Part shown: positions 1 through 35,669 of the stretch, one piece after another
Layout: each line of letters starts with the position of its first letter
Numbering within the stretch: the stretch's first letter is position 1
Assembly: GCA_913056525.1 (NCBI GenBank)
Contig: CAJXLO010000014.1
Location: 1 to 35,669, forward strand
DNA from: an uncultured Psychroflexus sp.
GTDB lineage: Bacteria; Bacteroidota; Bacteroidia; Flavobacteriales; Flavobacteriaceae
DNA: 35,669 nucleotides
Direction: 5' to 3'
Made by a program: the position numbers and the translations under genes
The notes under the pieces: generated by a model
The model's input: only the letters and a program-made list of their open reading frames with translations
Database searches by the model: none
Told to the model about the DNA's origin: nothing

Positions 1-80
1 ATCATTTGCTAATTTAAGGACAAACCCATAGAACAAGCCACCTTGCAAAGGGATGGTGCAACACCGCCTTCATGCTGAGC

Positions 81-181
81 TTGCCAGGCTTCAGAATGGC
101 TTGCCAGGCTTCAGAATGGCCTGTCACGTCTTTAGCGTTGCCTGTGACGACTTTAGCATAGCCTGTCACGTCTTTAGCGTG
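81..181. repeat. Two adjoining short tandem repeat arrays
   Basis: A perfect 20-bp unit (TTGCCAGGCTTCAGAATGGC) occurs twice at 81-120. It is followed by three units of 21 bp at 119-139, 140-160 and 161-181, of the form GCCTGTCACGTCTTTAGCGT plus one variable base; the middle copy differs at three of the first 20 positions. Read on the minus strand the 21-bp units keep one frame and give heptads of the type AKDVTG-x. That frame is the same as the frame of the upstream lipoprotein gene beyond its stop at 221, and it stays open from there to about position 18. No start codon with support was seen, so coding is doubtful. The rest of 1-220 holds nothing else recognised. Confidence 0.85.
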
Positions 182-220
182 ATCAATCCGACCGCACGAA
201 GGCTTAGTAGTTTGCAGTAG

Positions 221-1195
221 TTATTCCATCGTTGCCAACATTATCCAATATCCTTTTTGATAATCGGCTCCTGTATAACACAAATATTGCTCTCCGGTGT
301 TTTCATCAATTGTTATCTGAGCAGCAATGATTTCATCTTTCTCATAGGGTGCACCAGCTTGTATCAAAATTGGTTCATCATTTTCATTCCATGGTCCAAA
401 CGGATGATTTGCTGTAGCGTAAAAAATTGCTTCCGTGTTGTCATAATCGCCAGTGCTTACTGCAATAAAACTTCCATCAGGAGTTTTTGTTACTTGACCT
501 TCCATTCCTATTGGGGTATCAACCAATTGGAAATCTGTCCAGGTATGTCCTTCATCTGTTGATTTGGCTCCTATCATCCATACTTCCGATACTTCGTCAG
601 GATGAGCATTCCATCCAATAAAAACGATATATAATTCACTTTCATGTTCCATTATACTTGGTGATGTAATACAATAAACATCCTTTCCAGCAATTGTTCC
701 TTTGGGTATTACCGGTTGTGGATACTGATAATATTCTCCGGTTAAGGAGTCTGCTTCTGCAAGAAAAATTTGAGACTCGTAGGTGTCCTCACCTTCATAA
801 CCAATGTAGTAGATTTGATGTTTACCTGTTGATGATTTTCTGTAAAATGCCGTCTCCTTAGATACATCAGTTCCTGCAGAATTAGGTTCATAAAGCAGTG
901 GGGTTACTTTTTCCCAATCTGTCCATGAATTACCAGTTGCGAGTTTGATAGAAACGACTTCGTTGACATCTCCCGTATAAATCATTTTAAGTGATGAGTT
1001 CTCATCAAAAAACACATGGGCATCGCTGGCCACTTCATAGTCGTATGGTACATTTAATACAGTATCACGAAAGACAGGGTTATCTTCAAATCTTACCCAA
1101 CCATTTGAAAGATTGTCCGTATTAGGTTCATTTACTTTCTCACAGGATGAGAGAGCTATTAACGTAAAGCATAAATATTTAATTATATTTTTCAA
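221..1195 (-). CDS. Secreted lipoprotein, predicted five-bladed beta-propeller (GH43/GH32/GH130-like)
   Basis: About 324 residues. I place the start at the TTG at 1195 because it gives a textbook lipoprotein signal (M-K-N-I-I-K-Y then a hydrophobic stretch and the lipobox L-S-S-C). The in-frame TTG at 1246 would add 17 residues in front of it. The body has repeated blade-like strands: DAHVFFDENSSLKMIYTG, QIYYIGYEG, ELYIVFIGWNAHPDEV, SFIAVSTGD and QYLCYTGAD, typical of the glycoside hydrolase propeller superfamilies. Catalytic acids cannot be assigned with confidence, so it may be an enzyme or a sugar-binding surface protein. It stands alone on the minus strand, with the tandem repeats directly downstream. 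Family assignment is inference from pattern and moderately sure. Confidence 0.6.
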   Translation of the reverse strand: MKNIIKYLCFTLIALSSCEKVNEPNTDNLSNGWVRFEDNPVFRDTVLNVPYDYEVASDAHVFFDENSSLKMIYTGDVNEVVSIKLATGNSWTDWEKVTPLLYEPNSAGTDVSKETAFYRKSSTGKHQIYYIGYEGEDTYESQIFLAEADSLTGEYYQYPQPVIPKGTIAGKDVYCITSPSIMEHESELYIVFIGWNAHPDEVSEVWMIGAKSTDEGHTWTDFQLVDTPIGMEGQVTKTPDGSFIAVSTGDYDNTEAIFYATANHPFGPWNENDEPILIQAGAPYEKDEIIAAQITIDENTGEQYLCYTGADYQKGYWIMLATME

Positions 1196-1561
1196 TTTAC
1201 TTACCCTTTTAGTAATAATTATTGCTAACTCCTTATAACAAAACAAACATTTACATATTCAGGTTGTTTTTTTAATAGAACACCATAAAACCGTTGCTTT
1301 TGCCTGTCAAAAATTTTAATAAAACTAAAGAAAAGCTATCAATTACGCAATCCAATCAAGGTTTTTAAACTTAGCTTCGCCGTAGCTTAAGGGAAGCTAC
1401 AGTTAGGCACAAGTATACCTAAAGTAAGGTGTAAGCCATACTTTGTTAAAATTGTTAAGGAATTTTATAACACAGCTTAATATGAATTTTTATAAACGTA
1501 CACCACTTTCTTTGTGGTCATAAAGAAGCAATTTTACATTGTATTCGCGTTAGAATTTTAT
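1196..1561. other. Intergenic region with small inverted repeats
   Basis: No gene is supported here. It contains a perfect 7-bp inverted repeat, GTAGCTT at 1382-1388 and AAGCTAC at 1394-1400 with a 5-base loop, and another TAGCTTC copy just upstream that could pair alternatively with GAAGCTA. A 5-bp stem (ACCAC/GTGGT) lies near 1502-1518, close downstream of the small membrane-protein operon, and could act as a weak terminator. Sequence is AT-rich and lacks a clear -7 box for the downstream lipoprotein gene. Confidence 0.4.
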
Positions 1562-1954
1562 TCAAAAAAAGGATCTACTATGCGTTGCCTTTTTAGGAAG
1601 AGATACTTCTCTAACAGTCACATAGACGATAGTGCCAAATGCGTAGGCGAGAATGTCCCAGTAGTCTGCCGTGAACCTATCACTTAATAAGGGAAACAAT
1701 AGTTCTCCCAGCACTGCCATGGTCACAAAGTAGCCGAATATAACTAGATAAGGTAAGTTCATCTTCTTGTTGTTCAGTAAGATCCTGCGTTCCCATAGCA
1801 CAGCATACAATATAAGTGGCATTAGAACTGCTGGGTCTAAATAATCATCAATGAAGTCTATGTTCATTTGGACGATCCATTGCATATACTGATGGATGAC
1901 AAAAAGTAAAGCTGAGAAGATCACCAGGATGATCATTGAGGTTTCTTGTTTCAT
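1562..1954 (-). CDS. Small integral membrane protein, unknown function
   Basis: 130 residues from the ATG at 1954, which overlaps the stop of the preceding gene in an ATGA. A longer reading back to 2092 is rejected because it only re-reads the upstream gene in another frame. About four hydrophobic segments are visible (MIILVIFSALLFVIH, an AVLMPLILYAVLW stretch, YLVIFGYFVTMAVLG, ILAYAFGTIVYVTV), separated by short polar loops. Conserved-looking motifs are the acidic IDFIDDYLDP before the second segment and DRFTADYWD before the last. It resembles short flavobacterial membrane proteins that databases sometimes label as a magnesium/citrate transporter; I see no basis for that function. Confidence 0.75.
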   Translation of the reverse strand: MKQETSMIILVIFSALLFVIHQYMQWIVQMNIDFIDDYLDPAVLMPLILYAVLWERRILLNNKKMNLPYLVIFGYFVTMAVLGELLFPLLSDRFTADYWDILAYAFGTIVYVTVREVSLPKKATHSRSFF

Positions 1955-2181
1955 AGGCCAATGACAAAAGTGATGAACATGACTAGAAAAATGATAGGAG
2001 ATAGGAGCAGGAATAGAATTAAAAGAGGCAACTTGATAATAAAGATAAGGATCTGAAGCGCTAGAGGATGATTGGGAGACGGTCTCATCCAATCTTGAGC
2101 CATATCATAAATAAGCACAAATATTGATCCTGAAGTCTTTTTCTCTTCTTTAGATATCTTTTTAAATCTCGGCTTCTTCAT
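1951..2181 (-). CDS. Small single-pass membrane protein, unknown function
   Basis: 76 residues. A basic N-terminus (MKKPRFKKISKEEKK) and a polar segment are followed by one long hydrophobic stretch from about residue 42 to the C-terminus, rich in L, I and F, which would span the membrane once or fold as a hairpin. It ends with TGA overlapping the ATG of the following membrane-protein gene, so translation is probably coupled and the two products may act together. I do not recognise the family. Confidence 0.65.
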   Translation of the reverse strand: MKKPRFKKISKEEKKTSGSIFVLIYDMAQDWMRPSPNHPLALQILIFIIKLPLLILFLLLSPIIFLVMFITFVIGL

Positions 2182-2308
2182 CTAATCTTTTAAATTGCAT
2201 TAGGTTCATCAAGTGATATAAAATGTAAATTTAAGCTATAATGATGTTTTTCATCTGATCATAATGCTCATTTTTACCTACCATATATCAAATACAGAAC
2301 GAAAACTA

Positions 2309-2316
2309 TAAATTTG
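2309..2316 (+). promoter_or_regulatory. -7 promoter box upstream of the E1 gene
   Basis: TAAATTTG matches the Bacteroidota housekeeping -7 consensus TAnnTTTG exactly and lies 21 bases before the ATG at 2338. No TTG sits at the expected -33 distance, so only half of the promoter is supported. Confidence 0.4.
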
Positions 2317-2337
2317 CCATTTTAAGCTTTACAATTG

Positions 2338-4317
2338 ATGAACTTTCAATCCAACTTATCCAAAGACGTACAAATTTCACTTTACAAGTCTATTTTACTC
2401 CCGCGGATGATAGAAGAGAAGATGTTGATCCTCTTGCGGCAAGGGAAGATATCTAAATGGTTCGCCGGCATCGGTCAGGAAGCCATAGCCGCCGGGATCG
2501 CCAAAGTGCTGGATAAAGAGGAATACATTCTTCCCATGCATAGGAATTTAGGGGTTTTTACGAATCGGGACATTCCGCTGTATCGATTATTTGCCCAGTG
2601 GCAAGGCAAAGCAAAGGGCTTCACACAAGGACGCGACCGCAGCTTTCACTTTGGTACGACGGATTTTAATATCGTCGGAATGATCTCTCATCTCGGACCG
2701 CAACTCGGTGTTGCCTGTGGTATTGCCCTGGCAGAGAAATTAGATCAAACCGGAAGGTGCACGGCGGTCTTTACCGGCGAAGGCGGTACCAGCGAAGGCG
2801 ATTTCCACGAAGCGCTCAACCTCGCATCGGTCTGGCAACTGCCGGTCATCTTTTGCATAGAGAATAATGGTTACGGCCTTTCCACGCCTACGAACGAGCA
2901 ATACAACTGCGACAACCTCATCGATAGGGCGATAGGCTATGGAATGGACGCACATTACATCGATGGCAATAATATCATTGAGGTTTACAACAAATTAACC
3001 GATATCACTAAAAGCGTTCGTCAAGACCAAAAACCAGTATTAATTGAGTTCAAGACCTTTAGAAGACGTGGCCACGAGGAAGCCAGCGGTACCAAATATG
3101 TGCCAAAGGAATTGATGAACTATTGGGAAGAGCGTGACCCGATAACCAATTACGAAACCTATTTAAAGGATGAAAATATCATTTCAGCCGATCAGATAGC
3201 ATCAATAAGAAAAGAGAACAAACAACTCATAGATGACCATCTAAAGCAAGCCTTTAATGAACCGGACGTAAAAGCATTTAAAGACAAGGAATTAGCAGAA
3301 GTTTATCAGGATCATCAGCCAACCAGGATCAATCATCCCAGGGAAAATATCAACCGCGAGCTCCGTTTCATCGATGCGATCAAAGAAGGTCTTCATCAAA
3401 CCATGAAAAGCGATAAAGACCTGATAATAATGGGTCAGGATATTGCAGAATACGGTGGTGTCTTTAAGATCACTGAAGGCTTTGTAGAAGCTTTCGGCAG
3501 GGAACGCGTCAGAAATACGCCTATCTGTGAATCAGTCATTATAAGCACGGCAATGGGATTGTCCATTCAGGGAAAGCGGTCGGTCGTAGAGTTGCAGTTC
3601 GGCGACTTTGTTAGCTCTGGTTTTAATCCCATCGTTAATTATCTGGCTAAAACGCATTATCGCTGGGGACAAAATGCCGATGTGGTCTTGCGGATGCCAT
3701 GTGGCGCTGGCGTTGGTGCCGGTCCGTTCCACAGTCAAACCAACGAAGCCTGGTTTACTAAAGTTCCAGGTTTAAAGGTGGTCTATCCGGCTTTTCCAAA
3801 TGATGCCAAAGGATTATTGATCAGTGCGATAAATGATCCGAACCCGGTAATGTATTTTGAGCATAAGGCCTTGTATAGAAGTATCCGTGGCAATGTGGAC
3901 GATCAGTACTATGAAATTCCCATAGGAAAAGCAAAACACATCAGGGAAGGCAGGGACATCAGCATTATTACTTATGGTGCTGGCGTACATTGGGCGATAG
4001 AATATGCAGATGATGAGCCCGATGTGGATTTTGACATCCTGGACCTGCGGTCTTTACAGCCATTAGACCTTGAAGCGATCAGAGAATCCGTTGAAAGAAC
4101 TGGAAAAGTTATTGTATTACAAGAAGATACGCCTTATGGTGGCGTAGGTGCGGAAGTGGCATCCTATATCGCAGAGCATTGCTTTGAATACCTGGACGCG
4201 CCAGTAAGAAGGGTCAATAGTATGGCCACTCCGGTGCCGTTCGCATCAGCCCTTGAAGATCAGTATTTGCCCGTGGATAGATTAAATGAAACCATTGATC
4301 AACTGATAAAATATTAA
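2338..4317 (+). CDS. Fused 2-oxoacid dehydrogenase E1 (alpha+beta)
   Basis: 659 residues from the ATG at 2338; a TTG one codon earlier is unlikely to be used. It is the thiamine-diphosphate decarboxylase component of a 2-oxoacid dehydrogenase complex, most likely the branched-chain type. The alpha half (about residues 10-320) carries GIGQEA and the ThDP/Mg motif GEGGTSEGDFHEALN followed by IENNGYGLSTP. The beta half (about 345-655) has TPICESVIISTAMGLS, GAGPFHSQTNEAWF and TYGAGVHWAIEYA. Alpha and beta are separate genes in most bacteria, while the fused form is common in Bacteroidota. GEG replaces the classical GDG. No E2 or E3 gene is nearby, so it must use subunits encoded elsewhere. Substrate specificity cannot be read from the sequence. 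Confidence 0.9.
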   Translation: MNFQSNLSKDVQISLYKSILLPRMIEEKMLILLRQGKISKWFAGIGQEAIAAGIAKVLDKEEYILPMHRNLGVFTNRDIPLYRLFAQWQGKAKGFTQGRDRSFHFGTTDFNIVGMISHLGPQLGVACGIALAEKLDQTGRCTAVFTGEGGTSEGDFHEALNLASVWQLPVIFCIENNGYGLSTPTNEQYNCDNLIDRAIGYGMDAHYIDGNNIIEVYNKLTDITKSVRQDQKPVLIEFKTFRRRGHEEASGTKYVPKELMNYWEERDPITNYETYLKDENIISADQIASIRKENKQLIDDHLKQAFNEPDVKAFKDKELAEVYQDHQPTRINHPRENINRELRFIDAIKEGLHQTMKSDKDLIIMGQDIAEYGGVFKITEGFVEAFGRERVRNTPICESVIISTAMGLSIQGKRSVVELQFGDFVSSGFNPIVNYLAKTHYRWGQNADVVLRMPCGAGVGAGPFHSQTNEAWFTKVPGLKVVYPAFPNDAKGLLISAINDPNPVMYFEHKALYRSIRGNVDDQYYEIPIGKAKHIREGRDISIITYGAGVHWAIEYADDEPDVDFDILDLRSLQPLDLEAIRESVERTGKVIVLQEDTPYGGVGAEVASYIAEHCFEYLDAPVRRVNSMATPVPFASALEDQYLPVDRLNETIDQLIKY

Positions 4318-4348
4318 GGACGGATCTTCTTATAATTCAGGAAAAAAC

Positions 4349-4356
4349 TATCTTTG
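4349..4356 (+). promoter_or_regulatory. -7 promoter box upstream of the OmpA-like lipoprotein
   Basis: TATCTTTG fits TAnnTTTG exactly, 16 bases before the ATG at 4373. This would let the lipoprotein and the following methyltransferase-like gene be transcribed apart from E1. No -33 TTG was found. Confidence 0.45.
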
Positions 4357-4372
4357 GGCTTTATTTATTCGT

Positions 4373-5056
4373 ATGAAAATAAACAACATCCTATCTTTTT
4401 CCCTGATCATCTTTTTTATGGCTTGTGGGCCAAAGCCTCAGGAAGGTACGCCCGGAACAAAAGAAGATCAGGTAGAGCCAGAGGTTGCTCAGCCTCAATC
4501 CGATCAGGTCATTATTGCAAGTTCTTCTGAAGAAGAAAAAGGACAGCCACTGGTCGCCACGATCTTGAATCGAGCCGTAGGCGGTGCGGAAGGTGCGTTC
4601 ATAGGTCATAAGATGGACCAGCTGGCCGATCAGCTGGAGAAGCGATTCCCTATGGCGGAAGTGAGCAGGATTGGAGAAGGTATCCTGATGACCCTGGACA
4701 AGAAAAGCGATTTCTATTTTAAAGAGCAGACCACCGACCTATCTGAACAGCAGAAAGAGCAATTAGAAAAATTAAGCCGGATCTTCTCAATTTATAAACA
4801 AACCAAGATCCACCTAACCAATCATACCGATGCATTGGGTTCTGCTGAAAAGAATGATAAGATCGCTCGAAAAAGAGTAGAGAATATCGCGATACAATTA
4901 AAAGAACAACAGATCGAGAGCGACCGACTTGTTTTAAATTGGCACGGTCATGCCCAACCATCAGAAAACAAAGGAACGGACCAGCGATTAGAGATCGGCA
5001 TTATCGCCGGAAAGCAAATGCTAAGATCAGCGAAACAAAACGTTTCAGAAAGATAG
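4373..5056 (+). CDS. OmpA-family peptidoglycan-binding outer-membrane lipoprotein
   Basis: 227 residues. The signal peptide ends in the lipobox F-M-A-C (Cys18), followed by a low-complexity acidic linker. A glycine-rich stretch (VGGAEGAFIGHKMDQLADQL, about residues 69-88) is like those of YiaD-type proteins. The C-terminal half is an OmpA-like domain: SDFYFKEQTTDLSEQQKEQL, then TKIHLTNHTDALGSAEKND and an ARKRVENIAIQL helix. The usual GHTD motif reads NHTD and the second half ends in DQRLEIGI, so the peptidoglycan-contact Asp and Arg positions are kept. It probably tethers the outer membrane to peptidoglycan. The methyltransferase-like gene begins 32 bases downstream, so the two may share a transcript. 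Confidence 0.8.
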   Translation: MKINNILSFSLIIFFMACGPKPQEGTPGTKEDQVEPEVAQPQSDQVIIASSSEEEKGQPLVATILNRAVGGAEGAFIGHKMDQLADQLEKRFPMAEVSRIGEGILMTLDKKSDFYFKEQTTDLSEQQKEQLEKLSRIFSIYKQTKIHLTNHTDALGSAEKNDKIARKRVENIAIQLKEQQIESDRLVLNWHGHAQPSENKGTDQRLEIGIIAGKQMLRSAKQNVSER

Positions 5057-5088
5057 ATCAAATTAAAAATTCAACAGAAAACGAATAA

Positions 5089-6105
5089 ATGGATAGATCC
5101 TTTTTACAAAAGAATTATACGAATTGGCTAAAAAGCCGGAAGATATTACAAAATATCGATGAAAAATTTGAAGACCAGGGAATCAGCTCATCCCAATTAA
5201 AAGCATTACTTGAAAACGCCGTGATGTACTTGCTTTTATATGAAAAGTACAGGGGAGAAGATCCATTGGCCCAAATAGAAGACAGACATATTGAAGAAGG
5301 TATCAGATGCGTAGGGCTACAGGATGATCTGGGCGATGCCGTTTTAACGATAAAAAGCATCATCCATAGTTCACAGATAGAAGGAAAGCAAGCAGAAAAG
5401 CTGGAACCCCAAGAAACGGAACTTTATTATAAAGTTGGTGATTTTAAGCTTGTAAAAAATCAATATACTAAAAAAGCCTTTGATCACGTGGCTTTGCACA
5501 ACGATGAGAAAACAGCCCTGATCAGTATACTGACCGCCGCGCTCAGATATGCATCCATCTTTTCCGAAACAAGACATATCGGGCCGCCAGAGCGAGTTTA
5601 CCAGTTATTTTACAATTGGGGCGTTCGTCATGAGGGCTTCGCATCACCGTTCAATGCGCGATTACTGGGCAAGGAAGATGCCCGATTTTATAGCTTGTTC
5701 TATGATACCGATGCGATATTCGGTAGCGGCGGAAGTTTTTTTGATCTGGAGGAACTACCCCAAAATGGACATTGGTGTCTGGACCCGCCTTTCATTGAAG
5801 AAACGATGGAACAAGTGGATAGCATCATCGCAGACCTTCAAAGTCAAAGGGCCGATTTTTCGATCATCTATATCATTCCATCTTCTCATCAACCAGCGAA
5901 CCCACCGGATGAGACGGTCAACTTAAAAGCTGGAAAGCATTTCTATGAAGGTCTGGAAGGAGTGATGAAACCTTTACCTGAGGATGTGAGCATCCACAGA
6001 TATGGAGCAATAGATGGTTTTTCAGCTGACGCCATCCAGGAAGGCTATTTACCTGACCAACCTAAAGTGGGAGCTTCCAGAAAATCCGACCGGTACAAGC
6101 CCTAG
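5089..6105 (+). CDS. PCIF1-like adenine N6-methyltransferase-fold protein
   Basis: 338 residues, cytosolic, with no signal or membrane segment. The region from about residue 165 to 270 resembles the catalytic core of PCIF1/CAPAM, the eukaryotic mRNA cap-adjacent adenosine N6-methyltransferase: GVRHEGFASPFNARL (178-192), then DTDAIFGSGGSFFDLE (206-221), then the amino-methyltransferase catalytic tetrad DPPF (232-235), then the hydrophobic strand SIIYIIPSS (258-266). The spacing FASPFN - FGS-GSFFD - [DN]PPF is what I know from PCIF1, where the tetrad is NPPF. There is no WW domain; the N-terminal 160 residues are helical and unrecognised. The substrate (RNA cap is excluded in bacteria) is unknown: DNA, rRNA, tRNA or mRNA adenine are possible. 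No nuclease lies beside it. Family assignment is from memory of motifs. Confidence 0.65.
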   Translation: MDRSFLQKNYTNWLKSRKILQNIDEKFEDQGISSSQLKALLENAVMYLLLYEKYRGEDPLAQIEDRHIEEGIRCVGLQDDLGDAVLTIKSIIHSSQIEGKQAEKLEPQETELYYKVGDFKLVKNQYTKKAFDHVALHNDEKTALISILTAALRYASIFSETRHIGPPERVYQLFYNWGVRHEGFASPFNARLLGKEDARFYSLFYDTDAIFGSGGSFFDLEELPQNGHWCLDPPFIEETMEQVDSIIADLQSQRADFSIIYIIPSSHQPANPPDETVNLKAGKHFYEGLEGVMKPLPEDVSIHRYGAIDGFSADAIQEGYLPDQPKVGASRKSDRYKP

Positions 6106-6177
6106 TAGATACAATAAAATTTCTGGACACAAGCTTATTCATAAAAGCTTAAGGCTTATCGACTGGAACAAAAAACC

Positions 6178-6185
6178 TATTTTTG
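6178..6185 (+). promoter_or_regulatory. -7 promoter box for ychF
   Basis: TATTTTTG fits TAnnTTTG exactly, 22 bases before the ychF ATG. A small inverted repeat of two AAGCTT hexamers (6131-6136 and 6145-6150) lies just upstream. No clear -33 TTG. Confidence 0.45.
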
Positions 6186-6207
6186 CGCTTTCTAAAAATA
6201 TAAGGAT

Positions 6208-7302
6208 ATGAAAGCAGGGATCGTAGGTTTACCCAATGTAGGCAAATCCACATTGTTCAATTCGCTATCAAGTGCAAAGGCACAAAGTGCCAACTTCCCT
6301 TTTTGTACCATAGAACCTAACGTAGGCGTGATCAGTGTACCGGATGAACGACTATTGAAATTAGAAGAACTGGTAAAGCCACAACAAGTAGTTCCGACGA
6401 CAGTGGAAATAGTGGATATCGCTGGACTGGTAAAAGGGGCGAGCACAGGTGAAGGACTGGGGAACCAATTCCTGGCCAATATACGCGAAACCGATGCCAT
6501 CCTTCACGTGTTACGATGTTTTGATGATGATAATGTTGTTCATGTAGATGGCAATATCGATCCCATTGCAGATAAGGAGACCATCGATATAGAGTTACAG
6601 CTCAAAGACCTGGAAACCGTAGAGAAGAAACTGGAAAAAACCAAAAGAGCCGCGCAAACCGGTGATAAAGAAGCAATAGCAGAAGCAAAAATATTAGAAG
6701 AAGTGAAAAACGGATTAGAAAGCAATCGGTCCGTGAGAAGTATTGACCTGGACGATGAACTCAAGAAAGAACATATCAAGCCGTTGCAGCTGATCACGGA
6801 CAAACCGGTCATGTACGTTTGTAATGTAGATGAAGCGTCTGCTGTAAGTGGCAATAAGTATGTAGAGAAGGTAAAGGCATCGGTAGGAGATGAAAATGCA
6901 GAAGTGCTCGTCCTGGCCGTGGGAATAGAGGCTGATATCTCAGAATTGGAAACCTTTGAGGAGCGAAAGGAGTTCCTGGACGACATCGGGTTAGAAGAAG
7001 CTGGCGTGAGCAAATTGATCAAAAAGGCCTATTCATTATTGGACCGATCGACCTATTTTACGGCAGGCGAAAAGGAAGTCCGTGCCTGGACATTCCCAAC
7101 GGGAGCGAAAGCACCAGAAGCTGCGGGTGTGATCCACTCAGATTTTGAAAAAGGATTTATCAGAGCTGAAGTCATCACTTATGATGATTATGTGAAATAC
7201 GGCAGCGAGACCAGGGTGAAAGAAGCTGGGAAATTAAGGATAGAAGGAAAAGAGTATGTGGTCAAAGACGGCGATGTGATGAACTTCAGGTTCAATGTTT
7301 AA
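6208..7302 (+). CDS. ychF: Redox-regulated ATPase/GTPase YchF (Obg family)
   Basis: 364 residues, the normal length for the family. The P-loop GLPNVGKST sits at residues 7-15, switch region PFCTIEPNVGV and the G3 motif DIAGLVKGAS follow, then a coiled-coil insertion (about 125-200) and the C-terminal TGS domain (WTFPTGAKAPEAAGVIHSDF to the end). The hydrophobic residue in place of the usual catalytic glutamine and the altered G4 motif are typical of YchF, which prefers ATP and binds ribosomes. The start ATG at 6208 follows TAAGGAT. It is transcribed convergently with the next lipoprotein gene and overlaps its end by 11 bases. Confidence 0.97.
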   Translation: MKAGIVGLPNVGKSTLFNSLSSAKAQSANFPFCTIEPNVGVISVPDERLLKLEELVKPQQVVPTTVEIVDIAGLVKGASTGEGLGNQFLANIRETDAILHVLRCFDDDNVVHVDGNIDPIADKETIDIELQLKDLETVEKKLEKTKRAAQTGDKEAIAEAKILEEVKNGLESNRSVRSIDLDDELKKEHIKPLQLITDKPVMYVCNVDEASAVSGNKYVEKVKASVGDENAEVLVLAVGIEADISELETFEERKEFLDDIGLEEAGVSKLIKKAYSLLDRSTYFTAGEKEVRAWTFPTGAKAPEAAGVIHSDFEKGFIRAEVITYDDYVKYGSETRVKEAGKLRIEGKEYVVKDGDVMNFRFNV

Positions 7303-7684
7303 TAAGGTTCTCTTCACTTATCTTTGTGGCCTTTCCGGTTTCCTTTTGGTCGGAATTCACTATTTTATATTCAAATCTATACGTGTTATCCCTGGTGGAA
7401 AGGATCTTAAAGTGCATTTGCTTTTCTTCACTGATACTTTCCGGTGAAAGGCTCTTTAGAACGTACTCGCAGTCGTTGATCCATCTGATGCTGGCGGTAT
7501 CCGTAACGCCTTTGTACTTTTCTATCTCTATACTGTCGTTCCTGTAGAACAAAGTGGTTTCAATACTGTCACCCACTAAGGTCTTGAACTCAAATGTACC
7601 TTCCCTGAATTGATTGCAATTCCTTTCCGCCTCATAACAGGAGAACAAGAAAAATAAAGGTATGAGCAATAATATTCTTTGCAT
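7292..7684 (-). CDS. Small lipoprotein often mislabelled 'DNA topoisomerase IV'
   Basis: 130 residues with a lipoprotein signal ending L-F-S-C (Cys16). The mature part contains ERNCNQFREGTFEF, FYRNDSIEIEKYKG, IRWINDCEYVLK and MHFKILST, a pattern I recognise from a flavobacterial lipoprotein family of unknown function that is widely misannotated as DNA topoisomerase IV; it has no topoisomerase feature. Three Cys remain after the lipid-anchored one if the pair C23/C72 is counted with it, so one disulfide is possible. It lies 21 bases after the XRE regulator and has a candidate promoter of its own. Its 3' end overlaps ychF on the opposite strand. Confidence 0.8.
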   Translation of the reverse strand: MQRILLLIPLFFLFSCYEAERNCNQFREGTFEFKTLVGDSIETTLFYRNDSIEIEKYKGVTDTASIRWINDCEYVLKSLSPESISEEKQMHFKILSTRDNTYRFEYKIVNSDQKETGKATKISEENLIKH

Positions 7685-7688
7685 AATA

Positions 7689-7722
7689 CAAAGATACGAA
7701 CCAATTTATTCTCGAGGGTCAA
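7689..7722 (-). promoter_or_regulatory. Promoter for the small lipoprotein, inside the end of the XRE gene
   Basis: On the minus strand a TTG (7720-7722) is separated by 23 bases from TATCTTTG (7689-7696), an exact -7 match. The -7 box ends only 4 bases before the lipoprotein ATG at 7684, which would give a leaderless or nearly leaderless mRNA. The alternative is cotranscription with the XRE gene. Confidence 0.4.
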
Positions 7723-8134
7723 AATTTTCAAAACTCCCATCTTCATAGCATAAGATAACCCTGACCAACTTTTTATTTGGATAATTAGAAACCGTGCTTT
7801 CCTTTTTAGAAGGTTCATCCGTCAGCTGATCATGTAGGCTTAATTGGTCTTCCTGCTTATCATGGTATTTATCTATTTCTATCTCCTTATCTTTTTGAGG
7901 TAAATTTTCGGTCGGGAAGGAGCCTTTTCCATTTAATAGCCAGTAGAGTTCTACCTCTGGGAAAGCTTTGACCGTTTTTAATACGAAATCTAAACTGGGT
8001 TTATTCCTTCCAGAAAGCAGATGGGAGATGGTAGCTTTTCCTACATTGACCTTTTCAGAAAATGAAGTAGCCGTTAGATCATAATGATCAAAGACTTTTT
8101 CTAATCGCTTAGCGAATTCCTCACTATTTACCAT
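7706..8134 (-). CDS. XRE-family transcriptional regulator
   Basis: 142 residues. The N-terminal helix-turn-helix domain (about 6-60) is of the lambda-repressor/Cro type: FAKRLEKVFDHYDLTATSFS, then VGKATISHLLSGRNKPS as recognition region, then LDFVLKTVKAFPEVELYWLLNGKG, a sequence common in Bacteroidota XRE proteins. A charged linker (80-115) leads to a short conserved C-terminal tail KKLVRVILCYEDGSFENFDP, probably a dimerisation or ligand element. One operator dyad overlaps its own start codon and another overlaps its -7 box, so it is probably autoregulated, and further dyads lie before the divergent peptidase gene. The assignment of these dyads to this protein is inference from position. Confidence 0.88.
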   Translation of the reverse strand: MVNSEEFAKRLEKVFDHYDLTATSFSEKVNVGKATISHLLSGRNKPSLDFVLKTVKAFPEVELYWLLNGKGSFPTENLPQKDKEIEIDKYHDKQEDQLSLHDQLTDEPSKKESTVSNYPNKKLVRVILCYEDGSFENFDPRE

Positions 8135-8140
8135 TGTAAA
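8127..8140. promoter_or_regulatory. Operator dyad O1 overlapping the XRE start codon
   Basis: TTTAC-CATT-GTAAA is a perfect 5-bp dyad with a 4-base centre. The XRE start codon (8132-8134, minus strand) lies in its middle, so bound protein would block initiation or elongation. Confidence 0.5.
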
Positions 8141-8162
8141 CTTATTAACGAAATCAGTATAA

Positions 8163-8196
8163 TTACAAATGTAAACATTTTAGGTCCACAAGCCAA
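8163..8196 (-). promoter_or_regulatory. XRE promoter with operator dyad O2 on its -7 box
   Basis: On the minus strand TTG (8194-8196) is followed after 20 bases by TACATTTG (8166-8173), matching both promoter elements. The -7 box lies inside the perfect dyad TTAC-AAAT-GTAA (plus strand, 8163-8174). Occupancy of the dyad would exclude RNA polymerase, which fits autorepression. The gap to the ATG is 31 bases. Confidence 0.55.
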
Positions 8197-8350
8197 ATCA
8201 TGCATAGGAAATAGGTGTAATAAATTGAATGTAAGCTTTAAATAATCTATATAAAAAACTGATAATGTATTATATGATTATAAAAATAGTTTTTGCTTAT
8301 ACCGAGTTTACAAATACTAACTAAAAACTTAACAAACGAACACAATGTAG

Positions 8351-8365
8351 TTTACAATTGTTTAC
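8351..8365. promoter_or_regulatory. Operator-like dyad O3 upstream of the M14 peptidase
   Basis: TTTAC-AATT-GTTTAC is an imperfect member of the TTAC-N4-GTAA set, with two mismatches in the right arm. Its centre is 33 bases from O4. Confidence 0.4.
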
Positions 8366-8383
8366 ATAGGGAACTCCATTGAA

Positions 8384-8397
8384 TTTACAGTTGTGAA
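8384..8397. promoter_or_regulatory. Operator-like dyad O4 upstream of the M14 peptidase
   Basis: TTTAC-AGTT-GTGAA has one mismatch from a perfect 5-bp dyad. Its centre lies 24 bases upstream of the centre of O5. Confidence 0.45.
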
Positions 8398-8408
8398 CTT
8401 ATATTAAT

Positions 8409-8420
8409 TTACATTTGTAA
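8409..8420 (+). promoter_or_regulatory. Operator dyad O5 with a -7 box, abutting the M14 peptidase ATG
   Basis: TTAC-ATTT-GTAA is a perfect dyad and contains TACATTTG (8410-8417), an exact -7 box on the plus strand. It is the same 12-mer as O2 read toward the XRE gene, so each gene has the identical site in the same orientation. The dyad ends one base before the ATG at 8422, so a transcript from this box would be leaderless. A TTG at 8391-8393 is 16 bases upstream of the box, slightly short of the usual spacing. Confidence 0.5.
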
Positions 8421-8421
8421 C

Positions 8422-9570
8422 ATGAAATTGAAAAGTTTTAAAGAACTACTTAAGCATTCAGTAAACCTTATCAAGGAAACCGAAGGACGATATATCGACC
8501 CGTTTAAGATCTACAGCGTTCAGGAACAATTATCGACCGCATTCAGTCAGGAAGCTATCGGTAAGAGCGTAAATGCTGTTCCTATAAAAAAACTGACCTG
8601 GGGAAAGGGAGATACAAAGGTGATGATCTGGTCGCAAATGCATGGTAATGAATCAACCACGACGCGTGCGCTTGTAAACCTGATTTTTCTTATCGACAGA
8701 CATCCATCGGCGTTCGCTAAGCTTTACGAAAACCTACAGCTTATCATCATACCTATTGTCAATCCGGATGGAGCATTGAAGTTCCAAAGGAATAATGCGA
8801 ACAACGTAGACCTGAATAGAGATGCCATTTCCCTGGGACAGCCGGAAAGCAGGCTTTTGATGAACACTTATCAAGCTCATCAACCCGATATGTGCTTAAA
8901 TTTACACGATCAGCGCAGTATTTTTGGAGTAAATGGCAACCCCGCTGGTCTATCTTTCCTTGCGCCCAGTTTTAATAAGGAACAAAGCCTGAACCAGAAT
9001 AGAAGACAAAGTATGTCCGTGATCGCTGAAGTAGCCGAACACTTAAACCATTACGGGCTAAAAGGTCATATAGGTAGATATGATGAAACGTTTAATGAGC
9101 ATTGTTTTGGTGATTTTTTTCAACAACAAGGAACGCCTACCATATTGGTAGAAGCTGGACAACTTCTGTTAGACTATGAACGAAACAGATCTGTTTACCA
9201 TTGTATGCTTAGTTATTATTTACTACTAAGGGCAATTGTTGACAGAAAGTTCTCCGATGAGAAAGTAAAGCTGTATTATCAATTACCGGTGAATCAGAAG
9301 TTATACTATGACCTGATGATAAAGAACGTAAAAGTAAATGATGGCCATTTCCATCTGTATTACACTTATGATGTGGAAGTCCATAATGATAAGCTTTGTT
9401 ATCGTCCCCGGATAAGTCATGTTTCCCAGCGCTTGAATCCTGCCCATCGGGTAATAGATGCCGGATTCAACTATCTGGAAGGTAGCTATGGTGAACCACT
9501 TCATTATTTGAACAAAAATGAATATTTATCAGATATAAAAATCAATTCTGTTAATTATTCATTATTTTAG
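8422..9570 (+). CDS. M14-family zinc carboxypeptidase-like protein
   Basis: 382 residues, no signal peptide, so probably cytosolic. The M14 active site is complete: HGNE gives zinc ligands H74 and E77, NVDLNRD supplies the substrate-binding Arg (R133), LNLHDQ gives the third ligand H162, and ILVEAG holds the catalytic Glu (E244). The C-terminal ~110 residues (from about 270) form an extra, unrecognised domain. Cytosolic M14 enzymes act on peptides, peptidoglycan stems or modified amino acids; nothing here selects between these. Expression is probably governed by the divergent XRE repressor through the dyads in 8351-8420. An Lrp-type regulator follows 67 bases later with its own -7 box. Confidence 0.85.
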   Translation: MKLKSFKELLKHSVNLIKETEGRYIDPFKIYSVQEQLSTAFSQEAIGKSVNAVPIKKLTWGKGDTKVMIWSQMHGNESTTTRALVNLIFLIDRHPSAFAKLYENLQLIIIPIVNPDGALKFQRNNANNVDLNRDAISLGQPESRLLMNTYQAHQPDMCLNLHDQRSIFGVNGNPAGLSFLAPSFNKEQSLNQNRRQSMSVIAEVAEHLNHYGLKGHIGRYDETFNEHCFGDFFQQQGTPTILVEAGQLLLDYERNRSVYHCMLSYYLLLRAIVDRKFSDEKVKLYYQLPVNQKLYYDLMIKNVKVNDGHFHLYYTYDVEVHNDKLCYRPRISHVSQRLNPAHRVIDAGFNYLEGSYGEPLHYLNKNEYLSDIKINSVNYSLF

Positions 9571-9612
9571 GTTTTAACACCAATAATATCTAATTAATCT
9601 GTTATTAATTTT

Positions 9613-9620
9613 TAGATTTG
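9613..9620 (+). promoter_or_regulatory. -7 promoter box for the Lrp/AsnC regulator
   Basis: TAGATTTG fits TAnnTTTG exactly, 17 bases before the ATG at 9638. No -33 TTG at the usual distance. Confidence 0.45.
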
Positions 9621-9637
9621 CATTTTAAATTTAAATC

Positions 9638-10120
9638 ATGAATAAATTCAAATTAGACCAGACCGATCATCAGATATTGAACATGCTCATTGAAAGCACG
9701 AGAACTCCTTTCACAGATATCGCTAAAAAATTAATGATATCAGCCGGAACAGTTCATGTTCGGGTAAAGAAGATGGAAGATGCCGGGATAATCACCGGTT
9801 CCACACTGGCATTGGACTATGAAAAATTAGGGTACACGTTCATTGCATTTGTTGGTATATTCCTTGAGAAGACTTCTCAAACCAAATTCGTGATGAACAG
9901 GATACATGAAATCCCGTTCGTTACGGTAGCTCATATCACTACAGGAAAGTTCAATTTGTTCTGCAAGGTCAGAGCTCGTGATACAGAGCATGCAAAAAAG
10001 ATCATATTTCAGATCGATGACATTGAAGGCGTACATCGTACGGAAACAATGATATCACTTGAGGAAAGTCTCAATGACAAAAAGCGCTTGATGCGGACTA
10101 TATTCGAGGAGATGCGATAA
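9638..10120 (+). CDS. Lrp/AsnC-family transcriptional regulator
   Basis: 160 residues, the usual length. The N-terminal AsnC-type helix-turn-helix (DQTDHQILNMLIESTRTPFT, then DIAKKLMISAGTVHVRVKKM, about 7-47) is followed by the GIITGSTLALDYEKLGY hinge and a RAM ligand-binding domain (about 65-140; FIAFVGIFLEK, HITTGKFNLFCKVRARD, IEGVHRTETMISLEES). Such proteins sense amino acids and assemble into octamers. It ends 2 bases before the end of a convergent gene. Its target genes cannot be told from the window; the neighbouring M14 peptidase is one possible candidate by proximity only. Confidence 0.92.
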   Translation: MNKFKLDQTDHQILNMLIESTRTPFTDIAKKLMISAGTVHVRVKKMEDAGIITGSTLALDYEKLGYTFIAFVGIFLEKTSQTKFVMNRIHEIPFVTVAHITTGKFNLFCKVRARDTEHAKKIIFQIDDIEGVHRTETMISLEESLNDKKRLMRTIFEEMR

Positions 10121-10122
10121 GA

Positions 10123-10485
10123 CTAATCATCCTCAGCGAATACTTCCAGATAATATATATAATGCCTGATCTCCTCTTGATTAAACTTATTATCATGATG
10201 TTTGATCAGGTTCATTAAATAAGATATACTTTCCTTGCCTTTAATATTTTCTTTTTCCTGTTCTTCATCCAGAGGTTCGTCCTCCGGAATAGGAACGAGG
10301 AAATCCTCAAAAGCCTCTAAATGCTGATAGGTCAACCTTAGCACCTTGGCGATGACGGGAAGTTCTTGCTCAACGACGATTTCCCTGAGCTCTTTTAATG
10401 AGTCGATCAGGGAATCATCTATCCCATTTTGATCCGTATCATCTATTATTTTATCAAGTAATCTTTTAGCTTTCTTATTTTCCAC
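10123..10485 (-). CDS. Small acidic cytosolic protein, unknown function
   Basis: 120 residues starting at a GTG (10485). It is strongly acidic and predicted all-helical, with a central EDFLVPIPEDEPLDEEQEKE linker between two helical parts and a C-terminal YYLEVFAEDD. No signal or membrane segment and no domain that I recognise. It lies between the Lrp gene (convergent, 2-base gap) and the divergent helicase gene. Confidence 0.7.
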   Translation of the reverse strand: MENKKAKRLLDKIIDDTDQNGIDDSLIDSLKELREIVVEQELPVIAKVLRLTYQHLEAFEDFLVPIPEDEPLDEEQEKENIKGKESISYLMNLIKHHDNKFNQEEIRHYIYYLEVFAEDD

Positions 10486-10502
10486 AACATTATTTTTTGT
10501 TG

Positions 10503-10510
10503 CAAAATTA
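10503..10510 (-). promoter_or_regulatory. -7 promoter box for the small acidic protein
   Basis: TAATTTTG on the minus strand fits TAnnTTTG exactly and ends 17 bases before the GTG start at 10485. No TTG at -33. Confidence 0.4.
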
Positions 10511-10571
10511 GGTAAAACTATCCTTGAACAGGTACAGGGAATAAAAAAACTTTTAATTCTTAAAATATTTC

Positions 10572-10599
10572 TTGTAAGCCTAAGATCTCATTATTTTTG
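10572..10599 (+). promoter_or_regulatory. Promoter of the DEAH helicase
   Basis: TTG (10572-10574), 17 bases, then TATTTTTG (10592-10599): both Bacteroidota promoter elements at accepted spacing, 24 bases before the ATG. Confidence 0.55.
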
Positions 10600-10623
10600 C
10601 AAATCTGAAAACCCAACGAGATT

Positions 10624-12129
10624 ATGCAGGAAGCAGTTGAAAAAAGATTATATGACTATCAGGAGAAAGACCTTAAGAACATATTTGAACACATAGAGAA
10701 TTCACCCTCTGATTATAACCTACTATATCAATTACCTACGGGTGGTGGAAAGACCGTCGTTTTTTCTGAGATCGTTAAGAGATACATAGAGAAAGTAGGG
10801 AAGAAGGTTATCGTACTTACCCACAGAATAGAGCTCTGTAAGCAAACCTCTGATATGCTAGAAGAGTTTGGTGTGAGGAACAAAGTGATCAACAGCGAGG
10901 TGAAGGAACTTTCCAATGACAATGACTATATGTGCTTTGTGGCCATGGTCGAGACGCTGAACAATAGATTGACCGAGGAGAAGATAGATGTCTCCAATAT
11001 AGGTCTTACCATTATAGATGAAGCACACTACAATTCTTTTACCAAGCTTTTCAGCTATTTTAAAGAAAGTTTCCTTTTAGGCGTAACGGCCACACCATTA
11101 AGCTCTAATATCAAGTTACCGATGAACAAAAACTATGATGAACTAGTCGTAGGTGAATCGATATCCTCTCTGATAGAAAAAGGCTTCCTGGCGAAAGCAA
11201 ATACCTATACATATGATGTGGCATTAGGTCAGTTACAGGTTGGTATGACGGGTGATTACACGGTGAAATCTTCTGAAGACCTGTATACGAACATGTCCAT
11301 GCAGAACAAATTGATCCAGGCCTACGAAGAGAAGTGCAAGGGAAGAAAGACCTTGATATTCAATAATGGTATCAATACCTCTTGGTTCGTCTATACCACG
11401 TTTAAACAAGCAGGTTATGAGATCAAACATTTAGATAATACTCATAGTAAACAAGAAAGGAATGAGATCCTTAAATGGTTCAGGGAAAAACCTGACGCGA
11501 TATTAACGTCGGTCAGTATTTTAACTACGGGGTTTGATGAACCTACGGTGGAGAACATTATCCTGAACAGAGCAACTAAATCACTGACACTTTATTTTCA
11601 AATGATCGGACGTGGTTCCAGAAAACTTCCTAATAAGGATGAGTTCAACATCATTGACCTTGGGAATAATGTAGCAAGATTTGGTCCCTGGGAATCACCT
11701 GTTGATTGGCAATTAATATTCAAGAACCCTGACTATTTCCTTGAAAATCTGGTCACCGATGAAGAAATAGAAAGCTATTTCAGATACGAGATGCCAGATG
11801 AGGTAAGAGCTATGTTCAAAAATAGTGATGACATCGATTTTGATGTACGCTATCATTACAATAAGGCCGTAGATAATGGCGAAAAGTCCATCAAAGTTTT
11901 GGAAAAATCCATCGATCAACACGCCAGGATGTGTGCCGAGAACTCAGAAGACGTTTTTGATGCCCGGATATTGGCCAGAGAACTTAAGGACGACATACAA
12001 GACCGGATAAAAGAATATTCCACTTGCATCATCAATAACACAAAGAATTACAGGAAATGGCTCTTTGAAGACTATAATCGCAAGCTTAGAGCAAGGATCA
12101 ATGAATACTTCAGAGACGATGAAGAATAG
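10624..12129 (+). CDS. DEAD/DEAH-box helicase (superfamily 2, SSL2-like)
   Basis: 501 residues. Helicase motifs in order: Q-like region LYDYQEKDL (9-17), Walker A PTGGGKT (38-44), Ia VIVLTHRIEL, Walker B/DEAH IIDEAH (130-135), motif III GVTATPL, motif V ILTTGFDEP and motif VI QMIGRGSRK. The two RecA-like domains end at about residue 375; the C-terminal ~125 residues are charged, helical and end in an acidic tail. The overall shape matches the short DEAH helicases related to type III restriction and XPB/SSL2 proteins that occur as single core-genome genes in Flavobacteriaceae. No restriction or methylase partner adjoins it, and the role (DNA repair or RNA) is unknown. Confidence 0.9.
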   Translation: MQEAVEKRLYDYQEKDLKNIFEHIENSPSDYNLLYQLPTGGGKTVVFSEIVKRYIEKVGKKVIVLTHRIELCKQTSDMLEEFGVRNKVINSEVKELSNDNDYMCFVAMVETLNNRLTEEKIDVSNIGLTIIDEAHYNSFTKLFSYFKESFLLGVTATPLSSNIKLPMNKNYDELVVGESISSLIEKGFLAKANTYTYDVALGQLQVGMTGDYTVKSSEDLYTNMSMQNKLIQAYEEKCKGRKTLIFNNGINTSWFVYTTFKQAGYEIKHLDNTHSKQERNEILKWFREKPDAILTSVSILTTGFDEPTVENIILNRATKSLTLYFQMIGRGSRKLPNKDEFNIIDLGNNVARFGPWESPVDWQLIFKNPDYFLENLVTDEEIESYFRYEMPDEVRAMFKNSDDIDFDVRYHYNKAVDNGEKSIKVLEKSIDQHARMCAENSEDVFDARILARELKDDIQDRIKEYSTCIINNTKNYRKWLFEDYNRKLRARINEYFRDDEE

Positions 12130-12699
12130 ACGCTAATTTAGGCTCATCTTTCTGAAGCTCTTCTCTCGGCTCTATTCCCCTGCATATTGCAACGATAGCA
12201 TCTTAACTGTAAGCTTTGTAATAAATCTGATCAGCTTTTATGGATTACTATTGTGAACTAAAAGCTATCTTTAAAATAGTGATGATTAAACCTGTATTGA
12301 TCGTGTCTGACCTGAATATCAAATCCAAGATAAAAGAGAAGTATGCTTTATTCAATGATCAAATCGGATCTTAATAAATTTAAACTGCTAATAATCCTTT
12401 GATAAGGAGTTTCTTCTTTACAACCGAGGTTTTATAGCTATATAAATGCTACTACAATTTATCGCTAGCTTCATGAAATCACCTAAAACTTTATTCGAAC
12501 ACGAAATAACATCCATTAATTTTTTATTTAAGATAACAATAATGTGTTCTCAGCATCTTTGTGGCGAAATAATATCAAGCGATACGAATATCCAGGAATT
12601 CATAAAGCACTGTTGTAGGCGAGCATTCCAACTGTGTCAATACTTCAAGCAAGTATTTGAATAAAGCTTGCTTATATCCATGTTCGCCAGCAAATAAAA
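12130..12699. other. 570-bp intergenic region without a supported gene
   Basis: No convincing gene is present. A 30-codon reading frame (12282-12374, starting MIKPVLIVSDLN) and a 72-codon one (12446-12664) are open, but neither has a recognisable product and the second is Cys- and Phe-rich in a non-protein-like way. A 7-bp inverted repeat AAGCAAG (12647-12653) / CTTGCTT (12667-12673) could form a hairpin. This may be decayed coding sequence or a spacer left by rearrangement. Confidence 0.4.
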
Positions 12700-12725
12700 A
12701 GAGCGACCGAATGAACGGTCGCTCT
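12700..12725 (-). terminator. Rho-independent terminator of the SusCD operon
   Basis: A perfect 10-bp stem, AGAGCGACCG paired with CGGTCGCTCT, with a 6-base loop. On the minus strand it is followed at once by a T run (TTTTATTTG). It starts 29 bases after the SusD stop codon. Confidence 0.9.
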
Positions 12726-12754
12726 CTTAACAGTAAGGTGAAGTAATTTAAATA

Positions 12755-14278
12755 TTACTCCATGATCCAAATAACACCATTTTGGGTGTTTCCTCCGATC
12801 TCTTCAATAGCTTGGGTGTAATTATCATTGTTCAAGCTGATCTCGTTACCTGGGTATAGGAATTTTGTTGGTAGATCGCCATTGTTGTCATTTTCACATG
12901 GAGCAACAAGGAATGGAACAGCTGCTACATCAAAGTTATTTCCACCATTTGCTTCATACACCATTCTTCTAACATCGAAATAAGGCTCGATACCGTGGAA
13001 AAATGTAGCTAACCATTTTTGCTCCCATATTTTTTCAAGTGTTCCATCATAAGCCACGCCGGAATTATCATAAAAATCACTAAAACTATTCCAGCCGAAA
13101 GCATCTAAATTAACACCATAATAGTTCATTGAAGCTTCTATTCCATTTTTGTAATGGTCTCCAGCATTTCCTTGAATTATTTGTTTTTGCATAGCTTCAG
13201 CAATGATCAGTTCTTGCTCACTATAGGTAGCAATAATACCATTTGCCTCAACATCACCAGTTGGATGTCCGGGATAGTCATAATAACGAGCACCTATTCT
13301 TGATCCACCTTTATTACAGCCACCGGTTTCACTACCGTTTTCAGCGCCTGAATAAACAGCGTTTGGTGAATCGAATTGCTCAAGGGCAACCACATTGTCC
13401 GGTCTTGCATAACGACCTAATCTTGGATCATTATAGTTTTGCATCATATTGACGGACTGCTGACTCATAACAACTGCATCAAAGTCACCTTGCTTTAATG
13501 GGAATAATGGGTACTCATTTGGGAATGAGCCTAAGTAGTTCAATGTCGCATTATCCGCATTACTTTCAAAAAGCATCGCATTGTCTACAAGATTAGACAT
13601 GTCACCTGATACATCTCTTTTATTGCTTAAATGATTGAGTATCCTTAATTGAAGTACATTGGATAGCTTCATCCAACTAGTAGGCGTACCGTCAAAAATG
13701 ATATCACCATCCACAGTTCCACCGTTATTAGAAGCTTGATCGAGCAAACTGTTTGCTTCTTGCAAGCGATCTAATAAACCACCTTCTCCGTCAAGGATGA
13801 CTTGCTGGTCATCATAAGCTGGCTCAAAGTTACCATCGGTTGTTCCGCTCACAGCCTCAGAATATGGAATATCACCATAAGCCATAGTCAGGGTGTAAAA
13901 GATATGGGACTGCATGATGATGGATGCAGCCTGTGTGGCTGCATTTCCGTTTTCTTCTGCTATTAGCTCAGCATCCCTAAGATCCCTGAGGGCGTTATAT
14001 TGGTCTAACCATAAGGTAGTGAAAGCGGTCCAGTCATAACGATCTACTTCTGAACGAAGTGTTTTCGCGGTAATCTGAGCAATATTATTGCTCAATAAGA
14101 AAGATTCGTCCACCATGGAGTTCATGGAGGCTCTTGTTGCACCTGTCATCAGAACGTTTGCATTTACCTCTTCAGGTTCGTTCGGATTAGAGTTCACATT
14201 TTCGAAACCATCATCGCAACTTGTGATCGCTAATAATGGAATCAACATTAAATATATGTTCTTTTTGATATAGTTCAT
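12755..14278 (-). CDS. SusD/RagB-family outer-membrane lipoprotein (SusD-like 2 type)
   Basis: 507 residues with a lipoprotein signal ending I-T-S-C (Cys21). It opens with CDDGFENVNSNPNEPEEVNANVLMTGA, characteristic of the SusD-like 2 group, and has the helical TPR region (YNALRDLRDAE, IIMQSHIFYTLTMAYGDIPYSEA) and the ending NDPRLGRYARP, EQELIIAEAM and IWEQKWLATFFHGIEPYFDVRR. It forms the surface ligand-binding lid on the SusC channel encoded just upstream (17-base gap). No glycan hydrolase, sulfatase or peptidase follows, so the ligand is not indicated. Confidence 0.95.
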   Translation of the reverse strand: MNYIKKNIYLMLIPLLAITSCDDGFENVNSNPNEPEEVNANVLMTGATRASMNSMVDESFLLSNNIAQITAKTLRSEVDRYDWTAFTTLWLDQYNALRDLRDAELIAEENGNAATQAASIIMQSHIFYTLTMAYGDIPYSEAVSGTTDGNFEPAYDDQQVILDGEGGLLDRLQEANSLLDQASNNGGTVDGDIIFDGTPTSWMKLSNVLQLRILNHLSNKRDVSGDMSNLVDNAMLFESNADNATLNYLGSFPNEYPLFPLKQGDFDAVVMSQQSVNMMQNYNDPRLGRYARPDNVVALEQFDSPNAVYSGAENGSETGGCNKGGSRIGARYYDYPGHPTGDVEANGIIATYSEQELIIAEAMQKQIIQGNAGDHYKNGIEASMNYYGVNLDAFGWNSFSDFYDNSGVAYDGTLEKIWEQKWLATFFHGIEPYFDVRRMVYEANGGNNFDVAAVPFLVAPCENDNNGDLPTKFLYPGNEISLNNDNYTQAIEEIGGNTQNGVIWIME

Positions 14279-14295
14279 AGTCTATTATTTAATTA

Positions 14296-17200
14296 TTAAA
14301 GTCTAGCATTTAGTGAAATACCTAAACTACTGGTAGATGGAAGTGGGTTTGATCCAAATCCGTTCACGAAATTTCCACCTCTTATGGAGAAGGTTTCCGG
14401 ATCAACAGTAGGTACGTCCGTGATCAATAATAGATTCCTACCGATGATAGACGCTTTGAAAGAATCTATTCCAAGATCTCCGAACCATTCAGTTGGGAAA
14501 TCGTAGGTTAATCTTAACTCACGAAGTTTTACCCAATCATTGTCATAAGTGGCAGCCTCAATATTATCACGATTGAAACCATTTCCATAGTAAGCATAGA
14601 AGTAATCCCTTGGAGCAACAGCTGTGCTATTCTCACCTCCATTAGCATTAACACCAGGACCAACGACACCTTCACCGGTACCAGGTCTTAGGGAATATAC
14701 AGGTTCGCCATTATTATCGTATGAAATGTTGTACTCTGCTCTTCCTTCTAATGTAGTAAGGTTTAAATTAGGATCGTCTTCATTAGTGATCGTACCGCCG
14801 GTATTGAACAATGCATGACCTCTTGAGTAGATTCTACCGCCAACTTGACCATCGAACAATACGCTGAACTGCCAGTTCTTGTAGTTCAAGACGTTTTGCC
14901 ATCCAAATCTTGCATCAGGCTGGTAAGAACCTGCAGTTACTTTTTCATCGGTTAATTGAGGTATACCGTTTTCGTGTATAATTTCACCATTTTGATTTCT
15001 TTGAAACCCTAAACCTCTTAGTTGACCTAGTTTTTCACCCTCAATAGCAACTAGCTCAAGGTCTTGCGATCCACCGTCTGTTGGGAATACATCAGAAACG
15101 ATAGGGTAGCTGTCCTGTACACCGTCTGGTAAGGATTCTACGATCGCTTCATTAGCACCAACATTTACTATCGTATTCCAGCTAAAATCATCTGTTTCAA
15201 TGACCCTGTAGTCTAATGAAAGCTCTATACCTGTACTGGCAATTTCACCAGCGTTCACTAATCGTGTTTCTTTACCACTAGAGGTAGGAACAGGTAAGAA
15301 AATGATCTGGTCCTTACTTAACATATCGTAGTAAGTGAAATCAAGTTTTAGATCGTTCTCAAAGAATCTTGCATCTACACCAAATTCATAGGACTGCGTT
15401 CTTTCAGGCTTAAGATTTGGATTAGCGGCAAATGAATTATTGCTTAAGGCTGGATTATTACCGAACAATGGTTCAGCTTGATAAGTGTTCGTCAATAAGT
15501 AAGGGTCTGTATCTGAACCTACTTCTGCATAGGCAGCTCTTAACTTTAAGAACGTTAGTGGAGAATCAGCACCAAGTTCTAACTGGTCAGAGATAACACC
15601 ACTTAAAGTAGCAGATGGATAGAAATAAGAGTTCTCATTCGTTGGTAGAGTACTTGACCAGTCATTTCTTGCTGTTAAGTCTAAGAACAACCAATCATCA
15701 TAGCTAAGATTGGCCATACCAAAGATACTATTGATCTTTTTCTCAGCTCTTCGACTTTCCACCTGTACATCAGTTCTTGAATTGGTCAATGTAAATTGGT
15801 CTGGTATCAATAATTGAGAGTTGTTAGCAACCAGTGTCTTAGAAGCTTGTCTCATCATATTACCACCTAATTTGAAGTCGTATTTAAAGTCAGCTTCTCG
15901 GTCATCATTATTAGTGTACGTGAACAAGATCTCTGCGTTCGTTTCTTGGAATGATATCTCATCCTCCCTGTAACTACCGAATTGTCCAGGTATTGCTTTA
16001 GTGGAAGTTGCTCTCCTGAATTGTCTTGACTCTCTCTTATAGTCAACACCATATCTGGTACGTACGCTTAACTTATCGGTGATCTCATAGTTGATCTTAG
16101 CATTACCGATAGCTCTGTTCTCTTGGAAAGAGTTCGTGTTTTCATTAACAACGAACCATGGATTGTTAACCCAAAGCTCTTCAACATAACGTTGCTGAGA
16201 ACCTTCTTGACCTTCTCTCCAGTAGTCTTTAAGTTCACCAACTCCAACTTGTCTTGGATACCATAACCATCCATATTGTACGGAGTTACTTTCATCATAT
16301 CCACCGTTCGGGATATTATCTGATTTGTTCCTAATGTTGAATATGTTAGCTCTTATAGTAAGCTTATCATCCAGGAATTCTCTTCCAACACTGGTATAGA
16401 CCGTATGTCTTCTGACACCTGAATTAGGAACGATACTTTGATCATCTAAAAATGTGTAAGATAATCTAAAATCACCGTTCTCCGAGTTATTGCTTACCGC
16501 GATATTATTTGATGTTAGAACACCTGTTCTGTAAAAATCATCAAAATTGTCTGGAGCTGGAGTAAATGGTACAGCTTCACCATTAGAGTTGAATTGTTTA
16601 ATATTCTGACCATCCATTCTTGGACCCCAGTTTTCACCAAACGCATCATAATAATTTACACCGTTCTGTGCGGTATAGATATCGCCTGATTTATAACTAT
16701 AGAATCCATAACCACCAAATCCGTATGTGTTTTGGAAGTTAGGTTCAACCAGAGTTTCCCTTCCCATAGTTTGAAGGTTCCATTCAAAGTTCCAGTCATC
16801 ACCAGTATCACCTTTCTTAGTAGTAAGCAAGATAACACCGTTAGCTGCACGTGAACCATATATCGCTGCAGCGGCCGGACCTTTTAGGATGGACATGCTC
16901 TCTACATCATCAGGGTTCACTACTTGCGATGCGTTACCAAAGTCAATGGTAGTTGAACCGTTCAAACCATCACCTGGTGAGAAAAGTCCATTTGATATAG
17001 GCATACCATTTACTACGTATAAGGGCTGACTATTACCAGTAAGTGAAGTTTGACCTCTAATGGTAACATTTGCTGAACCTGTAGGTCCATTACCACTAGA
17101 ATTTACAAAAACTCCGGAAACCCTTCCAGCTAGTTTGTTTGAAATATTACCAACTTTCACATCGCTAATATCCCTACTACCTATTTTCTGTACAGAATAA

Positions 17201-17571
17201 CCTAAGGATTTTTCTGACCTTTCCATATCTAGGGCTGTAACGACAACTTCATCTAATTGATTACTGGCCTCGAGGGAAATGTCAAACTTGTCCTTACCTG
17301 CAAGGGCAACTTCCTTGTCGGCAAAACCCAAATATTTGACCATGATGAATTCATCACCTGGTCTAACATCTAAGGTAAAATTACCATCAAAATCCGTAGT
17401 TGTCCCTCTTGGAGGTTCAGAATTCTTAATAATTACATTCGCACCCATTAGTGGAATGCCATCTGGATCTTTTACTGTTCCTTCTATCGTTCTGCCATCT
17501 TGAGCAAAGCTCATGGAGAAACTAAAAAGCAACAGTAATGCACTTAAACATCTTGTGTAAGTTTTAATCAT
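14296..17571 (-). CDS. SusC/RagA-family TonB-dependent outer-membrane transporter
   Basis: 1091 residues. Signal peptide ends at SFAQ; a carboxypeptidase-regulatory-like domain follows (IEGTVKDPDGIPLMGANVII ... VKYLGFADKEV, about 28-110), then the TonB box region DEVVVTALDMER, the plug (VTIRGQTSLTGNSQPLYVVNGMP, and SMSILKGPAAAAIYGSRAANGVILLTTKKG) and a long 22-strand barrel ending SSLGISLNARL. There is no N-terminal anti-sigma-interacting extension, so FecIR-type control is unlikely. It is first in a two-gene operon with SusD and divergent from a BCCT transporter; the shared upstream region holds a large dyad. Confidence 0.97.
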   Translation of the reverse strand: MIKTYTRCLSALLLLFSFSMSFAQDGRTIEGTVKDPDGIPLMGANVIIKNSEPPRGTTTDFDGNFTLDVRPGDEFIMVKYLGFADKEVALAGKDKFDISLEASNQLDEVVVTALDMERSEKSLGYSVQKIGSRDISDVKVGNISNKLAGRVSGVFVNSSGNGPTGSANVTIRGQTSLTGNSQPLYVVNGMPISNGLFSPGDGLNGSTTIDFGNASQVVNPDDVESMSILKGPAAAAIYGSRAANGVILLTTKKGDTGDDWNFEWNLQTMGRETLVEPNFQNTYGFGGYGFYSYKSGDIYTAQNGVNYYDAFGENWGPRMDGQNIKQFNSNGEAVPFTPAPDNFDDFYRTGVLTSNNIAVSNNSENGDFRLSYTFLDDQSIVPNSGVRRHTVYTSVGREFLDDKLTIRANIFNIRNKSDNIPNGGYDESNSVQYGWLWYPRQVGVGELKDYWREGQEGSQQRYVEELWVNNPWFVVNENTNSFQENRAIGNAKINYEITDKLSVRTRYGVDYKRESRQFRRATSTKAIPGQFGSYREDEISFQETNAEILFTYTNNDDREADFKYDFKLGGNMMRQASKTLVANNSQLLIPDQFTLTNSRTDVQVESRRAEKKINSIFGMANLSYDDWLFLDLTARNDWSSTLPTNENSYFYPSATLSGVISDQLELGADSPLTFLKLRAAYAEVGSDTDPYLLTNTYQAEPLFGNNPALSNNSFAANPNLKPERTQSYEFGVDARFFENDLKLDFTYYDMLSKDQIIFLPVPTSSGKETRLVNAGEIASTGIELSLDYRVIETDDFSWNTIVNVGANEAIVESLPDGVQDSYPIVSDVFPTDGGSQDLELVAIEGEKLGQLRGLGFQRNQNGEIIHENGIPQLTDEKVTAGSYQPDARFGWQNVLNYKNWQFSVLFDGQVGGRIYSRGHALFNTGGTITNEDDPNLNLTTLEGRAEYNISYDNNGEPVYSLRPGTGEGVVGPGVNANGGENSTAVAPRDYFYAYYGNGFNRDNIEAATYDNDWVKLRELRLTYDFPTEWFGDLGIDSFKASIIGRNLLLITDVPTVDPETFSIRGGNFVNGFGSNPLPSTSSLGISLNARL

Positions 17572-17904
17572 ATCTATTGTTTTTACTGTTAATTGTGCGC
17601 GAATGTAAGTATACTCCCTGTTAACGTTGAATGAAAGTAGATTTGAATTGTAGTGACACCCTTGTATTTGTCTGATGTTAATAAGGTAAAAATGTTAATT
17701 AACTCTGTAAATAATTATCTTTCAACTGTTTAAAAACAAAAAATTAAAATTAAATAATAATTAAATACTATTGACCTATAAGTAATACTTATACTAATAT
17801 GTTAAAAAATTAACATATTACCTTTTTTGCTACATTTTTGGGGGTTCTTAGCCCGCTATTGATCGAGTTCATTATTTTTTTGTAGTTTCAAAAAATTTTT
17901 AAAT
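17572..17904. other. Divergent control region between SusC and BCCT
   Basis: 333 bases, extremely AT-rich, no gene. Contents: GTTAAC at 17620-17625, the palindrome GTTAATTAAC at 17694-17703, a 26-bp perfect dyad at 17795-17820, a weak -7-like box for SusC (TACATTCG, minus strand, 17600-17607) and a weak promoter for BCCT (TTG 17859-17861, 21 bases, TAGTTTCA 17883-17890). None of the promoter boxes is an exact consensus match, which fits regulated promoters. Confidence 0.45.
17795..17820. promoter_or_regulatory. Perfect 11-bp-arm dyad, probable operator
   Basis: Left arm TAATATGTTAA (17795-17805), 4 A spacer, right arm TTAACATATTA (17810-17820), exactly complementary. It lies 85 bases before the BCCT start. 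The inner GTTAA/TTAAC halves recur as shorter palindromes nearer SusC, so one regulator might control both directions. As an AT-only stem without a proper T tail on either side it is a poor terminator. Confidence 0.55.
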
Positions 17905-19575
17905 ATGAGTAAACGTATTACTCGTTCGGACGAGAAAGAATCTATTTTTGGTCTACAGGTAAATGGACCAGTATTTTTTATATCTGCGACAGCCATCATT
18001 TTAATCATTACGTTCACCTTGATTTTTAATGAACAAGCGGAAGCCTTTTTTCAAGAACTTCAAAATAACACATCCGATAATTTTGGTTGGATGTACATAA
18101 CGGCTATCAATTTCTTTTTGTTCTTCATGATATTCATTGGCCTAAGTCCTTATGGTAGATTGAGGATAGGCGGTGTTGATGCCAAACCTGAATTTAAAAA
18201 GGGCTCCTGGTTCGCTATGCTTTTCAGTGCCGGAATGGGAATTGGTTTACTTTATTTTTCAATATCAGAGCCATTAACTCATTTTAATGCTCCGCCTATT
18301 GCAGATAGTCAAACGGTCAAGGCAGCACAGGATTCCATGAAGTACACTTTTCTACATTGGGGACTTCATCCCTGGGGCGTTTACGCATTGGTCGGTTTGT
18401 CCCTGGCTTATTTCACCTATACCAGAGGTTTGCCATTATCCATACGATCAGTCTTTTATCCTTTTTTAGGGGATAAGATCCACGGACCCCTAGGTGATGC
18501 GATTGATATATTTGCTGTGCTAGCTACTTTATTCGGACTGGCTACATCCTTAGGCTTTGGTGTTGAACAAATATCCGCGGGATTAAATTATGTTTTCGGT
18601 ATAGATGGTGGAATAACAACGCAAGTACTACTTATTGGTGGCATTACCTTTGTCGCTACAATTTCTGTTATATTGGGAGTTGATAAGGGCGTGAAGGTCT
18701 TAAGTGAGTGGAATATCAGAATTGCAGGAACTCTATTGGTCCTGGTACTCATCTTAGGACCAACTATTTTCATATTTGATGCCTATGTACAAAACTTAGG
18801 AAGCTATTTAGGTAGCTTTTTCGATATTGCGTTTTGGTCTGAAAGTTATCAAACTTTAACTACTGATGGTCAAGATTGGCAGGTAGGTTGGACCATTTCC
18901 TACTGGGGCTGGTGGATCGCATGGTCGCCTTTTGTAGGAATGTTCATCGCCCGTGTTTCAAAAGGAAGAACAGTAAGAGAGTTCATAGGTGGTGTACTTC
19001 TGGTACCTACATTACTTACTTTTTTGTGGATGACCGCTTTTGGCAGCACATCCATATTTGAGGTCATCAATGGCAATACTTCTGTTTTGGACATGATCAC
19101 CAGTAACGACCCGAATGGAACATCGAAAGCATTATTCGTATTTTTTGAAGATTATCCTTTCACGACGGTTCTTAATATCGTAGGCATTGCTCTGATCATG
19201 AGCTTCTTCGTAACATCATCAGACTCAGGTTCACTAGTGGTAGATAGTCTTACATCAGGTGGAAAGATCGATGCACCAGTAGGTCAACGTATCTTTTGGG
19301 CCGTTGCTGAAGGGACGGTCGCTGCTGTCTTGCTCGTAGGTGGTGGGCTTGAAGCACTTCAAACAGCTTCTATCATAACCGGTATACCTTTCACCATCAT
19401 TCTTACGGTCATGTGCTACTCATTATATAAAGGACTCAAAGAAGATTATTTGAAGTTACAATCTGAAAAGAATCAAAAAGAGAGAGAAAGCTATGAAAAA
19501 GTGGTCAGTGATATGATAAAACGTCGATCAAAAAATATGGATGAAGGATTCAAAAAAACAAAACAAGAGGATTAA
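17905..19575 (+). CDS. BCCT-family (betaine/carnitine/choline) transporter
   Basis: 556 residues, about 12 transmembrane segments, with a charged C-terminal tail (about 505-556). Family hallmarks: GMGIGLLYFSISEPLTHF in TM3, HWGLHPWGVYALVGLSLAY, and the signature WTISYWGWWIAWSPFVGMFI followed by ARVSKGRTVREFI. The MGIG stretch is the form found in sodium-coupled members such as BetP, as against RGIN-like forms in the sodium-independent CaiT; proton coupling is less likely. The Trp-rich TM8 indicates a quaternary-ammonium substrate. It is followed after 9 bases by a Usp protein, very probably in one transcript, suggesting osmotic or stress control. Confidence 0.95.
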   Translation: MSKRITRSDEKESIFGLQVNGPVFFISATAIILIITFTLIFNEQAEAFFQELQNNTSDNFGWMYITAINFFLFFMIFIGLSPYGRLRIGGVDAKPEFKKGSWFAMLFSAGMGIGLLYFSISEPLTHFNAPPIADSQTVKAAQDSMKYTFLHWGLHPWGVYALVGLSLAYFTYTRGLPLSIRSVFYPFLGDKIHGPLGDAIDIFAVLATLFGLATSLGFGVEQISAGLNYVFGIDGGITTQVLLIGGITFVATISVILGVDKGVKVLSEWNIRIAGTLLVLVLILGPTIFIFDAYVQNLGSYLGSFFDIAFWSESYQTLTTDGQDWQVGWTISYWGWWIAWSPFVGMFIARVSKGRTVREFIGGVLLVPTLLTFLWMTAFGSTSIFEVINGNTSVLDMITSNDPNGTSKALFVFFEDYPFTTVLNIVGIALIMSFFVTSSDSGSLVVDSLTSGGKIDAPVGQRIFWAVAEGTVAAVLLVGGGLEALQTASIITGIPFTIILTVMCYSLYKGLKEDYLKLQSEKNQKERESYEKVVSDMIKRRSKNMDEGFKKTKQED

Positions 19576-19584
19576 TTAAATATT

Positions 19585-20442
19585 ATGAAGAATTTACTAG
19601 TAGCTTTGGACCTATCTGATATCGATAAGTCTCTTTTAAAATATACTGAATATCTAACAACTATTCTACCCATAAAAAAGGTCTTTTTCGTACATAATAT
19701 AAAAAAACACGAAATAACAGACCTTTTTAAAGAACAGTTAGAAGATATTGATATAGAACAGATCATCAGTGATGAGCTAGATGATTTTATAGGAGATAAC
19801 TTCAATTCGAGCGTAGAATATGAAACCATGATTTCTGAGGATCAATATACCGAATCCCTCATAAGTTATATCGTTAGTAAATATAGTATTGATAGTGTAG
19901 TCCTGGGAAACAAGAACAGCGACCAGTCAGCCGGAGTTTTACCCAGTAAATTGGTCAGATTGCTCAAATGCCAAATTCTGTGGGTGCCTCAAATGTACGA
20001 TCCTAAAATTGATAAAATATGGATAGGCACTGATTTTTCTAACAGCTCTTTAAGAGCATTTGAGATGGGTTACAGTATCCAAAAGAAGTCTAAAGCAACT
20101 GTAGAGGGTATTCATGTTTATAATCTTCCAATGCATTTTTCGCCTTATCTTCCCACTGATAAAATAAAGGTGAAAGTACAGGATGCGACCAAAAAACGCT
20201 CGGCTAAATTTAAAAAGAAATTAAGTTTCTCCACAAAGATCAATTTAGTGGCTGGAAGAGATGCTAATGTAGCTAATGTGATGAATGATATGATCAGAAG
20301 TAAGGATGTGGACCTTTTAATAGTCAGTGATAAGGGCAATAGTTCATTTTCACCCTTTTTCATCGGTAGTGTGACGGAAGAGTTGATGAACCAGAATATT
20401 GATATCCCGATAATGATCGTAAAAAAACAACCTAACGCTTAA
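19585..20442 (+). CDS. Tandem-domain universal stress protein (UspA family)
   Basis: 285 residues made of two Usp domains (about 1-138 and 142-280). The first begins KNLLVALDLSDIDKSLLKYTEYL and the second DKIWIGTDFSNSSLRAFEMGYS. In the second, DKGNSSFSPFFIGSVTEEL keeps the G-9x-G-S nucleotide-binding pattern though the preceding G-2x-G is altered; in the first domain the motif is degraded. So one nucleotide site may remain. It probably senses energy or stress and, given the 9-base gap, could modulate the BCCT transporter. It ends 8 bases before the end of the convergent kynurenine operon. Confidence 0.9.
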   Translation: MKNLLVALDLSDIDKSLLKYTEYLTTILPIKKVFFVHNIKKHEITDLFKEQLEDIDIEQIISDELDDFIGDNFNSSVEYETMISEDQYTESLISYIVSKYSIDSVVLGNKNSDQSAGVLPSKLVRLLKCQILWVPQMYDPKIDKIWIGTDFSNSSLRAFEMGYSIQKKSKATVEGIHVYNLPMHFSPYLPTDKIKVKVQDATKKRSAKFKKKLSFSTKINLVAGRDANVANVMNDMIRSKDVDLLIVSDKGNSSFSPFFIGSVTEELMNQNIDIPIMIVKKQPNA

Positions 20443-20450
20443 GGAGTATC

Positions 20451-21236
20451 CTATAGATTTCCAGTTCTTCCGCCATCTACGGGTAGGTTGATTCCATTGA
20501 TATAACCAGCGCTTTTCGATGCAAGATAAGCAATGGCATCAGCCACTTCGTCCGCATTGCCAAACCGCTTGGCAGGAACGCTGTCCTTCATTTGATGGGA
20601 GACCTCTGGTGCTGACTTGCCTTGCTTCTCAGCCTTGTTGATGATGATCTGTTCTAATCTTTGTGTTTCCGTAAAGCCAGGAAGAACATTGTTAACGGTT
20701 ATACCGTATTGACCCAGCTCGCTGGCCAGCGTTTTGCTCCAATTGGCCACTGCACCACGAATGGTATTGCTTACGCCTAATCCGGGAATCGGCTGTTTAA
20801 CAGACGTTGATATCACATTGATGATCCTGCCGAAGCCTACTTTTTTCATTGCTGGGTACAAGGCTTGTACCAGTATTTGATTACAGATCAAATGTTGCTC
20901 AAAAGCATTCCTGAACGCATCTATATCAGCCTCTATAATTGGGCCGCCTTTAGGTCCGCCTGTATTATTAACGAGGATGGAATAATCACGTTTCAAAGCG
21001 GCAACTTCTATCACTGCCTTTACATCTTCGGGCTTCGTAAAGTCTACTTTATAATGTTCATGTTCTTGTCCTTTGAACACTCGCAATTCTGATATAACAG
21101 TCTTAAGTTTACCTTCGTTCCTTGCCAGCAATGTGATGTTCGCACCATTCTTAGCTAATGACATTGCAGTGGCTTTCCCAATTCCCGCAGTGCTTCCACA
21201 AACAATAGCGTTAATTCCTGTAAGGTCTTTTTCCAT
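20451..21236 (-). CDS. SDR-family protein with atypical active site, last gene of the kynurenine operon
   Basis: 261 residues, Rossmann fold: dinucleotide motif GSTAGIGKA (14-22), VDF, NNTGGP (90-95), and the C-terminal RFGNADEVADAIAYLAS ... GYINGINLPVDGG typical of FabG-like proteins. The catalytic YxxxK is missing: the aligned segment GLGVSNTIRGAVANW has Ser156 and Arg160. Related SDRs with a 'SNxxR' segment exist, so this is a subfamily property, yet classical reduction chemistry is in doubt. Six bases separate it from the ALDH gene, so it belongs to the operon. It might act on an aminomuconate or oxocrotonate intermediate, which is only inference. Confidence 0.85.
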   Translation of the reverse strand: MEKDLTGINAIVCGSTAGIGKATAMSLAKNGANITLLARNEGKLKTVISELRVFKGQEHEHYKVDFTKPEDVKAVIEVAALKRDYSILVNNTGGPKGGPIIEADIDAFRNAFEQHLICNQILVQALYPAMKKVGFGRIINVISTSVKQPIPGLGVSNTIRGAVANWSKTLASELGQYGITVNNVLPGFTETQRLEQIIINKAEKQGKSAPEVSHQMKDSVPAKRFGNADEVADAIAYLASKSAGYINGINLPVDGGRTGNL

Positions 21237-21242
21237 GATATT

Positions 21243-22694
21243 CTAATTATAATCTATACAAATGTTCTTAGGTTCAGTAAAGAAATGTAAGGCATCCAGG
21301 CCACCTTCTCGTCCCATTCCGCTAGATTTCATTCCACCGAATGGTGTTCTCAGGTCACGTTTGAGCCAGGTGTTTATCCAGATCACACCACTTTCCAACC
21401 TTTGACCACAGCGCATCGCCTTATTGATATTGGTGGTCCATACCGATGCCGATAGACCATAAGGAGAATCATTGGCTAGTTCCAGCACTTCATCTTCTGT
21501 ATCAAAAGGCATCAAACTAACCACGGGACCAAAGATCTCCTCCTGATTGATAACACATTGGTTGCTGCGAACTTCAATCACGGTAGGAGAGAAGTAGAAC
21601 CCATCTTCAAGGTCTTTTACTTTTATTCGCTTTCCGCCATATATGATATCGGCCTGATCGTCCTTTCTGGCCATATCACAATATCCTTCTACCTTTTTCA
21701 AATGCTCGGCGGAGACCAGAGCTCCAAAATCCACATTCTCATCTAATGGGTTGCCTATTTTCAACTGGTCTACCTTTTTCAGGAAATCCGCTTTGAAACG
21801 TTCATAGATCGGTTGTTCTATAAAGATGCGTGATCCGCATAAGCAGATCTGACCTTGATTGGCAAAGGATGATCTTATCGTGGTTTCCAGCATTTTATCA
21901 TAATCGCAATCTGTAAAGATGATATTGGGGTTCTTACCACCCATCTCTAAAGATAATTTTTTAAACTGCGGTGAAGCTGAGCTTGCAATGGTCTTGCCGG
22001 TGGCCGTTCCTCCTGTAAAGGTGATCGCCTTTACCAGCTTATGCTTAATCAGCGCATCGCCAGCCTGATCACCATGGCCGTGGACGATATTGAGAACGCC
22101 AGCAGGTAATCCTACTTTTTCACAGATCCTTGAAAGTAAATAGGCCGTTAATGGCGTGATCTCACTAGGCTTCGCAACTACACAATTACCTGTAGCCAAA
22201 GCGGGTGCGATCTTCCAGGTAAACAAATAAAGTGGTAAGTTCCATGGGGAAATGCAAGCGACAACCCCATGCGGATGACGCAAGCTCAGATTGATCGCCT
22301 TGGCCGCATACATCTCGTGCGCTTTGGTATCGAATTGTGTGATCGCATCGGCAAAGAAGTTAAAATTAGAGGCTGCTCTGGGAATGTCTATTTTTCTGGC
22401 CAATGTTATGGGCTTTCCATTATCGATGGACTCTGCTTCTGCTAATGTCTCTAATTGGGTTTTTATTTCTTGGGCGATTCTTCTAAGAATCTCACTACGA
22501 TGTTCTGCAGTGGTGTTCGACCAGGCTGGAAATGCTCTTTCTGCCGATATAATGGCATTCTCTACATCTTTTGCATTGCTGAGCGGTACTTTTCCAATTG
22601 GTTTATTGCGGGCAGGATCGATGTTGCTAGCCCATTGATCTTCCACTGGAGACTTGAACTTACCATTAATGTAGTTTTTTATCGTCCATTCCAT
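21243..22694 (-). CDS. 2-aminomuconate-6-semialdehyde dehydrogenase-like ALDH
   Basis: 483 residues, usual length for the group. Motifs: PWNLPLYLFTWKIAPALATGN with Asn151, KPSEITP, GGTATGK, LEMGGKNPN with general base Glu250, and NQGQICLCGSRI with nucleophile Cys284. The CLCGSRI context is typical of the hydroxymuconic/aminomuconic semialdehyde dehydrogenase (ALDH8-like) clade. It should oxidise 2-aminomuconate 6-semialdehyde to 2-aminomuconate with NAD. Its place beside the Rid-type deaminase, kmo and kynU supports that substrate. It begins 17 bases after the Rid gene. Confidence 0.88.
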   Translation of the reverse strand: MEWTIKNYINGKFKSPVEDQWASNIDPARNKPIGKVPLSNAKDVENAIISAERAFPAWSNTTAEHRSEILRRIAQEIKTQLETLAEAESIDNGKPITLARKIDIPRAASNFNFFADAITQFDTKAHEMYAAKAINLSLRHPHGVVACISPWNLPLYLFTWKIAPALATGNCVVAKPSEITPLTAYLLSRICEKVGLPAGVLNIVHGHGDQAGDALIKHKLVKAITFTGGTATGKTIASSASPQFKKLSLEMGGKNPNIIFTDCDYDKMLETTIRSSFANQGQICLCGSRIFIEQPIYERFKADFLKKVDQLKIGNPLDENVDFGALVSAEHLKKVEGYCDMARKDDQADIIYGGKRIKVKDLEDGFYFSPTVIEVRSNQCVINQEEIFGPVVSLMPFDTEDEVLELANDSPYGLSASVWTTNINKAMRCGQRLESGVIWINTWLKRDLRTPFGGMKSSGMGREGGLDALHFFTEPKNICIDYN

Positions 22695-22711
22695 AGTGAT
22701 GATAGTTTTTT

Positions 22712-23119
22712 TTAACCAATATAAGCCACCGCTTTGATCTCTATCAATAAATGGGGATGCGGCAGTTGATGGACCGCAACGGTAGTCCTCGTCGGACCGT
22801 TCTCATCAAAGAACTCGGCATAGGTTTCATTATAGCCTTTAAAATCGTTCATGTTCACTAAAAAGCTGGTCACATCCACCACGTTCTTCAGGCTATAACC
22901 TTCGGTCTGCAATAATTCATCTATGTTTTGCAGTACAGCCCTGGTTTGGGACTTTATGTCAAGGTCAGTGGTTCCCATTTCATCTACATTCACGCCGACA
23001 AAGGAATTGTCCGGTCTTCTAGAACTGGTCCCAGAAATATAGATAAAATCACCTACGCGTTTTAGATGCGGAAATTTTCCTCTGGGTTCGGCTTTGTTCT
23101 TAACTACTTTTCCTTCCAT
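22712..23119 (-). CDS. Rid-family 2-aminomuconate deaminase-like protein
   Basis: 135 residues, the RidA/YjgF fold: [20 protein letters not shown], then [39 protein letters not shown], and [20 protein letters not shown] with [10 protein letters not shown] at the end. The [18 protein letters not shown] and [16 protein letters not shown] stretches are those I associate with 2-aminomuconate deaminase (NbaF/AmnD-type), not with canonical RidA. The Arg of the GPTRTTV motif is kept. It would hydrolyse 2-aminomuconate to 4-oxalocrotonate and ammonia, next after the adjacent ALDH. Gap to kmo is 10 bases. Confidence 0.88.
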
Positions 23120-23129
23120 AGGTCCATGT

Positions 23130-24515
23130 TTAGAGAAGAGCTTCGTCTTGTAATATTTCGTTAGTTTTATCCTGGATACACTTGAACTGTTCCAGGGCGC
23201 TCATTCTTTGATCGATCTGGTCTTCTTTAAGTAATTTTAAAATGGCCTTGTCCTGGGCACGACCTCTTTCTCGAGCGTAGGAATAGGGTTTGTCTTCTTT
23301 GAACGTAACCAGCGAATATTTTGAATAATAGTCGATTGAAGGATTTTCTTCAAGGGAAAGTTCAATTTTCCTTTTGGCCAGGAAAAGGTCTTTTGCTGTG
23401 TGTGACTTCATCTCGTAGAAGTTATCTAAGGCCAGATCAGCGATTGCATCGGCATCTTTTTTTCTATGATGACTAAAATCCCCGTAGGTTTTTGATAGAT
23501 CAAAATGGTTTTGCTGCAATATATCATCAAAAACTACCACATCTTCAAAGGAAGCATTCATTCCCTGACCATAGAACGGAACAATAGCATGTGCTGCATC
23601 GCCCATAATTAGGCTTTTATCATAGTGCCAGGGCGAGCAACGCACCGTTCCCAGAGGAGCTGTTGGGTTTTCAAAAAATTCTGTTTTAAGCTCAGGCATA
23701 AGCTCATAAGCATCAGGATATACTTTTTTGAAATATTCTTCTACTTTATCTGCGGTTGTTAGATTGTTGAAATTGTATTCGCCGCCTTCATAAGCTAAAA
23801 ATAAAGTGACGGTAAAACTCTTATCTAAATTAGGCAAAGCTATCAGCATATTTTCTCCGCGTGGCCAAATATGAAGCGCGTTCTTAAAGGTAGCATATTG
23901 ATCGTCATCCGTTGCTGGAAAGCTCAGTTCTTTATAGCCATGGGTTAAGAAATCCTGGGAGTGACTGAACAAAAAACCCGGTTGTTCCTGCATCTGTTTC
24001 CTGACCACTGATCCAGCTCCATCCGTACCGATCAGGTAATCGGCATTAAGCGTTTTTTCTTGATGGCTCTCCTTGTCATGGATCCTTACACTTGCACCTT
24101 TAAGGTCTACTTTCTGACAGGGAGCATTAAAATATGTACGAACATTATCATAGCTGTCCAATTCATCCAATAAAAGGCTGTTAAGGCCAGTCCTGGATAT
24201 GGAATTGATATGTTCCTTTTCCCGTCCGCTATATTTGGAAAGCTGCGTATTCCCGTGTTCATCGTGCAGCATCCTTCCATGCATGGGAATACACAATTTA
24301 TTCACCTTATCTAAGATACCTACGCGTTCTATCCCTTTTATGCCACGGTCAGAAAAGGCCAAATTGATGGAACGTCCGCCATCAACTTTTGCTTTTCGCA
24401 TATCTTCACGCTTTTCCACTAATTGTACTTTGTATCCTAATTGTGCTAATCTTAAACTAAGCAGTGAGCCACAAAGTCCAGCTCCAATCACAAGTATATT
24501 TTCTCTATCCGGCAT
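23130..24515 (-). CDS. kmo: Kynurenine 3-monooxygenase
   Basis: 461 residues. FAD-binding GxGxxG as [20 protein letters not shown] (9-28) with VEKRED, then [17 protein letters not shown], typical of KMO, the middle DG motif [14 protein letters not shown], and [20 protein letters not shown] (about residues 311-330). It hydroxylates L-kynurenine to 3-hydroxykynurenine with NADPH and oxygen. The C-terminal helix ([20 protein letters not shown]) matches bacterial KMO; there is no membrane anchor. Its start overlaps the kynU 3' end by 11 bases. Confidence 0.96.
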
Positions 24516-25785
24516 GTACGTTCGATCTTAAAAGTTCTACGAATCTATATATTTCTTCAAATGTATTGTAAAGCGGCGTGGGAGCGATACGGATCACATC
24601 CGGTTCACGCCAATCCGCTACGAGGTTTTGAGCACTTAATCGCTCAAAGAGGTCTTTATCTGAGTTCTTCACACGAATGGAAACCTGACAACCTTTCTCT
24701 GTCGCTGACCTTGGTGTGATGTAGGTCACCATCTCATCCGGTATTTCGTCTAATAGTTCCATCAGAAAGTTTGACATGGATACGGATTTATTCCTCAATC
24801 TATCAAATCCAGCATTATCAAATACTTCTAAGGATGCTTTTATCGCTGCTAATGAAAGTACGGGAGGATTGCTCAATTGCCAACCTTCTGCAGTCGGTAT
24901 TGGCTGGAAATCATCGGGCATTTGAAATCGAGTGGAGGCTTGATGTCCCCACCAACCCGTGAAACGTTTGATATCCGTTCGCGCTATATGTTTTTCATGC
25001 ACAAAACATCCTGCCACGCTTCCCGGACCGGAATTAAGATATTTATAAGAACACCAGACCGCAAAGTCGGCTTCCACATCATGTAAGTTCGGTTGTATGT
25101 TCCCGGCTCCATGCGCCAGATCAAATCCTACTTTACTCCCTTTTTCCCTGGATCGCTGAACGATATGTTCCAGATCGAAACATTGTCCGTTGTAATAGTT
25201 AGGACAACCAATGAGCACGAGAGCTATGACATCGCCTTCTTGCTCTATGATTCGTTCAAATGATGCTTTAGAATAACAGCCCGAAAGCTCATCAGGTTCC
25301 CAAAGAAGCAATCCGTCCTTCGGATCGATATCGTGGAATTTCAACTGCGATTCTACCGCATAACGGTCTGAGGGGAAAGCATCCTTTTCAATAAGTATCT
25401 TATAGCGTTTTTTTGTAGGTTGATAAAAACTGACCATCATTAAATGAAGGTTCACGGAAAGCGTGTTCATCATAACCACTTCCTGGGGTTTTGCTCCCAC
25501 GATCTTGGACATGGGTTCTGTCAGGAATTCATGATAAGGCATCCATGGATTCCTTGCCTTTGTATGACCTTTTACGCCCAGGTTCTTCCAATCTTCGAGT
25601 TCTTGATGCACATGATCTGAAGTGTTCTTAGGTTGTAGTCCTAAGGAATTGCCACAAAAGTAGAGTAGTGGTTTCCCATTTTCATCTACGGGTAAGTGGA
25701 ACTTCGATCTGAAATTGCTCAGTTCGTCCGCCTGATCCAGCTCTTTAGCTTTTTCCTTGCTGGCTATGATATCTGCATTCTGCAT
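24505..25785 (-). CDS. kynU: Kynureninase
   Basis: 426 residues, a fold-type I PLP enzyme of normal length. LYFCGNSLGLQPK near residue 42, NTLSVNLHLMM phosphate-binding region, FDLAHGAGNI with Asp222, and the PLP lysine in VWCSYKYLNSGPG (Lys248) are kynureninase hallmarks, as is RFTGWWGHQASTRFQM. It cleaves kynurenine or 3-hydroxykynurenine to anthranilate or 3-hydroxyanthranilate plus alanine. Its ATG shares one base with the stop of the upstream lipoprotein gene (TAATG), so translation is likely coupled. Confidence 0.97.
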   Translation of the reverse strand: MQNADIIASKEKAKELDQADELSNFRSKFHLPVDENGKPLLYFCGNSLGLQPKNTSDHVHQELEDWKNLGVKGHTKARNPWMPYHEFLTEPMSKIVGAKPQEVVMMNTLSVNLHLMMVSFYQPTKKRYKILIEKDAFPSDRYAVESQLKFHDIDPKDGLLLWEPDELSGCYSKASFERIIEQEGDVIALVLIGCPNYYNGQCFDLEHIVQRSREKGSKVGFDLAHGAGNIQPNLHDVEADFAVWCSYKYLNSGPGSVAGCFVHEKHIARTDIKRFTGWWGHQASTRFQMPDDFQPIPTAEGWQLSNPPVLSLAAIKASLEVFDNAGFDRLRNKSVSMSNFLMELLDEIPDEMVTYITPRSATEKGCQVSIRVKNSDKDLFERLSAQNLVADWREPDVIRIAPTPLYNTFEEIYRFVELLRSNVHAG

Positions 25786-26471
25786 TAATTAACACTTATG
25801 TTATCAAATAATATCTTAAAACTACCGTCTTCGTTCTGATGCGTTTTGGCGATCTTAATTCCTTGGATCTCGTTATAATCTTCCCAGGTTGTGGTCATTC
25901 TGGGTTCATCTGAACCTTGCGGAAAGTAAGACCATTCTCTGATGATGTGCTCATCATCTACATATACTTTATAAGTGTCGCCCGGCGTATAACCAGTATC
26001 TTTTCCATAGCTTACTGTAAGTTCAGTCATTTTTTTGCCGGATAAGGGAGCTTTTACGTTCTTTTTAATGGACTTCTTGATGTTGTTATCCCAAACAAGA
26101 TGGAAAGGATAGATCAACCAGTATTGGTCATTGATGAACTTTTGGTCAATGTCCTTGAAATTTTCTTTTTCAGCTCGGTTGTAAGTGATCGATTCTAATG
26201 AATCTATCGCTGTATCTAACATGGTAACTTCATCTATGCCCGGCTTCCAGCTCCATTTTCTTTTGGCGATGGTCTCTCCTTTCATCTCTACGATAAACTC
26301 ATAGGTTAGACTATCTACCTCGTTCCATTGGTCTAAACCATTGGCCTCGGCAATCTTATCGGAAAGCGTTACTATTTCATTGTTCTGCTCTTCCTTTTTA
26401 TCATTGTTTGATTTAGGCTGTTGACAGGCAATGATCAGCACAAAGATCAATAAGAATGTATATTTTTTCAT
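25785..26471 (-). CDS. Lipoprotein of unknown function, first gene of the kynurenine operon
   Basis: 228 residues. Signal peptide with lipobox I-I-A-C (Cys16), a short charged linker, then a beta-rich body: LTYEFIVEMKGETIAKRKWSWKP, EKENFKDIDQKFINDQYWLI, a PFHLVWDNN motif, MTELTVSYG, DTYKVYVDDEHIIREWSY and IQGIKIAKTHQNEDG. This resembles Bacteroidota outer-membrane lipoproteins with a LolA/LolB-like half-barrel. It heads the operon and overlaps kynU by one base, so it may be linked to kynurenine or tryptophan handling, but nothing in its sequence shows that. Confidence 0.75.
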   Translation of the reverse strand: MKKYTFLLIFVLIIACQQPKSNNDKKEEQNNEIVTLSDKIAEANGLDQWNEVDSLTYEFIVEMKGETIAKRKWSWKPGIDEVTMLDTAIDSLESITYNRAEKENFKDIDQKFINDQYWLIYPFHLVWDNNIKKSIKKNVKAPLSGKKMTELTVSYGKDTGYTPGDTYKVYVDDEHIIREWSYFPQGSDEPRMTTTWEDYNEIQGIKIAKTHQNEDGSFKILFDNISVN

Positions 26472-26489
26472 AAAGATAATTTTTTATTG

Positions 26490-26520
26490 TAAAGATAATC
26501 TTTAAAACAGGAACTGACAA
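26490..26520 (-). promoter_or_regulatory. Candidate promoter of the kynurenine operon
   Basis: On the minus strand TTG (26518-26520) is followed after 20 bases by TATCTTTA (26490-26497), one mismatch from TAnnTTTG. The box ends 18 bases before the lipoprotein ATG at 26471. A second copy of TATCTTTA-like sequence overlaps the start codon. Confidence 0.45.
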
Positions 26521-26603
26521 GATTTTTAATACCTGGCTAAAATTGATCTCATTTAGGTTGTGTTATTATAAAAAATTAACGACTTTTAAACAAATTATCT
26601 CTT

Positions 26604-27221
26604 ATGGCTGAACTTTTAAAACTCTACGAAGAAAATCCATCTGAAAAGAGGATCAAAAAGATCGTTGATGTCCTGAAAAATGGCGGTTTGGTGATCTACC
26701 CTACGGATACGGTCTATGGATTAGGATGTGATATCAACAATAGCAAGGCATTGGAAAAATTAGCATTGATAAAAGGAGTTAAACTGGCGAAGGCCAACTT
26801 TTCCTTTATTTGTGAAGACCTGAGCAACTTGTCCGAATATGTAGCACAATTGAACGCTAACACTTTCAAGGTGCTCAAACGGAACCTTCCAGGTCCTTAC
26901 ACCTTTGTGCTTCCGGGTAACAATAATCTACCTACCGTTTTCAAAAAGAAAAAGACCGTAGGTATCAGAGTAACCACAAACAACATCTGCCAGTCCATCG
27001 TCAGGGAGCTTGGAAATCCTATCGTATCAACATCCATCAAGGATGAAGATGAAGTGCTGGAATATACCACCGATCCTGAACTGATAAAGGAGAAATGGGA
27101 TAAACACGTGGATATCGTTATCGATGCAGGTTTTGGTGGGAATGTTGCTTCTACCGTAATCGACCTGTCTACGCCGGAGCCGGAACTCATTCGCAAAGGA
27201 AAGGGAAGTACGGATATTTGA
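26604..27221 (+). CDS. YciO/Sua5/YrdC-family protein (threonylcarbamoyl-AMP synthase fold)
   Basis: 205 residues, the single-domain form. Motifs: GGLVIYPTDTVYGLGCD (27-43), ALIKGVKLAKANFSFICEDL in the nucleotide-binding loop, LPGPYTFVLPG, KTVGIRVTT, and GNPIVSTSI followed by STVIDLSTPEPELIRKGKGS. The loop and the KGVK/FSF pattern are closer to YciO than to TsaC/Sua5, so the catalytic tetrad may differ; activity in tRNA t6A synthesis is possible but not assured. The GT2 gene begins 3 bases downstream. Confidence 0.9.
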   Translation: MAELLKLYEENPSEKRIKKIVDVLKNGGLVIYPTDTVYGLGCDINNSKALEKLALIKGVKLAKANFSFICEDLSNLSEYVAQLNANTFKVLKRNLPGPYTFVLPGNNNLPTVFKKKKTVGIRVTTNNICQSIVRELGNPIVSTSIKDEDEVLEYTTDPELIKEKWDKHVDIVIDAGFGGNVASTVIDLSTPEPELIRKGKGSTDI

Positions 27222-27224
27222 TCG

Positions 27225-28052
27225 ATGAAGAACGCTTTAAGCATCCTGATATCGACTATGAACCGGACTTCTTTAGAATTCCTGCATTCGATGTTCCCCG
27301 ATCAACAACTGGATGAGCTGAACATACTGATTATCAATCAAACTCGTAGAGAACCTCTGGAAACAAATGAGGAAAACATCAAAGTTATCAACACTGACGA
27401 GTTCGGATTGAGCAAAAGCAGGAATCTCGCACTGGATCAATGTCAGACCAGGTACGCTTTGCTTGCGGATGATGATGTTATCTATACAAGTGACTTTATC
27501 AAAAGGATAGAAAATGCTTATCAAAAATTTCCAGATGCGGCATTGATCGGTTTTAAATTGCAAAGACCCGACGGTTCTGACCATAAGCAATATCCTTTGT
27601 CGGACAAGGCACTTAAGGTAACTGGGAACAATTATATGTTATCCAGTGCAGAGATCAGCCTCAACAGGGAAAGAATCGGGGAATATCAACTCGAGTTCTG
27701 TACCTTTTTCGGCCTGGGATCATCGATGTTTAATTCTTGTGAAGAAACGCTTTTTTTGCGTAGTTTGCTCAAACGAAGGGAAAAGGCCTTTTTTGTTAAC
27801 GAAACTATCGGAACGCATAAAGATGCCAGTACTGGTCATGATCCGTTGGACAAGGATTTTATCCAGGCCTTGACCGCGTGCCAATTCTTTACTTTTGGAT
27901 TTGGGAGTTTTTTCTGGCTGATCTATTATCTGATGAAAGTAAGGTCCGCTCATAGACCGGATAGTAAACAATTGATAACTGCTTTTAAAAGAGGAGCGAA
28001 TGGTATTTATAAGGCAAATCGACTCAAAAAGGAAATCGTAGATCAACTATGA
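27225..28052 (+). CDS. Family 2 glycosyltransferase-like protein
   Basis: 275 residues. An N-terminal GT-A Rossmann region (ALSILISTMNRTSLEFL, then LNILIINQT) is followed by GLSKSRNLALDQC (61-73) and the metal-binding DDD at 82-84 in YALLADDDVIYTSDF. The acceptor half has FGLGSSMFNSCEETLFLRSL and GTHKDASTGHD. A hydrophobic stretch (about 218-236, FFTFGFGSFFWLIYYLMKV) suggests membrane contact. Donor and acceptor are unknown. Its TGA overlaps the ATG of the phosphoethanolamine-transferase-like gene, so the two probably act on the same envelope glycolipid. Confidence 0.85.
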   Translation: MKNALSILISTMNRTSLEFLHSMFPDQQLDELNILIINQTRREPLETNEENIKVINTDEFGLSKSRNLALDQCQTRYALLADDDVIYTSDFIKRIENAYQKFPDAALIGFKLQRPDGSDHKQYPLSDKALKVTGNNYMLSSAEISLNRERIGEYQLEFCTFFGLGSSMFNSCEETLFLRSLLKRREKAFFVNETIGTHKDASTGHDPLDKDFIQALTACQFFTFGFGSFFWLIYYLMKVRSAHRPDSKQLITAFKRGANGIYKANRLKKEIVDQL

Positions 28053-29644
28053 AACAAAGGATAAAATTCTTAGCCTGGTGGTTCTTCCCTGTCATTTTAC
28101 ATAGCGTTTACCAGTTGTTGATGCACGGTAAACGCGCTTATGTTATGTATGACGCAGCAGAAAACACAGCATTTGCCCTGATCATTCTTTTGATATTATC
28201 CATACTCAAAGGCAAATGGCGTAGCTTTGTTACAAGAGCATCTTATGTAATGTTCATACTTACCTTGCTTTTCGAAGGTTTGTATTATGATATTTTTGCC
28301 ACTTATTTTAGTTCGTCCGCATTGTTCATTTTTCTGGAAACCAATACTGCAGAAGCTTTCGAGTTCTCAGAGAGCTATTTGCAACCCAGGATGTGGACCA
28401 ATGTGATCATCGCGGTATTGATGATATTTGCATTTTTTAAAAGATCTGATGCTGCTCAACTGAAAACTATCTTTAAGCTTCCTATCCTTATAAAGTTTAT
28501 AGCGGTCATCCTACTGGGATATCTTATCAAAACAAGCGGTTATATCATTGCTAATGTTCCTTATGCTATATTAAAATCATCTTTTGAATATTATCAGGAA
28601 AAACAAAAAATGCAGGCTTACCAAGTGGATCGACCTGAAGGAAATTTTGAGAATGTAACTGCTGAAAATTCTGAAGATCAGCAAATTTATGTGATGGTAA
28701 TCGGCGAATCGACTTCCCGAAGACATTTGGGAATTTATGGATATCCCCGAGAAACCACGCCTAATTTCAAGAAAAAGCAAGATGAACTTTTAGTTTATTC
28801 CGATATCGTAAGTACTTCAGCGACAACCATTCAGTCTTTAAAGAAAGCACTCACGCTCAACAATTTTAAAGACCCGAAACAAGAATCTACGTTGATCCAG
28901 TTGATGAATCAGGCGGGATTTGAGACGCACTGGATATCTAATCAGAAACCAGTAGGTATCTATGATAGTTTCGTAACGCAAATGGCTAAAGCTTCCGATC
29001 ATTATACGTTTAAAAACACCACAATCTATTCATCGGTAACACCTTATGATGATGTGCTTTTACCGCATTATGAAGCCGCATTGGAATCTGATGCAGAAAA
29101 GGTTTTTATCGCCGTTCATCTGCTGGGTACGCACGCCAAGTATAATTATCGCTATCCGGAAAAGTTCGAATATTTTAAAGGCCAATCGCCGAGCCAATTC
29201 CAGCACAAAACCGCCCAAGAAACGGTTAATCAATACGATAATGCCATTCGCTATGTCGATCATCTTGTCAAGAAAATGAACGATCAATTAGAAAAAAAGC
29301 AAGCCAACAGTTATCTGCTTTATTTCTCTGATCACGGCGATGAAGTCTATGATATCCGCGATTTTCAAGGTCATAATGACGATAATCCTACGCCAGCGAT
29401 GTTTGAGATCCCGTTTGTTCTGTGGCGATCAAAAGCTCATAAACAACAATTCCAGATTGCAGAAGATACCACGCGAGCAGCAACCATTGATCATTTGATT
29501 TACAGCATGAGCGATCTTTCCGGTGTTGATTTTAAAAGATTTCAAGCGGAAAAAAGCATCTTCTCCAAACAATATCAAGAACCGAACAAAAGAATATTAG
29601 GTAGCCGCCGAGATGAATACCGGGAATTGATTAAAAAAGATTGA
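28049..29644 (+). CDS. EptA/CptA-like membrane phosphoethanolamine transferase (sulfatase fold)
   Basis: 531 residues. Five hydrophobic segments occupy residues 1-175 (near 8-25, 40-53, 64-83, 117-130 and 150-170), followed by a periplasmic alkaline-phosphatase/sulfatase-like domain. That domain opens with VMVIGESTSRRHLGIYGYPR: Glu220 is the expected zinc ligand and Thr222 the phosphoryl-accepting nucleophile. ETTPNF, STSATTIQSLKKALTL and YFSDHGDEVYD with the later GHNDDN complete the metal site. This fits transfer of phosphoethanolamine to lipid A, core sugar or another glycan. Translationally coupled to the GT2 gene, and lpxK lies convergent 20 bases away. Confidence 0.88.
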   Translation: MKQRIKFLAWWFFPVILHSVYQLLMHGKRAYVMYDAAENTAFALIILLILSILKGKWRSFVTRASYVMFILTLLFEGLYYDIFATYFSSSALFIFLETNTAEAFEFSESYLQPRMWTNVIIAVLMIFAFFKRSDAAQLKTIFKLPILIKFIAVILLGYLIKTSGYIIANVPYAILKSSFEYYQEKQKMQAYQVDRPEGNFENVTAENSEDQQIYVMVIGESTSRRHLGIYGYPRETTPNFKKKQDELLVYSDIVSTSATTIQSLKKALTLNNFKDPKQESTLIQLMNQAGFETHWISNQKPVGIYDSFVTQMAKASDHYTFKNTTIYSSVTPYDDVLLPHYEAALESDAEKVFIAVHLLGTHAKYNYRYPEKFEYFKGQSPSQFQHKTAQETVNQYDNAIRYVDHLVKKMNDQLEKKQANSYLLYFSDHGDEVYDIRDFQGHNDDNPTPAMFEIPFVLWRSKAHKQQFQIAEDTTRAATIDHLIYSMSDLSGVDFKRFQAEKSIFSKQYQEPNKRILGSRRDEYRELIKKD

Positions 29645-29648
29645 GTTT

Positions 29649-29669
29649 ACTAATTTTCAAAATATTAGT
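29649..29669. terminator. Weak bidirectional hairpin between the EptA-like gene and lpxK
   Basis: ACTAAT (29649-29654) pairs with ATTAGT (29664-29669) around an AT-rich loop, and overlaps the lpxK stop. The stem is AT-only except its ends and lacks a long T tail, so support is weak. Confidence 0.25.
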
Positions 29670-30669
29670 CCATTTTCAATTTATACTTGAGCTTTTCAAA
29701 AAACTTCTCTTCTTCATCTAAAATCTGGAATCGGATAGGTAAATAATACACTTCTTCTAATTCCTTAAAGTTTTTCAATCTCATAAAATCTTTTTGCGTT
29801 GTTAAAATAGGCTGTTGGCTGATCATTTGAGCTATTTCTTTTCTCGTAAAAGAATGGTGATCGGGAAAGCGCAAATGCCGGAATTTCTTATGCAATCCAT
29901 TTAGATGATCAATAAGTGGCTGTGGCTGAGCAATGCCAGTGACTAAGGTAAATTGATCAATATCAGATAATAATACATTTTCTTTTCTGCCGATAATCTG
30001 ATCAGCGTAAACGATAGTAGAAAAGAAAACCGGCTGCTGGCCATAATCTTGCAGTTTCTTTTTCAGCCGATTTTTTTCTGCAACAGGAGCAATATTTGGG
30101 GTTTTAGTCACGATGATAAAATCTGACCGCCGTGCCGAACTTTTAGTATCGCGTAAATTTCCTGCCGGTAGCAATAAATCACTAGAAAAAGGCTTTTGAT
30201 ACATGGTTAAAAGAATATTGACATCCGCTTGAACCGCTCGATGTTGAAACGCATCATCTAATAAAATAAGCTCCGGTTGATATTCAGATTCCAGCTTTTG
30301 CATGCCATGGACTCTTTTTTCATCCACCGCAACGGTTACGACCGGAAATTGAAGTTTGAATTGTAAAGGTTCGTCGCCAACTTCAGTAGCTGTTTTTTCT
30401 AATCTGACTTCCTGAAATCCTTTAGATTGCCGTTTGTATCCACGACTGAGAATAGCCATTTTATGATCTTGCTGAAAGTGATCAACTAAAAAGGAAATGA
30501 AGGGCGTTTTTCCACTGCCGCCTACGTTAAGGTTTCCAATGCAGATACTTGGCGTTTTAAATTCTTGACTTTTGAAAATATTTTTATCGTATAGCAGATT
30601 TCGTAAACGAATGATCAATCCGTAAAGTAAGGCCAATGGATAAAGTAATTTTCTTAAAGCTGTCATCAT
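29665..30669 (-). CDS. lpxK: Tetraacyldisaccharide 4'-kinase
   Basis: 334 residues, normal length. A membrane-associating N-terminal helix (LRKLLYPLALLYGLIIRLRNLLYD) is followed by the P-loop GNLNVGGSGKTPF (46-58), ILSRGYKR, VGDEPLQFKLQFP, ILLDDAFQHR and LPAGNLRDTKSS, all LpxK hallmarks. It phosphorylates the 4' position of the lipid A precursor at the inner-membrane face. It is transcribed toward the EptA-like gene. An imperfect -7 box (TACTTTCG, minus strand) lies just before its start. Confidence 0.97.
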   Translation of the reverse strand: MMTALRKLLYPLALLYGLIIRLRNLLYDKNIFKSQEFKTPSICIGNLNVGGSGKTPFISFLVDHFQQDHKMAILSRGYKRQSKGFQEVRLEKTATEVGDEPLQFKLQFPVVTVAVDEKRVHGMQKLESEYQPELILLDDAFQHRAVQADVNILLTMYQKPFSSDLLLPAGNLRDTKSSARRSDFIIVTKTPNIAPVAEKNRLKKKLQDYGQQPVFFSTIVYADQIIGRKENVLLSDIDQFTLVTGIAQPQPLIDHLNGLHKKFRHLRFPDHHSFTRKEIAQMISQQPILTTQKDFMRLKNFKELEEVYYLPIRFQILDEEEKFFEKLKYKLKMD

Positions 30670-30739
30670 TGCGAAAGTATAATTTTTATTTTTACACGAG
30701 TTTTTAAAATAACCACTAAATTTTAAATAAAAACAAACT

Positions 30740-31834
30740 ATGATTATAAAAGAAATTTGTGCTGCTTTAGATGAATTGGCACCGGAGTACTTCGCCGAAG
30801 ATTTTGATAATGTAGGTTTAATAGTAGGAGATGCTCATCAAGAAGTCAAAAAAGCATTGATTACGTTAGACACCACAGAAGCCGTTGTAGATGAAGCGAT
30901 TGAGAAAGATTGCGCGTTGATCATCAGCTTTCATCCGATTATTTTTAAAGGACTAAAACGATTAAATCCAACGGACTATGTGTCTCGAGCGGTGATTAAA
31001 GCTATTAAAAATGATATTGGCATTTATGCGACACACACAGCATTAGATAATATTCACAAAGGAACCAATCGTTCTATGGCAGATCAGTTAGATTTAAAAA
31101 ATTGTGAAATATTGGTTCCCAAGCCGGCGAGCATTAAAAAATTAACGACTTATATTCCGGTTGATGATACGGAAAAAGTAAGAGAAGCCTTGTTTGCCGC
31201 CGGCGCCGGAAATATCGGTAATTATGAACGCTGCAGTTTTACCCTGGCAGGAACCGGCTCTTTTAAAGGAAATGAAGATTCTAATCCGGTAAAAGGAGAG
31301 CGCGGAATCACCCAGTTGGAACCGGAGAATCAATTGAATATCACCTATGCGGCTCACAGAGAATCAGCGGTTTTAAAGGCTTTGTTTCACGCACATCCTT
31401 ATGAAGAAGTTGCTTATGAAGTAGAAACTTTAGAAAATCAAAATCAACAACGCGGCATTGGAATGATAGGTGATTTACCAGAAACGATGTCAGAAAAAGA
31501 ACTTCTTGATTGGCTGAAAAAGAAATTTCATACACCATGCATCCGGCATTCGGTTTTAACCGGCAATAAGATCAATAGAGTAGCAGTTTTAGGTGGAAGT
31601 GGATCATTCGCTATAAACAAAGCTAAATCACTAGGTGCCGATGCTTTTGTGACTGCAGATTTAAAATATCATGATTTCTTTCAATCAGAAGGCAATTTAT
31701 TATTAGCTGACATTGGACATTTTGAAAGTGAACAGTTTACAAAAGCACTTTTATATGATTATCTTAAGGAAAAATTTCCTAATTTTGCACCTGTTTTAGC
31801 AGAAACCAATACAAATCCTGTTCAATACACATAA
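30740..31834 (+). CDS. NIF3-like dinuclear metal-centre hexameric protein
   Basis: 364 residues, the long form with a central PII/CutA-like insertion (about 125-240: KKLTTYIPVDDTEKVREALF to VLKALFHAHPYEEVAYEV). The flanking NIF3 halves supply metal ligands: SFHPIIFKGLKRL and ATHTALDNIHKG in the first, FVTADLKYHDF and IGHFESEQF in the second. NIF3 proteins form hexameric toroids with dinuclear metal sites; their activity is poorly defined (GTP cyclohydrolase I type 2 is one label in use). The coiled-coil gene follows after 2 bases, a pairing seen in many bacteria. Confidence 0.95.
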   Translation: MIIKEICAALDELAPEYFAEDFDNVGLIVGDAHQEVKKALITLDTTEAVVDEAIEKDCALIISFHPIIFKGLKRLNPTDYVSRAVIKAIKNDIGIYATHTALDNIHKGTNRSMADQLDLKNCEILVPKPASIKKLTTYIPVDDTEKVREALFAAGAGNIGNYERCSFTLAGTGSFKGNEDSNPVKGERGITQLEPENQLNITYAAHRESAVLKALFHAHPYEEVAYEVETLENQNQQRGIGMIGDLPETMSEKELLDWLKKKFHTPCIRHSVLTGNKINRVAVLGGSGSFAINKAKSLGADAFVTADLKYHDFFQSEGNLLLADIGHFESEQFTKALLYDYLKEKFPNFAPVLAETNTNPVQYT

Positions 31835-31836
31835 AT

Positions 31837-32622
31837 ATGGCTAAGAAAAAAGAACAAACGGTAGAAGAAAAACTTCGCGCATTATATGATTTACAGTTAG
31901 TTGACTCAAGAATTGACGAAATTAAACACATGCGTGGCGAATTACCTTTAGAAGTAGAAGACCTGGAAGATGAAGTTGCCGGTTTACAAAAAAGAATCGA
32001 AAAACTTGAAAACGACTTAGTTGATATTGAAGAAAAAGTAAAAAACAAGAAAATTGCTATAGATGAGTCTAATCAACTTATTAAAAGATATAAAGAGCAA
32101 CAAGATAACGTTAGGAATAATCGTGAATTTGATGCTTTAAGTAAAGAAATTGAATATCAGGAATTGGAAATAGAATTAGCCGAAAAGCATATTAAAGAAT
32201 TTCACGCGCAGACCAATCACAAGCAAGAGGTCATCGAAGAAACCAAAGCTGAGCTTGATGAGAAACAAAAGCATTTAGATCATAAAAAATCTGAATTAGA
32301 CGATATCCTAAAAGACACGGAAAAAGAAGAAAAACGCTTAGAAGAAAAGTCTGAAGAGATCAAATCTAATTTAGAAGAACGCCTGCAAAAAGCTTATGAT
32401 CGAATTAGAAATACGGTTAGAAATGGCCAGGCAGTTGTAACCATAGAACGTGGAGCTTCCGGTGGTTCTTTTATAACCATTCCACCACAGGTTCAAATGG
32501 AAATCGCAGCGAGAAGAAAAATTATGAGCGATGAACATAGCGGAAGAATCCTGGTAGATGAAGAACTTGCCGGAGAAGAAGAAGACAAAATGAGAGAGCT
32601 TTTTACATCTATTGAAAAGTAA
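31837..32622 (+). CDS. Coiled-coil CT398/DUF164-family protein with lost zinc ribbon
   Basis: 261 residues. A long antiparallel coiled coil spans about 10-185, followed by a short domain homologous to the C4 zinc ribbon of the family: GASGGSFITIPPQVQMEIA (206-224) and SDEHSGRILVDEEL (231-244). In zinc-binding members these read GxCGGCF and CxxCGRIL; here the four ligand positions are Ser208, Ser211, Asp232 and Ser235, and the protein has no cysteine at all. Zinc binding there is therefore ruled out, while the fold residues are kept. Translationally close to the NIF3-family gene (2-base gap). Function of the family is not established. Confidence 0.9.
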   Translation: MAKKKEQTVEEKLRALYDLQLVDSRIDEIKHMRGELPLEVEDLEDEVAGLQKRIEKLENDLVDIEEKVKNKKIAIDESNQLIKRYKEQQDNVRNNREFDALSKEIEYQELEIELAEKHIKEFHAQTNHKQEVIEETKAELDEKQKHLDHKKSELDDILKDTEKEEKRLEEKSEEIKSNLEERLQKAYDRIRNTVRNGQAVVTIERGASGGSFITIPPQVQMEIAARRKIMSDEHSGRILVDEELAGEEEDKMRELFTSIEK

Positions 32623-32722
32623 ATCATTTACTTATAACACTCATCTTTTAATTTTAAAATGCGTTTATACTGATTAATTTAATCGCATATGTTTAATAAT
32701 ACATCTTGCTTATTAAGATTAT

Positions 32723-33499
32723 ATGAGCTTGCTAATAACTTTAAGATTATTTTCAAAAAATAGTTTTAATGTGATCTTTATAAATAGAACAATATTTATA
32801 GTTATTTTCATCTCAGCTTTACAATTATCATCAGCTCAGCAAACAGATGCTTATCAAGTCAAAGCCGTTAGTTCGATGAAAAAGGTCATGATGGGAACTG
32901 ACTTTTCTGCTCATATTGATTGGGATACTATTCCCAAAGCTAATTTATACGCACTTGCACCTATGAACCGATTACAAGGAGAAGTTACCATAATCGATGG
33001 GAAAATGCACGCATCTCAAGTTGATAAAGACAGCCAAGTAACCATAAGACATGATTATAAAGTTAAGTCGCCTTTTGCGGTTTATGCCCATGTAGATCAT
33101 TGGGAAAGCTATGAAACCAAATTGAGCACTAACAAGGTATCCGATATTCAAGATTTCATAGAAAAATTCGCTTCGGACAAAGGATATGACCTTGATAAGC
33201 CATTTCCATTTAGGATAAAAGGCAATTTCGATAAACTTAAATATCATATTATATCGATGCCAAAAGGACAAAAGAAGCATAATCATCAACTTCACCAACA
33301 AGCCAAGGAATTTTTTGATCTTCAAAACGAAAAAGGGGAATTACTGGGATTTTACTCGCGACAGCATCAGGGTATTTTTACGCACAAAGGTCAATTGATA
33401 CATGTCCATTTTGTAGATGACGAAGAAAAAAATGCCGGTCATCTGGATGGTTTATCTACTGAAGATACAACCGTTGAAGTTTTAGTGCCTGCTCCATGA
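32723..33499 (+). CDS. Exported acetolactate decarboxylase-like protein
   Basis: 258 residues from the ATG at 32723; an in-frame GTG 16 codons later would leave a more normal signal peptide ending SSAQ. The rest resembles alpha-acetolactate decarboxylase: MNRLQGEVTIIDGKMHASQV (81-100), SPFAVYAHVDHW, FPFRIKGNFDKLKYHII, LLGFYSRQHQGIFTHKG and LIHVHFVDDEEKNAGHLDG with the three metal His at 227, 229 and 240. The Arg that follows the GxF motif in the classical enzyme appears to be His175. Classical enzymes act on 2-acetolactate to give acetoin, mostly in the cytosol in fermenting bacteria. An exported form with an altered residue suggests a different substrate. It stands alone. Confidence 0.75.
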   Translation: MSLLITLRLFSKNSFNVIFINRTIFIVIFISALQLSSAQQTDAYQVKAVSSMKKVMMGTDFSAHIDWDTIPKANLYALAPMNRLQGEVTIIDGKMHASQVDKDSQVTIRHDYKVKSPFAVYAHVDHWESYETKLSTNKVSDIQDFIEKFASDKGYDLDKPFPFRIKGNFDKLKYHIISMPKGQKKHNHQLHQQAKEFFDLQNEKGELLGFYSRQHQGIFTHKGQLIHVHFVDDEEKNAGHLDGLSTEDTTVEVLVPAP

Positions 33500-33562
33500 T
33501 CCTAATTTTTAAATTGTTGTATTTTTATTTATCTTCAGGTAAGAAGTTAAATACAGATACAA

Positions 33563-33967
33563 ATGGATATCAGATGGAAGCAAAGGTTTGATAATTATCA
33601 AAATGCCATTAAGCCTTTGCATGAACTAAAAACTTTTGATATTAATATATTATCTTTTCTAGTGAAAGAAGGAATAATTAGACGCTTTAAGAATTCTCTT
33701 GATCTTGCTTGGAAGACTTTAAAAGATAAAATGGAATTTGATGGTTTACTTATCGATCAGATATCTCCTAAAATGGTAATGAAGAAAGCCTATCATCATC
33801 AATATATTGATGAGATCGATCTATGGTTAGCGATGATCAACGACAGGAATATTTTAAGCCATACATATAATGAAAAAGTTGTGAAACAGATCATTCCTAT
33901 TATAAAAAGGCAATATCTGCCGCTTTTAGACAAATTGCATGAAGCGCTATTAAAAGATGTAGAATGA
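33563..33967 (+). CDS. HEPN-type substrate-binding partner of a minimal nucleotidyltransferase (HI0074 family)
   Basis: 134 residues, all helical. It begins with the family pattern RWKQRFDNYQNAIKPL, has GIIRRFKNSLDLAWKTLKD, and ends with the HEPN motif W-L-A-M-I-N-D-R95-NILS-H100-TY (Rx4H). In HEPN/MNT modules the HEPN protein is an RNase-type toxin and the MNT protein neutralises it by modifying the tyrosine next to the histidine, here Tyr102. It overlaps the nucleotidyltransferase gene by 4 bases (ATGA). Confidence 0.9.
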   Translation: MDIRWKQRFDNYQNAIKPLHELKTFDINILSFLVKEGIIRRFKNSLDLAWKTLKDKMEFDGLLIDQISPKMVMKKAYHHQYIDEIDLWLAMINDRNILSHTYNEKVVKQIIPIIKRQYLPLLDKLHEALLKDVE

Positions 33968-34275
33968 TAACTTTATCAGCTTTACCGGAAACTATTCATA
34001 AAGAATTAAAAACTATTTTTGGTAAATATCCAAATATTAAAAAGGTCATACTTTATGGTTCAAGAGCTAAAGAAACCAATACCAAGCGAAGTGATATTGA
34101 TCTTGTCATAACTAATTCTCAATTAGACCGATTCACGTTTAGTAATATCAAATCTGAAATTGAAGAAAGTGACATTCCAAATCTTGTTGATATTCAGCTG
34201 CTTGAAGAAATCGATAACCAAGATCTTCTTGATCACATCAATAGAGTTGGTAAAGTTATTTATTGTAAAAGTTAA
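33964..34275 (+). CDS. Minimal nucleotidyltransferase (MNT) antitoxin-type protein
   Basis: 103 residues. The pol-beta nucleotidyltransferase motif GSRAK (32-36) with the two metal aspartates in RSDIDLVI (Asp44, Asp46) is intact, and the third acidic position may be Asp75-Ile-Gln in NLVDIQLL. Partner of the HEPN gene upstream, to which it is translationally coupled. The pair forms a type VII-like toxin-antitoxin module. Confidence 0.92.
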   Translation: MITLSALPETIHKELKTIFGKYPNIKKVILYGSRAKETNTKRSDIDLVITNSQLDRFTFSNIKSEIEESDIPNLVDIQLLEEIDNQDLLDHINRVGKVIYCKS

Positions 34276-34356
34276 CTACTCTTGAATTCAACAAATAAGT
34301 GCATTGAACTTTTTTAAAATACAGACTATTTATATATATTTATAAAAATATTTTTT

Positions 34357-34581
34357 ATGGATTATAAAAATATAATAACGATAGAACCCGGTAAAAGAGG
34401 TGGTAAGGCTTGTATAAGAGGTATGAGAATTACAGTAAGAGATGTGTTGAGTTGGTTAGCTTCCGGTATGAGTATTGAAAATATAATAGAGGATTATCCT
34501 GAATTAAATAGAGAAGATATTCTTGCGGTTTTAAGTTTTGCTGCTGATAAGGAAAATAAGATCTATAAAGCTGTTGGATGA
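34357..34581 (+). CDS. DUF433-family antitoxin
   Basis: 74 residues. ITIEPGKRGGKACIRGMRIT with VRDVLSWLASGMS and then ENIIEDYPELNREDILAVLSFAADKE is the DUF433 pattern, a winged-helix-like fold that serves as antitoxin to PIN-like toxins. It overlaps the next gene by 4 bases (ATGA). Confidence 0.92.
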   Translation: MDYKNIITIEPGKRGGKACIRGMRITVRDVLSWLASGMSIENIIEDYPELNREDILAVLSFAADKENKIYKAVG

Positions 34582-34922
34582 AATTATTATTTGATCAAAA
34601 CATATCATACAAAATATTAAAGAAAATTCCAGATAGTTTTAAAAACTCAAGTCACATCAAATATGAGAATTTAATCAATGCTACGGATCTTGAAATTTGG
34701 AATTATGCACGATCAAATGAGTTTACAATAGTTACGTTTGATGCAGATTTTGATGATCTTAGATTGTTACATGGTTATCCACCTAAAATTATATGGATTA
34801 GAACCGGTAATATCTCAAATAATCATATCGTCAAATTACTTGAAAATTATCAATTCGATATCTTTGATTTTATTAATGATACTGAAAGTGGATGTTTAGA
34901 AATAACAAAGTCAATAACATAA
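34578..34922 (+). CDS. DUF5615 PIN-like toxin
   Basis: 114 residues. KLLFDQNIS with Asp6, then ATDLEIWNYARSNEFTIVTFDADFDDL and PPKIIWIRTGN are the DUF5615 (Mut7-C-like PIN) signature; the acidic residues Asp6, Asp53 and the DAD/DF cluster around 73-76 would bind metal for RNase action. It is the toxin partner of the DUF433 gene. Its last 12 bases overlap the end of the broken VapC reading frame on the other strand. Confidence 0.88.
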   Translation: MKLLFDQNISYKILKKIPDSFKNSSHIKYENLINATDLEIWNYARSNEFTIVTFDADFDDLRLLHGYPPKIIWIRTGNISNNHIVKLLENYQFDIFDFINDTESGCLEITKSIT

Positions 34923-35102
34923 AATGTTTAATTGTTTTCTGGAAAATTTTGATTTCAGACCACTAACTATCTCATAATAAGTTATAATACTGATATTGAA
35001 ACTATCAAAATGATTAAGATAATTATTAAAATTTGATACTACATTTTCATTGCCTTTAAAGTAGTAGGAAAGAATATCAGTATCAAGTAAACATTTCTCC
35101 AT
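34911..35102 (-). pseudogene. Truncated VapC-type PIN toxin
   Basis: 63 residues, about half of a normal VapC (~130). The N-terminus CLLDTDILSYYFKG has the first PIN aspartates, and the segment SIITYYEIVSGLKSKFSRKQLN is the usual second region; after that come four unrelated residues and a stop. The third and fourth acidic motifs are absent, so no active nuclease is possible. The break falls where the DUF5615 gene ends, which suggests that the DUF433/DUF5615 module replaced the 3' half. Confidence 0.75.
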
Positions 35103-35104
35103 AT

Positions 35105-35328
35105 TTAGTCAAACCTTCGCTTTGATTTTCTTCGATTATCAATCAAGTTCTCCGTTAGTTCCTTTTAAACTTCATCATCTAAATCCTGCCATATGCCGGC
35201 AAATTTCATTTGTTTACGTTTATACTGATTTTTTAGTTGAGATATATATTGATACAAGCCTTCTAACTGACTATCTGAGACTCGGCTGATCGATTTTATT
35301 ATTTTATTTTTTTTTGAAAAGTATCCAT
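35105..35328 (-). pseudogene. Decayed antitoxin paired with the VapC fragment
   Basis: Reading from the ATG at 35326-35328 the frame breaks in a run of nine A (35307-35315); adding one A restores a frame through KIIKSISRVSDSQLEGLYQY, KFAGIWQDLDDEV, then a TAA at 35165-35167, then KELTENLIDNRRKSKRRFD and the natural stop at 35105. The pattern FAGxWxDLDDE-x-x-ELTENLxxxR is that of short flavobacterial antitoxins (DUF2281-like). The toxin ATG follows after 2 bases, the normal antitoxin-toxin arrangement. One frameshift and one stop make it a pseudogene, unless the A run varies or is slipped. Confidence 0.75.
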
Positions 35329-35522
35329 ATTACAAATATAAGATTATTTACATATACGATTTTTCATTTTTAGTCTTGTTTAGAATAAATAAATAGCTAT
35401 AAATAGTAATAAAGCAAAAAAGATAGAGATTTCTTCGATTAGCATTAATACAGTTTTGGAACATTCATTTATCAATAATATCGACAAATTACAGTGAAAA
35501 TGTATTATTAAAACTAATTTAA

Positions 35523-35669
35523 TTAACTCCTTAAATAACTCGCTCCATTGACATCGATGATCGTGCCGGATGAATAAGCAGCTCCATCAGAAGCTAAGAA
35601 CAATATGGCATGCGCTACTTCTTCTGGTTTTGCCATTCTTTGGAACGGCGATTCCCTTAACAGATTTTC
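35523..35669 (-). CDS. SDR-family oxidoreductase, C-terminal fragment (runs off the window)
   Basis: The last 48 residues are visible: ENLLRESPFQRMAKPEEVAH, AILFLASDGAAYSSGTIIDV, NGASYLRS. This is the C-terminal end of a FabG-like SDR, with the AKPEEVA and SSGTIIDVNG motifs near the substrate loop and the dimer interface. The gene continues beyond base 35669, so catalytic residues are not visible. It is unrelated in position to the SDR of the kynurenine operon. Confidence 0.88.
   Translation of the reverse strand, partial: ENLLRESPFQRMAKPEEVAHAILFLASDGAAYSSGTIIDVNGASYLRS

What the first reader, a model, noticed from the sequence alone, without database searches (positions are those of the whole stretch)
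5089..6105. Bacterial relative of the PCIF1 mRNA-cap adenine methyltransferase
The ordered motifs FASPFN (184-189), FGS-GSFFD (211-219) and DPPF (232-235) match the catalytic core of eukaryotic PCIF1/CAPAM (which has NPPF), an m6Am writer. The protein has a different, helical N-terminal half and no WW domain, and sits in an operon-like setting with an OmpA-type lipoprotein rather than in a restriction-modification cluster. A housekeeping-context PCIF1-like protein in Bacteroidota implies an undescribed adenine-methylation target in bacteria.
Basis: partly seen in the sequence, partly recalled or inferred. Interest (0 to 1): 0.75.

Follow-up and report, generated by a model that had tools for sequence, protein, structure and literature searches.

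The report
Bacterial PCIF1-family adenine methyltransferase gene
A few bacteria, mainly of the genus Psychroflexus, carry a compact relative of PCIF1, the enzyme that methylates the first adenine of capped eukaryotic mRNAs; what it methylates in bacteria is unknown and worth testing.

Summary
It is a PCIF1-family methyltransferase by three tests: Pfam PF12237 (E 2.6e-19); profile hits in the PDB to human and zebrafish PCIF1 only, above noise (E ~3.5e-9, next 0.32); and an AlphaFold model (pLDDT 87) whose three PDB matches at E <= 0.001 are all PCIF1. DPPF follows a strand and aligns with the catalytic NPPF. The closest viral folds are PCIF1-like proteins of large DNA viruses, some of 315-362 aa, so the helical N-terminal half is probably a reduced PCIF1 helical domain, though its sequence support is weak. 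The gene is rare: 14 of 27 genomes of the genus (Psychroflexus), 0 outside it among 397 of the family, plus three scattered bacteria. It is under purifying selection and sits in several unrelated places. The OmpA/YchF setting is found only in this window (1 of 26 YchF loci), so 'housekeeping context' is not supported. A 2022 survey states that PCIF1 has no prokaryotic homologues (PMC8868631). Substrate is not shown; I favour RNA adenosine, possibly 5'-terminal.

The parts
5089..6105 (+). PCIF1-family (PF12237) methyltransferase gene, 338 aa plus stop
5089..5586 (+). N-terminal helical half (residues 1-166), probable reduced counterpart of the PCIF1 helical domain
   Evidence: AlphaFold model; Foldseek CroV match; hhalign with the viral pair from residue 2, (weak in this half); domain limit is my reading of the model
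5569..5589 (+). TRHIGPP (residues 161-167), invariant in 15 bacterial rows, absent from the two viral rows; candidate substrate loop
   Evidence: role is inference
5587..6054 (+). Rossmann-type methyltransferase half (residues 167-322)
   Evidence: PF12237 match residues 142-268; model; limits are my reading
5638..5655 (+). FASPFN motif (residues 184-189), aligned to FASPLN of PCIF1
5719..5745 (+). FGSGGSFFD motif (residues 211-219)
5782..5793 (+). DPPF catalytic motif (residues 232-235) after strand 228-231, aligned to NPPF of PCIF1
4373..5056 (+). upstream OmpA-family lipoprotein gene; neighbour, linkage not conserved
   Evidence: PF00691
6208..7302 (+). downstream YchF GTPase gene; neighbour, linkage not conserved
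   Evidence: PF06071

Best explanation
The gene encodes a compact, WW-less, stand-alone SAM-dependent adenine-N6 methyltransferase of the PCIF1/CAPAM family. Shown by homology, prediction or comparison: family membership, the methyltransferase fold, placement of the DPPF motif, purifying selection, patchy distribution and changing location. Inferred: SAM binding; the adenine N6 is held by DPPF and methylated; the helical half and the bacteria-specific TRHIGPP segment choose the substrate. The most likely substrate is RNA adenosine, with a 5'-terminal A (triphosphate, NpnA or NAD end) preferred by analogy with PCIF1. The gene has probably moved between bacteria several times. Its nearest viral folds are in large DNA viruses, several of them of protists, so an origin in viruses or protists is plausible, but its direction is not shown.
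For: PF12237 E 2.6e-19. PDB sequence hits to PCIF1 only: E 9.6e-7 and 1.4e-6 from the single sequence, 3.4e-9 and 3.7e-9 with the 15-row profile, next hit 0.32. A 9-row profile with two viral rows gives about 5e-16, next 0.06. Model pLDDT 87.3, pTM 0.85. Foldseek PDB: 3 of 499 matches have E <= 0.001, all PCIF1. Viral models: of the best 8 (E 6e-12 to 4e-9), 6 bear PCIF1 or WW-domain names, all six from large DNA viruses; one is an uncharacterised poxvirus protein and one has no name. hhalign of the bacterial profile with the viral pair: 99.6 %, E 4.2e-24, window residues 2-289. dN/dS 0.07-0.18 in 6 of 8 pairs, all six within the genus; the 2 pairs with the window gave no dS. No stop inside any of the 14 carriers.
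Against: No activity or substrate evidence. The bacterial rows have DPPF where PCIF1 and both viral rows have NPPF. N-terminal sequence similarity to PCIF1 is not detectable: significant matches begin near residue 167; with the viral rows only 2 of 30 invariant columns lie before residue 183 of L093, and the one N-terminal stretch that hmmsearch reported in L093 had 3.4 bits. Foldseek TM to PCIF1 is only 0.49-0.51 of the query with rmsd about 17. A Cellulophaga phage DNA methylase also reaches E 8.7e-5 among viral models. The protein is acidic (pI 5.10), unlike the positively charged groove reported for CAPAM (PMC7927073, passage); but 6 of 9 other window proteins have pI below 5.5. m6A caps are reported in E. 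coli (PMC7044304), while PF12237 was found in 0 of 14 control genomes (I was not told which genomes these are), so cap m6A need not depend on this family.
Confidence: 0.55

Rival explanations
1. It is an orphan DNA adenine methyltransferase (6mA) of regulatory or anti-restriction use, with the PCIF1 fold but a DNA substrate.
For: Viral models at E <= 0.001 (11 in all) include a Cellulophaga phage DNA methylase (E 8.7e-5, TM 0.30), and the fourth PDB match is a type I restriction-modification methyltransferase (E 5.3e-3). A jumbo-phage enzyme said to be nearest the PCIF1 clade is a PF05869 Dam protein (PMC7824862 passage). Patchy solitary genes are typical of orphan DNA methyltransferases, and D at the first motif position is common in them (both recalled).
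Against: No PF05869 or other DNA-methyltransferase family matched at E <= 10. The 3 PDB matches at E <= 0.001 are the RNA-cap enzyme. DPPF also occurs in the rRNA enzyme ZCCHC4 (PMC7927073, passage). No restriction gene among the neighbours scanned.
Confidence: 0.2
2. It methylates one internal adenosine of rRNA or tRNA, as RlmF, RlmJ and TrmM do, possibly giving tolerance to a ribosome-binding compound.
For: Known internal m6A writers of bacteria share the N/DPPF logic (PMC8868631, PMC7927073, passages), and a sparse gene in changing places fits a resistance-type rRNA methyltransferase (recalled). In 12 of 17 carriers it lies next to a release-factor/ArsC pair.
Against: No family match to such enzymes. 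The release-factor linkage is confined to one clade; the 5 other carriers have other neighbours.
Confidence: 0.2
3. It is a captured viral or protist gene that is kept without a role in the bacterium, or is decaying.
For: Nearest viral folds are PCIF1-like; narrow distribution.
Against: Open in 14 of 14 carriers, dN/dS 0.07-0.18 in 6 pairs, gene GC within 0.045 of its locus in 17 of 17 bacterial rows, catalytic motif invariant in 15 of 15 rows.
Confidence: 0.05

Closest known systems
PCIF1 / CAPAM (human 6irv, 6irw; zebrafish 6irx-6irz), PF12237
   Same: FASP-N, FGS-G and (N/D)PPF in order; Rossmann methyltransferase; only PDB matches above noise by sequence and by fold
   Different: No WW domain; 338 aa against crystal chains of 496 and 508 residues; DPPF not NPPF; N-terminal half not alignable by sequence; m7G caps are not the usual bacterial mRNA end (recalled)
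PCIF1-like proteins of large DNA viruses (CroV E3T4I2, Tetraselmis virus 1, Pithovirus LCDPAC01 by fold; contigs L093, L102 by sequence)
   Same: Similar length (those five: 300-362 aa); CroV matches over 358 columns; L093 and L102 share LRYAS and FASPFN and have no WW domain in Pfam
   Different: L093 and L102 have NPPF and lack TRHIGPP; the L102 contig also carries PF01358, the poxvirus poly(A)-polymerase regulatory subunit family. WW domains were not looked for in the other viral proteins
Jumbo-phage enzyme AMM43637.1 (PF05869 Dam), proposed nearest to the PCIF1 clade
   Same: Predicted adenine methyltransferase (PMC7824862, passage)
   Different: 180 aa, matches PF05869 and not PF12237

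Membership tests
PCIF1 family (PF12237 methyltransferase domain) | Profile match above curated cut-off | tested here: met
   69.9 bits against 31.1; the genomes of L018, L027, L028 and L030 also pass, 4 of 4
PCIF1 family (PF12237 methyltransferase domain) | Methyltransferase fold with catalytic N/DPPF after a strand | tested here: met
   Model strand 228-231 then DPPF 232-235; Foldseek top three are PCIF1. Predicted, not solved; SAM pocket not examined
PCIF1 family (PF12237 methyltransferase domain) | Exact NPPF as in eukaryotic PCIF1 | tested here: not met
   D232 in 15 of 15 bacterial rows
Eukaryotic PCIF1 orthologue | N-terminal WW domain binding the RNA polymerase II tail | tested here: not met
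   Only PF12237 found at E <= 10; first helix starts at residue 3
Eukaryotic PCIF1 orthologue | Helical domain that with the methyltransferase domain holds m7G | tested here: inconclusive
   Helical half present; whole-length fold match to the CroV protein but no sequence match to the PCIF1 helical domain; cap-contact residues not compared
Eukaryotic PCIF1 orthologue | m6Am formation on m7GpppAm RNA | not testable with these tools
   needs an enzyme assay
PF05869 phage Dam | Profile match | tested here: not met
   no match at E <= 10; the phage protein matches PF05869 only, at E <= 1
Restriction-modification system | Neighbouring restriction gene | tested here: not met
   20 neighbour proteins from the window, L018, L019, L027, L028 and L030 were scanned with Pfam and none is a restriction family; one is a secreted endonuclease I (L030) and two had no family. 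Only near neighbours; upstream of L028 not held. PADLOC was run on the protein itself only: 0 families

The most novel reading that the evidence does not exclude
A bacterial PCIF1 that writes N6-methyladenosine on the first nucleotide of RNAs with non-canonical 5' ends (NpnA, NAD or triphosphate), protecting them from decapping: a bacterial counterpart of cap m6Am, acquired from or shared with giant viruses.
Probability: 0.15. Interest if true: 0.85.

Novelty: new variant of a known kind. Interest (0 to 1): 0.52.

Why it matters
A 2022 evolutionary survey says PCIF1 has no homologues in prokaryotes and guesses that eukaryotes took it from them (PMC8868631, passages). Here are bacterial homologues, some on native contigs of megabase size, under selection, joined by profile to viral forms. 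They make two things testable: where the cap-adenine methyltransferase came from, and what such an enzyme does in a cell without ordinary m7G-capped mRNA. E. coli RNA carries m6Ap3A caps, and the paper that found them named the search for the methyltransferases of such caps as work still to do (PMC7044304, 2020, passages).

Tried and rejected
Scans of viral contigs with the window protein (6 stretches matched a pattern) and with the 14-row alignment (1 stretch): none encodes a relative. tblastn against phages and plasmids: one weak match each, E 0.4 and 0.5, rejected. PHROGs: three families at E 0.17-0.49, rejected as chance. NCBIfam and PADLOC: none. Degenerate FASPxN...(N/D)PPF patterns in viral contigs gave 13 stretches; 2 of 13 (L093, L102) are relatives and 11 are not; a later scan with the 9-row alignment found only the same two contigs. 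A structure of the viral relative L093 was poor (pLDDT 63.1), so no fold search was made with it. The promoter and terminator scan was at chance level. The idea that ArsC or the release factor is a functional partner was rejected: the pairing is confined to one clade. A link to DNA methylation in Psychroflexus was sought: one sea-ice methylome paper (PMC12570018, passages) recovered a Psychroflexus genome, but it is not among the four genomes listed with motifs; whether it carries the gene is unknown, so I draw nothing from it. Contamination by eukaryotic DNA was rejected: two carriers are one-contig genomes of 2.6 and 4.3 Mb, although a few carriers are on contigs under 10 kb.

Full report
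What is there. The ORF at 5089-6105 (+) encodes 338 aa. Pfam PF12237 matches residues 142-268 with E 2.6e-19, 69.9 bits against a cut-off of 31.1, and no other Pfam family matches at E <= 10. The model's name, PCIF1_WW, is misleading: PMC7641849 (passage) says that it is a CAPAM-like methyltransferase and not a WW domain.

Relation to PCIF1 structures. Searched alone, the protein hits only human and zebrafish PCIF1 in the PDB (E 9.6e-7 and 1.4e-6, limit 10), and DPPF aligns with their NPPF. The 15-row bacterial profile gives 3.4e-9 and 3.7e-9, with the next hit at 0.32. A 9-row profile that includes two viral relatives gives about 5e-16, next 0.06. In all three searches the significant stretch is the methyltransferase half; the N-terminal half does not align significantly with PCIF1 by sequence.

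Predicted fold. AlphaFold with the 15-row alignment gave pLDDT 87.3 and pTM 0.85: a mostly helical N-terminal half, then a Rossmann-type half in which DPPF (232-235) directly follows a strand at 228-231. Foldseek against the PDB gave 3 of 499 matches at E <= 0.001, all PCIF1 (8.2e-10 to 5.8e-9); the next, a type I restriction-modification methyltransferase, was 5.3e-3. Against viral models 11 of 356 matches have E <= 0.001. Of the best eight (6e-12 to 4e-9), six bear PCIF1 or WW-domain names and come from large DNA viruses, one is an uncharacterised poxvirus protein and one has no name; the other three (4e-5 to 9e-5) include a Cellulophaga phage DNA methylase. The CroV protein (362 aa) aligns over 358 columns with rmsd 5.1 and TM 0.64 of the query. 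The C-terminal half (about 156 of 338 residues) alone could give at most about 0.46, so the helical half must contribute; this is my arithmetic. For PCIF1 itself TM is 0.49-0.51 with rmsd about 17, so for the eukaryotic enzyme the match of the helical half is only weakly supported.

Viral relatives in DNA. Of 13 stretches found by degenerate patterns in viral contigs, 2 encode relatives. These are L093 and L102, PF12237 E 8.4e-21 and 6.5e-21. Their contigs carry a ubiquitin hydrolase (L093) and a PF01358 protein (L102), which suggests viruses of eukaryotes. The bacterial profile aligns with this pair at 99.6 %, E 4.2e-24, over window residues 2-289, but the strength lies in the C-terminal half: 28 of 30 columns invariant over nine rows are at residue 183 of L093 or later. 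Both viral rows have NPPF and lack TRHIGPP, whereas the bacterial rows have DPPF and TRHIGPP, 15 of 15.

Distribution. Among 100 relatives searched, 14 genomes carry the gene, the window's own included, all in the genus; that is 14 of the 27 genus genomes listed. In a family-wide profile search 3 of 397 genomes match, all in the genus, 1 of 237 genera. PF12237 is found in 3 of 395 genomes of the phylum, again all in the genus, and in 0 of 14 control genomes. The named-genome scan confirmed 14 loci of 169 candidate stretches: 10 titled Psychroflexus, one Flavobacteriaceae MAG that equals G002, Salibacter halophilus, a proteobacterial MAG and a Bacteroidetes MAG. Further searches found only the starting genome: 1 of 377 in the phylum of the proteobacterial MAG and 1 of 42 in the order of Salibacter. 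The named scan needs exact conserved peptides, so more distant bacterial relatives may have been missed, and most bacterial phyla were not sampled with the Pfam model.

Neighbourhood. One search gave 28 ArsC-type matches in the genus; I examined the 19 strong ones and left out 9 weak ones (E 1e-6 or worse, likely paralogues). In 12 of these 19 the gene lies directly after a release-factor/ArsC pair, and FumC follows convergently in 11 of the 12 within the stretch held. The other five carriers each have different neighbours: OmpA lipoprotein and YchF (window), a secreted protein and acetyl-CoA synthetase (L018), a secreted endonuclease I and a metallo-beta-lactamase-fold protein (L030), flagellin and a BCCT transporter (L027), and a fatty acid hydroxylase (L028, cut at the contig end). 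Only 1 of 26 genus YchF loci, the window's, has the gene next to YchF; in one of the 26 (L086) the upstream side is cut off. In a 19-row tree the window groups with Salibacter and the two MAGs rather than with the Psychroflexus clade, but at moderate support (90/82, below the program's own star) and with the window among the long branches flagged. Together with the change of place this suggests several acquisitions; it does not prove them.

Is it functional. dN/dS is 0.07-0.18 in 6 of 8 pairs computed, all six within the genus (one with dS 1.4, close to saturation); the two pairs that include the window had saturated dS and gave no value. Gene GC is within 0.045 of the GC of its locus in 17 of 17 bacterial rows. 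No stop lies inside any of the 14 carriers. The protein is acidic (pI 5.10), but of nine other window proteins computed six have pI below 5.5.

Mechanism. Shown by homology and prediction: a methyltransferase of the PCIF1 family with its catalytic tetrapeptide in place. Inferred: SAM dependence, transfer of methyl to adenine N6, and recognition by the helical half plus the bacteria-specific segments. Substrate is open. By kinship I prefer RNA adenosine, possibly 5'-terminal. PMC7044304 (passages) reports m6Ap3A and other methylated NpnN caps on E. coli RNA, says that methylation of such caps protects RNA from RppH, and names the search for their methyltransferases as future work. This gives a chemical setting in which a bacterial cap-adenine methyltransferase would make sense; it is not evidence that this gene is the writer.

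Literature. PMC8868631 (passages) states that PCIF1 was found only in eukaryotes and lacks prokaryotic homologues. PMC7824862 (passage) proposes small jumbo-phage enzymes as nearest the PCIF1 clade; the named example, AMM43637.1, is a 180-aa PF05869 protein. [quoted passage not shown] In the listings I saw no paper describing a cellular bacterial PCIF1 homologue; most listed papers were not opened, subscription journals and sequence-database annotations were not covered, and Pfam may already list bacterial members.

Verdict. A genuine and unexpected bacterial branch of the PCIF1 family, correctly spotted. It is a new variant of a known kind: without WW domain, DPPF, in changing places, of unknown substrate. 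The stronger claim of a housekeeping adenine mark in Bacteroidota is not supported by distribution or context.

Noticed in passing
L102:5196-6446 and L102:407-1309: On one viral contig the PCIF1-like gene lies about 4 kb from a PF01358 (poxvirus poly(A)-polymerase regulatory subunit family) gene.
   Followed up: partly
L044 (ArsC locus of genome G020): In one genome of the genus the place after ArsC holds a dehydrogenase E1-type gene instead of the methyltransferase gene.
   Followed up: no
window 7706-8134 (-): A small helix-turn-helix protein (PF01381) near the gene, possibly a relic of a mobile element.
   Followed up: no
L093:6172-7206 (-): By eye, the viral relative starts with a hydrophobic stretch before the EYNRWLRSQ segment that resembles the bacterial N-terminus; start codon uncertain.
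   Followed up: no
viral model R9ZWR4, Cellulophaga phage phi17:2: A DNA methylase of a phage of Flavobacteriaceae is a weaker structural match (E 8.7e-5, TM 0.30) and might be a link between phage and PCIF1-type enzymes.
   Followed up: no
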